Below, in pieces: positions 1 to 64,000 of a stretch of DNA of 64,000 nucleotides (the stretch's first letter is position 1; the number at the start of each line of letters is the position of its first letter). Source of the stretch: Bacteriovoracaceae bacterium (GTDB lineage: Bacteria > Bdellovibrionota > Bacteriovoracia > Bacteriovoracales > Bacteriovoracaceae); the NCBI GenBank assembly GCA_947446575.1, contig CANFHC010000013.1, forward strand, positions 1 through 64,000. Reading direction: 5' to 3'. The notes beneath the pieces are model-generated. The model had not been told where the DNA came from and did not search any database. It saw only the letters and a list, made by a program, of their open reading frames with translations. The position numbers and the translations under genes were made by a program.

Positions 1-539
1 GCATCTCTTGTGGCCCAAATATGTTCTGCAATATTAATTCCAAAATTGGGAATAAATTTTCCTGCTCTAACTGTTAACTGATCCATTGCTTGGTATTGAA
101 GAAAATAACGTAAAAATTTTCCACGAACCATATTGTCTGCTTCTTGTTTTCCAAAGAAAGAAACAAATTTAACTTTTTCGTATTTAAGAGCAGTTTCAAT
201 GCCGGTTTGCATTCTTATAAATTTATCTTCTTTTGATTGTGAATTTTTTAAATGAAACTGCACTGCTCTTAGGTCCCCTCCAGCATTAAACCATTTTTTT
301 AGAAAGGGCTGATCAATCGCCCCATAAAAAGCTCTGGCCTCTTTGACATCTCCCCAAGTGCTTAAGAGTTCCGAAGATAATGTTCGCCCGTAAGGCGTAA
401 GCAAGCCCCCTCCAGAGGGAGACTCGTGGCAGGCCAGGCAATTTACATAATGATGTCGAATCATTTCAGGATACGCGAACGCATTCGAGGAAATAAGTAA
501 ACTTAATAAAAACAAAAAAGTGAGGAACCCGTTTTTCAT
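1..539 (-). CDS. secreted one-haem cytochrome with probable porin-like domain (partial, 3' end outside window)
   Basis: I translated this from an ATG at 539; the frame stays open to the window edge, so the C-terminus is missing. A signal peptide (residues 1-22, ending NAFA) precedes a single c-type haem motif CLACH at residues 34-38, in a short segment ending with a Ser/Gly-rich stretch. The rest has alternating hydrophobic and polar residues and ends near the text RAGKFIPNFGINIAEH, which resembles a porin or phosphate-selective-porin strand-turn. Role is inferred: an outer-membrane or periplasmic electron-transfer protein. It is followed, on the same strand further upstream, by YceI and a two-haem lipoprotein, which suggests an envelope redox group. 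Confidence 0.7.
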   Translation of the reverse strand, partial: MKNGFLTFLFLLSLLISSNAFAYPEMIRHHYVNCLACHESPSGGGLLTPYGRTLSSELLSTWGDVKEARAFYGAIDQPFLKKWFNAGGDLRAVQFHLKNSQSKEDKFIRMQTGIETALKYEKVKFVSFFGKQEADNMVRGKFLRYFLQYQAMDQLTVRAGKFIPNFGINIAEHIWATRD

Positions 540-622
540 CTAAACCTCTAGCAAGTCGTGATTGACTAGGATCGGTTTAGAAGTATCAATCGACAATTTC
601 TACGTCAAATTGATAAAAGATT

Positions 623-655
623 CGTTAATAGATAGCTTGTGACTATCTATTAGCG
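623..655 (-). terminator. terminator downstream of the YceI gene
   Basis: A 13-bp stem (623-635 with 643-655, one G-T pair) encloses a 7-base loop. On the minus strand it is followed by a T-rich stretch. It sits just past the stop of the YceI gene and before the cytochrome gene that runs off the left edge. Confidence 0.7.
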
Positions 656-670
656 AAAATATGTTTTCAT

Positions 671-1228
671 TTATTTTTTAATCAAAAATATTTTTGTATC
701 TATGCCAACAGTATCGGCCACAACGACTCCCAAATAATTGGGCAATTCAATTCCATAGTCTGTAATTTTGATATCAAACTTTGCATCTAATTCGAGGGAT
801 CCACTTAGTGAAAAAGTCCCTGCAATTTTATGCGTTTTTCCATGAAGAGTCAGATTACCTTCAAAGTTTTGATTTTGAATTGCAGTTGGCTTCACTTCAA
901 ATCCATTTGGCAAAATTATATTTTCAATTTTCAAAATGGCAGTTGGAAATTTTTTAACTTCCAAATATTCATCTTTCATATGTTCATCTCGCATACCAAT
1001 CCCTGTGTCGAGATCCTTAAGTACTAAATTTGATTCCACTGACATTTTATTGTTTACGATTTTTGCTTTGGTTACAGGCGCGTGTGAAACTCCTTTAATT
1101 TTTATCATGGCAGGTTTTCCAACTGCTAAAAAATTTATTTCTCCTGGTTGTTTAGAATTTTCTAAATCCATTGAGGCGAAAGTGGCAAAAGAAAAAAGTA
1201 GTGTCGATAAGGATAATAAGTATTTCAT
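671..1228 (-). CDS. YceI family periplasmic protein
   Basis: 185 residues with a Sec signal peptide (about 1-18, ending FAS). The body fits the YceI lipocalin-like fold: a central LKDLDTGIGMRDEHMKDEYLEVKKFP stretch gives the typical 'D-T-G-x-x-x-R-D-x-H-[ML]' signature, followed by GNLTLHGKTHKIAG. Length matches the family (about 180-200). YceI proteins bind isoprenoid-like lipids in the periplasm, but the ligand here is unknown. It lies 17 bases downstream of the two-haem lipoprotein gene on the same strand, so they are probably co-transcribed, as YceI often is with cytochromes. Family assignment is firm; substrate is not. Confidence 0.88.
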   Translation of the reverse strand: MKYLLSLSTLLFSFATFASMDLENSKQPGEINFLAVGKPAMIKIKGVSHAPVTKAKIVNNKMSVESNLVLKDLDTGIGMRDEHMKDEYLEVKKFPTAILKIENIILPNGFEVKPTAIQNQNFEGNLTLHGKTHKIAGTFSLSGSLELDAKFDIKITDYGIELPNYLGVVVADTVGIDTKIFLIKK

Positions 1229-1245
1229 GATGTCTCCGGTTATTT

Positions 1246-1977
1246 CTAAGGCACAGTTTCAGGCGAACCTTTATTGAGCCAAGTTAAGATGGTTTGTTTT
1301 TGAGTATCTGTTAATGGTCGATTTCTAGGTAATGGCATTGACCCACTAGATATGACCGATTTAATTCCATTCCTTTCATTAAAAACACTTTCATATGTTT
1401 CCAAATTGATTCCTGCTGAATTCCCACCACTATCAGAATGACAACTCAAGCAGCGAGGACCAATAACTTGGGTATTAACTAATTTATAATCGATCTTATT
1501 CGGTGCAGGTATTGGTTTTGGCAAAGGTGTTGGTATTGGTAGTGGGCCAGGTATAGGATCTGCAGGTGGAACCATCACTGGTGTTGTTGGACCAGTCGCT
1601 ACAGTCATACTATTTATTGGACCTCCAGCATCTATCCAAGCGAGGAAGACTTCTTTTTCTTTGCTCGTAAGTGGAGATATTCTTATTGGCATACTATCAG
1701 AGGTAACTGCGCTACTAATTAAAGCGAGACGAAGTCTAACATTGGAATAGGTTTCAAGATTTATTCCTGCTGCATTTCCACCAGCGCTTGAATGACATCC
1801 CAAGCATTTTGGTGAAATTATCCCCGTTGCTATAGTTTGATATCCTGGAATTGTTCCTGTTGGTAATTTTTCAATAGTTGCATTTCCGCTCGTGGATTGA
1901 TTGGCAACGTTTGGAGCAGAATAATTACAACCGCCCATTAAAAGTATAAATAAAGAAAATAAATAATGATTGTTCAT
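1246..1977 (-). CDS. lipoprotein with two tandem c-type cytochrome domains
   Basis: 243 residues. The N-terminus is a lipoprotein signal with lipobox LMGGC, so it should be anchored in the envelope. Two similar domains follow, each starting with a haem motif (CLGCH and CLSCH), then a GGN-(A/S)-AGINLETY stretch, and ending in an SMP and a TWLNKG or AWIDAG turn, where Met would be the distal ligand. A Pro-rich linker (about residues 125-155) joins them. The two copies probably arose by duplication. This pattern resembles small planctomycete-type or surface cytochromes. The partner and redox role are unknown. It leads a probable two-gene unit with yceI. Confidence 0.82.
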   Translation of the reverse strand: MNNHYLFSLFILLMGGCNYSAPNVANQSTSGNATIEKLPTGTIPGYQTIATGIISPKCLGCHSSAGGNAAGINLETYSNVRLRLALISSAVTSDSMPIRISPLTSKEKEVFLAWIDAGGPINSMTVATGPTTPVMVPPADPIPGPLPIPTPLPKPIPAPNKIDYKLVNTQVIGPRCLSCHSDSGGNSAGINLETYESVFNERNGIKSVISSGSMPLPRNRPLTDTQKQTILTWLNKGSPETVP

Positions 1978-2157
1978 TGGAATACCTACAAAAAATAAAA
2001 TTGAAGTCTGCTAGTTAATTTTGCAGATGACATGCCAATTAGTATTTTTATAAGTTAGCGAAAGGTGCATAGAGTTGTTAATTATTTTTTGGGGAAAGTA
2101 TCGTTATGGGCAACAAAATGATCCTGAACAATATACTTCTGGGCCCATGGAGGCTTT

Positions 2158-3123
2158 CTAGTAATCTAAAATCCAGGCTACACCCATTTTTCCACCTGGA
2201 TCTAATAATGGAGTAAAATAAGAATGAATTTGATTTGGATCATTACTTAATTTTTCTCGGCTATTGTTAACGATAGTTTTACCAATCATATAACCAATTC
2301 CCAACGCCAGAGGATAATCACTTATCCAGTGAACACTGTTGTTGACCATTTGATAACCAAGTAAAGTCATCATCGTATACCCTACTGGTTTGATCCAAGT
2401 GTACTCAGAATAATTTTGGGAAATAATAGTGAATGCCGTCATTGTTGCGGCCAAATGACCTGAAGGAAATGCATCATAAGCAGAAATATTATTTTGAAAA
2501 TCAGAAGTTTTTGGAAAAAATCTCCAACGTCCACCTGATTTAGTTGCTTTAATCGGGCTCTCTCTTCCAGTGGTTCGTTTAATAAGTTGTGTCACAATCC
2601 CAGTAGTCAAAAGTCCTTGGACTAACTGACTAGCTACTTGCATCTCTCTGGTATCGTTACTTATATAACCAGTCCCTAAAAATCCAGCTGCAAGGCCAAG
2701 TGTTACCCAACCATCACCAAAAAAATAAAACAGTGAACCGACATCTGAAGGTCTACGCAATAAAGCTGATCCGCCAACTCGTAAAGTGGCAACAGTATTT
2801 TCGTGGTTACCTAAATGGGTAAATCGACCAAAGCGTTGAAACTGATTTGTAATTTGTTGATCATAGACAATTAAAATACCTGTCGATACTGCAATGATTC
2901 CCCAAGCTCCTAAGTATTCACTTGAAAAAGAATTATCAAGAAACTTCCATCCATCTTTGGGAATTCTGGTGAGAAAATCAAATGCTTTTGGTTTGGTGTA
3001 TTTGTAATCTATCCCTTCCATACGATAAACGCTTCCATCTTGACTGGGAGCAACTGCGTCGGCTGCAAATGCAGAATTGAGTAATAAAAGAGTTACTGTG
3101 CAAAATATTTTTAGCGTTTTCAT
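2158..3123 (-). CDS. PAP2 superfamily membrane phosphatase
   Basis: 321 residues with a signal peptide (cleavage after SAFA). The three PAP2 phosphatase motifs are visible: a variant KRTTGRESP, the PSGHLAA motif with its catalytic His, and SVHWISDYPLALG with the second His and Asp. Hydrophobic helices lie between them. Family members remove phosphate from lipid phosphates or undecaprenyl diphosphate at the outer face of the inner membrane. The long N-terminal part (about 1-110) has no recognised domain. The gene stands alone, with about 200 bases of upstream sequence. Exact substrate cannot be read from sequence. Confidence 0.85.
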   Translation of the reverse strand: MKTLKIFCTVTLLLLNSAFAADAVAPSQDGSVYRMEGIDYKYTKPKAFDFLTRIPKDGWKFLDNSFSSEYLGAWGIIAVSTGILIVYDQQITNQFQRFGRFTHLGNHENTVATLRVGGSALLRRPSDVGSLFYFFGDGWVTLGLAAGFLGTGYISNDTREMQVASQLVQGLLTTGIVTQLIKRTTGRESPIKATKSGGRWRFFPKTSDFQNNISAYDAFPSGHLAATMTAFTIISQNYSEYTWIKPVGYTMMTLLGYQMVNNSVHWISDYPLALGIGYMIGKTIVNNSREKLSNDPNQIHSYFTPLLDPGGKMGVAWILDY

Positions 3124-3326
3124 GATTGGAATAATTATAACTAATTTCTATTCAAAGGCCAGATATAAGCTATGAGTTTAAGGGCAAAAATTTGTAATAA
3201 AGTTTTAACTATAAAATAGAAATTATGAATGTTCTTCCACCTAGGAAGTCTTTTTAAATATTGTTAGTGTTAATTTAAGAGCAAGTTTAATTACTGAACT
3301 TGTATTTTTGTTTATAAGGAGTATTT

Positions 3327-3398
3327 ATGAAAAAAGCAGCAACTAAAAAAGTAAGATCAACGAGTATGAGAAGATCAGCATCAGCTAAAAAACATTAA
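3327..3398 (+). CDS. very small, strongly basic 23-residue protein
   Basis: An ATG at 3327, five bases after a good AAGGAGT ribosome binding site, opens a 23-codon frame ending TAA at 3396-3398. The peptide begins MKKAATKKVRS and ends in SAKKH. It has nine Lys/Arg, one His and no acidic residue, with Ala, Ser and Thr making up most of the rest, like the tails of histone-like or DNA-compacting proteins. Its stop codon overlaps that of the convergent rhomboid-GNAT gene by four bases. The ribosome site and composition argue for a real gene; function (nucleic-acid binding?) is inference only. Confidence 0.6.
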   Translation: MKKAATKKVRSTSMRRSASAKKH

Positions 3399-4567
3399 TA
3401 AATATTACTAAGAAAATTAGTGATAAAAGGAAGGGAGACTCTCTTCCTTTTTTTTTCCATCACAGCCACCACACCATTAGGAGTGACCAGATTTTCAAGT
3501 CGTAAAAAACCAGCTTTGCGATAAGCACGAATGGCAGGTTTATTTATGGCAGCTGGAGTCGAAACGACTATATTAACATTTTCTTTTTCTAACAACTCGT
3601 CTGAAAATTTTTTTATAAAACTTGAACCAATCCCCTTGCCCAATAAATTTTTATCCGCAATAAATTGATCTATTCCTAAGACGCCTGCTGGAAAATTTTT
3701 CGCAATATAACTTTGAATAAATCCTATCGGCTTTTCTTTGTGATAAACGATAAACGGATTGTCTGAAATAACTCCTCTCCAATTTTTTGCCACATGCTCG
3801 CGCTTAAGCCAAGCGTTTAACATTGCTGAATCTTGAGACTCTAGTGGTTTAAAAATTATATTATCCGTACTAAAATGTTCCCAATCAAAAACTTCTTCAT
3901 CTTCATTAATTTCTTCTATTATCTCTGCTTTATTAAAAGTTTTATGAAAAAATAAATAGACAAAAACTCCTGAAAATACTCCCAAAACATACCCTAAAAA
4001 ATGACTAAGATAACTTATTTCTGGCAAAAATGTCGTTGGAAAAAAAAGAACAATCGAAACTCCGGTAACTTTTAAAAATCGCTGCAGTAATGATTCCCTT
4101 CGATCAATGAAAAAAGCTAGAGTCATCCAAGCAGCACCCATCCAGTAAACGACACCCGAAACTCCAACGATCGTTGAGTCTGGAGAAAGATTTTGAATGA
4201 CAATAAAATTGATTAATCCCCCCAAAAGAAATCCAATCGCTGGAAAGAGAAGTAGACTAAAATATCTTGAGAGAAAATATGCAAAGGGCACGAATAAAAA
4301 TAAATTTCCTAAAATATGGCCAAGGTCTCCATGAGCAAACAGTGCCGTCCATAAACGCCAATACTGATGATGCTTGATCACTAAGCTTGCGGAGGCAGGC
4401 ATCCAATCGGCCGCATGAAAAATATCATTGAGATAAATCAATGAGCCAAATAACAACAGACTAACCAAAAAGAGCGTACTATTGAGTCCGCCTCCTGGTA
4501 ACTTTCTAGTGATCCAATTTTCTTTTATGCGTCTTCTCATTTCCATGGGAGAAAAGATGGGAGTCAA
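3395..4567 (-). CDS. rhomboid intramembrane protease fused to a GNAT acetyltransferase
   Basis: 390 residues in two parts. Residues about 30-212 are a rhomboid: H79/H84/N88 in the second helix, GVSG with catalytic S137, and H189 in SHFLGYVLGVFSG, so the Ser-His dyad is present. After an acidic linker (EEINEDEEVFDW), residues about 235-375 are a GNAT of the aminoglycoside 6'-acetyltransferase-like type, with an LLGKGIGSSF acetyl-CoA loop and a NKPAIRAYRKAGF motif. The rhomboid would cleave membrane proteins and the cytoplasmic GNAT would acetylate a small molecule or protein. The pairing in one chain is unusual. The start is ATG. The 3' end overlaps the small basic gene convergently. Confidence 0.88.
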   Translation of the reverse strand: MTPIFSPMEMRRRIKENWITRKLPGGGLNSTLFLVSLLLFGSLIYLNDIFHAADWMPASASLVIKHHQYWRLWTALFAHGDLGHILGNLFLFVPFAYFLSRYFSLLLFPAIGFLLGGLINFIVIQNLSPDSTIVGVSGVVYWMGAAWMTLAFFIDRRESLLQRFLKVTGVSIVLFFPTTFLPEISYLSHFLGYVLGVFSGVFVYLFFHKTFNKAEIIEEINEDEEVFDWEHFSTDNIIFKPLESQDSAMLNAWLKREHVAKNWRGVISDNPFIVYHKEKPIGFIQSYIAKNFPAGVLGIDQFIADKNLLGKGIGSSFIKKFSDELLEKENVNIVVSTPAAINKPAIRAYRKAGFLRLENLVTPNGVVAVMEKKRKRVSLPFITNFLSNIY

Positions 4568-4627
4568 GTCCCAAAAGGCAAGGTTTGATTCAAAAAATTA
4601 GACCGTTTCTAATTAACAAATAAGATA

Positions 4628-5926
4628 TCAAAATCTCACGCTCGTATTACACGGAATCCAGAATCCAAACTCTGACCCAACACCAACAACACTCTCGACA
4701 TGTACTTCTCCCTGATGAGCCTCTACCACTTGCTTAACGATAGCTAACCCAAGTCCCGAGCTTGGCTCGCCTGCCGTCGGTCGCACGCTAGTTGTTCCAT
4801 ACTCACGATATAAATTTTTTAATTCTTCCTTGGGAATTCCTTGCCCTTGATCCAAAACATTAAAAAATATTTTTTTACCATCTTCGAGAGAAGAAACTTC
4901 TACCGTAATAGTAGTGTTTGCTCTAGAATACTTCACCGCATTGGCGACAAGATTTTCTAAGACCTGCATGATTCGAATTGAATCAAAGTTGCAGTACGTA
5001 GGTAAGTTATCTTGAATTTTCGATACAACTGTTATCTCTTTGGGCTTTGCTAACATTTCACTATTGAGCAAAAGTTCTTTAATAAACGCTTTCAAATTTA
5101 TATTATTACTTAAAGTGGGCTTTGTTCCTCTTACTTGATTTAACATGGTTAGATCGCGCACTAAATTAACCATCGCCTCATTTTTTCGATTTAATACTTG
5201 AAAGACAGATCTTGATTCTTCGCTCAGCTGATTAAACCAATCTTTTTTTCCGATGACACTCAAAACACCTCGAATAACTCCCAAGGGATTATTTAGCTCG
5301 TGAATGGTATTGCGGAATAATTTTTCCTTAGCATCTAACTCTTGCAGACTTTGAAACAAAATTCCTTGCTGAACAATGAGGGAGATCCCATCGGCTATCT
5401 CTTCGAAAAATTCAACTTGATAATCTTTATAGGTACCAATTTGTGCACTCGAAAAGAAGATAATTCCTATCGGTTTGCCATTTAAATAAAGTGGGCAAGT
5501 CAAATTAGATTTAATTCCATCTTGAAGGGCCAGTGATGTAAATTTTGAATGCGGATGAATTTTTAAAAAATTTTCCAGATCATTTATAATCCTAGGCTTC
5601 TGAGAAAAAAGAACTTCCTCAAGACTGCTGCCCTTAATTGTCTCAGAATATTTTTGTGGCAAGTAATTAATAGGAATTTTGGCTTTTACCCAATTAAGCC
5701 TTAGTTTGGAATCGTTCTCTTCTAGTAACGCAATTCCAATTCTATCATATGGAACAACTTCGCTTAAAGACATAAAAAGAAAATTCAGAATATCTTGATA
5801 ATCAAAACCATGAATCATTTTTTTGTGAATTGACTGAAAAATATCATGAATCTTTATCTTGTCGCTCACAGTATTTAAAATGCTTGGCTCAGAATGTATT
5901 TTTTGTTGTTTTTCAGGTTTATTCAT
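4628..5926 (-). CDS. soluble GAF-domain sensor histidine kinase
   Basis: 432 residues without membrane helices. A GAF domain (about 40-190) precedes a HisKA dimerisation segment with phospho-acceptor His in HELNNPLGVIRG, then an HATPase_c domain with the N box (ENLVANAVKY), G1 (DQGQGIP) and G2 (GLGLAIVKQVVEAHQG). It senses a cytoplasmic small ligand or redox state through GAF; which one cannot be told. No response regulator lies next to it, so its partner is elsewhere. It is divergent from the FNR-type regulator across about 230 bases, which places it near the oxygen-response block. Confidence 0.9.
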   Translation of the reverse strand: MNKPEKQQKIHSEPSILNTVSDKIKIHDIFQSIHKKMIHGFDYQDILNFLFMSLSEVVPYDRIGIALLEENDSKLRLNWVKAKIPINYLPQKYSETIKGSSLEEVLFSQKPRIINDLENFLKIHPHSKFTSLALQDGIKSNLTCPLYLNGKPIGIIFFSSAQIGTYKDYQVEFFEEIADGISLIVQQGILFQSLQELDAKEKLFRNTIHELNNPLGVIRGVLSVIGKKDWFNQLSEESRSVFQVLNRKNEAMVNLVRDLTMLNQVRGTKPTLSNNINLKAFIKELLLNSEMLAKPKEITVVSKIQDNLPTYCNFDSIRIMQVLENLVANAVKYSRANTTITVEVSSLEDGKKIFFNVLDQGQGIPKEELKNLYREYGTTSVRPTAGEPSSGLGLAIVKQVVEAHQGEVHVESVVGVGSEFGFWIPCNTSVRF

Positions 5927-6079
5927 TCACTTTCCTTTCTTAACTGACACCTGCAATAACACTATCATCCCCACATCACCACAGGTACACGCAGAACAAG
6001 GGATACATCGCTTCAATTTCACCAAAAGAATGCAGTTTCATAACAATTAGCTAAGATTACTAAAGAAAAAAGTAAGAAA

Positions 6080-6093
6080 CTGATATGGGTCAT
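6080..6093. promoter_or_regulatory. FNR/CRP-like dyad before the FNR-type gene
   Basis: CTGAT-ATGG-GTCAT: the core TGAT-N4-GTCA differs from an ideal TGAT-N4-ATCA by one base. It lies about 60 bases upstream of the regulator start at 6155, in the divergent region shared with the histidine kinase. Autoregulation is inferred. Confidence 0.4.
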
Positions 6094-6154
6094 GTTTTAT
6101 TTGCCATTAAATGTTAGGGTATAATAGGTTATTAAAGATATTGAGAGACCAAAG

Positions 6155-6865
6155 ATGAAAAAAGCTACTAATTCTACGTGTGAAAATTGTGTATCAAAAG
6201 ACGATGGTATTTTTTGCGATATGCACCTACCAGAATTGGAAGAAATTTCTGATCATAAAATCAATAATACTTTTAAAAAAGGACAAACACTTTTTATTCA
6301 AGGCAATCACCCATTTGGTATCTATTGCATAAGCAAAGGTAATATAAAGCTCACTAAAACTGGTCCAGATGGAAAAGAGACTATCGTGCGCATTGTTCAC
6401 GGTGGGGATATTTTAGGGCACAGAAGCCTTTTTACTGATGATAATTATTCGGCCACTGCAACAGCAATGGAAGATACTGAAGTCTGCTTTATCGACAAAA
6501 AATTTATTTTAAAAATTATTGGCAAAAATCCAACGGTCGCTCTAAATATCATCAACAAACTCTCTCGCGATATGGGGTCAGCAGAAAATAGACTCACTTC
6601 TCTTCATCAAAAAAATGTAAGGGAACGTTTAGCTGAATTGATTTTATCTCTTAAGGCTACTCACGGAGTCAAAGAAGGCGGAAGATGGAAGATTGATCTA
6701 AAGTTAACCAGAGAAGAGATGGCCACTATGATTGGTACTGCAAACGAAACACTCATTCGCTTTATGACTGAATTCAAAGACGCAGGTATTATTGAGCAAG
6801 AAGGTAAAACTTTATTTATCAAAGATGAAGAAGAATTATTGAATTGGGCACATATTAACTATTAA
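6155..6865 (+). CDS. Crp/Fnr family regulator, FNR-type with probable iron-sulphur cluster
   Basis: 236 residues. The N-terminus carries C9-x2-C12-x8-C21 and a later C111 inside the beta-roll, the arrangement that holds the oxygen-labile 4Fe-4S cluster in FNR (E. coli spacing is C-x2-C-x5-C plus one). A cyclic-nucleotide-binding-type beta-roll (about 30-120) and a long dimer helix follow. The winged helix (about 170-225) has the recognition helix TANETLIRFM, with Glu and Arg at the FNR-type contacts but Ile in place of Ser. It precedes the cbb3 oxidase operon and is a likely oxygen switch for it. A ribosome site (GAGAGACCAAAG) fits the ATG. Confidence 0.88.
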   Translation: MKKATNSTCENCVSKDDGIFCDMHLPELEEISDHKINNTFKKGQTLFIQGNHPFGIYCISKGNIKLTKTGPDGKETIVRIVHGGDILGHRSLFTDDNYSATATAMEDTEVCFIDKKFILKIIGKNPTVALNIINKLSRDMGSAENRLTSLHQKNVRERLAELILSLKATHGVKEGGRWKIDLKLTREEMATMIGTANETLIRFMTEFKDAGIIEQEGKTLFIKDEEELLNWAHINY

Positions 6866-6882
6866 TTAAAAAAAATTAAAAC

Positions 6883-6896
6883 CTGATACAGATTAT
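6883..6896. promoter_or_regulatory. FNR-like half-dyad before the cco operon
   Basis: CTGAT-ACAG-ATTAT: the left half matches the FNR half-site well, the right half only partly. It lies 35-48 bases before the first gene of the cbb3 operon (start 6931). A role in oxygen control is inferred from position and from the adjacent FNR-type gene. Confidence 0.35.
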
Positions 6897-6930
6897 ATTT
6901 TCTCTAGAGATATTCACTTAAACTCAATTC

Positions 6931-7287
6931 ATGAGTAAAAATACATCCATTCAACTTGAAAAAGAGTCGATAAATGAGATTGCAAAAGTAACACCTACGA
7001 AGAAGTTCATTTTGAACTCTCATCTTTTTTACGAAGGCCAGATTCCCATCGTGGCATATCTACTTGTAGAAGGTTGCATTAAGCTAATGAAAAATAAAAA
7101 AATAAAAAAGATACTTAAGCCTGGATCCCTTGTCGGCTTAAAAGAATTGATGAATAATTCGCCTTCAAAACTATCAGCACAAGTTCAAGCTGATAGTACC
7201 CTATGTTTTTTAGATAAGAGTACTATTCAGGAAATGATTCAACATGAAGGCAATGCGATCTCAGATTTATTGCGGGTACATGAATGA
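6931..7287 (+). CDS. stand-alone cyclic-nucleotide-binding-like (CAP-ED) domain protein
   Basis: 118 residues covering only a CRP-type beta-roll: FYEGQIPIVAYLLVEGCIKLMK, then KILKPGSLVGLKELMNN, then ALCFLDKSTIQEMI-like strands. There is no helix-turn-helix and no dimer helix, so it cannot act as a normal CRP activator. The phosphate-binding motif for cAMP is not obvious. It is the first gene of the cco operon and overlaps ccoI by four bases (ATGA), so it should be made with the oxidase assembly factors. A sensor or partner for the neighbouring FNR protein, or a relic of a regulator, are both possible. Confidence 0.75.
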   Translation: MSKNTSIQLEKESINEIAKVTPTKKFILNSHLFYEGQIPIVAYLLVEGCIKLMKNKKIKKILKPGSLVGLKELMNNSPSKLSAQVQADSTLCFLDKSTIQEMIQHEGNAISDLLRVHE

Positions 7288-9647
7288 CTAAATGTATTCA
7301 TTGTGACGAAGATATCCAAATACCAATCTATAATGATGGCGATGAAAATCATCATTCTCCATTCTGTTGTAATGGTTGTTTGACCGTTTACAATGTCATC
7401 AACTTTAAAGGGCTAGAGAAGTATTACGAAATAAAAAGACAATCTGCTATCTACAAAAGAAGATCTCCGGTTGAAGAAAGAAAACTACAATTTCGTTTTC
7501 TTGATAACCAAGAATTTTTGAATGACTATTCTTATTCAAGTTTATCAGCTGCACCAACAATGGAATTTTACCTTGAAGGAATTCATTGCCTCGCTTGTCT
7601 TTGGCTTATTGAAAAATTGCCAGAGTACTTAGAAGACGTAGAACAATGCCGTCTTGATATGCAACGTTCAGTGGCCACAGTTACACTTAAGGCCCAGGGG
7701 CTATTTTCAAATGTCGCCCGCGAATTAAATAATTTAGGTTACAAACCTCATCCTCTAAAAAGAAATCAAAGCACGCAAAATCTTCGCAATAAAGAAGAAA
7801 GAAAAATGCTTTTAAAAATTGGGATCGCTGGAGCCGGAGCAGGAAACATCATGCTCTATGCAGTTGCTATTTATGCTGGGGCCGGTGAAAACTATGCACA
7901 GTTCTTTAATTGGCTAACTGTCGTTTTTGCTCTTCCAGTTCTTTTCTACTCAGCCCTTCCTTTTTATCAAAACGCTTATCACGCACTAAAAAATCGCACT
8001 CTCTCAATTGATATTCCCATTTCCATGGCACTCTTAATGGGTGCTTTCTCTGGTCTTTACAATCTAGCTATTGGTGTGAATGAAAACTTCTTCGACTCAC
8101 TTACTGCCCTAGTCTTCCTTTTACTTTTATCTCGATATTTCTTGAACAAAATCCAAGAAGAAGGTTTAAGTGCAAATGACCTTAACTTTTTTTATGAGGG
8201 AGAAAGTGTTCTTAAGTTAATGGATGGGCAATTCGTTGAAACTCACCCACAATTTTTAGAAGTGGGCGACACAATTAAAGTTTCCACAAATGAAATGATT
8301 CCTGCCGACGGGATCATTACCGAAGGAAAGACTCTTTTAAACAACTCGCTTTTAACTGGTGAATCAAGACCTGAAAATGTAGGAGTCAATTCTTTGGTTT
8401 ATTCTGGAACAATCAACTTAACTAATGCAATTATTATTAAAGTTGAAAGCGTTAAATCAGAAACGAGAATTGGAAAAATTTTAAAACAAATTGAAAATGG
8501 TTGGATTCATAAATCTCCAATCGTTGATCTGACGAATAAAATTTCAAAGTATTTTGTGGCCGGCGTCTTTATTGTTGCCTCTATACTCTTTTTATCTCTT
8601 TACTATCAAGGCAAAACAAAACTGGCCCTAGAGCGAGCAGTAACACTCTTAATTGTGACTTGTCCTTGTGCTTTGGCACTAGCTACTCCGCTTACACTGA
8701 CGAGAACTCTATCACGCGCTTCTAAATCAGGAATTATTATTAAGAACACTGAAGTCATTGAAAAACTTGCTTCGGTAAATACTGTTTTTCTGGATAAGAC
8801 AGGAACTCTGACATACGGGAATTTAAAAATTGATAATTTTAATATTCTAAAAAAATCAGCTTATCCCCTCTTGCAAGTTGTAGCTAGTCTAGAAAAAACA
8901 TCTACTCACCCATCGGCGAAAGCGCTGAAGGAATTTGCTCTAAAAGACTCTGCCCAAGAAATTCTTTCTGTAGAAAACTACAAAGAGATTATGGGTACGG
9001 GAGTTGAAGGAAATATTGGCGTACATTTTTATGAAATAAAACATGGAAGTATCTTTGAAGATAAAATTCTTATTGCTAAATTTAGTCTAAAAGACCATAT
9101 TCGCCCTGATACAAAAAATGCAGTGAGTAAATTAAAGGCTCAAGGCCTCAATGTTAAAATGCTCTCTGGTGATAAGTTGCTTATTGCTAAATCCATTGCT
9201 GAGAGTGCTGGCATTGACCAAGAAAACGTTTTTGCCGAACTATCACCTGAAACAAAACTCTCAATGATTAAGGAGCAATCTCATTCGTTAATGGTGGGAG
9301 ATGGCGCCAACGATGCCATGGCGCTTTGCAATTCTTATGTTAGTGTTGCGGTCCTTGGATCTTTAGATATTTCTCTTCGTGCTTCAGATATCTATTTAAC
9401 GACTCCAGGAATTTCTCACGTACCACAATTGATTACTATTTCATCAGAGACAATGAAAGTTATTAAACGAAATCTAGTTCTCTCTTTACTTTATAATTCA
9501 CTTTCAGTCTATGCAGCTTTTGCGGGAATAATTTCTCCGCTAGTGGCCGCGATTATTATGCCAGTGTCTTCGTTAACAGTTCTTGCTTCAACATTGATCG
9601 GAACAAAAAAATTAAACTTACTTTTAAATAACAAGAAGGAACTCTAA
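7284..9647 (+). CDS. ccoI: cbb3 oxidase copper-delivery P-type ATPase CcoI/FixI
   Basis: 787 residues. The N-terminus has a Cys-rich CIHC and FCCNGC region typical of CcoI, then a heavy-metal-associated domain with C102-LA-C105. Eight membrane helices surround the metal-selective CPC motif (about 460-462). The phosphorylation motif DKTGT (Asp about 504), the THP motif and the hinge GDGANDAMAL are all present. It exports copper to the periplasm for the CuB site of cbb3 oxidase. It overlaps the CNBD gene by four bases and touches ccoS by one. All catalytic motifs are intact. Confidence 0.95.
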   Translation: MTKCIHCDEDIQIPIYNDGDENHHSPFCCNGCLTVYNVINFKGLEKYYEIKRQSAIYKRRSPVEERKLQFRFLDNQEFLNDYSYSSLSAAPTMEFYLEGIHCLACLWLIEKLPEYLEDVEQCRLDMQRSVATVTLKAQGLFSNVARELNNLGYKPHPLKRNQSTQNLRNKEERKMLLKIGIAGAGAGNIMLYAVAIYAGAGENYAQFFNWLTVVFALPVLFYSALPFYQNAYHALKNRTLSIDIPISMALLMGAFSGLYNLAIGVNENFFDSLTALVFLLLLSRYFLNKIQEEGLSANDLNFFYEGESVLKLMDGQFVETHPQFLEVGDTIKVSTNEMIPADGIITEGKTLLNNSLLTGESRPENVGVNSLVYSGTINLTNAIIIKVESVKSETRIGKILKQIENGWIHKSPIVDLTNKISKYFVAGVFIVASILFLSLYYQGKTKLALERAVTLLIVTCPCALALATPLTLTRTLSRASKSGIIIKNTEVIEKLASVNTVFLDKTGTLTYGNLKIDNFNILKKSAYPLLQVVASLEKTSTHPSAKALKEFALKDSAQEILSVENYKEIMGTGVEGNIGVHFYEIKHGSIFEDKILIAKFSLKDHIRPDTKNAVSKLKAQGLNVKMLSGDKLLIAKSIAESAGIDQENVFAELSPETKLSMIKEQSHSLMVGDGANDAMALCNSYVSVAVLGSLDISLRASDIYLTTPGISHVPQLITISSETMKVIKRNLVLSLLYNSLSVYAAFAGIISPLVAAIIMPVSSLTVLASTLIGTKKLNLLLNNKKEL

Positions 9648-9832
9648 TGGAAGTTATCACTCTTTTAATTCCTATCGCTTTAGTGCTTGCTCTAAGTTTC
9701 ATCGTTGGATTTATTTGGATGACAGTAAAAGGTCAATATGATGATCTAGAAACACCTGCCATGCGCATGCTTATTGAAGAAAAAAACCTAAACAAGAAAA
9801 ACAATATTAACACTAAAGAGGAAAAAAAATGA
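9647..9832 (+). CDS. ccoS: cbb3 oxidase maturation protein CcoS
   Basis: 61 residues: one membrane helix (about 5-26), then GQYDDLETPAMRML, the family signature after the helix, and a Lys/Asn-rich tail. CcoS is needed for cofactor insertion into cbb3 oxidase. The start overlaps the ccoI stop (TAATG) and the stop overlaps the ccoNO start (ATGA), so translation is probably coupled. Confidence 0.93.
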   Translation: MEVITLLIPIALVLALSFIVGFIWMTVKGQYDDLETPAMRMLIEEKNLNKKNNINTKEEKK

Positions 9833-11982
9833 GTTCATCATCTAACGTAAATCGAACAGGTCTTCTGGAGACCTATTCTTATGATGATCAAATCGTAAGA
9901 ATGTTTGTTTTTGCAACAATCATCTGGGGAGCAGTGGCAATGCTTCTAGGTATTACAATTGCTTTCCAACTTGCTACTTGGAAAATGAATTTTGGTCTTC
10001 AATGGATGACGTTTGGTCGCTTGAGACCATTACATACGAACGCAGCGATTTTTGCATTTTGTGGAAACGCGATGTTTGCTGGAATTTATTATTCTCACCA
10101 AAGATTGCTTAAGGCGAGATTGTTTAACGACGCTCTTTCACGCATCCACTTCTGGGGCTGGCAAGCCATCATCGTTGCTGCTGCCATCACGCTTCCACTT
10201 GGATTAACAAGAGGTAAGGAGTATGCGGAGTTAGAATGGCCGATAACAATTGCAATTGCAGTTGTCTGGGTTGTTTTTGCAGTTAACTTTTTTGGAACAT
10301 TGGTAAGACGCCGCGAGCGCCATATCTATGTTGCTATCTGGTTTTATATTGCAACAATTGTAACTGTAGCAGTACTTCACATTGTAAACGGATTGAGTCT
10401 TCCAGTTACCTGGACAAAATCATATTCAGTTTACTCTGGGGTTCAAGATGCTCTAGTTCAATGGTGGTATGGACATAATGCAGTTGCATTTTTCTTAACA
10501 ACTCCGTTTTTAGGTTTAATGTATTACTTCGTTCCTAAAGCTGCCAACAGACCCGTTTATTCTTATAGATTATCTATCATTCACTTTTGGTCTCTAGTCT
10601 TCATTTATATTTGGGCCGGACCTCACCATCTTCTCTACACAACTCTTCCTGAATGGGCACAAACCTTAGGAATGGTTTTTTCTATCGCACTTTGGGCACC
10701 AAGCTGGGGTGGTATGATCAACGGCCTTATGACTCTTAGAGGAGTTTGGGACAAAGTACGCACAGATATTATTTTAAAATTCATGGCCCTTTCACTTACT
10801 TTCTACGGGATGTCGACTTTTGAAGGTCCACTTCTTTCTATTAAATCAGTAAATGCTATCGGGCATTTTACTGACTGGATTCCAGGACACGTTCACGCTG
10901 GTACAATCGGATGGAACTATCTTTTAATTGCTGGGATACTTTATTTCCTAGTCACAAAACTATGGAAAACTGAAATTTACTCTAAGACAATTGCGAACAT
11001 TCAATTTTGGATGGCAACAATAGGTCTATCTCTTTATTACGTATCAATGGTCGTAGCTGGTATTACTCAATCACTTATGTGGCGAGCAATTGATGCCAAT
11101 GGAAAATTAGTTTATCCAAACTTTATTGAAACAGTTGTAAAAATTGTTCCAATGTATTGGGTAAGAGCTTTCGGTGGAACATTTGTTTTCGTTTCATTCC
11201 TTCTTATGGGGTACAATCTTTATAAAACTATGCAACAGGGATCTGTAGGCATTGAAGAAGTTTATGAAGCGTACGCTCTTGATGATTCATCAGTTGAAAA
11301 AAATGCTACTCAACACAGAAAACTAGAAGGACTTCCTCTCGTTTTCGGGGTTCTCTCTCTTATAGCTATCTTAGTTGGATCAGCAATTGAAATCGTTCCA
11401 ACAATGCTCTCAAATCACTACATCTCAAAAATCGATGCTGTGAAGCCTTACTCTCCACTTGAGTTAATTGGACGAGATATCTATATCAGAGAAGGATGTT
11501 ACCTGTGTCACTCTCAACAAGTTCGTCCAATGGTCCATGAAGTTCTTCGTTACGGAAAACAATCAGAAGCTGGAGAATTTATATACGATCACCCATTTCA
11601 ATGGGGATCAAAAAGAACTGGTCCGGATCTAGCTCGCGTTGGTGGAAAATATCCAAACATGTGGCATTACCGTCACATGCTAAATCCTCGCGACGTAACT
11701 CCACAATCAATTATGCCGATTTACAAATGGCTAGTTGAACAGAAAATTGACTACGCAACTTTAACGAGAAAATTACAAGTTATGAAACAATTGGGAGTTC
11801 CTTACTCGGATGCACAAATCAATAACGGTGTAATGAGTGCTCAAACACAAGCAAGAACAATTACAGAAGACTTAATGAAATCTGGTGTTCCAGCTGAAGT
11901 TGAAGATAAAGAACTGGTAGCTTTAATTTCTTATTTACAAAGAATCGGTGTGGACTACGGAAGTCTGCCGAAGTCAAACTAA
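9829..11982 (+). CDS. ccoNO: fused cbb3 cytochrome oxidase subunits I and II (CcoN-CcoO)
   Basis: 717 residues. About 1-470 are the 12-helix haem-copper subunit CcoN, with HTNAAIFAF and VQWWYGHNAVAFFL carrying haem and copper ligands, and a later GHVHAGTIGWNY. About 485-717 are CcoO: a membrane anchor (LVFGVLSLIAILVG), then REGCYLCHSQQVRPM with the c-type haem site at 557-561. In most Proteobacteria these are separate genes; here one frame encodes both with no stop between. The product reduces O2 with high affinity and pumps protons. Ribosome site AAAGAGGAAAAAA fits the ATG at 9829. Confidence 0.95.
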   Translation: MSSSSNVNRTGLLETYSYDDQIVRMFVFATIIWGAVAMLLGITIAFQLATWKMNFGLQWMTFGRLRPLHTNAAIFAFCGNAMFAGIYYSHQRLLKARLFNDALSRIHFWGWQAIIVAAAITLPLGLTRGKEYAELEWPITIAIAVVWVVFAVNFFGTLVRRRERHIYVAIWFYIATIVTVAVLHIVNGLSLPVTWTKSYSVYSGVQDALVQWWYGHNAVAFFLTTPFLGLMYYFVPKAANRPVYSYRLSIIHFWSLVFIYIWAGPHHLLYTTLPEWAQTLGMVFSIALWAPSWGGMINGLMTLRGVWDKVRTDIILKFMALSLTFYGMSTFEGPLLSIKSVNAIGHFTDWIPGHVHAGTIGWNYLLIAGILYFLVTKLWKTEIYSKTIANIQFWMATIGLSLYYVSMVVAGITQSLMWRAIDANGKLVYPNFIETVVKIVPMYWVRAFGGTFVFVSFLLMGYNLYKTMQQGSVGIEEVYEAYALDDSSVEKNATQHRKLEGLPLVFGVLSLIAILVGSAIEIVPTMLSNHYISKIDAVKPYSPLELIGRDIYIREGCYLCHSQQVRPMVHEVLRYGKQSEAGEFIYDHPFQWGSKRTGPDLARVGGKYPNMWHYRHMLNPRDVTPQSIMPIYKWLVEQKIDYATLTRKLQVMKQLGVPYSDAQINNGVMSAQTQARTITEDLMKSGVPAEVEDKELVALISYLQRIGVDYGSLPKSN

Positions 11983-11992
11983 GGGAGGCATT

Positions 11993-12166
11993 ATGTATAA
12001 AGAAGCATTAGAACAATTTAATAAACCATGGCTTCCTTTAACAGCGCTCTTTATTTTCGTCTTAGTTTTCTTGCTTTATTTGTATTGGACTTTTAAGAAA
12101 GAAAATAAACATATTTACGACTATTCATCTCAGATACCTTTTGAGGACGGAGTTAAGCATGAGTGA
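11993..12166 (+). CDS. ccoQ: CcoQ-like small subunit of cbb3 oxidase
   Basis: 57 residues starting at ATG 11993, five bases after GGGAGG; a longer upstream reading has no ribosome site. One membrane helix (about 14-32, LTALFIFVLVFLLYLYW) is followed by a charged tail. Position between ccoNO and ccoP, and topology, fit CcoQ, which stabilises the oxidase. Sequence identity in this family is always low, so the call rests on context. It overlaps the ccoP start by eight bases. Confidence 0.78.
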   Translation: MYKEALEQFNKPWLPLTALFIFVLVFLLYLYWTFKKENKHIYDYSSQIPFEDGVKHE

Positions 12167-12761
12167 TAACAATAACGACAATAAAACCAAACTTCACCTA
12201 GAAGAAGGTGAAGATAAGATTCTTCTCGATCATAGCTATGATGGAATTCAAGAATTAGACAATCCACTCCCTTCTTGGTGGAAGTTCACTTTCTACGGTG
12301 GATTTGCTTTTGCTTTCTTTTATTTTATTCTTTTTCAAATCATGGGAGCGCCAACTTTACGTGAGGAATTCAAAAAAGAATATGCTGTCATTGAAGAGTT
12401 GCAAGAAAAATTTAATAAGGCTAATGGTGTCTTTGATGAAGTAAAATATCTTGCTATCTTAAAAGATGATGGAGTAAAAAAAGGACAAGTCGTTTTTGAA
12501 ACGAACTGCATTCCCTGCCATAAAGAAAAAGGGATTGGAGATATTGGTCCAAACTTAACTGATGAATACTGGATTAACTCTAAAGGCACTCCGGCTACAA
12601 ATTTTCCTGTAGTCTTTAATGGAGTTCCTGAAAAAGGTATGCCTACTTGGTCAGCTTCTTTGTCAAACGAAGAAATTTATCAAGTAGTCTCTTATGTACA
12701 GACACTGCATAATACTCACCAACCAGGTGGGAAAGCGCCTCAAGGAAATAAAGTAGAATGA
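12159..12761 (+). CDS. ccoP: short, single-haem CcoP subunit of cbb3 oxidase
   Basis: 200 residues from ATG 12159. A CcoP-type N-terminus (DGIQELDNPLPSWW) leads into one membrane helix (about 43-62), then a linker helix and one cytochrome c domain with CIPCH at 117-121 and a distal Met in KGMPTW. Usual CcoP is about 300 residues with two haem domains; the second is absent here, so electron entry must use one haem. The start overlaps ccoQ by eight bases and the stop overlaps ccoG by four (ATGA). Confidence 0.92.
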   Translation: MSDNNNDNKTKLHLEEGEDKILLDHSYDGIQELDNPLPSWWKFTFYGGFAFAFFYFILFQIMGAPTLREEFKKEYAVIEELQEKFNKANGVFDEVKYLAILKDDGVKKGQVVFETNCIPCHKEKGIGDIGPNLTDEYWINSKGTPATNFPVVFNGVPEKGMPTWSASLSNEEIYQVVSYVQTLHNTHQPGGKAPQGNKVE

Positions 12762-14173
12762 AATCAAAAAACCGTTTTGAACTAGATCCAGAAAGATTAG
12801 CGACAACTGATGAAGAAGGTCATCGCGTTTATCTTTTCCCTGAAGACGTAAAAGGATTTTGGAAAGACAGAAGGACAGTTTTTTATTGGTTTTTGATACT
12901 CGTTTACTTGGTTTTGCCTTGGATCTACATCAAAGGAAAACCATCTATAATGCTAAATATTTTTACAAGAGAATTTACATTCATGGGCTTTACTCTGCAT
13001 GGAGTAGAGCCCATTCTTCTGTTCCTCGTTGTTATTTCTGCCATGTTTTTCATAGCCTTTATGACCAGCTTATTTGGTCGAGTTTGGTGTGGATGGGGTT
13101 GCCCTCAAACAGTATTTATCACTACAATTTTTTCTAAAATAGAATCTTTCATCGAGGGATCAGCCAGGGAGAGAAAAGCACTCTCCGATGCTCCATGGTC
13201 TTTTCACAAACTTTCAAAACGCATTCAAAAATGGTTTATCTTCACAATAATTTCTCTGCATATAGGCCACACTTTTGTTGGTTACTTTGTAGGCCCTCGT
13301 GAACTTCTCCATATGTCACTTCATTCACCTACTGAAAACTTTGGACTCTTTTTAGCTGTCATGATTTTGTCTGGCATTTTTCTTTTTGATTTTGGATGGT
13401 TCAGAGAACAATTTTGTATCATCGCTTGCCCTTACGGCAGAATGCAATCTGTGCTTATGGATAGTAACTCTCTAGTGGTTGCCTACGACAAAAAAAGAGG
13501 CGAGCCACGCAGAGGATTAGCACCTCGCGAAAACGAAGGTGATTGCATTAACTGTTACGCTTGCGTAAAAGTATGTCCTACAGGAATTGATATCCGTCGC
13601 GGGACGCAGCTCGAATGTATCGCTTGCACCAATTGTATAGATGCTTGTGATGAAATTATGGAAAAAGTTAACAAGCCTCATGGTCTTATTCGCTATAGCT
13701 CTGAAGAAGAGCTCAATGGAAATAAAACAAAACACTTTACTCCTAGATCGATTATATATCTTTGCATTTGCCTCACTTTCATTGGAAGCTTTTTTCTTTT
13801 CCTCTCTCTTTCAACCGATCTTTCATTCGTTTACATGAGAGGCACTACTCCCTTTACAATGACTAAGAATGCAGAAGGAAAAAATATTATTCTCAATAAT
13901 TTTCTTGTCAAAATTTCTCATCAAGGTGAAAAAAATCATCGGATAAATTTTCAAATTCATGATAAAAACCTTGCTAATAAAATTGAAATCATTACGCCAA
14001 TGAAACCACTAAAGCTTACTCAAGCAGAAGTGAAGGCCACTATGTTTTTTAAATTTGACCCATCTATTTTGATCAATGGCTCTAGAACAATAAAAATGGA
14101 TATTCTTGAGGAATTAGAAAATAATAAAGTCATTTCTAATACGGAGGTTGTGCTTGTCGGCCCTGCTCAATAA
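12758..14173 (+). CDS. ccoG: cbb3 oxidase assembly protein CcoG (polyferredoxin)
   Basis: 471 residues. Membrane helices carry the family motifs GRVWCGWGCPQTVF and REQFCIIACPYGRMQS, followed by two ferredoxin-like 4Fe-4S motifs (CINCYACVKVCPTGID and CIACTNCIDACDEIM). A further helix and a C-terminal immunoglobulin-like domain (about 370-471) complete it. CcoG is a cupric reductase that feeds Cu(I) to CcoI. All cluster cysteines are visible. It is translationally coupled to ccoP and overlaps the next gene. Confidence 0.95.
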   Translation: MKSKNRFELDPERLATTDEEGHRVYLFPEDVKGFWKDRRTVFYWFLILVYLVLPWIYIKGKPSIMLNIFTREFTFMGFTLHGVEPILLFLVVISAMFFIAFMTSLFGRVWCGWGCPQTVFITTIFSKIESFIEGSARERKALSDAPWSFHKLSKRIQKWFIFTIISLHIGHTFVGYFVGPRELLHMSLHSPTENFGLFLAVMILSGIFLFDFGWFREQFCIIACPYGRMQSVLMDSNSLVVAYDKKRGEPRRGLAPRENEGDCINCYACVKVCPTGIDIRRGTQLECIACTNCIDACDEIMEKVNKPHGLIRYSSEEELNGNKTKHFTPRSIIYLCICLTFIGSFFLFLSLSTDLSFVYMRGTTPFTMTKNAEGKNIILNNFLVKISHQGEKNHRINFQIHDKNLANKIEIITPMKPLKLTQAEVKATMFFKFDPSILINGSRTIKMDILEELENNKVISNTEVVLVGPAQ

Positions 14174-14885
14174 CTTAATGAGTGACCTCTCGTTTCTTCC
14201 GTGGGTTTCGTTTATCGCAGGCCTTGGTGGAAGTATTCATTGCGTAGGCATGTGCGGCGGATTAGTCACAGCTACTTGTAAAAAAGAAAGTGATGTGGCC
14301 CGCTATCAAATTGGTCGCCTATTGGGTTACCTGATCTTAGGCTTTTTCGCTGGAACATTAGGAAAAATATTTACCATTCAAGCGGGAAATCCCAAGCTTA
14401 CTTTTATACCTGGTCTCATGTTGGGAATACTTTTTCTCTTTTGGGGAATTCAAAATTATCGCGGTAAAAAAGCCGAGCTTCCAACCCCCAAATTTTTTCA
14501 AACTTTTTATACAAAACTTTGGGCAAAATTTATTTACAAAAATGAAAATGCAAGCAAGGCTCTCTTTACGGGATTACTCTCACTTTTTCTTCCCTGTGGT
14601 CTGCTCTATGGAGTTGTCTTAGGAATCGCTACCTTTGAGCATTCTTTTCATGCACTTTTTACTATGTTCTTTTTTTGGTTAGGCACTCTTCCCTCTATGA
14701 TACTCGCCCCAACTATTATTCAAAAATTTCTACGACCCTTAAAGTTAAAACTTCCAAAGGCTTATGCTATAAGCCTTATCCTTTTAGGACTAATGACTAT
14801 TTCCTTTAGAGTTATACGTTTTCAAGAGGTCAATGCAAGTACGATTAAAGTCAACCAATCTACTAAAGAACTAAAGTGCCATTGA
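14154..14885 (+). CDS. TauE/SafE-like membrane protein of the cco cluster
   Basis: About 243 residues and six helices, with the signature AGLGGSIHCVGMCGGLV near the N-terminus (a His-Cys-Met-Cys metal-binding pattern) and a second SLFLPCGLLYG motif with another Cys. This family (DsbD/SafE-like) regularly sits at the end of cbb3 clusters and is thought to move copper or reducing power. Start choice: TTG at 14154 lies six bases after GGAGG within the end of ccoG; an ATG at 14178 just after the ccoG stop has no ribosome site but would also give an intact protein. Function is inferred from context. Confidence 0.82.
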   Translation: MSALLNNLMSDLSFLPWVSFIAGLGGSIHCVGMCGGLVTATCKKESDVARYQIGRLLGYLILGFFAGTLGKIFTIQAGNPKLTFIPGLMLGILFLFWGIQNYRGKKAELPTPKFFQTFYTKLWAKFIYKNENASKALFTGLLSLFLPCGLLYGVVLGIATFEHSFHALFTMFFFWLGTLPSMILAPTIIQKFLRPLKLKLPKAYAISLILLGLMTISFRVIRFQEVNASTIKVNQSTKELKCH

Positions 14886-14923
14886 GATTTATTTAAAAAA
14901 ATTTCAATTGTTCCGATAATATT

Positions 14924-16444
14924 GTGAAAATCTTTTTTATCATCAGGATGACTATGAATGTAATTCTAACTTTGCTTGTACTCACAAATGCCATCTTTAT
15001 CTATTTGGTCTATGTTTACAAAAGTAGAATCATCCATCTCAAAAATTCAGTTGAAGGTATTGCCGATAAAAGCTTCGACTTATGTGGTTCAGCTGAACAA
15101 GTTGCAAATGTCAGCCGCGACCTAGATGCGGCTTCAGATGAGCAATTAGACACGTTAAACGCCACTATTTCAGCCAGTCATGAAATCAATTCGATGGTCA
15201 ATAGAACAAGTGATAACACTGATGATTTAAAAACTGAGGCCAATCAATTAGAGCGAATGAGTTCTCAGGGCTCAAACATTGTCGATCAAATGGTAACAGC
15301 AAGTTTGGCAATTAAAGAAAGTAGTGAATATTTAAAAATAGAAATTGAAAAGAATATGAGTGAACTCTCACAATCCTTAATGGCCATTTCAGAAATTGCC
15401 TCAAAAACTAAACTCATTAACGATATTGTATTTCAAACAAAGCTTCTCTCCTTCAATGCCTCTGTTGAAGCAGCCAGAGCAGGTGAAAATGGAAAAGGAT
15501 TTTCAGTTGTGGCTGAAGAAATTGGAAAGCTAGCTCAAATGAGTGGGAAAATAGCTGATGATATTGCAAAGATCGTCGATCACAGTGTTAATTCTATTAA
15601 CACCGTAATTACAACTACCAAGCAACGTTTTAGTAAATTAACAGATGAAACTGTTTTGAAAAACGAAACTGGTTATAGTTCTACTAAAAATTGCGAAAAA
15701 GTTTTTATTGATATGACTTTAAAAATTAGTTCGATTAATAAAATGATCGAAGAAATTTCTGAAGCCACTAAAGAGCAATCTTTAGGTGTGCACCAAATGG
15801 ATCAAGCCATTATAAAATTACAAGAAGTAGCCGACCGAAATCGGCTCGTAGCAAGTCAATCTACTGAACATGCTGTTGAATTTAATATTCAGGCCAATCA
15901 AATCGTTGAAATAAACAAAGAAATCGCTAACATTAATCATTTCAACACTTATCAACACCCTCGCCTGCAAAAATTTATCTGGAAAGATAGTTTATCCCTA
16001 GGTGTTCATGAAATGGATGGAGAGCATAAAATTCTTATCGAAAAAATCAATTTACTTGTAACCGTTCTAGAAGATCAATATACAAAAAAAGACAAAGACA
16101 AATTATGGAAAGCGTTTTTAAATCTTGCGAGCTATACAACTGAGCATTTTAAAAGCGAAGAAGAATTTATGGGCTCTATTGGTTATGCCCAATTGAACTC
16201 TCATCAAAAGATTCATCAGAACTTATTGGAACAAGTGTCTCAGTATGGTGAACAAATTAAAAATGGAACAATTGATGATAACAAATTAATATCTTTTCTG
16301 CGCAACTGGTTAATCAGTCATATCATGGGTGTTGATATGCAATATGCAAAAGTTGCTAAAGAATCCAAAGAATCTAAAGAATCTAAAGAATCTAAAGAAT
16401 CTAAAGAATCTAAAGAGAAAAAGCATACAAAAAAAATTGCCTAA
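14924..16444 (+). CDS. methyl-accepting chemotaxis protein with C-terminal hemerythrin domain
   Basis: 506 residues. One N-terminal helix (about 10-33) anchors a cytoplasmic chemoreceptor with no periplasmic sensor. The signalling hairpin contains [27 protein letters not shown] and [12 protein letters not shown]. Residues about 350-475 are a bacteriohemerythrin: [21 protein letters not shown] and HIMGVD supply the di-iron ligands. The protein should sense O2 or NO directly and steer motility, fitting its place after the cbb3 operon. The tail is six KES repeats then a basic end. The listed start is GTG at 14924; an ATG at 14954, preceded by AGG, is also possible. Confidence 0.92.
16358..16411 (+). 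repeat. six 9-bp tandem repeats (AAAGAATCT) in the chemoreceptor gene
   Basis: Six head-to-tail copies, the first with a final C, encode (Lys-Glu-Ser)x6. The unit is three codons, so gain or loss of copies would change tail length without a frameshift. The tail is probably an unstructured charged tether. Confidence 0.95.
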
Positions 16445-16460
16445 TCTGGCCTGATCCTTG

Positions 16461-16497
16461 CTCCTTATTTAACAAGTATTCGCTTGTAAACAAGGAG
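16461..16497 (+). promoter_or_regulatory. hairpin masking the ribosome binding site of the next gene
   Basis: The arms 16461-16476 and 16483-16497 pair over about 14 bp (one mismatch, one bulge) around a 6-base loop. The 5' arm begins CTCCTT, an exact complement of the AAGGAG at 16492-16497 that serves the ATG at 16505. There is no U-tract, so it is not a simple terminator. RNA thermometer or attenuator action is inferred. Confidence 0.55.
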
Positions 16498-16504
16498 TCA
16501 AAAA

Positions 16505-16792
16505 ATGAGAAAAAAAGCACCTGTTAATTCAGAAGATAAAGTGAAGAAAGATATCATTTCTGATCGCGATTTTATTAAACTCAATAATCCAACAAGAAAG
16601 AGTCATTCTCCACTTCCAGATGAACTTCTTCATGAAGATGAAAATGATGACACCTTAGAAGAGACTCTCATTGGTATGGAATATGACTTGGATCCAGATG
16701 GTGATAACTGGGACGAATCCGATGAAGTCGATCTAAGCTTGGAAGATGAAGTTGATATCCCCAACGAACCAAGCCATCATCCAAATCCTTAA
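16505..16792 (+). CDS. small acidic protein of unknown function
   Basis: 95 residues. A short basic N-terminus (RKKAPVNSEDKVKK) is followed by a strongly acidic body rich in Asp and Glu (for example DELLHEDENDDTLEE and DLDPDGDNWDESDEVD). No signal peptide, helix or known domain is seen; it is probably disordered and cytoplasmic. The ribosome site AAGGAG lies seven bases before the ATG and inside a hairpin. The gene ends at 16792, directly abutting the convergent gene that ends at 16793. I do not recognise it; binding of a basic partner or metal is only a guess. Confidence 0.65.
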   Translation: MRKKAPVNSEDKVKKDIISDRDFIKLNNPTRKSHSPLPDELLHEDENDDTLEETLIGMEYDLDPDGDNWDESDEVDLSLEDEVDIPNEPSHHPNP

Positions 16793-17293
16793 TTAAGATT
16801 CAAAAAGTTCACATACGGCTTCTAAATTTTTCGCGAGATTATTTCTGAAGTGAATATCATCTTCAAAATTAAGTACACTGCTCTTTTCCACAAATGTGCC
16901 CTTTTGGAAAAGATGTTCGGGGTGACCAAAGCTAACTCGCGCACTCGCCAGACATTTCCCCCCACGCCCTGCTTCTCTTTGAAGAATTTCCACGCGCAAC
17001 TCGCGCGCAATAGTTGGTCCCTGTTCTTTACTAACAGACTTAACCAACTCCCCAATTCCTGCTCGCAGTTCTTGGTTTTTAATTTTTATAGCTTCTTTAA
17101 TCCCTTTTTCAATCGCCATAACACGCATTGTTTTGTTGGATACATATTCTGCTTTTTTTGGTTCATCAAAATAACGGTAGGCAAAATTATTTAAAGACTC
17201 CATGATATATTGATTAAACTGATCCTGATGACTCATCTTCTCTTGAACATCAGTTAGTTTATGTTGAATTTTCTCTTCAGCTGCTTTATCCAC
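16793..17293 (-). CDS. conserved-looking protein of unknown function
   Basis: 166 residues starting at GTG 17293, preceded by TAGGAG. The N-terminal half is helical and charged (DKAAEEKIQHKLTDVQEKMSH); the rest includes EQGPTIARELRVEILQREAG and FGHPEHLFQKGTFVEKS. There is no signal peptide or membrane helix and no motif that I recognise. It is separated by 30 bases from the CBS gene upstream on the same strand, so both may be co-transcribed. Coding-like composition and the ribosome site support a real gene. Confidence 0.65.
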   Translation of the reverse strand: MDKAAEEKIQHKLTDVQEKMSHQDQFNQYIMESLNNFAYRYFDEPKKAEYVSNKTMRVMAIEKGIKEAIKIKNQELRAGIGELVKSVSKEQGPTIARELRVEILQREAGRGGKCLASARVSFGHPEHLFQKGTFVEKSSVLNFEDDIHFRNNLAKNLEAVCELFES

Positions 17294-17323
17294 TTAAATA
17301 CTCCTACATGCCATTTTCTAGAA

Positions 17324-17698
17324 CTATACCAGTATATCTTGTTTAACGACAACTCCAACACACAGCCCCCAATCATCAACGACTGGTAATAGTCCCATGT
17401 GGTTTTTTTCCATCAGATTTAAACACTCCTCAATCGTGGAATCTTTAAAAACAGTTGCAGGAATTTTTTGCATACAATTTTTAGCACTTAGGTTAAAAGG
17501 TCTAGGTGCGTATTTTAATGCTTCATCCGATATTGTTTCTTTGTGGACAACGCCGATCAGATGCTTCTCTTTTAAATTATCTACTACCAATAAATCATCA
17601 TAATTGTACTTTTTCATAATGTATAACATATCCGACGTTCGCGTTTCTGGAACACAAAATTCCACATTGCGTCTCATCACCTCTTCTACTTGATTCAT
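17324..17698 (-). CDS. two-CBS-domain protein
   Basis: 124 residues from ATG 17698, which has a strong GGAGGAGTT-type ribosome site; a longer upstream reading lacks one. Two CBS motifs are seen: EVMRRNVEFCVPETRTSDMLYIMKKYNYDDLLVVD, then KNCMQKIPATVFKDSTIEECLNLMEKNHMGLLPVVDD. Paired CBS domains bind adenine nucleotides and act as energy sensors. No effector domain is attached, so it would regulate in trans. Neighbours are unknown genes, with a universal stress protein 10 kb away. Family is firm; target unknown. Confidence 0.85.
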   Translation of the reverse strand: MNQVEEVMRRNVEFCVPETRTSDMLYIMKKYNYDDLLVVDNLKEKHLIGVVHKETISDEALKYAPRPFNLSAKNCMQKIPATVFKDSTIEECLNLMEKNHMGLLPVVDDWGLCVGVVVKQDILV

Positions 17699-17770
17699 AA
17701 CTCCTCCTTTAAAAAATCTTAATATTTTAAACTGCAAGTACAATTCCCCAAAGGAGTACTAAAGCGCTTC

Positions 17771-17800
17771 GTTGCATTCATTTGGCCATTAAGATGCAAC
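17771..17800. promoter_or_regulatory. hyphenated palindrome in a divergent promoter
   Basis: GTTGCAT (17771-17777) and ATGCAAC (17794-17800) form perfect 7-bp arms 16 bases apart, with a small TGGCCA palindrome between. It lies between the divergent CBS gene and the 55-residue gene, so it is a candidate operator for both. Confidence 0.4.
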
Positions 17801-17837
17801 TACTAATTTGGGCATCTCAAAATACTAGGAGGAAACT

Positions 17838-18005
17838 ATGAATGAATTACATTCTGGAAAACTCAGTCAAATAAAAAATAAAATAAAAGGTTTTTTAAAA
17901 AAAATGAGAAATCAAAAAGACTATATAAATACTAATCCGCCGAATAATCCTCGTATGGATTCCAGCGCGAAGTATACGCATCGAGATGATTTAAAAATGT
18001 ATTGA
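17838..18005 (+). CDS. small basic 55-residue protein
   Basis: ATG at 17838 follows a strong AGGAGG site by four or five bases; the frame ends TGA at 18003-18005. The peptide has a basic amphipathic N-terminal half (KLSQIKNKIKGFLKKMRNQK) and a polar C-terminal half (NPPNNPRMDSSAKYTHRDD). No signal peptide is seen. It is flanked by a hyphenated palindrome upstream and a hairpin downstream, so it looks like a complete single-gene unit. Function unknown; nucleic-acid or membrane-surface binding is possible for the first half. Confidence 0.62.
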   Translation: MNELHSGKLSQIKNKIKGFLKKMRNQKDYINTNPPNNPRMDSSAKYTHRDDLKMY

Positions 18006-18011
18006 AAATTT

Positions 18012-18037
18012 GCTCTCACCCTTAAACAGGTGGGAGC
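18012..18037 (+). terminator. hairpin after the 55-residue gene
   Basis: A 9-bp stem (18012-18020 with 18029-18037, one G-T pair) and an 8-base loop lie between two convergent genes. The tail is A-rich rather than T-rich on the plus strand, so it may act in both directions or weakly. Confidence 0.55.
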
Positions 18038-18039
18038 AA

Positions 18040-18996
18040 TTACAAAAAAAGTATCATCGACATGGAAACTTCTTGAAGGAGATAATTATTGTAAGCTACT
18101 CCCACTAATACGTGTTTATTGAGAAGATATTGAGCCCCATAATAAATATCATTTTTTGTATTTTGGTAAAGTAATTGGCCTTCGCCAAATGCCGAATTTG
18201 AAGAGACCTCACTTCTTTGCGCAAGATTGAACATCCATCTTCCTAGTTGAAATGAGGCGGAGTACAGTTTCACCTGAGTTTGCAGAGGATAAAATTTGTA
18301 CTTAGTATTGATAGCTCCCATATCCAAGGAAAGTCTGCCCAAACTCATGCCCAAAGTATAAGTATAAACTTTAAATGTTTCTTGATAAGTTGGGCTGTTG
18401 TAATAAGTAGAATAAGCAGTACCTGTATCAGGATCAAGATTTGATCCTAAATTAACTTTAACATCATCGCTATAAGTATAGGCTCCCATCGTAAACATAA
18501 ATAACCTTGCCGATGCTCCCACTCCTGGATTAATTTTTTTTATATCTGGATTTCTTTTAGCCGATAAACCAATATCAATACTTACATTTTTTTTCTCTAT
18601 GAGACTTAATCCCAAAGCTAAACTAATCTTTTCATTTTTGTATTGTTTTTTATTGAGCCTACGGGTGAGATAATCACTACTCATTTCAATTGGACGATTT
18701 CCGAAAAAACTATTTTCCTCGGTATTGGAAACGAGGGCACCGAATTTCCCGGTTCCACTTGCGAGGTCAAATTTCAGTGGATTGCCAGCCTGGTATCTAG
18801 TTTCAATTCCAAGTCCTTTTATTTTACTAATATTACTGGGATTTAAACTTCCGGCAGAACTAGTTGAAGGAAGTGACCTCCCACTACTGCGCTCAGATGC
18901 CCCCGAACTTCCACAATGAATAAAATAATTGCAAAGATCTTCATCAGCAAACGCAATATTTGATAAAACAAGTTGTAGGAAAAGAAATAATTTAAT
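18040..18996 (-). CDS. secreted, probably outer-membrane beta-barrel protein with an ATT start
   Basis: 318 residues if read from ATT at 18996. From that codon the product begins MKLFLFLQLVLSNIAFA, a complete signal peptide, and then DEDLCNYFIHCGSSG and a Ser/Gly-rich stretch. Six bases before the ATT is AAAAGG. A stop codon lies four codons upstream of the ATT, and no ATG, GTG or TTG occurs in frame until the ATG at 18684, which would remove the signal peptide. The C-terminal two thirds alternate polar and hydrophobic residues with many Tyr, like a beta-barrel, and end in the aromatic-containing SMSMILFL. Family not recognised. The gene could also be a start-codon mutant. Confidence 0.68.
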   Translation of the reverse strand: MKLFLFLQLVLSNIAFADEDLCNYFIHCGSSGASERSSGRSLPSTSSAGSLNPSNISKIKGLGIETRYQAGNPLKFDLASGTGKFGALVSNTEENSFFGNRPIEMSSDYLTRRLNKKQYKNEKISLALGLSLIEKKNVSIDIGLSAKRNPDIKKINPGVGASARLFMFTMGAYTYSDDVKVNLGSNLDPDTGTAYSTYYNSPTYQETFKVYTYTLGMSLGRLSLDMGAINTKYKFYPLQTQVKLYSASFQLGRWMFNLAQRSEVSSNSAFGEGQLLYQNTKNDIYYGAQYLLNKHVLVGVAYNNYLLQEVSMSMILFL

Positions 18997-19077
18997 GATG
19001 AGCCTTTTCTATAAAGTGGCCATTACAACTATAATATTATAATTCCACTTCCGTATTTTTCACAATACGAGAAAAAG

Positions 19078-19950
19078 TTACGGTTTATACCAACAAACAG
19101 GACGATTCCCAACCGTATCACCGTTTCTCAACGAACATACTCCAGTATTAGCATCAGTCGAAGAAACTAATTCTGAAAAGCCATGGTCGCAGAGAGAAGC
19201 TTGAAAATACGTATCAAGACGACATTGTGCATGTGGATGTTGATCATTTGTTTGAGCAACAACCGATGTATCAGGTGTTACAAAGTTAACCGGAGTCTTC
19301 CCTTGCATGATAGCGTTTAATAATTTTGCTGTAGCTAAACCCGCCATTGCAGATCGTTCACAGAGCGCTATTTCGTTCGCGTTTTTGTAAACCAGCTGAC
19401 AGTTGCTCAATACATTGGCAGGAATCGTCATTTTACTTACGATAGTAACGTTGTCATCTTGTTCGAAATAATGACGTAAGCATTTCATTGATCCCCAATA
19501 GTCTGCCTGACCTTCATTTGATGCCCACATTTGCTGAACTCCAGCCTTCTTCGGCGCTCCGCCTAAGTGGTGACCTAGTTCATGGCAAGCAACTAGTGCC
19601 ATTGCGTCTTCTGTCGTCTCAATATGGCGAGCAAGGCCTCCAAACATTACGATAGTATCTACTCCTGGAGTTTGTTGGTGAGCATAAGCGTTTACATTTT
19701 CATCAGTCCATCTTCTTTCGATAACAAACTTTTTTCCTGTCGCTTCTACCGCACTCGTAAAAAGAGCTGAGACTCTATCCATGACTTTATTGAATTGAAC
19801 ATCTGAAATTCCACCTAAGGCTTTTTGTCCAACTGGAATTCTTAAGCTGTTCTCTGGTGCAAATCCCGTGTGCCCATGAATGTCACATGCTGATGCTCCA
19901 AAGGAGAAAAGACTTAAAGAAAGTAGAGAAATTTTTAACCAACTTGTCAT
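19078..19950 (-). CDS. secreted zinc metallopeptidase
   Basis: 290 residues with a signal peptide cut near ASA-C (residue 21). The zinc site is H123-E124-x2-H127 in ACHELGHHLGG, and a downstream NEGQAD (E146, D150) supplies the third ligand in the manner of M48-like or gluzincin peptidases. Four or more Cys in the C-terminal part suggest disulphides. Start ATG 19950. It stands alone and is probably periplasmic or exported. In a predatory-type genome, secreted proteases are common, but a role in prey digestion is only inference. Confidence 0.82.
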   Translation of the reverse strand: MTSWLKISLLSLSLFSFGASACDIHGHTGFAPENSLRIPVGQKALGGISDVQFNKVMDRVSALFTSAVEATGKKFVIERRWTDENVNAYAHQQTPGVDTIVMFGGLARHIETTEDAMALVACHELGHHLGGAPKKAGVQQMWASNEGQADYWGSMKCLRHYFEQDDNVTIVSKMTIPANVLSNCQLVYKNANEIALCERSAMAGLATAKLLNAIMQGKTPVNFVTPDTSVVAQTNDQHPHAQCRLDTYFQASLCDHGFSELVSSTDANTGVCSLRNGDTVGNRPVCWYKP

Positions 19951-20137
19951 ACGTTTAGATCCTGCAAAAAATAGGTCCCTGGGAATGGAACTGGATAATG
20001 CAAAAACTATTTTTTTTTGTCTAAAAGTTTTTCACTCTGAAAGGTCATTGTGAGAAGATGTTTGATTTTGATTTGGTAAATATTTGAGAATACTTTATTT
20101 TTGCATCGGTCCACAAATTGGAATATAATTTCAACTT

Positions 20138-20902
20138 ATGAGAAAAGTACTCGTATTTCAGCATGTTGCCCATAAAATCTTAGGAACCTTAAACCCCACT
20201 TTGAAAGAGCATGGCCTTCGAATGCGCTATGTGAATTTTGAGCGCACTCCAGACGTTCATCCTTCAGTTGAAAAGTATGACGGACTTATTATCTTGGGCG
20301 GTCATATGGGAGTGTATGAAGCAGATAAGTACACTCATATTAAAGTAGAAATGAAACTCATCGAAGAAGCACTCAAAAAACAGATTCCTATTCTCGGAAT
20401 CTGTTTGGGCTCTCAGCTCTTAGCTCACGTTTTAGGAGCGAGTGTAAGAAAACATGCCGAAAAAGAAATTGGTTGGCACAATATTAATCTCACAGCAGAA
20501 GGAGTGTCTGATCCGCTATTTTCTCACTTCAATAAAACAGAAAAAATTTTCCAACTTCACGGGGACACTTTTGATGTTCCGGCGTCGGCCATTCATCTGG
20601 CCCGAAGTGAGCAATGTCCTTCTCAAGCATTTCGCTATGGAGACAAAGTTTATGGCCTACAGTTTCATTTGGAAGTTGATCGCCCAATGATTCATCGCTG
20701 GTTGGATAATCCGATGAACTTGAAAGACATAGAAGAATCGAATGGTAAATTTTCAGTTGATGACATTAGGGCCGAAACAATAAAGCGCATTGAACATTCA
20801 ATGGATTTAAGCTACCAGACATTTTCAAAGTTTATAGAATTATTTGCTCTACCTCCTAGACCTATACTTCTAGGTTCTCATCACATTAAAATCCTAAAAT
20901 AG
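20138..20902 (+). CDS. class I glutamine amidotransferase domain protein
   Basis: 254 residues. The nucleophile elbow GICLGSQLLAH gives the catalytic Cys, and LQFHLEVD gives the His-Glu pair, so the triad is complete. An LIILGGHMGVYEADKY segment matches the GMP-synthase-like stand-alone amidotransferases that hydrolyse glutamine or gamma-glutamyl bonds. No synthetase domain is fused or adjacent, so the acceptor is unknown. The gene is monocistronic, with intergenic DNA on both sides. Confidence 0.85.
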   Translation: MRKVLVFQHVAHKILGTLNPTLKEHGLRMRYVNFERTPDVHPSVEKYDGLIILGGHMGVYEADKYTHIKVEMKLIEEALKKQIPILGICLGSQLLAHVLGASVRKHAEKEIGWHNINLTAEGVSDPLFSHFNKTEKIFQLHGDTFDVPASAIHLARSEQCPSQAFRYGDKVYGLQFHLEVDRPMIHRWLDNPMNLKDIEESNGKFSVDDIRAETIKRIEHSMDLSYQTFSKFIELFALPPRPILLGSHHIKILK

Positions 20903-21015
20903 TTCACTACACTTTTATCTATAATTAATTCGTATCATTTCCATTCATATTTTGACATGTCCCTTTACCTATAATCAGAGCTACAATGAAAGCAAGATTA
21001 TGGCTGGAGAGAATT

Positions 21016-21450
21016 ATGAAAAAAGATTTGAAAAAAAAAGAAATTGAATATGAAAATTTTGTCACATTAGCCATTGGTGTTTGGGTGATGATTGCCCCTT
21101 TGTTTTTAGGAAGTATCCCAGACTATCCAGGAGCAAATGTCTATATGTGGAATTTTTTCTTTGTGGGAATCGCTGTCATTATTATGTCAGTACTTGCCAT
21201 CAGGAAAATGGTCGCTTGGGCGGAAACCATTAATTTTATGGCCGGAGTGTGGCTAATTATCTCTCCGCTTTTTCTCATCTATTATAATTTAAGTGAATTA
21301 TATTTTTGGAACTCGATAATTACAGGTTTATTTATTGCGATTTTTTCAGCAATGTCGATTCCAATTTTAGAAAAAATTATTTATCACAAACACATAAAAT
21401 CTTTTAACGAAGAAAATGATCCTTATTGGATTTTAAATCATCAAAAATAA
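21016..21450 (+). CDS. SPW-repeat integral membrane protein
   Basis: About 144 residues from ATG 21016, which follows a GGAGAG ribosome site; an ATG ten codons earlier lacks one. Four helices are arranged as two similar halves, each with the pattern GVWVMIAPLFLG or GVWLIISPLFLIYY, the SPW-repeat signature. Function of the family is unknown. The gene ends six bases before the convergent ATPase gene. Confidence 0.75.
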   Translation: MKKDLKKKEIEYENFVTLAIGVWVMIAPLFLGSIPDYPGANVYMWNFFFVGIAVIIMSVLAIRKMVAWAETINFMAGVWLIISPLFLIYYNLSELYFWNSIITGLFIAIFSAMSIPILEKIIYHKHIKSFNEENDPYWILNHQK

Positions 21451-21455
21451 TTATT

Positions 21456-22037
21456 TTAATCCAAGGAAGGCTCGTTTTGAATTTTTAAAATTAAGTCTAG
21501 GGCCTTTTGAACTTTGATTGAAAAATCGACATCACTTTTGATGGCATAAAACCTTGGGTGGTATCGCCAAATTCCGGCAATCTGTTCATCTATTGCGCTA
21601 GCTTCAAGTGCAGACTCTGTTCGCAAAGGATTGCTGTGGTTATATCCCAAGAGATCTGTAGGTGAATGCAGATGGATGACGGCATAGTAGCGGTCATATT
21701 CCGCTGCCATTGATGTATGTCCCATTTCAAAAAATGTTTTTTCTTCTTCCGGCCAATAGGCTAGACCATCAAGTGTTCCACGGTCACACAGACCCATTGA
21801 CCAAATATTTTCTGAGCAAACTAAATTTTCCATTTCTCTTTGCACATGAAAGATAGCTCTTTGAGCGGCCATCTTTCCAGAGAGACTTGGTAGTCTCCAG
21901 AACCCTCCCCCGAAAATAATCGAAGCAGCCTCTGGAAAAATGACTGACTTATCACTAAGCAATAACTTAAATTTTTCTAAAATAGTTGTTTTCCCGCCTC
22001 CGGGCCCGCCTGTCACAACAATCAATTTGGTTTTCAT
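21456..22037 (-). CDS. P-loop ATPase/kinase-like protein (AAA_28 / NadR-like)
   Basis: 193 residues. A Walker A motif VTGGPGGGKTTI (about 8-19) opens the protein, and CDRGTLDGLAYWP resembles the Walker B/lid region of nucleoside-kinase-like AAA_28 proteins. Later Arg and His residues (HSNPLRTE) could bind phosphate. Family members phosphorylate or bind small nucleosides; the substrate is not known here. Single gene, convergent with the SPW gene. Confidence 0.78.
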   Translation of the reverse strand: MKTKLIVVTGGPGGGKTTILEKFKLLLSDKSVIFPEAASIIFGGGFWRLPSLSGKMAAQRAIFHVQREMENLVCSENIWSMGLCDRGTLDGLAYWPEEEKTFFEMGHTSMAAEYDRYYAVIHLHSPTDLLGYNHSNPLRTESALEASAIDEQIAGIWRYHPRFYAIKSDVDFSIKVQKALDLILKIQNEPSLD

Positions 22038-22136
22038 ATTTTTATCCTAAAGATACTAATCAAAAAGTTACTATTCTCTTTTAATACAATATTCTGTATT
22101 TTTAAAAAGAAAACTAAAATCCCAAGGATTGGGCCT

Positions 22137-23006
22137 ATGAAAAAATCACAACAGCATCAAAAATTAAGGCAAAAAGTTATTCCCAAATTAAGACACCAGA
22201 TTATTAAATCAACAGGTGAATTAGAGCCTTTCTCTGAAGTAAAATTAAGACGATCATTGCAAAGAACCGGCTTAAAGCCTAAGGCATGTAAAGAAATTAC
22301 CAACGAAATTGTTGGAAAAATTAAAAATGTTTCCAGCACTAAGGATATTTACCAACACACTTTTAAACTCTTAAAAAAACAATCAACCGTTGCAGCTACA
22401 CATTATTCATTAAAAAAATCTTTATTAGAATTAGGTCCAACTGGCTATGAGTTCGAAATCTTTGCTTCCAAGTATTTTGAGGCCATTGGATTTAGCACCT
22501 ATGTAGGAATTGTTTTGCAAGGCCAATATGTGCGCCACGAAGTGGATATAGTCGCTAGCAAACCTAACTACCAAGTTTACAGCGAATGTAAATTTCATAA
22601 CAATAGTGGACGAAAAAATGATATTAAAGTTGTTCTTTATGTAAAGGCCCGTTGGGATGATTTAAAAAATGGCCCTGATGGAAAATACCTGCGTGAGTAT
22701 TATGTAATTTCCAACACTACTTTTACTAAAGACGCTATTGAATACGCTGAAGGCTCTGGTCTTAAACTTTTAGGAGTCAATGCTCCAGCAGATGAATCAT
22801 TTTTAGAGAAAATAAAAAAATATAAACTCTACCCTATTACCTCTTTGATGAAGTTAAAAAAATTCTATATCCGAGAGTTATTAAAAAGCAAAATAGTTCT
22901 TTGTTCTCAACTTTTAGATGAAAAAAAACTTCTTTTAAATATGGGTATGACGATTAAAGACGTTGAGTCGATATTTGCTGATATAAATAAATTACTCATC
23001 CTCTAA
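22137..23006 (+). CDS. ATP-cone domain fused to an Mrr-like PD-(D/E)XK nuclease
   Basis: 289 residues. Residues about 20-95 form an ATP-cone (KSTGELEPFSEVKLRRSLQRTG), the nucleotide-sensing module of ribonucleotide reductases. Residues about 100-215 form a restriction-endonuclease-like core: GYEFEIFASKYFEAIGF, then D137 in HEVDIVA and E150-C-K152 in VYSECKF, giving the PD-(D/E)XK centre. A C-terminal helical region follows. The protein may be a DNA or RNA nuclease switched by ATP/dATP. The next gene, 15 bases on, is a beta-CASP nuclease on the same strand. Confidence 0.85.
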   Translation: MKKSQQHQKLRQKVIPKLRHQIIKSTGELEPFSEVKLRRSLQRTGLKPKACKEITNEIVGKIKNVSSTKDIYQHTFKLLKKQSTVAATHYSLKKSLLELGPTGYEFEIFASKYFEAIGFSTYVGIVLQGQYVRHEVDIVASKPNYQVYSECKFHNNSGRKNDIKVVLYVKARWDDLKNGPDGKYLREYYVISNTTFTKDAIEYAEGSGLKLLGVNAPADESFLEKIKKYKLYPITSLMKLKKFYIRELLKSKIVLCSQLLDEKKLLLNMGMTIKDVESIFADINKLLIL

Positions 23007-23021
23007 ACAAAACGAGTAAAA

Positions 23022-24320
23022 ATGAAAATTACCTTTATTGGTGCAACTAAAGACGTAACCGGATCGATGACTTTGCTGGAGAATTCTGCAGGAAAAATTC
23101 TTATAGATTGTGGTTTGTATCAAGGACCCAATGAAGTCGTAAAAAAAAATTTACTTCCGCTTCCCTTTAATCCAAAAAATATTGATGCTATCATTTTAAC
23201 TCACGCGCACCTAGATCACTCAGGCCTTATCCCACGACTCACAAGAGTTGGATTCAGAGGTCAGATCTTTTGCACGAAACCAACAATGAAATTAGCCCAT
23301 ATAATAATGGCCGATAGTGCTCACATTATGGAGCGAAACGAACATCACCTATTAAATGGTTTTTACGAATCTCCAGATGTAGTTGTCGCAACTTCATTAT
23401 TTAAAACTAAAAAACTTCATGCTCCTTTCGACGTTTTAGGAATGACTGTCACTTTTCAATCATCTGGACATATTTTAGGTGCAGTTTCTGTGCATATTGT
23501 AGATGGAGCTGATTCTGCTGTTTTTTCAGGAGACTTAGGACGAAGTAATGATCCAATGAATTTCCCTCCTGAAGCTTGCCCAAAAGCAAAAACAATTGTG
23601 ATGGAATCTACTTACGGTGGAAAAGTTAGATCGGGAAATATGCACGTGGAACTTATAAATTTTTTGAAGAAAATTAAGGCTGAATCAAAAGTTGGAATTA
23701 TCGCAAGCTTTGCCGTTGCAAGAGCTCAACTTCTTATTACTTTAATTCAACAATTTTACAAAGATCATCCTGAAGAAAAAGTGAGGATGATTATTGACGG
23801 CCCCATGATGACTGAAGCCAATAAAATTTATAAAGAATTTTCTGATCTTACTAGAATGCCTGAAGAGCTAAGAAATGCGCTGGAGGATTTGGATATTATC
23901 GATCACGTAAGCGAATGGAACTCTATCCGTAAAAAAGATGGTCCTCTTATTATAATTTCTTCAAGCGGAATGATCGCTGGTGGAAGAATTTGGCGCTATA
24001 TCGAAAATTGGCAAAATGATAAGTCTGCAGTCGTCTTTCTTCCAGGTTATCAAGCAGAAGGAACACCTGGTAAAGAATTGAGCATCGGAAATAGAAATAT
24101 ACAATCTGAAGATGGCACTCCAATTCATTGGTCGGGTGAAATCGTTTCTTCTTCAGCTTTTTCATCACACGCAGACCAAAATGAATTAATGGCATGGCTA
24201 ACTAATGTTGATAAAGAGACAAAGATATTTTTGATTCATGGCGAGTATGAATCAAAGCTAGCGTTAAAGAAGAAACTATTAGAACTCGGCTATAAAAATT
24301 GTATAATCCCCGAGTCCTGA
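23022..24320 (+). CDS. beta-CASP metallo-beta-lactamase-fold nuclease
   Basis: 432 residues. The metallo-beta-lactamase metal site is HAHLDH (61-66), with a further His in SSGHILGAV and Asp in FSGDLGR. The beta-CASP part includes MESTYGG, the SSSGMIAGGRIWRY motif and the late SSAFSSHADQNEL His. This is the CPSF73/RNase-J-like YSH1-type family that cuts RNA. All metal ligands are visible. It is in a probable operon with the ATP-cone nuclease upstream. Confidence 0.92.
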   Translation: MKITFIGATKDVTGSMTLLENSAGKILIDCGLYQGPNEVVKKNLLPLPFNPKNIDAIILTHAHLDHSGLIPRLTRVGFRGQIFCTKPTMKLAHIIMADSAHIMERNEHHLLNGFYESPDVVVATSLFKTKKLHAPFDVLGMTVTFQSSGHILGAVSVHIVDGADSAVFSGDLGRSNDPMNFPPEACPKAKTIVMESTYGGKVRSGNMHVELINFLKKIKAESKVGIIASFAVARAQLLITLIQQFYKDHPEEKVRMIIDGPMMTEANKIYKEFSDLTRMPEELRNALEDLDIIDHVSEWNSIRKKDGPLIIISSSGMIAGGRIWRYIENWQNDKSAVVFLPGYQAEGTPGKELSIGNRNIQSEDGTPIHWSGEIVSSSAFSSHADQNELMAWLTNVDKETKIFLIHGEYESKLALKKKLLELGYKNCIIPES

Positions 24321-24333
24321 AAATTTCATAGAT

Positions 24334-25521
24334 CTATTTCAAAAGATTTTTAAGTTTCACTAATTCTCTTTTTTCTTCTGGTGGAATATCAGTTCCAGAT
24401 GAACCACTATATCCAGATTCAATTGAATCAGCATATTCTTGGTAACATTTTTTAGCATAAGCAGATGAAGGATACTTTTTTATACAGTCTTTTAAGTATA
24501 AATCCCCCAAAGAAAAGAAATAAGATTGACTCATTTTGTGTTCAATTTTAGAAAGCCAGTACAAAATTTCTGGCGCTAATTCTGAATCGGGATGAACCAC
24601 TAAATAATTGAGTAGAACTCCAGAAGAAACAAATAAATTAATATCGTCTTCCCCAGAAAAAACAATTTCTTTTTTCATATCTAATGGTGTGAGGTTTTTG
24701 TCAATAAACTCCCTCAAAAAAGTAGCACTTGCTGGATTGAAACCTTTCCATGTTTGAAGATTACTTCTCCATCTTGTAATCATCTTTCTATCAAAACTAG
24801 AAAGACGATTATCTTTTTCCCATTTTATGATAAAAGCATTGGCCTTATCGTAGTCGAATTTAATTTTAGTATCTATTGAAATTATTTTTCTAAGGGACGC
24901 GAGCACTTCAGGTCCGGCCCTCTTTTCTGAATGGCTCAGACTCTCATCTAAAGCTTTATTAAAATAAGTTTTTGCATCATCAAAGCGGCGAACTAGATAC
25001 AAATAATTTGCATAAGAAAAATCAGAGTCAAAAAGCTCTCGCTTTTCTTGCTTGATATTGCTTCCAAAAGCATTTTTAGAAACAGACTCAGGCAGTTGTG
25101 AATGGCAAGAAACACAAAGGGCCCCCAAAACATTGAGTCTTTTTTGAGCGAATACATAATTATTAGATTCAACGGAAATAATCGTTTCTTCAAGATGTTC
25201 ATTAATTGTATCTAGGCTTGGACGAAATCCGGGTCTTTGAAACATGTCAGCATGCTTGGCACTTTTAAAAAAAAGCGATAAATCATTAAGGTTTTTCAAA
25301 AGTTCTTTCTTATCTTTTTGACGGCTAAAGTCCCATGAACTATAGTTGGTTGAGTATACGTAAGGAATAATTTTCACATAAGAATCATAAACATTTCCCA
25401 TGACGGCTTTGGCCTGTGCTTGTTTTGCGTCGACTGGCGGCTCAGCTTTCTCTCCACTGATAAAAGCAAAAGCTGGAACAATCATTGCCGTGCTTAAAAT
25501 ACTTAATAAAACTTTTTTCAA
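24334..25521 (-). CDS. secreted protein with one c-type haem motif
   Basis: 395 residues from TTG 25521, which sits five bases after GGAGG and yields MKKVLLSILSTAMIVPAFA, a clean signal peptide; an ATG at 25533 overlaps the ribosome site itself. One haem motif CVSCH lies near residue 130, in GALCVSCHSQLPES. The rest is helical with repeated patterns (SDFSYANYLYLVRRFDDAKTYFNKAL) like tetratricopeptide repeats. It is probably a periplasmic cytochrome-like scaffold. It is just downstream of pckA on the same strand, with a 32-base gap. Confidence 0.75.
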   Translation of the reverse strand: MKKVLLSILSTAMIVPAFAFISGEKAEPPVDAKQAQAKAVMGNVYDSYVKIIPYVYSTNYSSWDFSRQKDKKELLKNLNDLSLFFKSAKHADMFQRPGFRPSLDTINEHLEETIISVESNNYVFAQKRLNVLGALCVSCHSQLPESVSKNAFGSNIKQEKRELFDSDFSYANYLYLVRRFDDAKTYFNKALDESLSHSEKRAGPEVLASLRKIISIDTKIKFDYDKANAFIIKWEKDNRLSSFDRKMITRWRSNLQTWKGFNPASATFLREFIDKNLTPLDMKKEIVFSGEDDINLFVSSGVLLNYLVVHPDSELAPEILYWLSKIEHKMSQSYFFSLGDLYLKDCIKKYPSSAYAKKCYQEYADSIESGYSGSSGTDIPPEEKRELVKLKNLLK

Positions 25522-25553
25522 AAAATCCTCCATGAAGATCGTGTTACTACTTG

Positions 25554-27077
25554 TTAACTTTTGAGCTTGATAAGTTGTTGATTAAAGCTTGCCGATAGCT
25601 GAGTTGCCGCTTTTTGATAAGCAACTTTGTCCTCCCAAGCATTTTGTGAAATTAAGAGGGAAGACTCGACACCTTCAATGGTTTTTGGAATTTTTAAATT
25701 AAAAATTTCATCCATTACAAAGTCCGAGATATTAACTTTATTGTCCTGAATTTGTCGTATTATTGCTCTAGTCGTTTTAAGTGGAAAACGTTTTCCAGTA
25801 CCATAAGGGCCACCAAACCAACCAGTATTAATTAACCAAACATTAATTTTATGATTCATCATAAGTTTTTTTAAAAGAGCTGAATAAACCTGTGGTCTTC
25901 GCAACATAAATGGCGCTCCAAAGCAAGCAGAGAAGGTTGCCTGAGGAGTCTTAATATCTACTTCCGTTCCGGCCAATTTAGCACTATAGCCTAAAACAAA
26001 ATAATCGATAGCCTGCTCCGGAGTTAGCAAACTCACTGGAGGTAAAACACCAAAAGCATCTGCACTCAGATAAAAAATATCTTTAGGGATAAAGCCTTCT
26101 GCGCTTATTGCACGATTTTCAATAAAGCTTAGTGGATAACTAGAGCGCCCATTTTCAGTAATACTGTCGTCAGAGAAATCCAACTCACTTCTATCGTCAT
26201 TGATTTTTACATTTTCCAAAAATGAAGAAAATCTAGTTGAAGCCGCATAAATTTCTGGTTCAGTTGAAGCGGCTAGTTTAAATGTTTTTGCATAGCAGCC
26301 ACCTTCAAAATTAAATACTCCTTTGTCTGATAAGCCATGTTCGTCATCACCAATTAATTGCACTCCTTCATCTGTAGAAAGAGTCGTTTTCCCTGTTCCG
26401 GATAAACCAAAAAAGACAAAACTTTCATTCTTGGGATTTTGATTAGCCCCTGAATGCATTGGGAGAATTCCATGATCTGGAGTCAGGAAATTCATTACAG
26501 AGAACATGCTTTTTTTAACTTCTCCAGCATACAATGTTCCCACGATAATAGTTGTTTTCGTTTTGAAGCAACTAACAATTACGGTGCTTGAATTTGTGTC
26601 ATAAATCTTTGGATTCAATTCAAAGTTAGGCGCATGATAAATTTTAAAGTTCGTCAATGACTGACCAATAATTGAATTTTTAAAAATATACTGTGTGAAA
26701 AAAGCTGTTGAGGCATGAGTCGAGATGAATTCAATTCCTAAAGCAAATTGAGAGACTGCTCCAATAGAGCGTTCTGTAAAATATAATTCTCTTTGTGATT
26801 CGAGATAAGTTATAACGTCTGTAGTAAGCCTCGCAAAAGTACTTTCGGACATTTCATTGATATTATTTTCCCACCAAATGTTTTCTTTGCTGGCTTCATT
26901 CATCACAACATATTTATCATTGGCTGATCTACCTGTGTGACTTCCAGTGTAAACAATCAATTCCCCATGCGGGCCTAAAACTCCCTCATTGTTTTTAATA
27001 GCTTTTTCCATAAGTTCGGACTTATGAGAATTTTTATAAATATTCTTGTGCTTAACTAATTCATTAATCGAAGGCAT
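25554..27077 (-). CDS. pckA: ATP-dependent phosphoenolpyruvate carboxykinase
   Basis: 507 residues, close to the family length of about 520-540. The signature GLSGTGKTTLSTD contains the P-loop with its catalytic Lys; the early GSHTGRSANDKYVV binds PEP and oxaloacetate, and INTGWFGGPYGTGKRFPLKTTRA completes the active site. It makes PEP from oxaloacetate and ATP, the entry to gluconeogenesis, which suits growth on amino acids. A dyad like an FNR site lies 54-67 bases before the start. The next gene upstream is a universal stress protein on the same strand. Confidence 0.95.
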   Translation of the reverse strand: MPSINELVKHKNIYKNSHKSELMEKAIKNNEGVLGPHGELIVYTGSHTGRSANDKYVVMNEASKENIWWENNINEMSESTFARLTTDVITYLESQRELYFTERSIGAVSQFALGIEFISTHASTAFFTQYIFKNSIIGQSLTNFKIYHAPNFELNPKIYDTNSSTVIVSCFKTKTTIIVGTLYAGEVKKSMFSVMNFLTPDHGILPMHSGANQNPKNESFVFFGLSGTGKTTLSTDEGVQLIGDDEHGLSDKGVFNFEGGCYAKTFKLAASTEPEIYAASTRFSSFLENVKINDDRSELDFSDDSITENGRSSYPLSFIENRAISAEGFIPKDIFYLSADAFGVLPPVSLLTPEQAIDYFVLGYSAKLAGTEVDIKTPQATFSACFGAPFMLRRPQVYSALLKKLMMNHKINVWLINTGWFGGPYGTGKRFPLKTTRAIIRQIQDNKVNISDFVMDEIFNLKIPKTIEGVESSLLISQNAWEDKVAYQKAATQLSASFNQQLIKLKS

Positions 27078-27130
27078 TCCTCTATCCTTGGTATTTAATT
27101 TAACACTAAATTAAAAATATCTTAAAGTAG

Positions 27131-27144
27131 CTGATATAGATCAG
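27131..27144. promoter_or_regulatory. FNR/CRP-like dyad before pckA
   Basis: CTGAT-ATAG-ATCAG: the arms are exact inverted repeats with a 4-base spacer, one mismatch per arm from TTGAT-N4-ATCAA. It lies upstream of the pckA start at 27077, between it and the end of the stress-protein gene. Confidence 0.5.
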
Positions 27145-27148
27145 TGTT

Positions 27149-28006
27149 TTATACTTTTATGACTAACGTTGGAAAAAAAGACTCATGGAGGATATGGCGA
27201 GTGACACTTCCACCAAGAATGGCCTCTAGACGATTGGATTTTGCCGTAATCGCAACGATATCTGCTTTAGTATCACCCGCAATTCGTAAAATCGCTTCAG
27301 AAAATGAAACCGAACTCTCTCCAATTAGAAAAGAATATTTAATATTTTCTTTCGCGCATCTTTTTTCTAGTTTATGTGATTTTTGTAAAGTGATCTCTTC
27401 AAATTCTTTTAACGTCATCAATGGCTCAGGAACAGGGACATGCACGATTATTAATTCAGAATCCCACTTTTTTACATACTCTATTGTCTTTTCTAATCCC
27501 AAATACCCCTTAGGCGTGAAGTCGTGTGCATAGACTATTTTCTGAGGCATTCCTTTGCGAAATTTAATATCTTGATGATAAATTAGCAAATCACATCTCG
27601 AGAGATGAATAATAGATTCTGCAAAGCTACCTAAAATTATGCGAGGAAAAAACTTTTTACTCGTAGAGGAAATGATAATGAGGTCGATATTTTTTAATTT
27701 TGAATAATTCACTAAACTTTTTACATGTGAAGTAAGAGAGAGACTTTTCTCAAAGATTATCTCTGTTTTTAAATTGCTTAACTTTAACTTTTTTAAGCAT
27801 TTTTTTAAAATATCTTTGGGATAAGTTGAGTACCTTTTTGAAATAGGAATATTGAAAGCTAAAGCCAATTCTTGTTCGGCACTGGAAGCGATATAAACGG
27901 CAGTAACAGTGTCTTTTTTACTAAAAAGTTCAACAATTATATCTCTGCCTAATTCTTGAAGTTTTTTATTTTTTTCAAAAGCATTGATCGACCAAAGTAC
28001 TTTCAT
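27149..28006 (-). CDS. tandem-domain universal stress protein (UspA family)
   Basis: About 285 residues from ATG 28006, which follows AGGAGGT; a GTG two codons earlier sits against that site. Two Usp domains are visible. The first ends IIISSTSKKFFPRIILGSFAESIIHLSRCDLLIYH and the second ends AITAKSNRLEAILGGSVTRHILHESFFPTLVI, each carrying a G-x-x-G-type nucleotide loop. Such tandem Usps are made under starvation or low oxygen. An inverted repeat 37-56 bases upstream may be its operator. Confidence 0.87.
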   Translation of the reverse strand: MKVLWSINAFEKNKKLQELGRDIIVELFSKKDTVTAVYIASSAEQELALAFNIPISKRYSTYPKDILKKCLKKLKLSNLKTEIIFEKSLSLTSHVKSLVNYSKLKNIDLIIISSTSKKFFPRIILGSFAESIIHLSRCDLLIYHQDIKFRKGMPQKIVYAHDFTPKGYLGLEKTIEYVKKWDSELIIVHVPVPEPLMTLKEFEEITLQKSHKLEKRCAKENIKYSFLIGESSVSFSEAILRIAGDTKADIVAITAKSNRLEAILGGSVTRHILHESFFPTLVIKV

Positions 28007-28042
28007 AATCACCTCCTAGATACTGAATAACCATACCTAAGC

Positions 28043-28062
28043 GATTAGAAAAAGTCCTAATC
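28043..28062. promoter_or_regulatory. GATTAG-N8-CTAATC inverted repeat before the stress-protein gene
   Basis: A perfect 6+6 inverted repeat 37-56 bases upstream of the ATG at 28006 on the minus strand. One arm includes a TTGAT half-site. Operator role is inferred from position. Confidence 0.35.
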
Positions 28063-28219
28063 AAAAATATTCTTAAAATTATCTTATGTTTTGCAGGAGT
28101 TTTTCGATAAAGCTGTCCCCTCTAGCCAGGCCCGAAATGAATTTAGAAAATTTAATAAGTAATTTTTTTAAACTTATACTAAGTATTATGGCGATATATT
28201 GTATAAAATACTTAATGTT

Positions 28220-29332
28220 TTAATTTCTTTTTACTAACAAGACTCCACACTCCATATGATCGGTGTAAGGAAATTGATCAAACAATGCAAAACGTTTTAT
28301 CTCATGAGACTTCGTTAATGTTTCTAAATTTTCAATTAAAGTATTTGGATTACATGAAATATATAAAATTCGTTCATAATTTTGTACTAAAATAAGAGTA
28401 TTAGGGTCAAGACCTGCTCTTGGTGGATCGACAAAAATTGTATTGCATTCATAACTTTTTAGATCAATTCCCTTCAGCCTCGTAAATTCTCTCACTCCAT
28501 TCATCGCATCACTAAAATCTTCAGCAGACATGCGAATAATATCCAAATTTTTTATATTGTTTGCAGCTATATTAAATTGGGCTGCATCAACTGAAGGCTT
28601 TGCCAGTTCAGTCGCTAAAACACGGTTAAAATTAGGAGATAGAGCAATAGAGAAATTTCCATTACCACAATAAAGCTCTAACAGATCACCTTTGCTTTCT
28701 CTCGTTACGTCAATCGCCCATTCAAGCATTTTAATCGCTACTTTTGCATTAGGCTGAGTAAAACTATTTTCAATTTGTTTGTAAATCAGTTTTTTTCCAT
28801 CAACAGGTAGCTCTTCAATGACATAATCTTGATCGACATCTATTTTTTGTTTGCGAGCTCTTCCAACTAAGTGCACTTTAAATTTTAAATTGAGTTTTGT
28901 TTTTAATTCATTAACTGCAGCAATCCAATCTGCCCCTAGTTGTCGGTGATATAAAAGTGTGACTAATATTTCACCACTTAAAGTTGAAAGAAAATCCACT
29001 TGAAAGAGTTTATGCCGCAAAATTTGATTGGGACGAATTTCTTCCATCAGGGATTTCATCATGTCATTAATCAGAATACTTGCCGGTAAATATTGGTCAG
29101 TTCGAACTTTTTGATCAACCACTTTATCGAACATGTAAAAATACATATCCTCACCTTCGTGCCAGACGCGAAATTCTGAACGCATTCGGTAATGAGCTGG
29201 TGTAGATTCAAATACCTCTAACTCCGGAGTATTAAAAGACGCAAAAATTTGTTTAAGCTTTAAGCGTTTTTCTTCAAGTTGTGCAGCATAATGTGCGGGA
29301 TCTAGCAGGGCAAGATTCATAGGTACATCCAA
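28220..29332 (-). CDS. trmA: tRNA (uracil-5-)-methyltransferase TrmA
   Basis: 370 residues (E. coli TrmA has 366). The S-adenosylmethionine motif is [13 protein letters not shown], followed by [11 protein letters not shown] and [13 protein letters not shown], whose Cys is the catalytic nucleophile. The N-terminus [13 protein letters not shown] matches TrmA rather than RlmC/RlmD, and no iron-sulphur cysteines are present. It makes m5U54 in the T-loop of tRNA. The start may be the ATG at 29332 or four codons later at 29320. It is divergent from the cysteine desulfurase gene, another tRNA-modification gene. Confidence 0.93.
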
Positions 29333-29398
29333 AAGCTTAGAGGAGCGGTATTAAGAAATATTTTAACATATTCAATGCGATCGTGATAGAAACTAAGC

Positions 29399-30538
29399 AT
29401 GAAATATTTTGACCATGCTGCCTCAACATGTCTATATCCTGAAGTTTTGGAAAATCTTCTCGAATCTTTACGCGAAGACTTTGCCAATCCAAGCTCGCAG
29501 CATGTTTTGGGACATGATTTAAGAGAAAAAATTGAAAGTGTGCGAAGTCGTTTTTTAAAATTATTAGGTGCACAGGCGCAAGATTTTTTTATTTTTACTT
29601 CTTCGGCCACTGAATCAAACAACACTGTCGTTCTGGGCTTAAATTTAAATGCCGGAGACACAATCGTTTACTCACCTGCAGATCACCCAAGTCTAACGGC
29701 GCCGATTGAAAATTTGGCAAAAAAATATAAATGCGAATTAAAAAAGATTCAATTAAATACAGATGGGACAATAAACCTGGATCAATTTTCAGATCTATTA
29801 TCTGAAAAAGTAAAATTGGTGGCCCTTACTCATATTAATAACCAAAGTGGGGCTTTAATTGAAATTGAAAAAATCACAAAACTCGTAAAAGATAAAACAG
29901 CTGCCCACGTCCATGTTGACGCCGTTCAATCATTTGGAAAAATTCCTGTTAAGCTCAGCTGTCATATCGATTCAATGAGCATCACTTCTCATAAGATTGG
30001 AGGACCTAAAGGCATTGCAGGTTTATATTTAAAGGCTAGTCATAAAGTTGCCCCGCTTTTTCTTGGTGGTGGGCAAGAAAAAGGTATGCGTTCAAGCACC
30101 GAAGCATTTCCTTTGATATTTGCTTTTTTAACAGCAGCAGAAATTTCAATAAAAAATCGCGAATTTAATTTTAATAAAAATGTGGAAATAAAAAAAACAA
30201 TAGAAACCAGATTAATGAAGGCTATTCCTAAATTGCAATTTTCTTTTCAGCATTCTTCTCCTTATATTTTCTCATTTGTCCTACCGGGAATTCCTTCAGA
30301 CGTATTACTTAGACATTTAGAAATCCGGCAAGTCTATATTTCATCGACATCTGCATGTTCTTCTAAAATCGTGGGGTACAACCCAACTTTGGCTGCCCTA
30401 AATATTCCTGAAAAACATCACAAGAATTTTATACGTATTTCCCTCGGGGTCCAAACAAGTATTGAAGACGCCGAACTTTTAATTCACGAGTTTATAAAAG
30501 TGTGGGACGACCTAAAACATATGAACCAACAGGCATAA
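29399..30538 (+). CDS. cysteine desulfurase (NifS/IscS-like)
   Basis: 379 residues of the class V aminotransferase fold. Motifs: YFDHAASTCLYPEV at the start, FTSSATESNNT, HVDAVQSFGKIPV, ITSHKIGGPKGIAG with the pyridoxal-phosphate Lys, and SSTSACSSK with the persulfide Cys. It removes sulphur from cysteine. It lies directly upstream of thiI (two bases between stop and start), like the NifZ-ThiI pair of Bacillus, so it probably supplies sulphur for 4-thiouridine in tRNA rather than general iron-sulphur assembly. Confidence 0.9.
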   Translation: MKYFDHAASTCLYPEVLENLLESLREDFANPSSQHVLGHDLREKIESVRSRFLKLLGAQAQDFFIFTSSATESNNTVVLGLNLNAGDTIVYSPADHPSLTAPIENLAKKYKCELKKIQLNTDGTINLDQFSDLLSEKVKLVALTHINNQSGALIEIEKITKLVKDKTAAHVHVDAVQSFGKIPVKLSCHIDSMSITSHKIGGPKGIAGLYLKASHKVAPLFLGGGQEKGMRSSTEAFPLIFAFLTAAEISIKNREFNFNKNVEIKKTIETRLMKAIPKLQFSFQHSSPYIFSFVLPGIPSDVLLRHLEIRQVYISSTSACSSKIVGYNPTLAALNIPEKHHKNFIRISLGVQTSIEDAELLIHEFIKVWDDLKHMNQQA

Positions 30539-30540
30539 TC

Positions 30541-31767
30541 ATGGTTTTTCACTTAGTCATTTCTATTGACGAACTTTGGTTAAAAGGAAAAAACCAAAGA
30601 TTATATTTGCGATCGGCCATTGATCATATCAATTCTGTTTTTAAAAATTATCACTTTGATAAATTCTCTCAAAAAATAAAATTTCAAAGACTCTATTATT
30701 CTTCTCCAAGCCCCTACAGTGACGAACTCATTACTGCTTTAACAAAAGTTCCGGGACTCTCCTACATTTCTCCTTCTAAAGTAATGCCTCGTGCACCCAA
30801 CGAAGACTTAGAAAATGTTTATGCTGAAATTCTTAATGAATTATCTTTTTTAGAATATACTTCGAAAACTTTTAGAGCATCTGTAAGAAGAATAGATCAA
30901 TTTTTTTCACAACACTCAACTGTGATTGAAAGAGAAATTGGTCATAGAGTTATTACGCGCTATCCTCGGGCAAAAGTTAAATTGCAAAAGCCCGAAATAG
31001 AAATTGATGTGCGCATTCTCGCTAAAGAAGTTTCCATTTCGGTCAACTCCTACAAGGGAATCGGAGGCCTTCCATGGGGCACTACCGGAAGTGCATTAAC
31101 GATGTTATCAGGTGGATTCGATTCTCCTGTTGCATCTTTTTTAATGGCTAAGCGAGGTATTAAACAATCTTTTGTTTTTTTCCACGCTTATCCATTTGTA
31201 GGAAGAGAAGTTCTAACTAAAATAAAAAAATTAGTTTCAGAACTTGCGAAATACCAAAGAAATACACATTTATACATTATTCCTTTTGGTGATATTCAAA
31301 ACCTCATTAGCAAAAATTGCAATGACGAGTACCGCACAATATTTTTTAAAAAATATATGGTGGAGCTTGCCAATCTCTTATGCGATCGCCTCAATGCGAC
31401 TGCGCTTATCACCGGAGATAGTGTCGGCCAAGTCTCAAGCCAGACAATGGAGAATTTGCATTTGATGGATATTGCTTCAAAACGCATGATCATGCGGCCA
31501 CTAATAGGGTTTAATAAGCTGGAAATCCTTAATTGTGCAACGGCCATAGGAACTCATAGTATTTCCATTCAGCCACATGATGATGCTTGTGCTCTGTTTG
31601 CTTCAAAAAATCCAATCATTATTCCTGATGTCGACTATTGGAATTCGTGGGAGCGCGAACATAATTTTGATTCCGAGCTTTTAGCTGCCTTGGATAAAAT
31701 GGAATCCTTTTCTGTGAATCTTCGAGGTGAAATCTTTAAAAAAGATTTTTTTTCATTTGATTCATAA
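30541..31767 (+). CDS. thiI: tRNA 4-thiouridine synthase ThiI without rhodanese domain
   Basis: 408 residues from ATG 30541, just after the desulfurase stop. The N-terminus DELWLKGKNQRLYLRSAIDHI is the ferredoxin-like start, followed by a THUMP domain (about 55-165) and a PP-loop LSGGFDSPVASFLMAKRG that adenylates U8. A Cys in PHDDACALF matches one of the conserved Cys in that loop. The C-terminal rhodanese domain of E. coli ThiI (482 residues) is absent, so the partner desulfurase must hand over sulphur directly. Confidence 0.93.
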   Translation: MVFHLVISIDELWLKGKNQRLYLRSAIDHINSVFKNYHFDKFSQKIKFQRLYYSSPSPYSDELITALTKVPGLSYISPSKVMPRAPNEDLENVYAEILNELSFLEYTSKTFRASVRRIDQFFSQHSTVIEREIGHRVITRYPRAKVKLQKPEIEIDVRILAKEVSISVNSYKGIGGLPWGTTGSALTMLSGGFDSPVASFLMAKRGIKQSFVFFHAYPFVGREVLTKIKKLVSELAKYQRNTHLYIIPFGDIQNLISKNCNDEYRTIFFKKYMVELANLLCDRLNATALITGDSVGQVSSQTMENLHLMDIASKRMIMRPLIGFNKLEILNCATAIGTHSISIQPHDDACALFASKNPIIIPDVDYWNSWEREHNFDSELLAALDKMESFSVNLRGEIFKKDFFSFDS

Positions 31768-31813
31768 CTTAGTTTTAGTCATAATGATTTCCATAAATTA
31801 AGGAGACTTTACA

Positions 31814-32440
31814 ATGAAAAAAATTCTTATCGTCCTCAGTGCTATGGTTTTACTACTTACAAGTTGTGCTAGTGACAACAAAAGAACTTATGCTGGTGCT
31901 GGTATCGGTGCAGTGGCCGGTGGAGCCTTGGGTGCTGTTCTTGGAAAAGGAAAAGGAGCTGCCATAGGTGCAGTTATCGGTGGATCTCTAGGTGGATACT
32001 TAGGCCACAGAATGGATAAACAAGCAAAAGAGCTTGAGGCAATTGCCGAAACAAAAAGAACTGAGCAAGGTTTAGTGACAAAATTAAAAAGTGATATTCT
32101 TTTTGATTCAGGAAAATCAGATTTGAAAGGTGGAGCAAAAGAAAACCTCGGGCAAATGGCCGCGATAATGAAGAAGTATCCTGAAAATGTTTTAACAATT
32201 AAAGGTTATACGGATAATACTGGAAAAGTTGAACTCAATGATGCGCTTTCAGCAAAACGTGCAAGTGCTGTTAGAGAACAATTAGTGGCGGCAGGTTTAA
32301 CAAATACGGCGATTACAACTAAAGGAATGGGGCCTGCTAATCCAATTGCAGACAACACAAAAGCTGACGGAAGAAAACAAAATCGTCGTGTAGAAATTGA
32401 AATCACTGTTGATGAGTCCAAAGCACCAAAAGAAAAATAA
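31814..32440 (+). CDS. OmpA-family lipoprotein with glycine-zipper
   Basis: 208 residues. A lipoprotein signal ends in LLTSC. Residues about 30-75 are a glycine-zipper membrane segment (GAGIGAVAGGALGAVLGKGKG). The C-terminal OmpA domain binds peptidoglycan through ILFDSGKSDL, IKGYTDNTG and NRRVEIE motifs. It tethers the outer membrane to the wall. AAGGAG precedes the ATG. The gene is monocistronic and ends in a strong terminator. Confidence 0.92.
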   Translation: MKKILIVLSAMVLLLTSCASDNKRTYAGAGIGAVAGGALGAVLGKGKGAAIGAVIGGSLGGYLGHRMDKQAKELEAIAETKRTEQGLVTKLKSDILFDSGKSDLKGGAKENLGQMAAIMKKYPENVLTIKGYTDNTGKVELNDALSAKRASAVREQLVAAGLTNTAITTKGMGPANPIADNTKADGRKQNRRVEIEITVDESKAPKEK

Positions 32441-32445
32441 TCTAT

Positions 32446-32481
32446 TTTGAGCAGACAATTGAGATCAGTTGTCTGCTCAAA
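32446..32481. terminator. strong, probably bidirectional terminator
   Basis: 13-bp perfect stem (32446-32458 with 32469-32481) and a 10-base loop between the convergent OmpA-like and mltA genes. AT-rich tails on both sides allow it to stop transcription from either direction. Confidence 0.85.
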
Positions 32482-32485
32482 TTTA

Positions 32486-33646
32486 TTAGCGGGGAAGTAA
32501 GTAATAAAGACGACCAGGGTGTCGCATTACTCCTGCTTTCTGAGCAGCATCATCGCCAATTCCAAAATACAGATCAACTCTCCCGCCTCCTGTAATCGCT
32601 CCACCTGTATCTTGATCAAAAACAAATCGTGGTTTTTTAATCCAAGAGGTCGCTTCAATATCTTCAATCGTTGAAAAAACTGGTTCTTCAATTTCTAAAA
32701 AGGCCATAGCACCCTTGGGGAAAAAAGCTTTATCTGTTGCAATAGTTCTTCCAGTACTTACCTCTGCACCCGAATAAGTAATAGCAGCAGTGTCGAGTTT
32801 TTTGAAAAATACGTAACTAGGATTTTTATTTAAAATATTTTGTTGTTCTTTTTTTTGCAACGTTTTTAAATGCTCCCGAATTTTTCTCATGCTCATTTTT
32901 TCTATTGGAATAAAATCTGTGAGTAATTTTCCAATGGCCATATATGGAAATCCATTTTGACTATCGTATCCCACATGCATTGATTCTCCATTGCCTAGAT
33001 CGACAATGCCTGAACCTTGGATATGAATAAAAAAGGCATCCACTGGTTCAAGATAGACGAGTTCTAAATTTCTATTTTTCAATTTGAATTCAGAATCAAT
33101 TTCACTGCGGGTGTAATACGGACTAACAATTTTGTCATGAAGCCGACCTTGAAGTGCCCATGGCTTTAATCCAAAAGCTTTATAATCAATAGTCACCATA
33201 TCATCAGGATTCATGTATAAGGGCTGAGAATACTTTTCAGAAGGAACTTTGGAGCCAAGAACTCTTGGTTCATAATAACCAGTGGCCAATACTTCTCCCC
33301 AAGAATCTTTTCCATATACTTCATAAAAATCAAAATTGTGCCGAATGTAATTGATCCAATCGTCTTGGTGATCAAGAATTTTTTCTAACGAATTTAAGTA
33401 AACAATTTTATCTAGGGTTTTATTACCAAAAATCATTTGGTCTTTTACCATTCTTGATTTTTTAATTTCATCGATATGTTTTTTTAGAGCAGAAAAAAAA
33501 CTTTCTTTGCTTAAAGTATCACTAATTGTCGGAGGATTTTTTGCTAATCGCATGGAATCGGCACGTTTGACTAATGGTGCTCGAGCACAAGATGCAAAAA
33601 GTAAAACTAAAATAAGAAGCTGAGTCCAATTTTTAATAACTACCAA
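32486..33646 (-). CDS. mltA: membrane-bound lytic murein transglycosylase A (MltA)
   Basis: About 386 residues. A lipoprotein signal with LLFASC opens it. The MltA domain contains ATGYYEPRVLGS and FIHIQGSGIVDLGNG, and the 3D domain ends with FDQDTGGAITGGGRVDLYFGIGDDAAQKAG, where the Asp is the catalytic acid. It cuts peptidoglycan to anhydromuropeptides. The start is unclear: TTG 33646 touches its only purine-rich site, and an ATT at 33637 nine bases after GGAAG would give MKNWTQLLILVLLFASC. It overlaps the gloA stop. Confidence 0.92.
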   Translation of the reverse strand: MVVIKNWTQLLILVLLFASCARAPLVKRADSMRLAKNPPTISDTLSKESFFSALKKHIDEIKKSRMVKDQMIFGNKTLDKIVYLNSLEKILDHQDDWINYIRHNFDFYEVYGKDSWGEVLATGYYEPRVLGSKVPSEKYSQPLYMNPDDMVTIDYKAFGLKPWALQGRLHDKIVSPYYTRSEIDSEFKLKNRNLELVYLEPVDAFFIHIQGSGIVDLGNGESMHVGYDSQNGFPYMAIGKLLTDFIPIEKMSMRKIREHLKTLQKKEQQNILNKNPSYVFFKKLDTAAITYSGAEVSTGRTIATDKAFFPKGAMAFLEIEEPVFSTIEDIEATSWIKKPRFVFDQDTGGAITGGGRVDLYFGIGDDAAQKAGVMRHPGRLYYLLPR

Positions 33647-34059
33647 CTTCCAATGTTTTCCATTTCAGTCCATGGAGATTGAGGAAGTAATTTCTCACCA
33701 ATTTGTAAAAGCTCAATTGATTGATTATCAGGTGATTTCACAAAGGCCATGTAGCCGTCACGAGGAGGTCGATTGATTACAACACCAGCTTGCATTAATT
33801 TTTCACAAGTTTGATAAATATTTTCTACACCGAAAGCGAGATGGCCGAAATTTCTTCCCGCGGAATACTCTTCTTCATATCCCCAATTATGTGTAAGTTC
33901 TATTTCGGGTCCACCGACTTTAGTCGCTAAAAAAACTAATGTGAACTTGCCAGCGGGATAATCCTGTCTTTTGACCTCTATTAAGCCGAGCTTATTAATA
34001 AAAAAATCGAGCGCAAGGGCTAGGTCTTTAACTCTCAACATCGTATGGAGAAATTGCAT
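33640..34059 (-). CDS. gloA: lactoylglutathione lyase (glyoxalase I)
   Basis: 139 residues (E. coli 135). The four metal ligands are in place: H5, E54 in EIELTHNW, H73 in FGHLAFGVENI and E116 in SIELLQIG. It converts the methylglyoxal-glutathione adduct to lactoylglutathione. The stop overlaps the mltA start region by seven bases, so the two genes are translationally linked. Confidence 0.93.
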   Translation of the reverse strand: MQFLHTMLRVKDLALALDFFINKLGLIEVKRQDYPAGKFTLVFLATKVGGPEIELTHNWGYEEEYSAGRNFGHLAFGVENIYQTCEKLMQAGVVINRPPRDGYMAFVKSPDNQSIELLQIGEKLLPQSPWTEMENIGSW

Positions 34060-34116
34060 AATATTTTAATCCTTTTTGCTAGATTATATATTCATATTCT
34101 CCACAAAATAAACAAT

Positions 34117-34140
34117 AAAGCCACTGCTGTCAGTGGCTTT
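34117..34140 (-). terminator. terminator of the small secreted-protein gene
   Basis: Perfect 10-bp stem (34117-34126 with 34131-34140) and a 4-base loop. On the minus strand a T-rich tail follows (ATTGTTTATTTT), placing it just downstream of the gene ending at 34155. Confidence 0.85.
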
Positions 34141-34154
34141 GAGCTGAATCGGTG

Positions 34155-34355
34155 TTATTCTTTTTTTGCTTCCGGTGCAGCAGCCTCTTTTGCTTTAGCC
34201 ATTTCCTCTTTAATGCATTTTTTAAGCATTTTCCCTTTCATGGAACTATCTTTCATTTTACATGCTTCTTTAGCTGCCTTCCACTCAGCTTTATTCCCTT
34301 TTGCAAATGTTGTGAGTGAAAATAATGCCAGAGAAATAATCAGTAACGTTTTCAT
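34155..34355 (-). CDS. small secreted Lys/Ala-rich protein with two cysteines
   Basis: 66 residues: a signal peptide (1-18, ending TFA), then a charged mature part with EACKMKDSSMKGKMLKKCIKEEM, in which two Cys are 15 apart in a PsiF-like pattern, and an Ala/Lys tail. AAGGGAG-type ribosome site precedes the ATG and a strong terminator follows. Periplasmic location is likely; function unknown. Confidence 0.78.
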   Translation of the reverse strand: MKTLLIISLALFSLTTFAKGNKAEWKAAKEACKMKDSSMKGKMLKKCIKEEMAKAKEAAAPEAKKE

Positions 34356-34460
34356 AGCAACTCCCTTGTTAATTGAGGTAAAAAAACTTCAAAAAAGAGA
34401 ATCTGCTATTTTACTCATTAATGAAAATAGATAAATAAAATAGAATGCATAATTAAAAAT

Positions 34461-35282
34461 TTAACTTCGTAATTCCACAATGCTTTTACCAATGAGGTTT
34501 ATTAAATCCATTGGCCGCATACTTAAATAATCATTACCTAAATCTTGCCATAACTTTGAAGCATGGCCGTGAATATAAGTTCCCAAGATAGCGGCCTGAA
34601 GTCCATTCTCTTTTTGCGCGTAAAATGCTGCAATCATTCCTAAGAGAACATCGCCACTTCCAGCTTTTGCAAGCGCCTTTGTTCCTGAATTAATGCAAAA
34701 GGTTTCTGAATCAGTTCCAATGAGCGTATTGGCCCCTTTTAAAAGTACGATACAACCAAATTTCTTTTGGGCCAATGAGACATATTTTACTCGGTCATTT
34801 TTTACTTCTCTAGAAGTAATATGTAGCAATCTTGCTAGTTCTCCTTCATGAGGAGTGAGAATCCAGCTAGCAGGTAATTTTTTAATTTTCATTCCTGAGA
34901 GCATGGTGAGTGCATCAGCATCAACAACGACTTTCGGAATTTTATTTTTTATTAAAAATTCTAAGAGTTTTAATTTTGTTTTTGATTTTCCCAATCCCGG
35001 ACCGATCGCAATGACTGAATCTGGATACTTTTTTAGTTCGGAGACAAGCATGGGATGTAAAATAAAATCAGGAAATTTTAACCAAGGAAATTTTATTAAA
35101 TCCGTCATTAAGTGTGTGTAACCGGCCCCCGAGCGAGTGGCTGCCAGCGCGGAGAGAATTCCTGCGCCATACAAACCAGTTCCTCCAGCAATGATTAAAA
35201 CTTTTCCACCATCAATTTTGCTAGATTGTTTTGATCGCACTGGGATTAATTTTTTTAATGTATTTTTAGAAATTTTCTTCAT
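34461..35282 (-). CDS. nnrD: ADP/ATP-dependent NAD(P)H-hydrate dehydratase
   Basis: 273 residues of the ribokinase-like YjeF C-terminal domain: IIAGGTGLYGAGILSALAA, IGPGLGKSKT, VDADALTMLSG, LTPHEGELARLL and NSGTKALAKAGSGDVLLGMIAA with the catalytic Asp. It repairs hydrated NADH and NADPH. The N-terminal epimerase domain present in many fused proteins is absent, so the epimerase must be elsewhere or missing. Start ATG 35282. Confidence 0.93.
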   Translation of the reverse strand: MKKISKNTLKKLIPVRSKQSSKIDGGKVLIIAGGTGLYGAGILSALAATRSGAGYTHLMTDLIKFPWLKFPDFILHPMLVSELKKYPDSVIAIGPGLGKSKTKLKLLEFLIKNKIPKVVVDADALTMLSGMKIKKLPASWILTPHEGELARLLHITSREVKNDRVKYVSLAQKKFGCIVLLKGANTLIGTDSETFCINSGTKALAKAGSGDVLLGMIAAFYAQKENGLQAAILGTYIHGHASKLWQDLGNDYLSMRPMDLINLIGKSIVELRS

Positions 35283-35607
35283 TCAGCACATTATAACTGA
35301 GTAATAAATTTTATGCTAAACATAAATTATGTTATGTTTTTTGTATCAGATGGATATATTTTGCAATCGTTGTAAATTTAAAAATCGATTATAAGATTTA
35401 ACTTTTGTAATTTTTTGTACTCGTTAAAATCGTCTCAGCAAATAAAACGGTGAATATCGCAAAAGATGACATTCCAGTTAGCATGAGAAATCAATTAGAA
35501 ATTGTCAATTAATCAGACCTTGATGCCAAGAACTAAATTACTCAAGCAATCAAGGTCTAAAACTTGCAAAACTACCTTTGAGAGCTAAAAAAATATTGGA
35601 GAATTTT
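35283..35607. other. gene-poor stretch with one clear hairpin
   Basis: No convincing gene is seen. A perfect 10-bp inverted repeat (35515-35524 with 35549-35558) encloses a 24-base loop about 50 bases before the start of the next gene. A 20-codon reading frame at 35451-35513 starts with GTG without a ribosome site and is probably chance or a gene remnant. Confidence 0.4.
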
Positions 35608-36045
35608 ATGGCAGCTAAAAAATTTGCATACATTGGTGGAGTGATCATGTTGCTCATCGGGCTTTTATCACTAATTCCAGGATTTGAAGGATCTCTAACA
35701 GACTTACCACTTTTAAAAGTAAATCTAAGTTATGGACTTTTTTTAAGTCTATTCCCTATGAATATCTTTAACAAAGTTGCATTAATCCTTTTTGGCCTTG
35801 GAGGAATTCTTATTTCAAAAAGAGACGAAAACGCTTCGTCGATAAATTATGCACGCACAGTTTTTTTTACAATGGGAGCTCTTTCGCTTTTAGGACTTTC
35901 GTATTCTACAAATACACTTAACGGGTATTGGCCACTCTTTGGATATGAGGCCTTGGCTCATGGATTTTTTGCGCTAGTTGCTGGTTATTGTGGCTTTATA
36001 GCTTCGCGAGTAAAAAGACATTCTCATCGACAAATGCACGCTTAA
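35608..36045 (+). CDS. four-helix membrane protein (DUF4383-like)
   Basis: About 145 residues from ATG 35608, preceded by TTGGAG; an earlier start lacks a ribosome site. Four hydrophobic segments are seen. GLFLSLFPMNIFNKVALILFGLGGI resembles the conserved stretch of DUF4383 membrane proteins. The C-terminus is basic and His-rich (RVKRHSHRQMHA), probably cytoplasmic. Function unknown. Confidence 0.68.
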   Translation: MAAKKFAYIGGVIMLLIGLLSLIPGFEGSLTDLPLLKVNLSYGLFLSLFPMNIFNKVALILFGLGGILISKRDENASSINYARTVFFTMGALSLLGLSYSTNTLNGYWPLFGYEALAHGFFALVAGYCGFIASRVKRHSHRQMHA

Positions 36046-36085
36046 TGTTTTGAGTAATTTCCAATTTGCTTTATAATAATTCCTT

Positions 36086-37342
36086 ATGTCTTATTATGCT
36101 GTCGATTTTGGAACATCTAACTCACTACTTAGTTATATTGCTAACGATGGCACCATCACGCCTGTACCACTTGAGAGCGATTCAGGTTTGGTTTTGCGCT
36201 CACTTCTCTACACTCCTGAGCCTAATACTTGGTACTTTGGAAAAGAGGCGGTAAAAGAATATGTAAACAATGATGGTGAAGGTCGATTTTTCCGTTCAGT
36301 TAAAAAATTTCTTCCAGAAAATAATTACAGCGGCACAATTGTTTTTAATAAGACCATGAATATTTCTGAAATTGTAGCAGTCTTTTTGGGTGAAATGAGA
36401 AAACGCGCGAACATTTTTACCAATCAAAATGTGGATAAAATTGTTTTAGGCAGACCTGCACTTTATTCTTTGAATAAAGATGATGACAAATTAGCTGAAG
36501 ATAGAATGCGCAAAGCATGTGAACTCGCAGGCTTTAAAGAAGTGCAGTTTTGTCCAGAGCCCATTGCTGCGGGCCTTGATTACAACGCCAACTCCAAAAC
36601 TCAAAAAATAGTTTTAATTGCAGACTTCGGAGGGGGAACCTCTGATTTCACTCTCATGAAAATTCATCAAGGCCAATACTCACAAGATGATATTTTGGGA
36701 TTGAGTGGTATTTTTAAAGCAGGAGATGCTCTTGATGGTGTGATGATGAAAGATTTTATTGCTCCTCACTTCGGTTCACGCTTTGAATATAAAATTCCTG
36801 GCGGAAATAATGTCCTCACTTTTCCTAGGCAATTATTAAGTAAGATCTGCTCTCCTGCGCACATTACTCATTTGCGCGAACGAGATACTTGGGAGTACTT
36901 GCAACACATTCAAAAATTTGCTCTTTCGAAAGTGGGCGAACAACAAATGCATCAACTCTTCACATTAGTTGAATGCCAATTGGGATTTCCCTTATTTGAT
37001 GAAATCGAAAAAACAAAAATTAAATTAGGTACAACTCCCGAAGCCTCGTTTATGTATAACTATCCTGGAATTTCTATTGATCAAAAAATTACAAAAAATC
37101 TTTATGAAGTAAGCATCAACTCCACCGTAGAAGAAATAATGGCAAGCATGATGGAAGTTTTTAAACAATCGGGATTAATAGTTAGTGATGTAAGCCAAGT
37201 CTGTTTAACAGGAGGAACATCTCAGTTGCCATTAATCAGAGAAAAGCTTGGTGAGATTTTTGGAAAAGAAAAATTGGTTGAGTACAATATTTATCAGTCA
37301 GTCGTAAATGGACTCGCCCAATTTGCCAAACGCTTAATTTAA
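36086..37342 (+). CDS. Hsp70-family protein, YegD-like
   Basis: 418 residues. The actin-like ATPase motifs are AVDFGTSNSLLSYI (phosphate 1), LIADFGGGTSDFTLM (phosphate 2) and VCLTGGTSQLPLIREKL (adenosine). The protein ends after the ATPase domain, so the substrate-binding domain of DnaK is absent; length fits YegD (about 450). Probably an ATP-driven chaperone or wall-related factor with unknown partner. Confidence 0.88.
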   Translation: MSYYAVDFGTSNSLLSYIANDGTITPVPLESDSGLVLRSLLYTPEPNTWYFGKEAVKEYVNNDGEGRFFRSVKKFLPENNYSGTIVFNKTMNISEIVAVFLGEMRKRANIFTNQNVDKIVLGRPALYSLNKDDDKLAEDRMRKACELAGFKEVQFCPEPIAAGLDYNANSKTQKIVLIADFGGGTSDFTLMKIHQGQYSQDDILGLSGIFKAGDALDGVMMKDFIAPHFGSRFEYKIPGGNNVLTFPRQLLSKICSPAHITHLRERDTWEYLQHIQKFALSKVGEQQMHQLFTLVECQLGFPLFDEIEKTKIKLGTTPEASFMYNYPGISIDQKITKNLYEVSINSTVEEIMASMMEVFKQSGLIVSDVSQVCLTGGTSQLPLIREKLGEIFGKEKLVEYNIYQSVVNGLAQFAKRLI

Positions 37343-37347
37343 ATTGC

Positions 37348-37578
37348 CTATTGTGGTCTGATGGTATCAAGCGTGCGATCTAAGTTTTTAATACCAGTTA
37401 ATTTCGCCAACACTTGTTCGTAATTAGCATTAAGCTCAACAACTGCTGATAAATCAGATTCAAAAGGATTGATCTCTTTTTTTACTTTGACTTTAATCGC
37501 GGAATCTAAATTCGCTAACAGGTCCATTGCTTTTAAAAATTGTCCTTCATTAGAAGATTCAAAAAAATATTGGGCCAC
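37348..37578 (-). CDS. small helical protein of unknown function
   Basis: 76 residues with no signal peptide or membrane helix. The start MAQYFFESSNEGQFLKAMDLLANLDSA and following heptad-like Leu/Ile/Val spacing suggest helices. It ends five bases from the convergent YegD-like gene. I do not recognise a family. Confidence 0.55.
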   Translation of the reverse strand: MAQYFFESSNEGQFLKAMDLLANLDSAIKVKVKKEINPFESDLSAVVELNANYEQVLAKLTGIKNLDRTLDTIRPQ

Positions 37579-37827
37579 AGGTCACCTCGATCGAATTATT
37601 TAGAGTAGTCTTTAATTATAACTAACTTCAAAGTTCTCACAACGAGTATTCGAGTGTTAATTTAAATAAATCCCCTTTTGACGAGATTCTTTCATCGTTT
37701 TTTAAGTAACTTAGCCCGAATAAAAGTGTAGATGTTAAGAATTTTAAGCTTATTTCAACTGACAATTCCCCCGCTCATCTTCATTCTATATCTCCACACA
37801 CACAGACAGACATTTTGGAGATTCACA

Positions 37828-38745
37828 GTGCAAGTAAAAACTGAGACAAGAAGGCTTAAAGACCTTAAAGCGACTAATGCCTATTTACGATTGGGAACAG
37901 ATGTAAACGATCTTGAAAAATCAATTCAAACCGTGGGCCTCATTGCTCCCCTGGTTATCTCTACTGACAATGTTATTTTAGCGGGCGCACGTCGCTTTCA
38001 GGCACTTTTAAACTTGGGTTTCACTGAAACTCCAGTCGTCATTGTTGATAAGGGTGAATTAGAAAGAGAATTAATTTCAATTGATGAAAATCTTGTTCGC
38101 AAAGACTTAAGTAAAATAGAAGTTGAAGGTCACTTAAGAAGAGCAAAAGAAATTTATCAGGCGATTACTCCCTTTGAAGAAACTTCAGCTACAGGCCAGC
38201 TAGATGCTGATAATTCAGAGTCTGATGATAAAAAAGTTATTTTACCAGCTGAAAAATTTCTGAATATTGTTTCCGAGAAAACGGGTTTGTCACCTAAGCA
38301 AATTCATGAAGCTATCAATCGTGATGAAATGGCATCCAGCGATGTTAAAGAGGCCAGACAAAATGGTGAACTCTCTATTAGTCAAACTAATGAGATTGTT
38401 AAACTCAATAAAGCAGATCAGAAAAAATCTCTTAATCACATTAAGAGTCTTCCGGTTCGCGAGATAAAAAACTTTGTAAAGCTTGCTATTTCTCAAGGGG
38501 TCGAAGAGGCCATGAAAAGTTCTCCAAAACTTCCTCATGCCCGTGATTTTAATGAAATTGAGATGACACTTAAAAGATTACATAAGAAGTTAAAGCAATT
38601 GGAACTTGAAGGGATTACTCTTTCGCACTTCCCGGCTTCAACTCAAAAAGTTTTTGGTGACGTGATGAGTTTGGTTGGACCTGATTTTGATGAAAATTTA
38701 TTGTATAAAACCAATAATCATCAAGAGAATGAATACCAAGCTTAA
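37828..38745 (+). CDS. ParB/Sulfiredoxin-fold N-terminal domain protein
   Basis: 305 residues from GTG 37828, seven bases after GGAG; longer readings begin with a membrane-like stretch and no ribosome site. The ParB N-domain is visible: DLEKSIQTVGLIAPLVIS, ILAGARRFQALLNLGFTETPVVIVD, and ISIDENLVRKDLSKIEVEGHLRR. A helical region and a putative helix-turn-helix (EKTGLSPKQIHEAINRDEM) follow. It lacks a neighbouring ParA, so it is not a classical partition gene; a nucleoid-occlusion or transcription role is possible. Confidence 0.8.
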   Translation: MQVKTETRRLKDLKATNAYLRLGTDVNDLEKSIQTVGLIAPLVISTDNVILAGARRFQALLNLGFTETPVVIVDKGELERELISIDENLVRKDLSKIEVEGHLRRAKEIYQAITPFEETSATGQLDADNSESDDKKVILPAEKFLNIVSEKTGLSPKQIHEAINRDEMASSDVKEARQNGELSISQTNEIVKLNKADQKKSLNHIKSLPVREIKNFVKLAISQGVEEAMKSSPKLPHARDFNEIEMTLKRLHKKLKQLELEGITLSHFPASTQKVFGDVMSLVGPDFDENLLYKTNNHQENEYQA

Positions 38746-38751
38746 AAAACT

Positions 38752-39534
38752 CTACTGCGTTATTTGAATATGTTTTAGGAAATCTTCAGTAGAAGTAATT
38801 ATTAAATCAGAAAGAATAACGTGTTCAATTTTTTGATCCTTCAATTTAACATTAGAAATTTGGCAATTTAAAATTTTTAAATCGCTAATGAAACAATCCA
38901 CCATTTCACAATTACTAAAAATACTTTCTTCGATGATGGTTTTGTTAAACTCGCATTCATTGAGTATAGAATGCTTAAACTCTATTCGAGTTGCACTGAC
39001 CCCATTAAAAGCGGCATAGGCTATCTCGCTGTAGTTAATATTAATTTTTTCAAACATTGTTCCGTTAAAACTTGAATCCTCTAAAACGGAGGCTATAATC
39101 CCCATAGATTCAATGGAAGATCCGTTAAATTCACAATCGTGAAGCCGTCCACTTCTAAAGGCTAGGCCATCAATATTGCTTGCTTGAAATTTATTTCCAG
39201 TAATTTGGGAATCATCAAATCTTAAATTTTTTACATTCGTTACTTGAAATTTATTGTCTTCGAACTCGTATTCACTTCCAGTAGGTTCCTCAAAACTAGA
39301 AAGTTTGATTTTATTGTCGCCTTTTTCATAAATCAAAACATCAGACTGAAGCATACCTTTTTCAACGTCACTCAATGCATGAGCAACTATAGAGCTAACA
39401 AAATTTCCAAGATTAGAGAAATCGTGTTGCTTTTCTTCAATGGGAGTGAGTTTGGTCAACAGATCAGCCATTTGTTCATCGCTGAGTTTTCCAGTCTTGT
39501 TCATTTCGATAATTTTTAAAATCTCTTCTTTCAT
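38752..39534 (-). CDS. pentapeptide-like repeat protein with SHOCT-like N-terminus
   Basis: 260 residues. The start MKEEILKIIEMNKTGKLSDEQMADLLTKL looks like a SHOCT or similar short oligomerisation helix pair. From about residue 75 the sequence is a run of five-residue steps (FEDNKFQVTNVKNLRF, CEFNGSSIESMGI, CEFNKTIIEESIFSNC) that fits a right-handed beta-helix of pentapeptide type. Such folds mimic DNA or act as scaffolds. No catalytic residue is seen. Single gene. Confidence 0.72.
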   Translation of the reverse strand: MKEEILKIIEMNKTGKLSDEQMADLLTKLTPIEEKQHDFSNLGNFVSSIVAHALSDVEKGMLQSDVLIYEKGDNKIKLSSFEEPTGSEYEFEDNKFQVTNVKNLRFDDSQITGNKFQASNIDGLAFRSGRLHDCEFNGSSIESMGIIASVLEDSSFNGTMFEKININYSEIAYAAFNGVSATRIEFKHSILNECEFNKTIIEESIFSNCEMVDCFISDLKILNCQISNVKLKDQKIEHVILSDLIITSTEDFLKHIQITQ

Positions 39535-39765
39535 GAATTAGACTCCTAAAAAGGAAAGTCCTTTAAGTGTACCTAAAAATTTTAGATTAATTAATAAAAT
39601 AGAGATGGTTAAAATGAATAGAATGTATTTTTAATTAATATTGTTTAACTAGAAGCTTAAAAAGTCTTACAGCTTAAGTAAATGGAGTTGCTTCTTTGGA
39701 ATTTAAATAATCATTTCAAGTCAAATTCAAAAAATACAACCCATTCATTTTTTGTATTAGATATG

Positions 39766-39806
39766 CCCCCTCATTACTTAGATAATTCAGCAAATTTCAT
39801 GGGGGG
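39766..39806 (+). promoter_or_regulatory. GC-rich hairpin masking the copper-storage gene's ribosome site
   Basis: CCCCC plus CAT (39766-39774, one bulged T) can pair with ATG plus GGGGG (39799-39806). The GGGGGG run is the ribosome site for the ATG at 39814. This GC-rich pairing stands out in AT-rich DNA. A role as an RNA switch is inferred. Confidence 0.4.
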
Positions 39807-39813
39807 ATTAATA

Positions 39814-40194
39814 ATGGAAAATCAACAACAAAATACTGATCTAAAAAGCAAAACTCACACCACTTCTAAAATGGACCTTTGTATCCAATCTTGCCTTGAT
39901 TGCTATCGAGCATGTGAAGAGAAATTGGCTGAATCATTCTCCAACAAAGAAAGTAAAATTAAATCTGCACATTTGTTATTATTAAAATCTTGTGCAGAAA
40001 TTAGCCATACATCAGCAAAATTTATGATGATGCAATCAAAATTTCATAACGAAATATGTGGAGTCTGTGCAAAAGTTTGTATGGAATGTGCTGATACGCT
40101 TAAAAGTATTGGAGATGAAGGTATGAACGAATGTGCTGAAGCTTGTGCAAAATGCGCTATTAGCTGCAGAGAAATGGCAATGATGAAACATTAG
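39814..40194 (+). CDS. four-helix Cys-rich copper-storage-like protein (Csp/DUF326)
   Basis: 126 residues from ATG 39814, seven bases after GGGGGG; an earlier frame has no ribosome site. Cys fall in helix-spaced pairs: CIQSCLDCYRAC, CAEISH, CGVCAKVCMEC and CAEACAKCAISC, plus His. This is the pattern of cytosolic copper-storage Csp3 and related DUF326 four-helix bundles that fill the core with Cu(I). No signal peptide, so cytosolic. A terminator follows. Copper as ligand is inferred from the family. Confidence 0.85.
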   Translation: MENQQQNTDLKSKTHTTSKMDLCIQSCLDCYRACEEKLAESFSNKESKIKSAHLLLLKSCAEISHTSAKFMMMQSKFHNEICGVCAKVCMECADTLKSIGDEGMNECAEACAKCAISCREMAMMKH

Positions 40195-40202
40195 AAAAAA
40201 AT

Positions 40203-40228
40203 GGTGCCACTAAAAAAAAAGTGGCACC
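40203..40228 (+). terminator. Rho-independent terminator of the copper-storage gene
   Basis: Perfect 9-bp stem (40203-40211 with 40220-40228), an 8-base loop of A residues, then G and seven T. It also separates this gene from the convergent transporter gene. Confidence 0.92.
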
Positions 40229-40234
40229 GTTTTT

Positions 40235-41827
40235 TTATTCAAGTTCGACTTGATCAAAATAATCGTAACCAAAAGGATCTATTTTAAAGTTCTTCACTTT
40301 TTTATCCATCACCCGAAAAACTTTTGCGTGTGCCAGAGTAACCCAAGGGGCCTCTGCCTTAAAGATGCGCTCAGCCTTTTTATAGAGCTCTGCACGCTTA
40401 CTTTGATTAGTCACTCGGCGAGCTTGCATAACCAAATCGTTAAATTCACTATTGCACCATCGTGCCGTATTATTTCCCGACTCGACAGAAGCACAACTCA
40501 ATAGATCATTTAAAAAAGTGTCTGGATCATTATTTCCAGTCCATCCAAATTGAATCATTTGTTGTTCACCAGAACGAGATTTTTTTAAGAACGTAGGCCA
40601 CTCGAAAGTTTGCAATTTAACTATTATCCCGATTTTAGCAAGATCAGCCTGCATAAGCTCACCCATTTTTTTTCCATCTGGGTTATAAGGTCTCGTCACA
40701 GGCAATGTCCACATTTCAGTTTCAAACCCTTGTTCCAATCCGGCTTTCTTTAAAAGTGCTTTGGCGAGTTCTGGATTGTATTCATAATCTTTTAGATTTT
40801 TATCATAAGACCAAAGTGCCGGTGGCACGGGATTTGAAGCAATGATGCCAGTTCCATGATAAATCGCTTCTAAATAAAGTTTTCTATTAAGAGCGTGATT
40901 CACTGCTTGCCTTACTAAAACATTATCAAAGGGTTTTTTAGTCACGTTCATTGCCAGGTACCCAACGTTTAATCCCTCTTGACTCAAGACTGTGACATTT
41001 TTATTGGCACGCATATCATCGAGATCGGCAATGGAAGGCAATGTGACAAACTGGCATTCACCAACTTTTAATTTTTGATAACGAACTGTTTGATCAGGAG
41101 TGATGGCAAAAATTAATTTATCAATGCGATTTTCTTTTTTCCCTTTATAACTTTTAGCATCCCAATAATCTGGGTGAGCTGCATAACGGATTAGACTGTC
41201 TTTTTGGTAAGCAACAAATGAAAAGGGACCTGTTCCGATGGGAAATTGATCCATATCTTGTTTGCGATTTTCTTTAGTAAGTTTTTCAGCATACTCAGCT
41301 GAAAGAATACTCATGTAATTACCTGCGATGTAAGCTAAGAATGGTGCTTGCACTTCATTTAATGTAATTTGAACTTTATAAGGATCAAGGACGACGACAT
41401 CTTTGATATTGTCTTTAATATTATTTTCGTATTGAGTGTAAACTCCGCCACTCACAGTGTGAAAGGGATGATCTTTAATGCGCTGGCGGTTAATTGAAAA
41501 GACAACATCATCAGCATTAAAATCTCTGGTGGGCTTAAAATAACTAGTCGTATGGAACTTCACACCTTTTCTTAAAACAAAAGTATAAGTCTTTTCATCT
41601 TTTGAAATGGTATATGACTCCGCAAGAGCTGGAATCATCTTAGTTGTGCCTAATTCAAAGCGCAGAAGTTTACTATAAAGTGTGATTGCAGAAGCATTGT
41701 ATGAAGGAGCATCTGTGACAACTTGCGGGTTGAAAGAAGCTGGACTGGCCTCAGAACAATTAATAAATGTTTTAGCAGCAGCACTTTGTATTAATAAAGC
41801 AGAGGCTAAGAAAAATATATATTTCAT
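40235..41827 (-). CDS. dipeptide-binding (DppA-like) periplasmic protein
   Basis: 530 residues with a signal peptide (1-18, ending AAA). The start of the mature protein (INCSEASPASFNPQVVTDAPSYNAS) and stretches such as RKGVKFHTTSYFKPTRDFNADDVVF, GTGPFSFVAYQKDS and GLNVGYLAMNVTKKPFDNV closely resemble E. coli DppA. It would bind peptides or haem for import. No permease or ATPase genes adjoin it, so its transporter is elsewhere or it serves another use. The close resemblance to enterobacterial DppA hints at acquisition. Confidence 0.9.
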   Translation of the reverse strand: MKYIFFLASALLIQSAAAKTFINCSEASPASFNPQVVTDAPSYNASAITLYSKLLRFELGTTKMIPALAESYTISKDEKTYTFVLRKGVKFHTTSYFKPTRDFNADDVVFSINRQRIKDHPFHTVSGGVYTQYENNIKDNIKDVVVLDPYKVQITLNEVQAPFLAYIAGNYMSILSAEYAEKLTKENRKQDMDQFPIGTGPFSFVAYQKDSLIRYAAHPDYWDAKSYKGKKENRIDKLIFAITPDQTVRYQKLKVGECQFVTLPSIADLDDMRANKNVTVLSQEGLNVGYLAMNVTKKPFDNVLVRQAVNHALNRKLYLEAIYHGTGIIASNPVPPALWSYDKNLKDYEYNPELAKALLKKAGLEQGFETEMWTLPVTRPYNPDGKKMGELMQADLAKIGIIVKLQTFEWPTFLKKSRSGEQQMIQFGWTGNNDPDTFLNDLLSCASVESGNNTARWCNSEFNDLVMQARRVTNQSKRAELYKKAERIFKAEAPWVTLAHAKVFRVMDKKVKNFKIDPFGYDYFDQVELE

Positions 41828-41845
41828 GAAAGGCCCCTTGAAAAA

Positions 41846-42898
41846 TTAGAGTGATGGATAATCAGTGTAGCCAGTTTCTCCATCAGAATAAAGAGTATTA
41901 AAATTAGTCTCATTTAATGGACGATTGTCTTTAAATCTTTCAACCAGATCTGGATTAGAAATATAAGGAAGACCAAAAGAGACGGCATCGGCATTTCCAC
42001 TTGATATTATTTTTTCTGCTGATTCTTTTGTGAATTTTTCATTGGCAATGAAAACACCACCAAATGCTTTTTTTAATTCTGCACTGATGCTATCATCACC
42101 TTCGTACTCACGCGTAAAAATAAATGCAATTTTTCTTTTACCTAATTCCGTTGCCACATAACTAAAAGTTGCAAGTTTATTTGAGTCACTTATGTCATGG
42201 GAGTCTCCACGAGGAGCAAGATGCATTCCTACGCGATCAGCACCCCAAACACCAATCACAGCATCTGTCACTTCCAACATTAAGCGAGCACGATTTTCAA
42301 TTGAACCACCATACTGATCAGTACGTTTATTTGTTCCGTCTTGAAGAAATTGATCTAATAAATATCCATTAGCACCGTGAATTTCAACGCCATCAAAGCC
42401 GGCAAGCTTTGCGTTTTCCGCCCCTTTTTTATAGGCGTCTACAATTCCAGGAATTTCATAAGTTTCTAATGCTCTTGGAGTAACATAATCTTTTTCTGGA
42501 CGAACAAGTGAAACGTGTCCAGATGGTCTGATAGCTGTTGGAGCAACAGGAGTTCCTCCATTTAAAAACATCGGATCAGATATTCTTCCGACATGCCAAA
42601 GTTGAAGAAAAATTCTTCCACCTTTATCGTGTACAGCCTTCGTTATTTTTTTCCATCCTACTACTTGCTCAACTGACCAAATCCCTGGAGTGTTAGCGTA
42701 ACCAACACCTGTTGGGTCAACAGAAGTTGCTTCAGAAAGAATTAGACCAGCACTTGCTCTTTGAGTGTAATAAACGGCCATCAAATCATTTGGAACTCTG
42801 CCAGGATTAGCTGCGCGCGCGCGCGTCAAGGGCGCCATAATAATTCTATTGGGAAGATTGAGAGCACCGAGTTTTAAAGGAGTAAAAAGATTTGTCAT
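41846..42898 (-). CDS. old yellow enzyme (NemA-like ene-reductase)
   Basis: 350 residues from ATG 42898; an upstream extension would run into the tRNA-like element. FMN barrel motifs are MAPLTRARAANPGRVPN, LILSEATSVDPTGVGY, LQLWHVGRISDP, and the substrate His/Asn pair in EIHGANGYLLDQFLQDGTNKRTD, then GSIENRARLMLE. It reduces activated alkenes, nitro compounds or N-ethylmaleimide with NAD(P)H. A 13-base alternating GC run lies inside the N-terminal codons. Start is 21 bases after the tRNA-like element. Confidence 0.92.
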   Translation of the reverse strand: MTNLFTPLKLGALNLPNRIIMAPLTRARAANPGRVPNDLMAVYYTQRASAGLILSEATSVDPTGVGYANTPGIWSVEQVVGWKKITKAVHDKGGRIFLQLWHVGRISDPMFLNGGTPVAPTAIRPSGHVSLVRPEKDYVTPRALETYEIPGIVDAYKKGAENAKLAGFDGVEIHGANGYLLDQFLQDGTNKRTDQYGGSIENRARLMLEVTDAVIGVWGADRVGMHLAPRGDSHDISDSNKLATFSYVATELGKRKIAFIFTREYEGDDSISAELKKAFGGVFIANEKFTKESAEKIISSGNADAVSFGLPYISNPDLVERFKDNRPLNETNFNTLYSDGETGYTDYPSL

Positions 42899-42919
42899 AT
42901 GTTTCTCGCTATTTGTTTT

Positions 42920-42998
42920 TGGAGGAGATGGATGGATTTGAACCACCGAAAAACGACGGTTGCAATCTGTTAGCCTAAAACACTTGGGCTACATCTCT
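42920..42998 (-). tRNA. degenerate tRNA-like element, possibly tRNA-Cys(GCA)
   Basis: 79 bases including an encoded CCA. The T arm (GGTGG, TTCAAAT, CCATC) and acceptor (6 of 7 pairs, first pair A-C) are good; the D stem has three pairs. The anticodon region reads ACAGATTGCAACCG: GCA after T and before A suits Cys, but the stem fits poorly and shows A-C mismatches. Loop framing gives GCA or TGC, so identity is uncertain. It may be a decaying tRNA gene or need a base change to fold. It is read just before the old yellow enzyme gene. Confidence 0.45.
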
Positions 42999-43284
42999 TA
43001 ATGATCTATTATAATTACATTAGTTGGAATTAATTTTAAATGCAACACTGAAATCACCAGAAACTTCAGAGTTACTGGTGATTATTTAGTTTTAACAAAA
43101 TTCCGAAATTGCATAGAGAGCTTCTTCGTCTTAAGTAAATAAATTGTATCGTTAACACTTTAAATTAACCAGTTAAAACAATTAACATATTTAAAAAATG
43201 TATTTTTTAATGAATTCGTTTGGGAGCATTCTAATTCAAATTCCGTACAAGTTTATGCGGAAAAATTTTATAATGGAGGATCCT

Positions 43285-43770
43285 ATGGATTTAACAACCC
43301 GGAAATCGAGCACTGTATCACCGTTCTCGCGCAGTAGAATTGAAGATGAATTCGCTTCTTTTCAAAAAGAAATGAATTCTCTAATGAATAGTTTTTTTAA
43401 CAGAGGAGAAATCTCTACCCCTCAACTTTTCAATTCAAGTTTTTATCCGGCAATTGATCTAAAAGAAAAAGACAATAAGTATATGCTGGATGCAGATGTT
43501 CCTGGGATAAACGAAGGAGATATCGACATTGACCTTCATGATAATATTTTAACAATTAAAGGTGAAAGTAAGACAGAAAAAGAAACTAAAGAAAGTGGAT
43601 ATATGTGCGTTGAAAGATCACATGGAGCTTTTCGCAGAGATGTTTACCTAGATGAAGAAGTAGATCAATCAAGTGTAAAAGCTGAATTAAAAAATGGTGT
43701 TCTCCATGTCGAACTTACTAAAAAAGAGCCGAGTAAAACAAACCATAAAAAAATTCCAATCAAGCATTAA
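43285..43770 (+). CDS. small heat-shock protein (Hsp20/alpha-crystallin)
   Basis: 161 residues from ATG 43285, five bases after GGAGG; upstream readings lack a site. The alpha-crystallin domain spans about 55-150: PAIDLKEKDNKYMLDADVPGINEGDIDIDLHDNILTIKGESKTEKE, then ERSHGAFRRDVYLDEEVD and AELKNGVLHVELTKKEP. A C-terminal IPIKH supplies the I-x-I anchor. It holds unfolded proteins under stress. No CIRCE element is visible before it. Confidence 0.93.
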   Translation: MDLTTRKSSTVSPFSRSRIEDEFASFQKEMNSLMNSFFNRGEISTPQLFNSSFYPAIDLKEKDNKYMLDADVPGINEGDIDIDLHDNILTIKGESKTEKETKESGYMCVERSHGAFRRDVYLDEEVDQSSVKAELKNGVLHVELTKKEPSKTNHKKIPIKH

Positions 43771-43869
43771 AATAAAGTTTAAATAAATTCAGCAGGTCTT
43801 ACGATAATTGCTTTTTTCGTTATGAAAAAAATAGGGCATTCAAGAAAATTGGATGCTCTATTAATACTT

Positions 43870-44571
43870 TTACCAATTAAGTGATTTTCCATCGCGAAAA
43901 AATCCACCCGTTGGCCCATCATCAGGAAGTTCCGCTGCCCATAAAATACTTTTAGCACCAAGGACAGGTGATCTTCCACCAGCTCCTCCCATTTCGGTCG
44001 CGCACCATCCGGGACAAACAGAGTTAACCAAAATTTTATTTGTTTTTAATTCTCCGGCCACTGTTTTTGTAAGCGCATTGAGTGCTGCTTTGGAAGTTGC
44101 ATAAGCTGGTATACCACCAGTTAGGCCTGCAATTGAGCCAGCTTCACTTGAAACATTTACGATGCGACCCTGGGTAGATTTTAAAAGCAATGGTAAAAAA
44201 GTTTTTATCATTCTCCAAGGCCCATAGAAATTTGTTTCCATCGTGACTTTGCATTCGACTTCGATATCGGCGTTAATGGCTTTTTGCCAAGTATCGTAAT
44301 TAATTCCTGCGTTGTTGATTAATATATCGAGAGAGTCAATTTCCGAATTTATTTTTTCAAATGCTGCTTTAACAGATCCTGGATTGGCGACATCAAGTTC
44401 AACAAGTCGAATATTTTTCTTGAAATCACCAAGTGAGTTATAAGCGACTTCAGCTTTCTTTAAATCCCTTGCCGTTAAAAAAACTTGAACACCACTACTT
44501 GAGAGAAGTTTAACGACTTCAAAACCTAATCCTTTACCAGCACCTGTGACCAAAGCTGTTTTATTTTTCAT
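43870..44571 (-). CDS. short-chain dehydrogenase/reductase (SDR)
   Basis: 233 residues from ATG 44571. Classical SDR motifs: VTGAGKGLGFEV for the cofactor, NNAG, VNVSSEAG and the active YATSK. C-terminal CPGWCATEMGG closes the site. The preference for NADPH is suggested by ARD after the second strand. Resembles plant-type carbonyl or menthol reductases. It is divergent from the membrane-protein gene with about 46 bases between starts. Confidence 0.9.
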   Translation of the reverse strand: MKNKTALVTGAGKGLGFEVVKLLSSSGVQVFLTARDLKKAEVAYNSLGDFKKNIRLVELDVANPGSVKAAFEKINSEIDSLDILINNAGINYDTWQKAINADIEVECKVTMETNFYGPWRMIKTFLPLLLKSTQGRIVNVSSEAGSIAGLTGGIPAYATSKAALNALTKTVAGELKTNKILVNSVCPGWCATEMGGAGGRSPVLGAKSILWAAELPDDGPTGGFFRDGKSLNW

Positions 44572-44617
44572 CCAAAAAGATTGCCCCAACTCAACTAAAA
44601 ATGCTAATCTAATCCCT

Positions 44618-45181
44618 ATGCATTCTTTCAAAAATCTTTGGGACGTTCTCCTTATTTTTCTTATACCTTTTGGTGGAGGAATTCCTGGGGGAGTCATGCT
44701 CGCGCAGAGTCGAGGCATAGCATGGCCTACGATGATGTTTCTTTATTTACTATCGGACGTAATTCTAGCCTTTGCATTTGAACCAACGATGCACCTTTTG
44801 ATTAAGTACGGCAAAAACGTACCAATACTTGTTCGCATGGGCGAAGTCATGAAACTCGTAATCGCAAAAACGATGGAGCATTATGGAAATAGTTCAGGAA
44901 TTTTCGCTCTCATTATGATCGCTTTCGGTGTTGACCCAATGACAGGAAGGGCCGTCGCTCTTGCTGCAGGTCATGGTATTATCATGGGATGGATTGTTGC
45001 GATTACAGGCGACATGATTTATTTTTCTCTTCTCATGGTCTCAACTCTTTGGCTAAAAAGTATTATTGGTGATGGAACGTCGACCATGATCATCATTTTT
45101 ATATTCATGATGATTTTTCCAATTGCACTTCGCCGCATCCAGGAAAGGTTTAAAAAAAATGAATCCAACAGAATCAAATGA
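44618..45181 (+). CDS. five-helix membrane protein of unknown function
   Basis: 187 residues from ATG 44618; an earlier start would overlap the divergent SDR start. It begins with LLIFLIPFGGGIPGGVMLAQSRG, which resembles small multidrug-export-type proteins, then further helices. A charged tail ends at KKNESNRIK. The 3' end overlaps the next gene by 23 bases, so the two are coupled. Function not established. Confidence 0.68.
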   Translation: MHSFKNLWDVLLIFLIPFGGGIPGGVMLAQSRGIAWPTMMFLYLLSDVILAFAFEPTMHLLIKYGKNVPILVRMGEVMKLVIAKTMEHYGNSSGIFALIMIAFGVDPMTGRAVALAAGHGIIMGWIVAITGDMIYFSLLMVSTLWLKSIIGDGTSTMIIIFIFMMIFPIALRRIQERFKKNESNRIK

Positions 45182-45371
45182 ACTCATAAAATTAAAGACA
45201 TTCGAAATGCCCTACGGAAAATACAAAGGGGTGAAGCTCATCGATTTACCTGAGCCCTATGTCGTGTGGTATTATGGTCAGGGACTTCCTCAAGGTGAAC
45301 TGGGGAAATTACTCGGTCTTTTGTATGAAATAAAATTAAATGGACTTGAAGACTTAATTAGAAAAATTTAG
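45159..45371 (+). CDS. DUF3820 (YpeB-type) small protein
   Basis: 70 residues from ATG 45159, within the end of the membrane-protein gene. The whole family signature is present: MPYGKYKGVKLIDLPEPYVVWY then GQGLPQGELGKLLGLLYEIKLNGLEDLI. Function of DUF3820 is unknown. It overlaps the convergent secreted-protein gene by four bases. Confidence 0.88.
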   Translation: MNPTESNELIKLKTFEMPYGKYKGVKLIDLPEPYVVWYYGQGLPQGELGKLLGLLYEIKLNGLEDLIRKI

Positions 45372-45799
45372 GGACGATGGCAAACGGCATCGCTTACACC
45401 AGCACTCACCAACTCATCTTGATCCTCATGACAAAGTTTATTACTATTAGGATTTAAGTAAGCTACAATTGATCGATGCTTTTGCAGATTAGTAAAAGTT
45501 AAGTTATCAAGTTTTTTGCCGTTATATAGAGCATACGTAGAAGATTTTTTATTTTCACATGAATACGATTCTTCGCCTCTAAATCCAAAACATTTCCAAC
45601 CTGCCGATGCGTAGAGTTCTGCTTTGCTCTTTCCTTGGATTTTGCACTTACTTTCACTAAGTGTTTCCATTGCGACAATAATTGATTGTGATCTGCCTTC
45701 AAGAGTTCTTTTGCACATTGAATACGTTGTCGTTCGACCTGCTCCAAAAGCTAAGTTCGTATTAACCAAAAGAAAAATGAGAAAGAAAATTTTAGGCAT
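45368..45799 (-). CDS. small secreted Cys-containing protein
   Basis: 143 residues from ATG 45799; an ATG five codons earlier is possible. A signal peptide (ends NLAFG) is followed by a mature part with Cys in SMCKRTLEG, SKCKIQ, WKCFGFRGEESYSC, LCHEDQ and AVCHRP, suggesting disulphides. No known domain recognised. Its stop overlaps the convergent DUF3820 gene. Confidence 0.7.
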   Translation of the reverse strand: MPKIFFLIFLLVNTNLAFGAGRTTTYSMCKRTLEGRSQSIIVAMETLSESKCKIQGKSKAELYASAGWKCFGFRGEESYSCENKKSSTYALYNGKKLDNLTFTNLQKHRSIVAYLNPNSNKLCHEDQDELVSAGVSDAVCHRP

Positions 45800-45993
45800 G
45801 TAATAAGATTTCACAGATATTCTTATATAGTCAAGAGATCAAGAGGATGAATTTCTCCAAAATTGTAAAATTTCACTAGAGCAATAACCTTCTGAGCAGA
45901 AATAAATATCGTCTCGCATTTTCAGAATGATCAACGTTTCAAAAAAACTAACAAAATGATTGGTTATCAATAAGGGGCAATTTAAAATAAAAA

Positions 45994-46011
45994 AGCCACC
46001 CGAAGGTGGCT
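45994..46011 (-). terminator. orphan terminator on the minus strand
   Basis: 7-bp stem AGCCACC (45994-46000) with GGTGGCT (46005-46011) and a tetraloop (cgaa on the plus strand), followed on the minus strand by TTTTTATTTT. It is the right form for Rho-independent termination of leftward transcription, yet genes to its right up to 57.6 kb are all rightward. Confidence 0.75.
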
Positions 46012-46225
46012 CTTACAGCTTGTAGAGAACAAAAAGTACTTCAAACTAAAAATACAATTCTCAACCTTAAGTATATTTTGCGAAAAACAGCTGCAGTAAC
46101 TCTCTGCTTTTCATTACTCTCTGATTAGGTATAAAGCAGGAACAATGCCAAACCGGAATTTCATTAAAAATCTTCTAATTATAAGTTTTATTAAAAATTA
46201 AAAATTAAAAAAGGGACATTATGGG

Positions 46226-46237
46226 ATAGGGCCCTAT
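46226..46237. promoter_or_regulatory. 12-bp GC-centred palindrome before the rhomboid-ftsH pair
   Basis: ATAGGGCCCTAT is an exact palindrome about 64 bases before the rhomboid start. Its GC-rich core is rare in this AT-rich sequence. Candidate operator; no regulator can be named. Confidence 0.4.
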
Positions 46238-46300
46238 GGAAATAAGCACGTTTTCAAAAAAAATGTTTTGTGCAAATATTTTTTTAAGAAGGAGAACTTT

Positions 46301-46906
46301 ATTATTTCAAGCAGCGTCACTTTGAAAATTATTTATTTAAACATCTTCATATTTCTAGTTTGGAATATATATGGAGTTATTAATCCAAACTTCATGATAA
46401 ATAATTTTTTAGTAAGCTGGAATTCACTCGTTCAAGGAAGAATTTGGACTGTCGTGACTTCAGTATTCTCTCATTCAATGCTTTTGCATATTTTCCTTAA
46501 TATGTTTGTTTTGTTTAATTTTGGAATAATAGTAGAAAACTATTTGGGCCAATGGAGATTTTTTATATTTTACCTAGTTGCGGGAATGTCAGGATCTTTA
46601 ATGCATACAATAGTGTGTGCATTTATTTTAAATCAACCAAACGTAATGGCACTGGGGGCTTCCGGCGCCATTTCGGGAGTATTGATTCTTTTTGCCCTAC
46701 TAAACCCTAAAGAAATAATTTTTCTTTTTGGAATTATTCCTCTGCCTGCCATCTGGGCTGCAATTCTCTTTATGGGTATAGATGCCTATGGATTATTTAA
46801 TCAAGCTAGAGGTGTTATGTCCCCCATAGGCTATGGGGCACACTTAGGTGGAGCTATGGTTGGAATTATATATTATTTTGTTATTCGCTTATCCAAAATC
46901 AACTAA
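46301..46906 (+). CDS. rhomboid protease with an apparent ATT start
   Basis: 201 residues from ATT 46301, exactly six bases after AAGGAG. In-frame alternatives are TTG at 46268 (no ribosome site) and TTG at 46322 (no site). Six helices carry HSMLLHIFLNMFVLFNFG, catalytic S121 in ALGASGAIS, and H181 in YGAHLGGAMVG. It cuts within membranes. It lies ten bases before ftsH, so both are probably co-expressed in membrane-protein quality control. The ATT could be a rare start codon. Confidence 0.82.
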   Translation: MISSSVTLKIIYLNIFIFLVWNIYGVINPNFMINNFLVSWNSLVQGRIWTVVTSVFSHSMLLHIFLNMFVLFNFGIIVENYLGQWRFFIFYLVAGMSGSLMHTIVCAFILNQPNVMALGASGAISGVLILFALLNPKEIIFLFGIIPLPAIWAAILFMGIDAYGLFNQARGVMSPIGYGAHLGGAMVGIIYYFVIRLSKIN

Positions 46907-46915
46907 AGGATTCAA

Positions 46916-48754
46916 ATGGCTAAATTAGAAGAATCTCAATTCAAAAAGATATCACCAAATATTTTTTTAATATTTCTTCTTTTATTATATTTTGCTTGGC
47001 CAAACAAGTTTTCTCAAACCAATTCAAAATGGCTCCAAATACCTTATAGTGAATTTCAGAAGTTATTAGCAGAAAAGAAAATAGATGAACTAAACATTTC
47101 TGATAAAAATATTCGAGGAAAATTTACCTATCAAAGAACAGATAAGAAAGTTTATTTTACAACAAACAGAATTGAACCAGAATTGGCCAAAGATCTTGCA
47201 AAGTCGGAAGTAACATATTCTAGAGATGCAACCAGTAATATTTTTGAAGGAATATTAGCATGGGTTTTCCCTATAATATTATTTTATCTCTTTTGGGTTT
47301 ATCTAATAAAAAAATCGGTTGATAAAGGAGGCTTTACTGGCGGATTAATGTCTATAGGGAAAAGTCGAGCCAAACTATATGTTGAGACCGATGTTAAAAT
47401 AACTTTTTCTGATGTCGCAGGTGTTGAAGAGGCGAAAGCTGAATTGCGTGAAGTTGTCGATTTTTTAAAAAATCCTGAAGAGTATGGAAGACTGGGAGCC
47501 CGAATGCCGAGAGGAATTCTTCTTATCGGTCCACCGGGAACTGGAAAAACACTGTTAGCTAAATCTGTAGCTGGTGAAGCTCAAGTTCCATTTTTTTCAA
47601 TCAGTGGATCTGAATTTGTGGAACTCTTCGTTGGCGTTGGAGCAGCAAGGGTTCGCGATCTTTTTGTCCAAGCAAAAACAAAAGCACCATGCATAGTTTT
47701 TATAGATGAACTCGACTCACTTGGAAAAACACGTTCTGGAATTGTTGGAGGAGGCCTTGATGAAAAAGAGCAAACACTGAATCAACTCTTAGCGGAATTG
47801 GATGGTTTTGATACAGCTTCTGGTGTTGTCATTTTAGCGGCAACGAATAGACCTGAAACATTGGATCCTGCACTGTTGCGTTCTGGACGTTTTGATCGAC
47901 AAGTTTTAGTAGATAAACCTGATAAAGCCGGAAGAATTGAAATATTAAAAGTTCATATCAAAAAAATAAAAATTGATCCAAATATAAATCTAGAGCATCT
48001 GGCAGCCCTTACCTCTGGTTTTACTGGAGCAGATTTAGCTAATTTGGTTAATGAAGCTGCACTCACCGCGACTCGAAAACATTCGGCACTTATAACTGAA
48101 GATGATTTTACGATGGCAATAGAAAGGATTGTTGCCGGTCTAGAGAAGAAAAATAGAATTTTCAATGCCAAAGAAAAGCAAGTTATAGCTTTCCATGAAA
48201 TGGGCCATACGATACTCGCGATTGCCATTCCAGGAAATGATAAAGTTCATAAAGTATCGATTATATCCAGGGGAATAGGTTCATTAGGCTATACGATACA
48301 AAGACCTTCTGAAGATAGATACATCATGACGAAAAAAGAGCTCTTAAATAAAATAGTTGTCTTGCTTGGTGGAAGGGCTGCTGAATTGCTAATTTTTAAT
48401 GAGCTCTCAACAGGAGCAGCCGATGACTTAGTAAAGGTGACAAATATCGCTGAAGAGATTGTAACAAAATTTGGGATGAGTGAAAATTTGGGTCCAGTTG
48501 TTTTTGAAGAACAGAATAATCCCTACATGCAAGGAATGATGCAAAATAATTTGCACCGCTTAAGAAGTGAGGATGCTGCTAAAATGATTGATATCGAAAT
48601 GAGAAATATCATTGAAGATTCTTTTCAGAAAGCAATTGCGATACTGAGTAAAAACCGAGCCACCTTAGAAGTGGGTGCCAAGCTTTTGTTAGAGAAAGAA
48701 ACTTTAGTTGAAGAAGATATTAATCATCTAGCAAGCACAGTTATTCATAATTAA
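46916..48754 (+). CDS. ftsH: ATP-dependent membrane zinc protease FtsH
   Basis: 612 residues. Two N-terminal helices flank a short periplasmic part. The AAA+ domain has Walker [14 protein letters not shown] (about 205), Walker [11 protein letters not shown] and the second region of homology with [17 protein letters not shown]. The protease zinc site is H427-EMGH-431 (usual HEAGH has Ala), with the third Asp in a later STGAADDL stretch. It unfolds and degrades membrane and soluble proteins. This may be a second, specialised copy, since it is paired with a rhomboid. Confidence 0.95.
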
Positions 48755-48896
48755 AACCTATAGCAAATTTAGAAAACATGAATCGCTATAGAAGTTGGCT
48801 GATCATAAAAATCCGTCTATGTTACACTTGCCCGTCTAAATAGTTCTCTTGATAATTCCTCACTATTAAAAACATTTTTTTCGAAGTGATCAAACT

Positions 48897-51800
48897 ATGA
48901 GAACAAAAATTCAATATGAACTTGACGAAAAACCAATACGTGGAGAAATCTTTAGCCCTGAACGGCTTGAGCAATTTGCCGTATACTTGGCCGAAAACAC
49001 TCAGACACTTAATAGTAAAATAAAAATCAATCTTCATAAACGAATTGAAGAAAACTATCAAATTTTTTTGCAAGTTTATAAAACACTTATTAATGACCTT
49101 AACAATAATCACGAAATCCCCCCTGCGGGGAGTTGGTTAATTGATAATCACTACATTATTGAAGATCAAGTAAGAGAAATTCGAAAAGATTTGCCTAAAA
49201 AATACTACCATGAGCTGCCTAAAATCAGTGGAGGTGAATTAAAAGGCTATCCAAGAATATACTCAATGTCCTTAGGATTGATCGCTCATTCAGATAGTCA
49301 CTTAGAAATAGAAACTCTCAAACGTTTTGTGAAATCCTATCAAACTGCAACGTGTTTAAAAAGTGGAGAAATTTGGGCAATTCCAATCACTTTAAGAGTT
49401 GTATTGCTTGAAAACTTAAGACGTTTAATAATAAATATCATTGGTCGCCATGAAATAAAAATTAGCACAACTCATTTAGCTGAAAATATCCTTCAAAAAA
49501 AAATTTCATTAGAAAGTTTTGAAAATGATTTAAATCGAATCATTAATGGAAATAACAATTCAGACTATATTTGCTTAGCTCAAATATCTAAGCAACTTCG
49601 TGATCAAAACAATGAAGTCTATCCAGCAATGGCTATTATAAATAATTATATTTATGGAAGAAAACTAACCATTGATGAAATTATTCATCACGATCATCTC
49701 CAACAGGCGATAGACCAAGTCTCAATCGGTAACATTGTTACCAGTATGCGTTTATTATCTAGCATAGATTGGCGCGATTTTTTTGAGGAAGTCAGCGTTG
49801 TAGAGCCCGTGTTGCATGCTGATCCTGCCGGCTATTATAGTCAAATGGATTTTAATACTCGTGATCGTTATCGCCATGTCATTGAAAAAATTGCTAAACA
49901 AACTGAAGTCGATGAATTGAGTATTGCAACTAAGGTTATCGCTTTTGCCAATGAGTCCCTAAAAGAGAATTCAAGCGATCAAGAAAAAGCACATATCGGT
50001 TACTATTTAATTGGTGAAGGACAAAATCAATTAGAAGAGGAATTTGTCTATACTCCTAATATTAGAGAGAGGATTCAAAAATTTATTCTCGGCAATCCAA
50101 ACTTAATTTATTTTGGGTTATTTATTATTCTGCAAGCGTTATTCATATTCTGTATTTTATTTTTCTCAAAAAGTATTTCTAAACACAATATTGGGTATTT
50201 ATTTATCGCTCTTTCTTTTATTCCTGTAAGTGATACGGCCATAAGTCTTTTAAATTTAATTATCACTAAAGCAATTCCTCCAAGAATTTTGCCAAAATTA
50301 GAATTCAAAAAAACAATTCCATCATCGTCAAAAACATTTGTAGTTATTCCAACTATTTTTAGTAATCAATTTTCTGTTACTAAATTAATTGAAATCCTTG
50401 AGGTTCACTACCTCTCTAATATCGATCCTAATCTTTATTTTGCCATTTTAAGTGATTTCAAAGATTCTAACAATCAAGTTGAACCTGAGGATCAAGGGAT
50501 AATAGATCTCGCAGATAAGTTAATTTCGGAACTCAATAATCGATACTGTAAAAAAAATCCTCAATTTTATTTTTTTCATCGGCCTAGACTTTGGAATGAA
50601 GGAGAATCAAAATGGATGGGATGGGAAAGAAAAAGAGGAAAGCTAGAAGAATTCAATCAATTTCTACGAATGCCTTCAAGTTCTATTTTTTTAAAATGCG
50701 CAAGTGATAAAACTTGGGATCATGTACTTTTTGCACAAATTAAATATGTCATAACGCTGGATTCAGATACCAAAGTTCCTAGAGAATGCCTAAAAAAACT
50801 TATAGGCACTATCATGCACCCAATGAATGCTCCTCAATTCAATTCCGACTTAAAAAAAGTCACAAGAGGCTACACTATTCTTCAACCGAGAATAAGTATT
50901 ACTCCCACAAGCTCAACTCGATCATTTTTTTCTAAAATTTATTCTGGTCATACTGGAATCGATCCCTACACAACAGCAGTCTCTGATATTTATCAAGATC
51001 TTTTTGCTGAAGGGAGTTTTGTCGGTAAAGGCCTCTACGTTGTAGATGCTTTTAAGCAATGCTTAGATGGGGAAATAAAAGAAAATACTATTTTAAGCCA
51101 TGATTTATTTGAAGGTCTTTTTTCGAGGACTGCTCTCGTTACTGATATTGAGTTTTTAGATGATTATCCAAGTCACTATGATGCATTTGTAAGAAGGTCG
51201 CACAGATGGATTAGAGGAGATTGGCAAATTTCAAAATGGATTTTTTCTTCCAATAAAAAGCGTTTTACAATTATTTCTCGTTGGAAAATATTTGATAATT
51301 TAAGACGCAGTCTTGTCGCTCCCCTATTGGTAGCAAGCTTATATTTTTCTTTTATTACGATCAATCAATTCCCGATGGCATTCTGGTTTCTACTCTTCAT
51401 TTTATACTTACCAGTTGCCGTTCAAGTGACAAGTGATTTTTTCTGTCGTCCATTTGAACTCAATTTTATCAATCATCTTAAAAATATTTTTAGTGAATTA
51501 AAAATTAAACTGACCCAAGTTACCCTCTCCGTAATTTTTCTTCCTCATCAAGCCTACACCAATCTAGATGCAATAATTCGGACATTATACCGCTTGTGTA
51601 TATCAAAAAAGCATCTCTTGGAGTGGACAACTGCTGCTGAAACGGAGTCAATGATTCTCTCAAAGAATTTGCCATCCCTTTTTATTATTATCCCTACTGA
51701 ATCTTTTGTGCTTTTTACAACCTTATCTTTAGTGTTAGTCAAAACGCCATTATCCTTTTTGGTTGCAACTCCATTTCTACTTATGTGGTTTTTCTTCCCT

Positions 51801-54800
51801 TCAATTTCTCATCACATAAGCAAAACAAAAAGAAAAACGAAACATTTATTAGATAAAGATGAGATTTCAGAATGCCGTCTTTTAGCGAGAAGGACATGGA
51901 ATTTTTTTGAAACTTTTGTCACGGAAAATGATAATTGGCTTGCCCCAGACAATTTCCAAGAAGATCCGAAACCAGTTATTGCTCACCGAACATCTCCGAC
52001 CAATATGGGGGTGCTACTCTTGTCAACTGCTGCTGCTTACGATTTTGGTTTTTTAGGCTCATTCGAATTATTGGATCGGCTTGAAAAAACGCAAACAACA
52101 CTTGATAGTTTAGAGAAATACAAGGGGCATTTCTATAATTGGTATGACACTACAAATCTTAAGCCACTCTACCCAATCTATATTTCCACTGTAGATAGTG
52201 GTAACTTAGCCGCTTATTTGATTACATTAAAAAGCTTTTGTCTAAATTTAATAAATTGCCCATTTATCGAAGAGCAAGTCTTAAATGGCTTCCATGATAC
52301 TTTTACTATTATCAAAGAAGAATTAAATAAAATTAATCCTCGCTTTTTAATTTCACCACTCGTTACCCGTCATCGTGAACACAATGAATGTCATTTAATT
52401 TTAGATAACTTACTCATAAACCTCAACATACCAAAATCAATCACTGATTGGTTTCTATATAGTGAAAATATTAAAATTAACCTTTCAATTCTATCTGATC
52501 TTCTAATGACACTCGCTCTTGAACATGGAGAAAAAAAATTTAGAGAAATTACTCATTGGATTCATTGTGCTGAAAAGATGCTCAATCAACTTTTTTTAAA
52601 ATTAAATTCATTTTCGCCAATAACAAGCGCTGATCTTGATATTTTAAAACATTCCGTTCAAGGATCTGAAGAATTCTTAGAGAAAATTCAATCTCATTTT
52701 AACGAACTTCATCCGATGAAGGCTTTACCCACAGTCTTTCAAGAAGGAATCAACTTATTATTAGAATTTAAAAATACTATTTCAATCCTTCCCGATGGCA
52801 TTGAACGGCATTTTGAAGTTTTATTATCAAAAATAAATTATTCTCGCACTTTTTGTCTTAGCTACTTAGACCGCATTCAATCCCTTGCCGCTCGCTATAA
52901 TTTTATGGCCCTCTCTTTTGATTTTAAGTTTCTTTACAATCAGGAAAGAAAAATATTTTCCATTGGATATAATTTAACTGAATCGAAAATGGACAATTCC
53001 TATTACGACCTACTTGCCTCTGAGGCTAGACTTGCAAGTTTTTTTGCTATCGCCAAAAGTGATGTTCCACTTGAGCATTGGTTTCATCTGGGCAGACAAA
53101 TGAGTTCGGTTGGAGGCAACCGAGCGCTCGTATCTTGGTCAGCTTCAATGTTCGAATATTTAATGCCACTTCTTATTATGAAAAATTATGACAATACTCT
53201 TCTCTCTGAAACATATGTTTCAGTCGTTGCTGCTCAAATAACTTATGCTAAAAACTTTGGACTGCCTTGGGGAGTTTCTGAATCTGGATACAATGCTCGC
53301 GATCTGCTGCAATTTTATCAATATGGGCCTTTTGGAATTCCAGGCCTGGGTTTAAAGTATGGCCTAGCTTCAGATCTGGTCATTTCACCTTACTCTTCAA
53401 TTCTCGCTTCAATGATTAACTCAAAAGAAGCTTTGGAAAATATCAAAAAATTAAAAGAAGCAAAAGCTTATGGTAAATATGGTTTTTACGAGGCTATTGA
53501 TTATACAACTGATCGCCTACAGAAAGGGCATAAGAATTCTATCGTAAAAAGTTTTATGGTTCATCATCAAGGAATGGTACTCATTTCGCTCGACAATGTT
53601 CTTCACAATAATATTATGCAAACCTATTTTCATTCTGACTCACTTGTAAAAGCTGCGGAACTCCTCTTACAAGAAAAAATCCCACAAACTATTGACTTAG
53701 TTCCTCATCACCAGGAATCCCTCCCGGCCATAAATCAAAATTTAGATTTTACGAGTGGAGTTCAAATTTATAAACAGGTTAATCCTCCTTTTCCATGTTC
53801 TCATATTTTGAGCAACGGATCTTATACCGTCATGTTAACCACAACTGGTTCAGGATTTTCTCAGTATCAAAACTTGGCCATAAGCCGATGGACTGAAGAT
53901 TCTACTTTGGAATCTAAGGGAAATTTTATTTTCTTTCATGATAATACTAATAACACATCAAGCTCCACCACTTTTCAACCAATGCGAGATAATGAGCAGT
54001 CCTATGAGACTTATTTTTCAGAACATAAGGTGGAATTTTTTAAATATGATCCAAATATAACCTTACATACAGAAATTATCATTTCCCCTGAGGATCATGT
54101 TGAATTACGAAGAATTACTATTAGTAATAATTCTCAAATTGAACGTAATGTAGATATTACCAGTTACATGGAACCAGTACTCGCTAGAGCTAAAGATGAC
54201 AATGCCCACCTAACTTTCAGTAAACTATTTTTAGAAACTGAATTCATTGACAGTAAAAGTGCATTATTGGTTCATCGAAGAAAACGTTCTAATGAAGATA
54301 AAGAAAGATGGGGCATTCATGTCGTTGTGACTAATGCAGCAGAATATTCACCAACAGAATATGAAACTGATCGCATGCGGTTTGTAGGAAGAGGGCACAC
54401 ACTTTCAAGCCCCAAAGTGATTGTAGACAATCTCACGCTCTCCAATACCACAGGAACAGTTTTAGATCCCGTGCTCTCCCTTAGAAAATGTTTAACCATC
54501 CCAGCTCGATCTAAAGTTAAAATTTGTTTTTCAACAGGTATTACAGAAAGCCGTGACGAAGCTTTAAGAATAATTGACAAGTATCATGACATTCACGCTT
54601 TTGATCGCGAACAAGATTTATCTTGGACTCAAACTCAGTCTGAATTGCGGCATCTAAAAATTGAAATTGATGATGCCCATTTATTTCAAGAACTAGCAAG
54701 TGTCCTAATATTTTCTAATCCATTAATGAGACCAATTTCAGAAAACTTAAAAAAGAATCACAAATCGCAAGATGGACTATGGGCATTTGGAATAAGCGGG

Positions 54801-57635
54801 GACATCCCAATTTTGACTATTAAATTAAAAGGAGAAAGAGACCTTCCAATTGTTAAAATGCTTTTAAGAGCACATGAATACTTGCGCTTAAAAAAAATTA
54901 TTTTTGATCTTGTGATCATAAATTATGAAGACACATCTTACCGAATGTCCCTCCATGATGAAGTTAATAACCAAATTCGTTCAATAGGAATCACTGATTG
55001 GTTAAATAAAACTGGTGGCATATTTCTTTTGAATTCCAAAACTCTTTCACAAGACGATCAAAATATGTTTTTAGCCTTTTCTAAAGTTGTCATAGATAGT
55101 TTAAAAGGAACTCTACGCGAACAGCTTCAGCGCTTAAATTACAAACTCTCAAGTGATAGCAATCTAAGTGATTTCCGATCTGCTTTGAATATAAACTTTT
55201 CTCATAAAAGTTCTCCCGTAATATTGCCTAAATTAAATTTTTATAACGGTCTTGGCGGTTTTAACTTAGCAGGAAACGAATACTGCATCTTTTTAAATAA
55301 AGGACAACATACCCCCGCACCTTGGATAAATGTCATAGCCAATCAAAATGATTTTGGATTTATTATTTCAGAAACAGGCAATAGTTACACTTGGTCTCAA
55401 AATAGCCGGGAAAATCGCCTCACTCCGTGGAGTAATGATCCGGTCAACGATGCTGCGGGAGAGGCCATTTATATTCGTGACGAAGAATCTTTTAAAACTT
55501 GGTCACCAACTCCCTGGCCTATTAGAAATGATCAGCCCTATTTAATCACCCACGGCCAGGGCTTTAGTAAATTCGAATATAACAATGAAGGAATTGAGCA
55601 AGAATTATTATATTTTGTGTCCTTAAAGGACAATATCAAAATAGGTCGATTAAAATTAAAAAACACGAGTCTTCAAAAAAGAAAACTTAGTGCAACTTAT
55701 TACCTAGAGTGGACTCTAGGAACTCATCGCTCTTACAACATGCCTTATATTGTGACTAACAAGTTAGAAAATAAAAATATTTTATTGGCCCAAAATCATT
55801 TTAATAAAGACTTTCATGCTCAAATTGCTTTTTGCTCTATGAGCGGTGCTGAGTTTGATTACTCTTGTAACCGCCATGATTTTCTTGGACGAAATCATAG
55901 TTACGAAAATCCTATCGGCATGCAAAAAACTTCTCTTAGTAAACAACTCGGGGCAGGTATGGACCCTTGTGCAGCTCTAAGAACATTTATTGAAGTGGAA
56001 TCTAATGAAGAAAAAGAAATTATTTTTCTTCTCGGTCAATCAACTGATAGTGAAAAAATTATTCAATTGGTAGAGACTCATTTAAACCCAGCATACCTCT
56101 CCACTGTTTTTGCAGAAGTTAGTGATTTTTGGAAAAAGACTACTCAAGTTATTCAGATTAAAACCCCTTCGCCAAAATTTGATTTATTAATAAATCATTG
56201 GACTCTATATCAAACATTAACTTGCCGTATGTGGGCCAGAAGTGCGCTCTATCAATCAGGTGGAGCTTATGGTTTTAGAGATCAATTGCAAGATTCCCTA
56301 GGTCTTCTCTACACTCTCCCTGAAATTTCCAGGGCCCATATTCTTAAATGCACAGAACACCAATTTGTTGAAGGAGATGTTCAGCATTGGTGGCATCCAC
56401 CGTCTAATAAAGGAGTCAGGACTAGATTTTCAGATGATCTTTTATGGCTTCCTTATGTTGTTCATAAATATTTATTGAAGACCGAAGACTGGAGTCTTTT
56501 AGACGAGACTACGAATTATTTGCAAGCACCTCTTTTAAGCAATCAGCAAGAAGATCTCTATTTAGAGCCTGCCACTTCAGAAATTTCTTCAAGTGTTTAT
56601 GAACATTGCATACGCGCCATCAATCGCTCTTTTTCGACTGGAGTTCACGGTCTGCCTTTAATGGGGGCCGGAGACTGGAATGATGGAATGAACCATGTTG
56701 GTATCAAAGGCACTGGAGAAAGTGTTTGGGTTGGTTGGTTTTTTGCAAAAATATTAAAAGATTTCTCTGCCATTTGCTTAAAACGTAATGACCAAGAACA
56801 TGCAACTAAATATCTTACTCATTCGGAATCACTCATAAAGGCCATTGATAAAAATGCCTGGGATGGGCAGTGGTATTTAAGGGCGTTCTTTGATGATGGG
56901 ACCCCACTAGGCTCATCTCAAAATGATGAATGCCAAATTGATTCTCTTACTCAATCCTGGTCAGTTCTAAATGATGAAGGAGACAAAAAGCGGCAAACAA
57001 TTGCGATGGAATCTTTATCTGAAAGACTTATTTTAAAAAAAGAAAAGTTATGCACCCTTTTTACTCCGCCTTTTGATTCTGGAATATCCTATCCCGGATA
57101 TATCAAAGGTTATCCACCAGGCATTAGAGAAAATGGTGGGCAATATAATCATGCGGCCATTTGGAGTTCTATGGCACTAGCTATGTTAAATGAAAATGAA
57201 CTAGCTTTTGAGATACTCTCTTTTGTTAATCCGATAAATAGAACTAATTCTCTCAGTGGATTGCAGCTTTATAAACTTGAACCTTACGTTCTCTCCGCTG
57301 ATATTTATTCTGGATCAATTCACGCCGGCCGAGGAGGATGGAGTTGGTATACGGGATCTTCAAGTTTATTTTATCAAGCAGGGATTGAATATATTCTTGG
57401 AATGCAGATTGAGGGAGTTTGTCTCTCGTTTAAACCATGCCTTCCTAAAGATTGGAAACAATGTGAAATTCTTTATCGTTGGAAGAAAAGTTCTTATTTT
57501 ATATCAATAGAAAATAGTAATTCGAACTCTAATTGTAAAATCACTATGGAATTAGACGGTCAAAAAGTTAATGAATCAAAAATCACTCTTTCCGATGATG
57601 GACAAGAGCATCGATTAATTGTTTTTTGGGAATAG
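48897..57635 (+). CDS. ndvB: cyclic beta-1,2-glucan synthase (NdvB/ChvB type)
   Basis: 2912 residues, similar to Agrobacterium ChvB and Brucella Cgs (about 2830-2870). Order: N-terminal helical part, helices around 400-460, a GT84 glycosyltransferase with LDSDTKVP (Asp 622 and 624) and RRSHRWIRGDWQ (about 766), a second group of helices (about 810-970), a glycoamylase-like domain (SESGYNARDLLQFYQYGPFG, about 1461), and two GH94-type parts ending in GAGDWNDGMNHVG (about 2590), the phosphorylase that sets chain length. The product is a periplasmic osmoregulatory cyclic glucan. No transporter (NdvA) gene is adjacent. No frameshift is seen over 8.7 kb. Confidence 0.93.
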   Translation: MRTKIQYELDEKPIRGEIFSPERLEQFAVYLAENTQTLNSKIKINLHKRIEENYQIFLQVYKTLINDLNNNHEIPPAGSWLIDNHYIIEDQVREIRKDLPKKYYHELPKISGGELKGYPRIYSMSLGLIAHSDSHLEIETLKRFVKSYQTATCLKSGEIWAIPITLRVVLLENLRRLIINIIGRHEIKISTTHLAENILQKKISLESFENDLNRIINGNNNSDYICLAQISKQLRDQNNEVYPAMAIINNYIYGRKLTIDEIIHHDHLQQAIDQVSIGNIVTSMRLLSSIDWRDFFEEVSVVEPVLHADPAGYYSQMDFNTRDRYRHVIEKIAKQTEVDELSIATKVIAFANESLKENSSDQEKAHIGYYLIGEGQNQLEEEFVYTPNIRERIQKFILGNPNLIYFGLFIILQALFIFCILFFSKSISKHNIGYLFIALSFIPVSDTAISLLNLIITKAIPPRILPKLEFKKTIPSSSKTFVVIPTIFSNQFSVTKLIEILEVHYLSNIDPNLYFAILSDFKDSNNQVEPEDQGIIDLADKLISELNNRYCKKNPQFYFFHRPRLWNEGESKWMGWERKRGKLEEFNQFLRMPSSSIFLKCASDKTWDHVLFAQIKYVITLDSDTKVPRECLKKLIGTIMHPMNAPQFNSDLKKVTRGYTILQPRISITPTSSTRSFFSKIYSGHTGIDPYTTAVSDIYQDLFAEGSFVGKGLYVVDAFKQCLDGEIKENTILSHDLFEGLFSRTALVTDIEFLDDYPSHYDAFVRRSHRWIRGDWQISKWIFSSNKKRFTIISRWKIFDNLRRSLVAPLLVASLYFSFITINQFPMAFWFLLFILYLPVAVQVTSDFFCRPFELNFINHLKNIFSELKIKLTQVTLSVIFLPHQAYTNLDAIIRTLYRLCISKKHLLEWTTAAETESMILSKNLPSLFIIIPTESFVLFTTLSLVLVKTPLSFLVATPFLLMWFFFPSISHHISKTKRKTKHLLDKDEISECRLLARRTWNFFETFVTENDNWLAPDNFQEDPKPVIAHRTSPTNMGVLLLSTAAAYDFGFLGSFELLDRLEKTQTTLDSLEKYKGHFYNWYDTTNLKPLYPIYISTVDSGNLAAYLITLKSFCLNLINCPFIEEQVLNGFHDTFTIIKEELNKINPRFLISPLVTRHREHNECHLILDNLLINLNIPKSITDWFLYSENIKINLSILSDLLMTLALEHGEKKFREITHWIHCAEKMLNQLFLKLNSFSPITSADLDILKHSVQGSEEFLEKIQSHFNELHPMKALPTVFQEGINLLLEFKNTISILPDGIERHFEVLLSKINYSRTFCLSYLDRIQSLAARYNFMALSFDFKFLYNQERKIFSIGYNLTESKMDNSYYDLLASEARLASFFAIAKSDVPLEHWFHLGRQMSSVGGNRALVSWSASMFEYLMPLLIMKNYDNTLLSETYVSVVAAQITYAKNFGLPWGVSESGYNARDLLQFYQYGPFGIPGLGLKYGLASDLVISPYSSILASMINSKEALENIKKLKEAKAYGKYGFYEAIDYTTDRLQKGHKNSIVKSFMVHHQGMVLISLDNVLHNNIMQTYFHSDSLVKAAELLLQEKIPQTIDLVPHHQESLPAINQNLDFTSGVQIYKQVNPPFPCSHILSNGSYTVMLTTTGSGFSQYQNLAISRWTEDSTLESKGNFIFFHDNTNNTSSSTTFQPMRDNEQSYETYFSEHKVEFFKYDPNITLHTEIIISPEDHVELRRITISNNSQIERNVDITSYMEPVLARAKDDNAHLTFSKLFLETEFIDSKSALLVHRRKRSNEDKERWGIHVVVTNAAEYSPTEYETDRMRFVGRGHTLSSPKVIVDNLTLSNTTGTVLDPVLSLRKCLTIPARSKVKICFSTGITESRDEALRIIDKYHDIHAFDREQDLSWTQTQSELRHLKIEIDDAHLFQELASVLIFSNPLMRPISENLKKNHKSQDGLWAFGISGDIPILTIKLKGERDLPIVKMLLRAHEYLRLKKIIFDLVIINYEDTSYRMSLHDEVNNQIRSIGITDWLNKTGGIFLLNSKTLSQDDQNMFLAFSKVVIDSLKGTLREQLQRLNYKLSSDSNLSDFRSALNINFSHKSSPVILPKLNFYNGLGGFNLAGNEYCIFLNKGQHTPAPWINVIANQNDFGFIISETGNSYTWSQNSRENRLTPWSNDPVNDAAGEAIYIRDEESFKTWSPTPWPIRNDQPYLITHGQGFSKFEYNNEGIEQELLYFVSLKDNIKIGRLKLKNTSLQKRKLSATYYLEWTLGTHRSYNMPYIVTNKLENKNILLAQNHFNKDFHAQIAFCSMSGAEFDYSCNRHDFLGRNHSYENPIGMQKTSLSKQLGAGMDPCAALRTFIEVESNEEKEIIFLLGQSTDSEKIIQLVETHLNPAYLSTVFAEVSDFWKKTTQVIQIKTPSPKFDLLINHWTLYQTLTCRMWARSALYQSGGAYGFRDQLQDSLGLLYTLPEISRAHILKCTEHQFVEGDVQHWWHPPSNKGVRTRFSDDLLWLPYVVHKYLLKTEDWSLLDETTNYLQAPLLSNQQEDLYLEPATSEISSSVYEHCIRAINRSFSTGVHGLPLMGAGDWNDGMNHVGIKGTGESVWVGWFFAKILKDFSAICLKRNDQEHATKYLTHSESLIKAIDKNAWDGQWYLRAFFDDGTPLGSSQNDECQIDSLTQSWSVLNDEGDKKRQTIAMESLSERLILKKEKLCTLFTPPFDSGISYPGYIKGYPPGIRENGGQYNHAAIWSSMALAMLNENELAFEILSFVNPINRTNSLSGLQLYKLEPYVLSADIYSGSIHAGRGGWSWYTGSSSLFYQAGIEYILGMQIEGVCLSFKPCLPKDWKQCEILYRWKKSSYFISIENSNSNSNCKITMELDGQKVNESKITLSDDGQEHRLIVFWE

Positions 57636-57637
57636 GA

Positions 57638-57790
57638 CTATTTCTTTTTAATTTTAAAATTATTGTTCAAATTAATTAAGCTTTCAGAAAAGCTTGAATC
57701 ATTAATCTTTTTGTAAGGATCAATTGATCTATTTGTTTCTTTTTGATGCTCTTGTCTGACTTGATCTTTTTCTTTTTTCGTTTTATCCAT
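57638..57790 (-). CDS. small charged protein
   Basis: 50 residues from ATG 57790 (GGAG eight bases before). Very rich in Lys, Glu, Gln and Asp (MDKTKKEKDQVRQEHQKE) with a polar tail ending FKIKKK. No hydrophobic segment; probably disordered. It lies two bases from the convergent ndvB stop. Function unknown. Confidence 0.5.
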   Translation of the reverse strand: MDKTKKEKDQVRQEHQKETNRSIDPYKKINDSSFSESLINLNNNFKIKKK

Positions 57791-57844
57791 TTTATGGCTC
57801 CTTGCTGGAAATTCTTCCAATACTGCTGCAAACTTCAAGCCGAG

Positions 57845-58645
57845 TTAATCAAAAAGCCAAAAAGTTCCTAAGCCTGCTAGTAAATAATTTTTTATTTTTA
57901 CCAATGGGCTATTCATAAATGTTGCTCCATTTAAATAATCCCAACGAACTACTGGAATTATAATCAAATTGCCTATACGTTTGTTAAAAAAAACCGTTGT
58001 TTGCAAACCGCTATAGCCACCGCGCGCGTGATAACTTGGTCGATTAGGTAAAACAAATTGTTTATCAACCCCATAAAAATATTCATGATACTTTTGATCG
58101 GCAAACATGGGGCTCACTGAAAGTTCTGAGCGCCAATTCCATGTAGCAGGTGTGCCCTCGTGTTTTAAATTGAGATAAGGAACAGTAAAAAGTCCAACAT
58201 GTTTGAGGTAACTGAAATCTGTGGCCATGACCTCTCGAAATGGCCACTCGAAATTGAGTGCGAATTCTTTATTGTCTGATTTCCACAAATAGAAAACCAT
58301 CATCGGCCCGACCTCTAAAGTATAGTCAAGTGATGGCATTCCAGCACGTGCTCTATTTTTTTTACTTTCAGCGTTTGGCCCGGCCATTAAACTTAACTTA
58401 AAAGAAAACCATTCATTGTGAAAAATTATTCCTCGTATAAACGATGGATCTACTTCAATTCGATCAGAACTATAATTAAAATACGGCAAGGGAAAAGTCC
58501 AAAGTCTTCCTTGATCGCTTCCTCTATAGTGATTGCCATAAAGATTTAAAAGCCCTGCGCCCCACTCAAATTTTTTCTTCACTAATTCACTTGCATTAGT
58601 TGTTTGAAGCAATAGACAAAAAATAAAGAGAATACGCTTTAACAT
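57845..58645 (-). CDS. MipA/OmpV family outer-membrane protein
   Basis: 266 residues from ATG 58645 (GAGAGG six bases before). Signal peptide ends TNASE. Strands with FEWGAGLLNLYGNHYRGSDQ and PLPYFNYSSDRIEVDPSFIRG are typical of MipA/OmpV, which link peptidoglycan enzymes to the outer membrane; PVVRWDYLNGATFMNSPLV closes the barrel. The last residue Asp follows FWLF. Single gene. Confidence 0.85.
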   Translation of the reverse strand: MLKRILFIFCLLLQTTNASELVKKKFEWGAGLLNLYGNHYRGSDQGRLWTFPLPYFNYSSDRIEVDPSFIRGIIFHNEWFSFKLSLMAGPNAESKKNRARAGMPSLDYTLEVGPMMVFYLWKSDNKEFALNFEWPFREVMATDFSYLKHVGLFTVPYLNLKHEGTPATWNWRSELSVSPMFADQKYHEYFYGVDKQFVLPNRPSYHARGGYSGLQTTVFFNKRIGNLIIIPVVRWDYLNGATFMNSPLVKIKNYLLAGLGTFWLFD

Positions 58646-58763
58646 AGTTATCCTCTCTTCTTTTGTGCACATCTCATGCCATTGATCGATAGATTTTTTT
58701 ACTATTTACTAAAATTTATTTGCCCCTTATTCTAGAAAAAGAAAAATAATTTATGGAGGACTC

Positions 58764-59159
58764 ATGTTACAAAAACTAACAATTGGAGCAAGGATCATTC
58801 TCGGTCTTATGTTCACCATCTTTGGACTTAATGGGTTGCTACTCACATTTACAGGAAGTGGATTTATTCCAATGCCTCCTCAACCAGAAGTTATGGTAAC
58901 CATCATGACTGGTTTTATGGCGACAAAGTATATGATGAAACTCGTCTTCATTTGCCAATTTTTATCAGGTCTTTTTTTTCTCAGCGGATTTTTTGTCAAC
59001 ACGGCTTTAGTTTTACTAGGCCCAATACTTGTGAACATTTTAGGAATTCATCTTTTTGTTGAACCATCTGGCTTACCAATTGCTATCTTAGTGCTGGTTC
59101 TCTACTTAATTGTCTTAATCAGTCGCTGGAGCAATTTCAAAGGACTTCTTAAACCTTAG
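58764..59159 (+). CDS. DoxX-like four-helix membrane protein
   Basis: 131 residues with four helices. The first helix (RIILGLMFTIFGLNGLLLTF) and the following FIPMPPQP loop, then KLVFICQFLSGLFFLSGFF, fit the DoxX family. TTATGGAGGACTC gives the ribosome site. Function of many DoxX proteins is unknown; some join thiol-redox complexes. Overlaps the convergent SRAP gene by 11 bases. Confidence 0.78.
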   Translation: MLQKLTIGARIILGLMFTIFGLNGLLLTFTGSGFIPMPPQPEVMVTIMTGFMATKYMMKLVFICQFLSGLFFLSGFFVNTALVLLGPILVNILGIHLFVEPSGLPIAILVLVLYLIVLISRWSNFKGLLKP

Positions 59160-59898
59160 ATGTTTCCCACTTGTATCCGAAATTAACTTTTTCTTTGTGT
59201 TTTAAAACCTCATAGATTTCATTTTTATCGCGGGCTTTCGGATTGAGCCAAACATCAATTAAATCTTCAGCTAGAAAAATGGGGCAACGATCGTGCCCCA
59301 TTTTTTCTATTTCAGCAGGAGGTCCGTCAGTAATTATGGCAAAAGATTTAAATTGAATTGTGCCGTCGCGAGATGTCCACTCATCCCATAAACAGGGGGC
59401 CCACATTATTTCTCGCTCATCTGGAGCAAAAGAGATGAGTTTTGTTTTGCCATCCGGGCCCTTTACCCATTCAAAAAATTTCGTGAAAGGAATGATCCCG
59501 TGATTTTTCATGAAAATATTTTTCCACGTCTGTCGCATTTCTAGCGAATCAATTCTTGCGTTGAATACATTATATTTTGTGGGGACTTCGCTCACAGCAG
59601 ATTGAGGGCGCACTCTGTAGCGCATAGGCTTTATTATTCGCTGTTCTTTTTCTTCAACAATCACATTAGTAAAGTAATTCGAAAAAACTCTCCCGTCGTC
59701 AGTAGGAAGCTTAAAAGGCATGGAGCGTTTTTTTGATGAATGCCTTATTCCCATAAGGGAGTCGAACTCAGATGAATCCATTGTGCTTTGCAAATTAAAA
59801 ATATGCTGTAACGCAAAGTTATCCCTCGAAGAAATCATGGCCCCGAAATAATCAGACAACTTGTTAATATTTTTATCAACTGCGATTGAAAAACAAAT
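59149..59898 (-). CDS. SOS-response-associated peptidase (SRAP/YedK/HMCES-like) with ATT start
   Basis: 249 residues from ATT 59898. Read so, the protein begins Met-Cys-Phe-Ser-Ile-Ala-Val-Asp, and Cys2 is the nucleophile that must become the N-terminus to trap abasic DNA. The other essentials are present: NARIDSLE, FTKFFEW and MGHDRCPIFL. The codon before Cys2 is ATT, not ATG, GTG or TTG. A longer reading begins at an ATG 23 codons upstream but would bury the Cys. It is divergent from umuD. Confidence 0.88.
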   Translation of the reverse strand: MCFSIAVDKNINKLSDYFGAMISSRDNFALQHIFNLQSTMDSSEFDSLMGIRHSSKKRSMPFKLPTDDGRVFSNYFTNVIVEEKEQRIIKPMRYRVRPQSAVSEVPTKYNVFNARIDSLEMRQTWKNIFMKNHGIIPFTKFFEWVKGPDGKTKLISFAPDEREIMWAPCLWDEWTSRDGTIQFKSFAIITDGPPAEIEKMGHDRCPIFLAEDLIDVWLNPKARDKNEIYEVLKHKEKVNFGYKWETSKV

Positions 59899-59918
59899 AA
59901 TCGACCCGGCCCATCTTG

Positions 59919-59936
59919 CGTAAGTTTTACGTAAGT
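59919..59936. promoter_or_regulatory. repeated CGTAAGT motif in the divergent repair-gene promoter
   Basis: CGTAAGT occurs at 59919-59925 and 59930-59936, 11 bases apart. The same stretch contains GTAA-GTT-TTAC and the palindrome TTACGTAA. The reported Bdellovibrio LexA motif is TTAC-N3-GTAA; here the arms are in the other order. It may be a LexA-type or other damage-response operator. Confidence 0.45.
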
Positions 59937-59949
59937 ATATACTAAGCTC

Positions 59950-60396
59950 ATGACAAGAGAAAATCAAGACACATTGAAAAAAATCATATTACCCTTCGTA
60001 GAAGGCCCACTTCCCGAGTACCCAAAACTTTTGCCGATTCTATCTTGTGGTCTTTTTGGTATCAGCGAAGACTTCATCGAAAAATATCAAAGCTTAGATG
60101 CTTTATTTGTAAAAAATAAATTTAACACTTATTTTTTTGAAGCTGATGGCGACTCCATGGAACCTACCATCTTTGCCAAACAAATTTTAATCGTCGATCG
60201 CTCTAGATCCGACTTCCACGGAAAAGTTTGTGTCGTGGGCCTTGAAGACAAGTTGATTTGCAAAAGAGTTTTCATCAAAACGAATTCCGTCGTTTTAAAA
60301 TCGGATAATTCTAAATACAAAGACCTTGAAGTTTTAAATAATGAAAATTTAAATCTATGGGGCATCGTTATCGCTAACGCTGGCTTTATTACATGA
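59950..60396 (+). CDS. umuD: UmuD-like S24 self-cleaving protein
   Basis: 148 residues. The self-cleavage Cys33-Gly34 pair lies in LSCGLFG. The catalytic Ser69 is in GDSMEP and Lys105 is in ICKRVF, matching the dyad of E. coli UmuD (S60, K97). After cleavage UmuD' activates UmuC for translesion synthesis. The stop overlaps the umuC start (ATGA). Confidence 0.93.
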   Translation: MTRENQDTLKKIILPFVEGPLPEYPKLLPILSCGLFGISEDFIEKYQSLDALFVKNKFNTYFFEADGDSMEPTIFAKQILIVDRSRSDFHGKVCVVGLEDKLICKRVFIKTNSVVLKSDNSKYKDLEVLNNENLNLWGIVIANAGFIT

Positions 60397-61664
60397 ACGA
60401 TAAAATTTTTGTGCTGGTCGATTGCAATTCTTTCTACTGCTCGTGTGAGCGGTTATTTCGTCCCGACTTAAGATTTCGTCCTGTAGGAGTCCTCTCTAAT
60501 AACGATGGCTGTTTTGTATCTAGAACGAATGAACTAAAAAAATTAGGTGTGGCGATGGGTGCACCTTATTTTCAAGTGAAAAATATTTGCGATAAAAATA
60601 ATGTCGCCGTTTTTTCTGCCAATTTTTCTCTCTATACTAATTTATCTGATCGAGTGATGAATACTCTTTTTGAATTTACTCCCAACTTAGAAGTTTACTC
60701 GGTCGATGAGGCTTTTTTAGACCTTACAGGCTTCGAGGAAAAAACCATTGAAGACTATTGCCGAAATATCAAAGCGACCGTCGAGCGAAATACCGGCATT
60801 CCAGTGGGAATTGGAATTGCGAGAACGAAAGTTTTAGCAAAGCTTGCCAATCGAATCGCTAAAAAAGATGAAAGCACAAAAGGAGTCTACAGTGTGCTCT
60901 CAGCGAAGAATTTAGAATACGCTCTTGGGCGTGTAGACATCGAAGACATCTGGGGCATTGGCAGACAAAACAGTGCTAAATTTAAAATTTTGGGAATTCA
61001 TAAAGCAAAACAGCTGCGCGATTATAAAAATGACCTACTCATTCAAAAACAATTCACGAAAGTCGGAAGAATGATTCAAGATGAACTGCGAGGCATTTCT
61101 TGTTTTCCGCTCAATAATGAAACTCCGAAAAAAAAAGAAATCATTAGTAGCCGCACTTTTGGCAGACCCGTTTTCGATAAGGCCTCTCTTAGAGAATCTA
61201 TTGCTTGTTACGCAAGCCTTGCCTGTGAAAAACTGCGCAAGCAACATTCTGTTTGCCAAGAAATCGAAATTTATATTCACACCAATCCCTTTAAAGAAAT
61301 TCCTCAGTACGCAAGGGCCAATTCGATAAAACTCATTAGCCCCACTTGCGACACCAGAAAAATTATTAAACAAGCTTGGGAATTACTCGATGAAATTTTT
61401 ATCAGCGGTTATGAATATAAAAAAGCGGCCATTAAACTTTCGCGCATTCAAGATCAAGACGAACATCAAGTTTCTCTCTTTGGGGAAAACGACAGCGTGG
61501 ATGATTTAAAACTAATGCTTATGATGGATACAATCAATGCTCGCGATGGCCATGAAACACTCAAGATCGCGGCCTGCGGGACTAATAAAGAAGCTTGGTA
61601 CATGAATCAAGTGATGAAGTCACAGCGCTACGTCACCGGTTGGAGTGAACTGCTCAAAGTCTAG
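60393..61664 (+). CDS. umuC: DNA polymerase V catalytic subunit UmuC
   Basis: 423 residues, the usual length. Y-family motifs: VLVDCNSFYCSCERLFRP, GVLSNNDGCFVSRTNELKKLG, YSVDEAFLDLTGFE with the metal acids, and GIPVGIGIARTKVLAKLANR. A C-terminal QVSLFG resembles a beta-clamp-binding motif. It copies past DNA lesions with low fidelity. Translationally coupled to umuD; convergent with the exonuclease gene, overlapping it by four bases. Confidence 0.95.
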   Translation: MNDKIFVLVDCNSFYCSCERLFRPDLRFRPVGVLSNNDGCFVSRTNELKKLGVAMGAPYFQVKNICDKNNVAVFSANFSLYTNLSDRVMNTLFEFTPNLEVYSVDEAFLDLTGFEEKTIEDYCRNIKATVERNTGIPVGIGIARTKVLAKLANRIAKKDESTKGVYSVLSAKNLEYALGRVDIEDIWGIGRQNSAKFKILGIHKAKQLRDYKNDLLIQKQFTKVGRMIQDELRGISCFPLNNETPKKKEIISSRTFGRPVFDKASLRESIACYASLACEKLRKQHSVCQEIEIYIHTNPFKEIPQYARANSIKLISPTCDTRKIIKQAWELLDEIFISGYEYKKAAIKLSRIQDQDEHQVSLFGENDSVDDLKLMLMMDTINARDGHETLKIAACGTNKEAWYMNQVMKSQRYVTGWSELLKV

Positions 61665-62281
61665 TGACGAAGCTGCAATTTTTTCATGACTTCGGGAATT
61701 TTATTTTTGGGAGTTTTGGAAAAGACTTGCACTAGCTCAAATGAAACACTATCAAACTTATAGGATTTTTTTATATCTTCAATCATCTTGATCCAAAGAT
61801 GTGCCGTCATTTCAGCATCGGCCAAGGCGCGGTGATGAACTCCGTCCGTCTTTAAATTTTTGTAGCGAACTAATGTTTCAAGTTTATGATTTGGAGCTTC
61901 AGGATAAATTCGTCTTGAAGTCAAAAGTGAGCAAGCAAATTCATTTTGTCGCTTATGTTTAATGCGATCAAATTCCGCATCTAAAAATCGTTGATCAAAA
62001 GAAGCGTTATGCGCCACGAGTGGTTCATCGCCGATAAAGTTTTTAAGATTGATCATTACTTCTTTAGCAGATGGTGCAGTTGTCAGCATTTTGTTAGTAA
62101 TGCCAGTATAGTCTTCGATAAAACTTGAAATACGCTTGCCAGGATTCATGAGGCTTTGGAATCGATCAATAATTTGATTGCCTTCAACTCTAACTGCACC
62201 AACTTCAATTGTACGCTCACCAAGATTTGGAGAAAGGCCTGTTGTTTCAAAGTCGATGATTATGACGTTATAGTTACCCAT
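61661..62281 (-). CDS. DEDDh 3'-5' exonuclease (DnaQ family)
   Basis: 206 residues. The four acids and His are seen: DFETTG (Asp, Glu), HNASFDQRF (Asp) and HHRALADAEMTAHLW (His, Asp). It is shorter than DnaQ epsilon of E. coli (243) but has the same core, so it may be a proofreading subunit or a separate nuclease. Just 12 bases before it on the same strand ends a small gene. Convergent with umuC. Confidence 0.88.
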   Translation of the reverse strand: MGNYNVIIIDFETTGLSPNLGERTIEVGAVRVEGNQIIDRFQSLMNPGKRISSFIEDYTGITNKMLTTAPSAKEVMINLKNFIGDEPLVAHNASFDQRFLDAEFDRIKHKRQNEFACSLLTSRRIYPEAPNHKLETLVRYKNLKTDGVHHRALADAEMTAHLWIKMIEDIKKSYKFDSVSFELVQVFSKTPKNKIPEVMKKLQLRH

Positions 62282-62293
62282 AACTTATATCTA

Positions 62294-62530
62294 TCAAACT
62301 TTAGGGACGAGGTAAAGTTTTGGAGTTTTATCAGCTGAATTTGCTAAGCTCTGTTCTAAATAAACATCATCAAAGGCACTTGCTAATTTTATGGGAGTAA
62401 GCTCGCCTGAATCCTTCAATTTATTTATTGTGACGATCAACAAACTGGTGATTAATTCATCAGCTTCAAGCTCGCCATGAATGCCGCTGGCGATAGAATG
62501 AATTTTAATAATTGCTTTAGATAACTTCAT
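62294..62530 (-). CDS. small unknown protein upstream of the exonuclease
   Basis: 78 residues, no signal peptide. MKLSKAIIKIHSIASGIHGELEADELITSLLIVTINKLKD suggests two helices, ending in a polar tail KTPKLYLVPKV. It is read with the exonuclease gene (12 bases apart). I do not recognise a family. Coding is likely but not proved. Confidence 0.55.
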   Translation of the reverse strand: MKLSKAIIKIHSIASGIHGELEADELITSLLIVTINKLKDSGELTPIKLASAFDDVYLEQSLANSADKTPKLYLVPKV

Positions 62531-62851
62531 TAAATTATCTTCATCGATTTTGTTAAAATTTAAAATTCAATTTTACATGTTTCTAAACTCAAGAAAGCTT
62601 AAGCCGATTTTTATTTATACCAACTTGATTTATGGTTTTTAATCATCATTATCGATTAGTTATTAATATTGGGAATGCAAAAAATAATTATTGCTGGAAT
62701 GAAATGCAATGTCAGTAACCGAGTAGAAAGATCTAAATTATGAATCACCTCATTTTTTTATCTCCATCGCGTCCTTGCTAAAAGATTCCTATCAAACATA
62801 AAATCAAAATATGCTCCCAAAAGAACTTTAGATTATACAAGGAGTCTTGCC
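62531..62851. other. non-coding stretch
   Basis: About 320 AT-rich bases between a leftward and a rightward gene. No gene, strong hairpin or repeat is seen; it presumably holds the promoters of both genes. Near its right end is ACAAGGAG, the ribosome site of the next gene. Confidence 0.5.
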
Positions 62852-63169
62852 ATGAAAAAAACATTATTACTTCTCCCTATATTTCTATTTCAAATCGTCG
62901 GTTGCTCAAATCAACCAGTCGGTCGAGTTGTGAGTGAAACAGGTACTAATACCTTCAAAGCAAAATATGCTGGAGCAGACTTGAATGTTGGTGATAAAGT
63001 TCGAATTATAAAAATGGAATCGAACTACACTGATGAATCAGCACCGCCAGCTGTGAAAAAAGAAATAGGCGAAGGGCGAGTTTCTACGATTTTAAAAGGT
63101 CATTATTATGAAATTACAACAGAGACAGCTCAACACATTCCGACTGATGCATTGATTGAAAAATTATAA
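62852..63169 (+). CDS. small lipoprotein
   Basis: 105 residues with a lipoprotein signal and lipobox IVGC (Cys about 18). The mature part resembles a small beta domain: GADLNVGDKVRIIKMES and GEGRVSTILKGHYYEITTE. AAGGAG precedes the ATG. A strong terminator follows. Function unknown. Confidence 0.75.
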   Translation: MKKTLLLLPIFLFQIVGCSNQPVGRVVSETGTNTFKAKYAGADLNVGDKVRIIKMESNYTDESAPPAVKKEIGEGRVSTILKGHYYEITTETAQHIPTDALIEKL

Positions 63170-63185
63170 AAGTATTTTGATATTT

Positions 63186-63213
63186 CCAACACATTTTTAA
63201 TTAAATGTGTTGG
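63186..63213 (+). terminator. terminator of the small lipoprotein gene
   Basis: Perfect 11-bp stem (63186-63196 with 63203-63213) and a 6-base loop, followed by ATTCTATTT. It stands just after the lipoprotein stop. Confidence 0.85.
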
Positions 63214-63318
63214 ATTCTATTTAGCACTTTCGACAAATCCATAAAGAAAATATTCCAGCGATGGCGTGTTTATTGAACCCATTTTAAAAAATCACCGATT
63301 CGCTTAGTATGAAGTTAG

Positions 63319-63810
63319 CTATTTATCATGAGCTCGAATGATATTATAAATATTAGTTAGAGTATATTTTTTGAATGTTGCAGGCCTCTTTCGCTTTTCA
63401 CCTTCATAACTAATCATCACTGCTTCTTTTTTATCTTTGTTTATCCACGCTAGAAAAATGCCACTATGTTCGGTATCAAAATATGAGTGATTTACAAAAT
63501 AGAGCCAATCACCGGGAATGATTTGATCTGCATTCGTATATGGACCATGCAGTTTACTTTTATAAATGGTGTCTCGAAGATTTGCGGGATAGCCTGCTCG
63601 ATTGTAAACTGCGTTGATATAATCCCAACATCCTCCGAGGATAATTTCTTGATTTGTAATCATCGCATTTGAGGTTTCGATTATTTTTCTTCCTCCAAAA
63701 CTTGCCGAGTTCTCTGCACGATAAACGATTTCACTTAAATTCGAAATCTTTGAAGTGGAACAAGAGAAAATAAAAAAAAGTATAAAAAAAATTTTAAATA
63801 TTTTATTCAT
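63319..63810 (-). CDS. NlpC/P60-like lipoprotein
   Basis: 163 residues. A lipoprotein signal ends IFSC. Probable catalytic Cys lies in GGCWDYINAVYNRAGYP and His in DTEHSGIFLAW, with PGDWLYFVNH between, in the order of NlpC/P60 or CHAP cysteine peptidases that cut peptidoglycan stems. The third polar residue is not clear. Start ATG 63810. It is divergent from the hydrolase gene at the right edge. Confidence 0.68.
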   Translation of the reverse strand: MNKIFKIFFILFFIFSCSTSKISNLSEIVYRAENSASFGGRKIIETSNAMITNQEIILGGCWDYINAVYNRAGYPANLRDTIYKSKLHGPYTNADQIIPGDWLYFVNHSYFDTEHSGIFLAWINKDKKEAVMISYEGEKRKRPATFKKYTLTNIYNIIRAHDK

Positions 63811-63855
63811 GAATCAATTCTAAACAATGGTGTATTTTTTGCACCTTAATTCTGA

Positions 63856-64000
<145 letters not shown>

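Follow-up and report, generated by a model that had tools for sequence, protein, structure and literature searches.

Where does translation begin in a gene whose signal peptide is encoded in an open frame with no ATG, GTG or TTG at its head? A gene for a predicted outer-membrane beta-barrel protein raises this question in the 64,000-nucleotide stretch of Bacteriovoracaceae DNA analyzed here (the window; the genome carrying it is designated G000). A preliminary description proposed that AUU at position 18996 starts the protein, or else that the gene has lost its ATG. Comparison with orthologues supports initiation at this AUU.

The barrel gene and its start region

18040..18996, minus strand: gene for an outer-membrane beta-barrel of predicted FadL fold; 318 codons and a stop
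18946..18996, minus strand: classical signal peptide, IKLFLFLQLVLSNIAFA, presumably cleaved before DED
18994..18996, minus strand: ATT, proposed start codon (AUU), matching GTG/ATG starts of relatives in alignment; Shine-Dalgarno (SD) energy -7.2 kcal
19003..19008, minus strand: AAAAGG, SD-like, 6 nt (CTCATC) 5' of ATT 18996
18997..18999, minus strand: ATC, alternative start, opposite the GTG of relatives reading GTG-ATC/ATT-AAA; SD energy -5.3
19009..19023, minus strand: ATG GCC ACT TTA TAG, an in-frame ATG cut off by an amber stop; either a mini-ORF or the remnant of an older start
18682..18684, minus strand: first downstream ATG (residue 105)
19036..19065, minus strand: promoter-like TTGTGA-18-TATAAT with an RNA start predicted near 19029, by consensus scan only
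19078..19950, minus strand: M48-like metallopeptidase gene, the upstream neighbor; the same neighbor is found in G007 (ends GNRPLCWYKP)

The minus strand reads TATAATATTATAGTTGTA ATG GCC ACT TTA TAG AAA AGG CTC ATC ATT AAA TTA TTT CTT TTC CTA CAA. We confirmed the layout given in the preliminary description: AAAAGG six bases before ATT 18996, TAG (19011-19009) four codons upstream (AAA AGG CTC ATC), and no ATG, GTG or TTG in frame for 104 codons after the ATT, the next being ATG 18684. The frame is open from the ATT to the stop at 18040. Absent from that description was the in-frame ATG at 19023, which TAG 19011-19009 separates from the barrel gene.

Relatives of the encoded protein were found in 17 of 57 genomes searched, all Bacteriovoracaceae and 12 of them from the same genus ("Bacteriovorax sp." in GTDB). 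An AlphaFold model built from 18 sequences (md085dc516ad6; mean pLDDT 86) is a beta-barrel, in keeping with the earlier reading of a textbook signal peptide followed by a barrel-like protein. The best solved-structure matches of the model are FadL/TodX transporters (2r8a: Z 20.8, rmsd 3.0, 228 aligned over residues 38-318), suggesting a barrel with an N-terminal hatch of FadL type; its strand count is approximate. Like these transporters, the predicted fold has an N-P-[SAG] segment ahead of its first strand; in the barrel protein this is a conserved N-P-S/A at residues 52-54, which, by comparison with FadL NPA, we take to sit at the hatch position. Unlike FadL/TodX, to which it has about 11% identity, the protein matched no Pfam family above that family's cut-off. 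We therefore describe the fold as FadL-like without filing the protein as a FadL family member, because it matches no curated FadL profile.

The part of the gene upstream of ATG 18684 appears to belong to the protein. Since the FadL fold runs from residue 38, this part is predicted to be structural, and a start at 18684 would strip the signal peptide, the hatch and the modeled strands 60-69, 75-82 and 85-91. In comparison with eight relatives, codon-position divergence is similar on either side of residue 105: changes at third positions are about two times as frequent as those at second positions, and codons 21-104 behave like the remainder. We therefore conclude that the region ahead of residue 105 is translated. 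As is usual, the signal peptide varies more. The relatives, the unbroken frame, the normal pattern of codon-position divergence and the FadL-type model together mark this as a real gene. They make it very unlikely that the gene is decaying, its start lost and its product either not made or made solely from the internal ATG 18684. The missing canonical start, and the fact that the shortened product is still an ORF, would fit decay, but the frame is intact, codon-position bias is normal both before and after 18684, the shortened product would lack the export and hatch elements, and three species share the missing start. This agrees with the argument of the preliminary description that the open frame over the signal peptide speaks against long decay.

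The SD match of ATT 18996 is, by itself, not rare by chance and is average for starts: a match at least as strong as AAAAGG-6-ATT precedes 11% of Ile codons within genes and 53% of ATG starts in our sample of G000. What goes beyond chance is a signal peptide and hatch conserved in frame right up to this ATT, together with the gene's rank as second strongest for coding signal ahead of a first canonical start among the 769 genes of that sample. A search for RNA structure around the start found no stable fold (z -0.6).

Start codons in related genomes

Across relatives, mostly represented by metagenome assemblies, the position homologous to ATT 18996 is GTG or ATG in most cases; the M of G008 (GTG AAA CTA TTT), for example, aligns with the I of G000 (ATT AAA TTA TTT). 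A canonical start is missing at this place in exactly three genomes: G000 (CTC ATC ATT AAA), G007 (GAT ATT ATA AAA) and G011 (CAA GTC ATT AAA). Each has an SD-like stretch upstream (AAAAGG, GTGGGG and CGGGGA, respectively), with energies of -7.2 kcal for G000 and -7.6 kcal for the other two, compared with a median of -7.6 among ATG starts. The equivalents in these sister species thus seem to start at AUA (G007) and AUU (G011), and the same alignment lends support to the proposal that AUU starts the protein in G000. In a tree of IF3 sequences the three branch together as a clade (support 86/89), a grouping that the barrel protein's own tree leaves without resolution. Other candidate codons lie nearby in both sister species, namely an in-frame ATG nine codons before the ATT in G011 and an ATT one codon before the ATA in G007. 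In G011 (locus L003), an inverted repeat upstream of the barrel gene, GTTCCCGATCA ... TGATCGGGGAC, runs up to the ATT and would mask the SD-like GGGGA.

The alignment bears on two neighboring codons that might serve in place of ATT 18996. The first is the adjacent AUC 18999, also near-cognate, which would add one codon and may lie near the RNA 5' end. By alignment this triplet has an equal claim to homology, being in register with the GTG of G005, G002 and G020 (GTG ATC AAA or GTG ATT AAA), and ATC serves as the start of another gene, SRAP, in five genomes (see below). Its SD spacing is too short, however, and its energy weaker (-5.3 versus -7.2); moreover, the corresponding position is GTC in G011 and ATT in G007, whereas the next codon is ATT or ATA in all three. 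We consider a start at AUC 18999 unlikely. The second is ATG 19023, in which case the in-frame TAG would be a nonsense mutation of recent origin, a mistake in the assembly or a codon that is read through. This ATG is in frame, nine codons upstream and 6 nt past the predicted RNA start, and the G001 orthologue starts ATG GCT TTA. Against it, 155 of 769 sampled G000 genes end in TAG, marking an ordinary stop here and leading us to reject a sense reading of TAG in the lineage; ATG 19023 is without an SD (energy -2.2); and at the corresponding position G007 and G011, too, have no canonical start. We regard this reading as rather improbable.

Many relatives carry a TATACT, TATAAT or TAGAAT box exactly 6 bases upstream of the barrel start, a mark from which we read leaderless transcripts. 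The same distance stands out in 864 kb of G000, where TATAAT-like boxes peak at exactly 6 bases ahead of a gene's first ATG (28 of 701 genes, compared with about 11 at neighboring distances), and a few per cent of genes in the lineage look leaderless. In G000, the predicted RNA start near 19029 would leave about 6 bases of RNA ahead of the mini-ORF's AUG, and re-initiation may therefore play a part: ribosomes finishing AUG-GCC-ACU-UUA-UAG could re-initiate at the AUU 12 bases on, a near-leaderless start feeding a weak one. The mini-ORF and the SD directly precede AUU 18996, the stop of the M48-like gene in G007 falls 20 bases upstream of the start of the barrel match, and non-AUG re-initiation works in an E. 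coli reporter with an anticodon-mutant initiator tRNA (PMC2268962). The mini-ORF is absent from G007 and G011, however, and may be there by chance; as the main explanation we give re-initiation only a slim chance.

Near-cognate starts elsewhere in the genome

The preliminary description also suggested that AUU is used more widely in this lineage, citing the SRAP and rhomboid genes of the window. We sampled 864 kb of G000 in stretches (a quarter of the genome; 769 genes) with a simple gene finder. Near gene starts, ATT behind an SD at -7.5 kcal was observed 38 times against 41.5 expected. With an SD better than -9 kcal, it was observed 17 times against 10.7 (P 0.045, uncorrected), an excess surpassed by codons such as AGT and TCT; under the same threshold, ATG reached 127 against 9.9 and GTG 16 against 1.7, with ATC at 5 against 5.4 and CTG at 0. 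This quarter of the genome thus shows no clear excess of ATT behind SD sequences, an outcome of the kind that the preliminary description had named as counting against its proposal.

Nine genes of the sample have a clear coding signal ahead of their first canonical start, the barrel gene ranking second strongest among them, and 275 reciprocal-best pairs between G000 and G003 yielded convincing non-canonical starts for the barrel gene, infC and an rlmI-like gene (~1%). From these counts and three of 275 pairs we conclude that AUU starts are rare and gene-specific: near-cognate starts are confined to a few genes in the genome and are not a general habit. Several other candidates were set aside. 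For C3 + 1796, the upstream part of the protein lies in another frame, pointing to a frameshift or assembly error; a frameshift is probable for C2 - 91984; and C16 - 17865 has a good ATG-started signal peptide downstream. A list of genes without a canonical start near the onset of coding proved too noisy, because the onset is not exactly located. A signal-peptide-like gene (G000:C17 + 11266) opens GTA AAG ATT right after a stop and possibly has a non-canonical start.

The decoding machinery appears normal. IF3_C scored over its cut-off in 8 of 8 good genomes, leading us to reject a missing or lost IF3, and both G000 copies of the initiator tRNA have a normal CAT anticodon stem, leading us to reject an altered anticodon. 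With a normal initiator tRNA and IF3 present, nothing suggests relaxed decoding.

The two window genes cited in support of wider AUU use are:

59149..59898, minus strand: SRAP gene with ATT 59898 taken as its start, directly before the Cys required at the N terminus
46301..46906, plus strand: rhomboid gene read from ATT 46301 (frame 46268-46906), with AAGGAG 6 nt upstream

SRAP is a DNA-damage gene, and its enzyme requires Cys2 as its N terminus once Met is removed (PMC9436759), so the codon before this Cys must be the start codon. It is ATT in G000, G006, G007 and G008, ATC in G010, and ATG in G001 and G009; 21 further Bacteriovoracaceae genes have ATG (16), GTG (1) or ATC (4), for totals of 4/28 ATT and 5/28 ATC (loci L019-L025, L160-L181). 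A stop two to four codons upstream leaves no room for a canonical start in G006 and G008 (TAA, two codons) or L174 (TGA, four codons). An ATT or ATC start of SRAP usually comes with a strong SD sequence; for the ATC genes the energies are -9.9 to -13.2 kcal. Outside Bacteriovoracaceae, all 8 readable SRAP genes start with ATG or GTG.

The rhomboid gene probably uses an AUU start. In the alignment, ATT 46301 falls opposite the ATG of the G005 orthologue, the only close one found (72%; its ATG follows GGAGGT), and an in-frame TTG lies upstream of the ATT. In each of the 12 genomes that yielded an infC gene, its start codon is ATT or ATC. Finally, the rlmI-like RNA methyltransferase gene reads CTG at its start, preceded by TAGAGGC, in both G000 (C3 around 131391, minus strand) and its G003 orthologue, and the G000 gene has no ATG, GTG or TTG for about 90 codons. 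The notion of wider AUU use therefore survives gene by gene (infC 12/12, SRAP 9/28 ATT or ATC, rhomboid probably) and fails as a general habit of the genome.

A probable weak start and its implications

The best reading of the locus, to which we assign a probability of roughly 0.6, is that the barrel gene is read from a weak, IF3-disciplined AUU at 18996 placed by AAAAGG. The SD-like stretch would position a 30S subunit carrying initiator tRNA (CAU) on AUU 18996, and the protein would start with formyl-methionine. As the AUU pairs imperfectly, IF3 would destabilize most such 30S complexes; the barrel protein would for this reason be made at a low level, and its output would rise when IF3 is scarce, as for infC. 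We further infer that the ancestral gene was leaderless, with GUG at the RNA 5' end. In the G000/G007/G011 clade, transcription would then have come to begin further upstream, a G-rich leader would have been gained, and the start would have drifted to AUU or AUA. The orthologous sequences are most simply explained by a common ancestor in which a leaderless GUG gave way to a near-cognate start behind a leader.

Precedents exist for such starts. Borrelia burgdorferi pncA (bbe22) has an AUU start shown by genetics, biochemistry and a crystal structure (PMC13398362); the barrel gene would likewise be an ordinary gene whose AUU start is overlooked in databases in favor of a later codon, its own AUU being supported by comparative evidence. 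infC, encoding IF3, starts with AUU in E. coli and ATC in Streptomyces, and Streptomyces sigR has an experimentally proved, IF3-repressed GTC start (PMC5472188). The barrel gene resembles infC in having AUU behind an SD, the kind of AUU/AUC codon against which IF3 discriminates in infC, but unlike autoregulated infC its product has no link to IF3 function. It would resemble sigR in that a near-cognate start keeps the gene low and is misannotated in genomes, although the codon differs. Known genes started with AUU, AUC, GTC or AUA are kept low, by IF3 in the cases studied (infC and sigR; PMC5472188). In Staphylococcus aureus, cvfC1 (AUU) and ccpN (AUA) are conserved, carry SD sequences and yield ~10-30% of AUG output (PMC13009471); these have extended SDs, whereas the barrel gene has only AAAAGG and its non-canonical state is limited to three species.

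Gene finders that assume ATG, GTG or TTG would cut the barrel protein to 214 residues, lacking the signal peptide, the hatch and part of the barrel. To our knowledge, few bacterial AUU-start genes are known besides infC, and the barrel gene probably adds to the set of bacterial genes with near-cognate (AUU/AUC/AUA) starts. SRAP offers a general tool: since its catalytic Cys has to be residue 2, the preceding codon identifies the start in whichever genome the gene occurs. We tentatively raise the possibility, one that we hold to be doubtful, that Bacteriovoracaceae keep infC, SRAP, the barrel gene, the rhomboid gene and the rlmI-like gene (CUG) under near-cognate starts that interchange with AUG, as an IF3-governed regulon of low expression. 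For the barrel gene itself, the orthologues suggest that the type of start changed, from leaderless GUG to leadered AUU or AUA, inside a single genus.

Follow-up and report, generated by a model that had tools for sequence, protein, structure and literature searches.

A gene for a rhomboid intramembrane protease in this Bacteriovoracaceae genome appears to be translated from an AUU codon, which in this species would have replaced an ancestral AUG and would initiate at a lower rate. We put the probability of this reading at roughly 0.75. The gene lies in a 64,000-nucleotide stretch of DNA, which is termed the window below (Table 1). Sequence comparison suggests that the AUU start is real and probably used.

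The rhomboid locus

The rhomboid reading frame, open from the upstream TAA, has only three canonical start codons up to position 46400, i.e. TTG 46268, TTG 46322 and ATG 46394. No in-frame ATG lies ahead of ATT 46301, and ATG 46394 is inside the conserved protein. The AAGGAG motif is separated from the ATT by a six-base spacer, AACTTT (46295–46300), and a second in-frame ATT follows directly at 46304–46306, such that the reading continues ATT ATT TCA AGC. The first-pass annotation had placed the ATT at an ideal distance from AAGGAG and had seen no ribosome site at the TTG codons before and after it. The sequence reading agrees, and neither TTG 46268 nor TTG 46322 has a Shine–Dalgarno match. 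The chance of finding such a Shine–Dalgarno sequence before a given non-start codon is ~0.0023.

Table 1. Features of the rhomboid locus and of other genes with non-canonical or ambiguous starts. Positions are those of the window unless stated otherwise.
Feature	Position	Strand	Basis or remark
Upstream in-frame stop TAA	46199–46201	+	Rhomboid frame open from there
Out-of-frame 20-codon ORF	46263–46325	+	TTGA overlap with TTG 46322
Alternative start TTG	46268–46270	+	No ribosome site
Shine–Dalgarno AAGGAG	46289–46294	+	Direct sequence reading
Proposed AUU start codon (ATT)	46301–46303	+	Ortholog ATG column and Shine–Dalgarno spacing
Rhomboid intramembrane protease, 201 codons plus stop	46301–46906	+	PF01694
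Alternative start TTG	46322–46324	+	No ribosome site; overlaps stop of ORF 46263–46325
Accessory ftsH, second of two in genome	46916–48754	+	Nine bases after rhomboid
Gene A, exported unclassified protein, start ATC 18999 or ATT 18996	18040–18999	-	No canonical start in the 108 codons after upstream stop
Gene C, MltA-type lipoprotein, start ATT AAA 33637 or TTG 33646	32486–33646	-	Start ambiguous
RlmI-like 23S rRNA methyltransferase	L108 11364–10150 = G000:C3 about 131364	-	Outside window

The gene had also been described as an intact rhomboid, and this is borne out by a PF01694 match of 83.9 bits (cut-off 22.6, E 2e-23) and by a frame that runs uninterrupted to the TAA at 46904–46906 on the forward strand. 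GASG at residues 119–122 and His 181, numbered from the ATT, are present; we take these to be the catalytic residues. The protein was rejected as a rhombosortase (TIGR03902), scoring 35.5 bits against a curated cut-off of 84. At the RNA level, the leader region folds no better than shuffled sequences (z 0.53), and a search of 45815–46420 for known RNA families gave none up to E 0.1.

The ftsH directly downstream carries its own AAAGGA and ATG, and so may be translated independently of the rhomboid start. The arrangement recalls a partnership reportedly found in work on YqgP and FtsH. A conserved rhomboid–ftsH operon, an idea prompted by that work (PMC7231995), was considered and rejected: among the examined loci ftsH adjoins the rhomboid gene only in this genome, and no other examined rhomboid locus has it in its flank, which covered 1.5 kb or less except in G005, where a 20 kb stretch was used. 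A separate rhomboid domain, fused to a GNAT acetyltransferase domain, is encoded at 3395–4567 on the reverse strand.

The start column in related species

Across 129 genomes of the family, the search detected the rhomboid gene in 28, this genome included. Twenty-eight other loci were inspected and 26 have a readable N-terminus; L076 is at a contig edge and L099 has no N-terminus. The first-pass annotation had proposed aligning relatives, and the alignment places ATT 46301 in the column of the ortholog ATG start in 11 of the 26, the two closest among them. Six of these 11 also have ATGs further upstream. One relative shows TTG in the column and another ATG further up, one has ATG a single codon before the column, and in 13 the likely start is elsewhere, at offsets of −16 to +5 codons. 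The column thus aligned would be a start strongly, yet not universally, among the relatives. None of the 26 readable relatives carries ATT in this column and, as far as seen, the rhomboid AUU would be confined to this species.

The sequence AAGGAGGTCCA-ATG is found in the closest ortholog (L003/L074, 70% identical), whose ATG shares the column of ATT 46301. A TAA is located four codons upstream of this ATG, and therefore no upstream start is possible there. In L074 the leader before the ATG is TAAGGAGGTCCA, which has a strong ribosome site, and a stop stands just ahead of the ATG. The next closest ortholog (L075, 60% identical) reads GGAGGAGATT-ATG, i.e. GGAGG, likewise a strong site, and then ATG in the same column.

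These comparisons bear on the two TTG codons. TTG 46268 is in frame and open, and a start there would add 11 residues and make AAGGAG merely coding sequence. This is very unlikely, as the codon has no ribosome site ahead of it, the matching stretch of the closest ortholog contains a stop, and the chance of an AAGGAG falling precisely ahead of the ancestral start column would be ~0.002. It is scarcely credible that ribosomes reinitiate at TTG 46322 after translating the overlapping 20-codon ORF. Although the TTGA overlap exists and only seven residues ahead of the first membrane helix would be dropped, this TTG has no ribosome site, none is seen for the short ORF either, and the closest ortholog has CCC in that column.

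Comparison of L074 with the rhomboid gives pN 0.19 and pS 0.70, with dN about 0.22 and dS about 2, the latter near saturation. To judge from these values, the rhomboid protein is under purifying selection. Perhaps the AUU instead arose recently and all but silences the rhomboid, which would be turning into a pseudogene. A close ortholog is missing from 12 of the 14 genus genomes. In addition, a Listeria study describes a reporter in which an ATT start strongly lowered expression; for one gene, ATG to ATT left no fluorescence, a weak band and little product (PMC13068326). The rhomboid AUU may therefore nearly silence the gene. The rhomboid has no stop or frameshift, however, keeps GASG and the His, and shows a low dN, though this value largely records the time before the change. 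Decay is thus an unlikely account of the locus.

Test for general use of ATT and a proposed initiation mechanism

The first-pass annotation had hinted at general use of ATT as a start. Codons located 4 to 9 bases after a 6-base Shine–Dalgarno sequence were counted in 864 kb (25.5% of the genome; the window and 40 stretches) containing 731 ORFs of at least 120 codons, and sites that also offer a canonical start were left out. The observed/expected ratios are 8.07 for ATG, 5.14 for GTG and 2.80 for TTG, and those of the near-cognate codons are 1.07 for ATT, 0.57 for ATC, 1.43 for ATA and 0.65 for CTG. ATT occurs at 14 such sites against about 13 expected. The tandem ATT of the rhomboid accounts for two of the 14; the remaining 12 lie within ORFs, none before codon 50. 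Behind 5-base Shine–Dalgarno sites the ratio is 1.00 for ATT (65 sites) versus 4.68 for ATG, and earlier counts on 464 kb had the same outcome, with no enrichment of ATT. The counts rule out ATT as an ordinary start genome-wide, and the hint is not upheld. On its own, the pattern of a Shine–Dalgarno sequence with an in-frame ATT is not beyond chance across the genome; the rhomboid ATT stands out because it is at the 5′ end of an ORF and in the ortholog ATG column.

An unusual IF3 or initiator tRNA had also been suggested as something to look for, and both look normal. There is one infC in the genome, above the Pfam cut-off, and its IF3 aligns throughout with relatives. The identity is 95% with the IF3 of 'Bacteriovorax sp. 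isolate Gw_Eff_bin_80' and 90% with its counterpart in Bacteriovoracaceae bacterium UBA6153, values that place the genome with Bacteriovoracaceae. The two initiator-type tRNA-Met genes have the anticodon CAT and three G–C pairs (GGG/CCC) in the anticodon stem. The 16S rRNA gene, wanted for its anti-Shine–Dalgarno sequence, was not found in the assembly.

A mechanism can be proposed that requires only ordinary components. The ancestor would have had AUG in the 46301 column behind a Shine–Dalgarno sequence, and a third-position change would have turned it into AUU in this species. Placed at an ideal distance, the strong AAGGAG would keep the 30S subunit at the AUU, and therefore the ordinary fMet-tRNA would still initiate and the rhomboid would begin with Met. 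The rate of initiation would be reduced and set by IF3 proofreading. Use of the AUU and its lower yield are what we infer from the locus, the ortholog column, the conservation of the protein and the normal tRNA and IF3 genes.

Other non-canonical starts

The infC gene begins with AUU in other bacteria too, and its AUU feeds back on IF3. In 9 of the 12 genus genomes (L052, L134–L144), TAA is directly before the infC ATT and the following 39 codons or more lack a canonical start; therefore AUU must be the infC start. In G000, G007 and G011 the TAA reads TTA, and because of this an upstream GTG is in frame. Either the ATT or the upstream GTG is a possible infC start in these three genomes. An ATT start of infC is reported as confirmed in Listeria (PMC13068326).

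A gene for an RlmI-like 23S rRNA methyltransferase provides a further case. Among 13 genus genomes (L259–L271), the start is CTG in 10, TTG in two, GTG in one and never ATG. A conserved GAGG precedes the CTG, and in 8 of the 10 CTG-start genes the interval between the upstream stop and codon 10 is free of canonical codons. At 17 other-genus loci, drawn from 75 other-genus genomes with a match, the start column has TTG in 6, GTG in 4 and ATG in 4, and in 3 the start is displaced. Rare near-cognate starts are real in this genus (Bacteriovoracaceae).

The rhomboid had been called the third unrelated gene in 64 kb with ATT where the start should be. Besides the rhomboid, the analysis identified one certain non-canonical start, that of gene A (18999/18996, minus strand), and an ambiguous one, that of gene C (33637 ATT versus 33646 TTG, minus strand). 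Gene A has no ATG, GTG or TTG for 108 codons after an upstream TAG, and its homolog in G007 (L054) has none for 124 codons after an upstream TAA. The coding signal begins at the ATT, and the frame opens with a signal-peptide-like stretch by our own reading. Pfam and NCBIfam gave no match for gene A. Among the 20 best loci (54 genomes gave a match), most sister species have GTG near the matching place. The G011 homolog (L055) was rejected as a certain case, with an ATG nine codons upstream of GTC-ATT-AAA. Just ahead of gene A, and in its frame, an ATG ORF of four codons ends in TAG. In gene C, TTG is three codons upstream of the ATT. Ungapped extrapolation puts the ATG of 9 of 10 gene C relatives one to three codons after this ATT; the tenth, L253, has other offsets.

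A homology check, with flags reviewed by eye, covered 72 ORFs of this genome (28 in the window) that have relatives among the sequence stretches retrieved, and its only candidates were the rhomboid, infC and genes A and C. In Listeria, six of 2265 conserved genes have fixed non-canonical starts (PMC13068326), and therefore a handful of non-canonical starts is not exceptional. L105 4340 was left aside because it is probably an antisense artefact. The second entry of the coding-boundary list, L034 1796, was rejected as an odd start since by our reading it looked like a frameshift at a G run. This locus, on the forward strand, is a phosphatase-like ORF seemingly frameshifted at a run of six G, where an assembly error or a variable site is possible.

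The ATT at 46301 is known from a single genome, and the doubt that remains about the rhomboid AUU concerns one base in one assembly. If that base were wrong, through assembly error or a minority variant, the cells would carry ATG; a single base separates the ATT from the ancestral ATG, and the genome is in 71 contigs and 95.5% complete. Such an error is improbable, as the rhomboid ORF is otherwise intact, and gene A and the RlmI-like gene have non-canonical starts in several independent genomes; non-canonical starts therefore need no error as an explanation.

Comparison with known systems

The rhomboid shares with infC, a case also present in this genus, the AUU, a start codon disfavoured by IF3. 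The infC AUU is conserved over the genus, whereas the rhomboid AUU is found in one species and has no known feedback. Staphylococcus aureus cvfC1 (AUU) and ccpN (AUA) resemble the rhomboid in having a near-cognate start behind a strong Shine–Dalgarno sequence in an ordinary gene, which lowers yield (PMC13009471). These starts are conserved in related species and were demonstrated by ribosome profiling (PMC13009471), whereas that of the rhomboid is a single-species change known from sequence. AUU and AUA starts of S. aureus with extended, strong Shine–Dalgarno sequences gave about 10% of the AUG level in poor medium (PMC13009471). Changes of the Listeria rsbW start from ATG to ATT or ATA are third-position changes that lower translation, as is proposed for the rhomboid; unlike the rhomboid change, they were selected in the laboratory, affect an anti-sigma factor gene and come with population data (PMC13068326). 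A literature search that covered few subscription papers found no report of a rhomboid with an AUU start, nor of a bacterial RlmI-like gene with a CUG start.

Implications

Gene finders commonly accept only ATG, GTG and TTG, which leads to wrong or missing N-termini for near-cognate genes. A gene finder would call a TTG start for the rhomboid and would shorten gene A by about a third.

The rhomboid AUU represents a known phenomenon in a rare, isolated case and gives no new reading rule for the genome. A broader role can be imagined, in which the genus keeps infC (AUU), the RlmI-like gene (CUG), the exported protein (AUU/AUC) and this species' rhomboid (AUU) on near-cognate starts, and in which IF3 level or initiation stringency would set their outputs jointly. 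This is speculative and doubtful. If true, the loss of the stop before the infC AUU, with a possible upstream GUG, in the G000, G007 and G011 subclade would relax the joint control. That low-efficiency starts can persist for long in Bacteriovoracaceae is suggested by two cases, the conserved CTG of the RlmI-like gene and the infC ATT.
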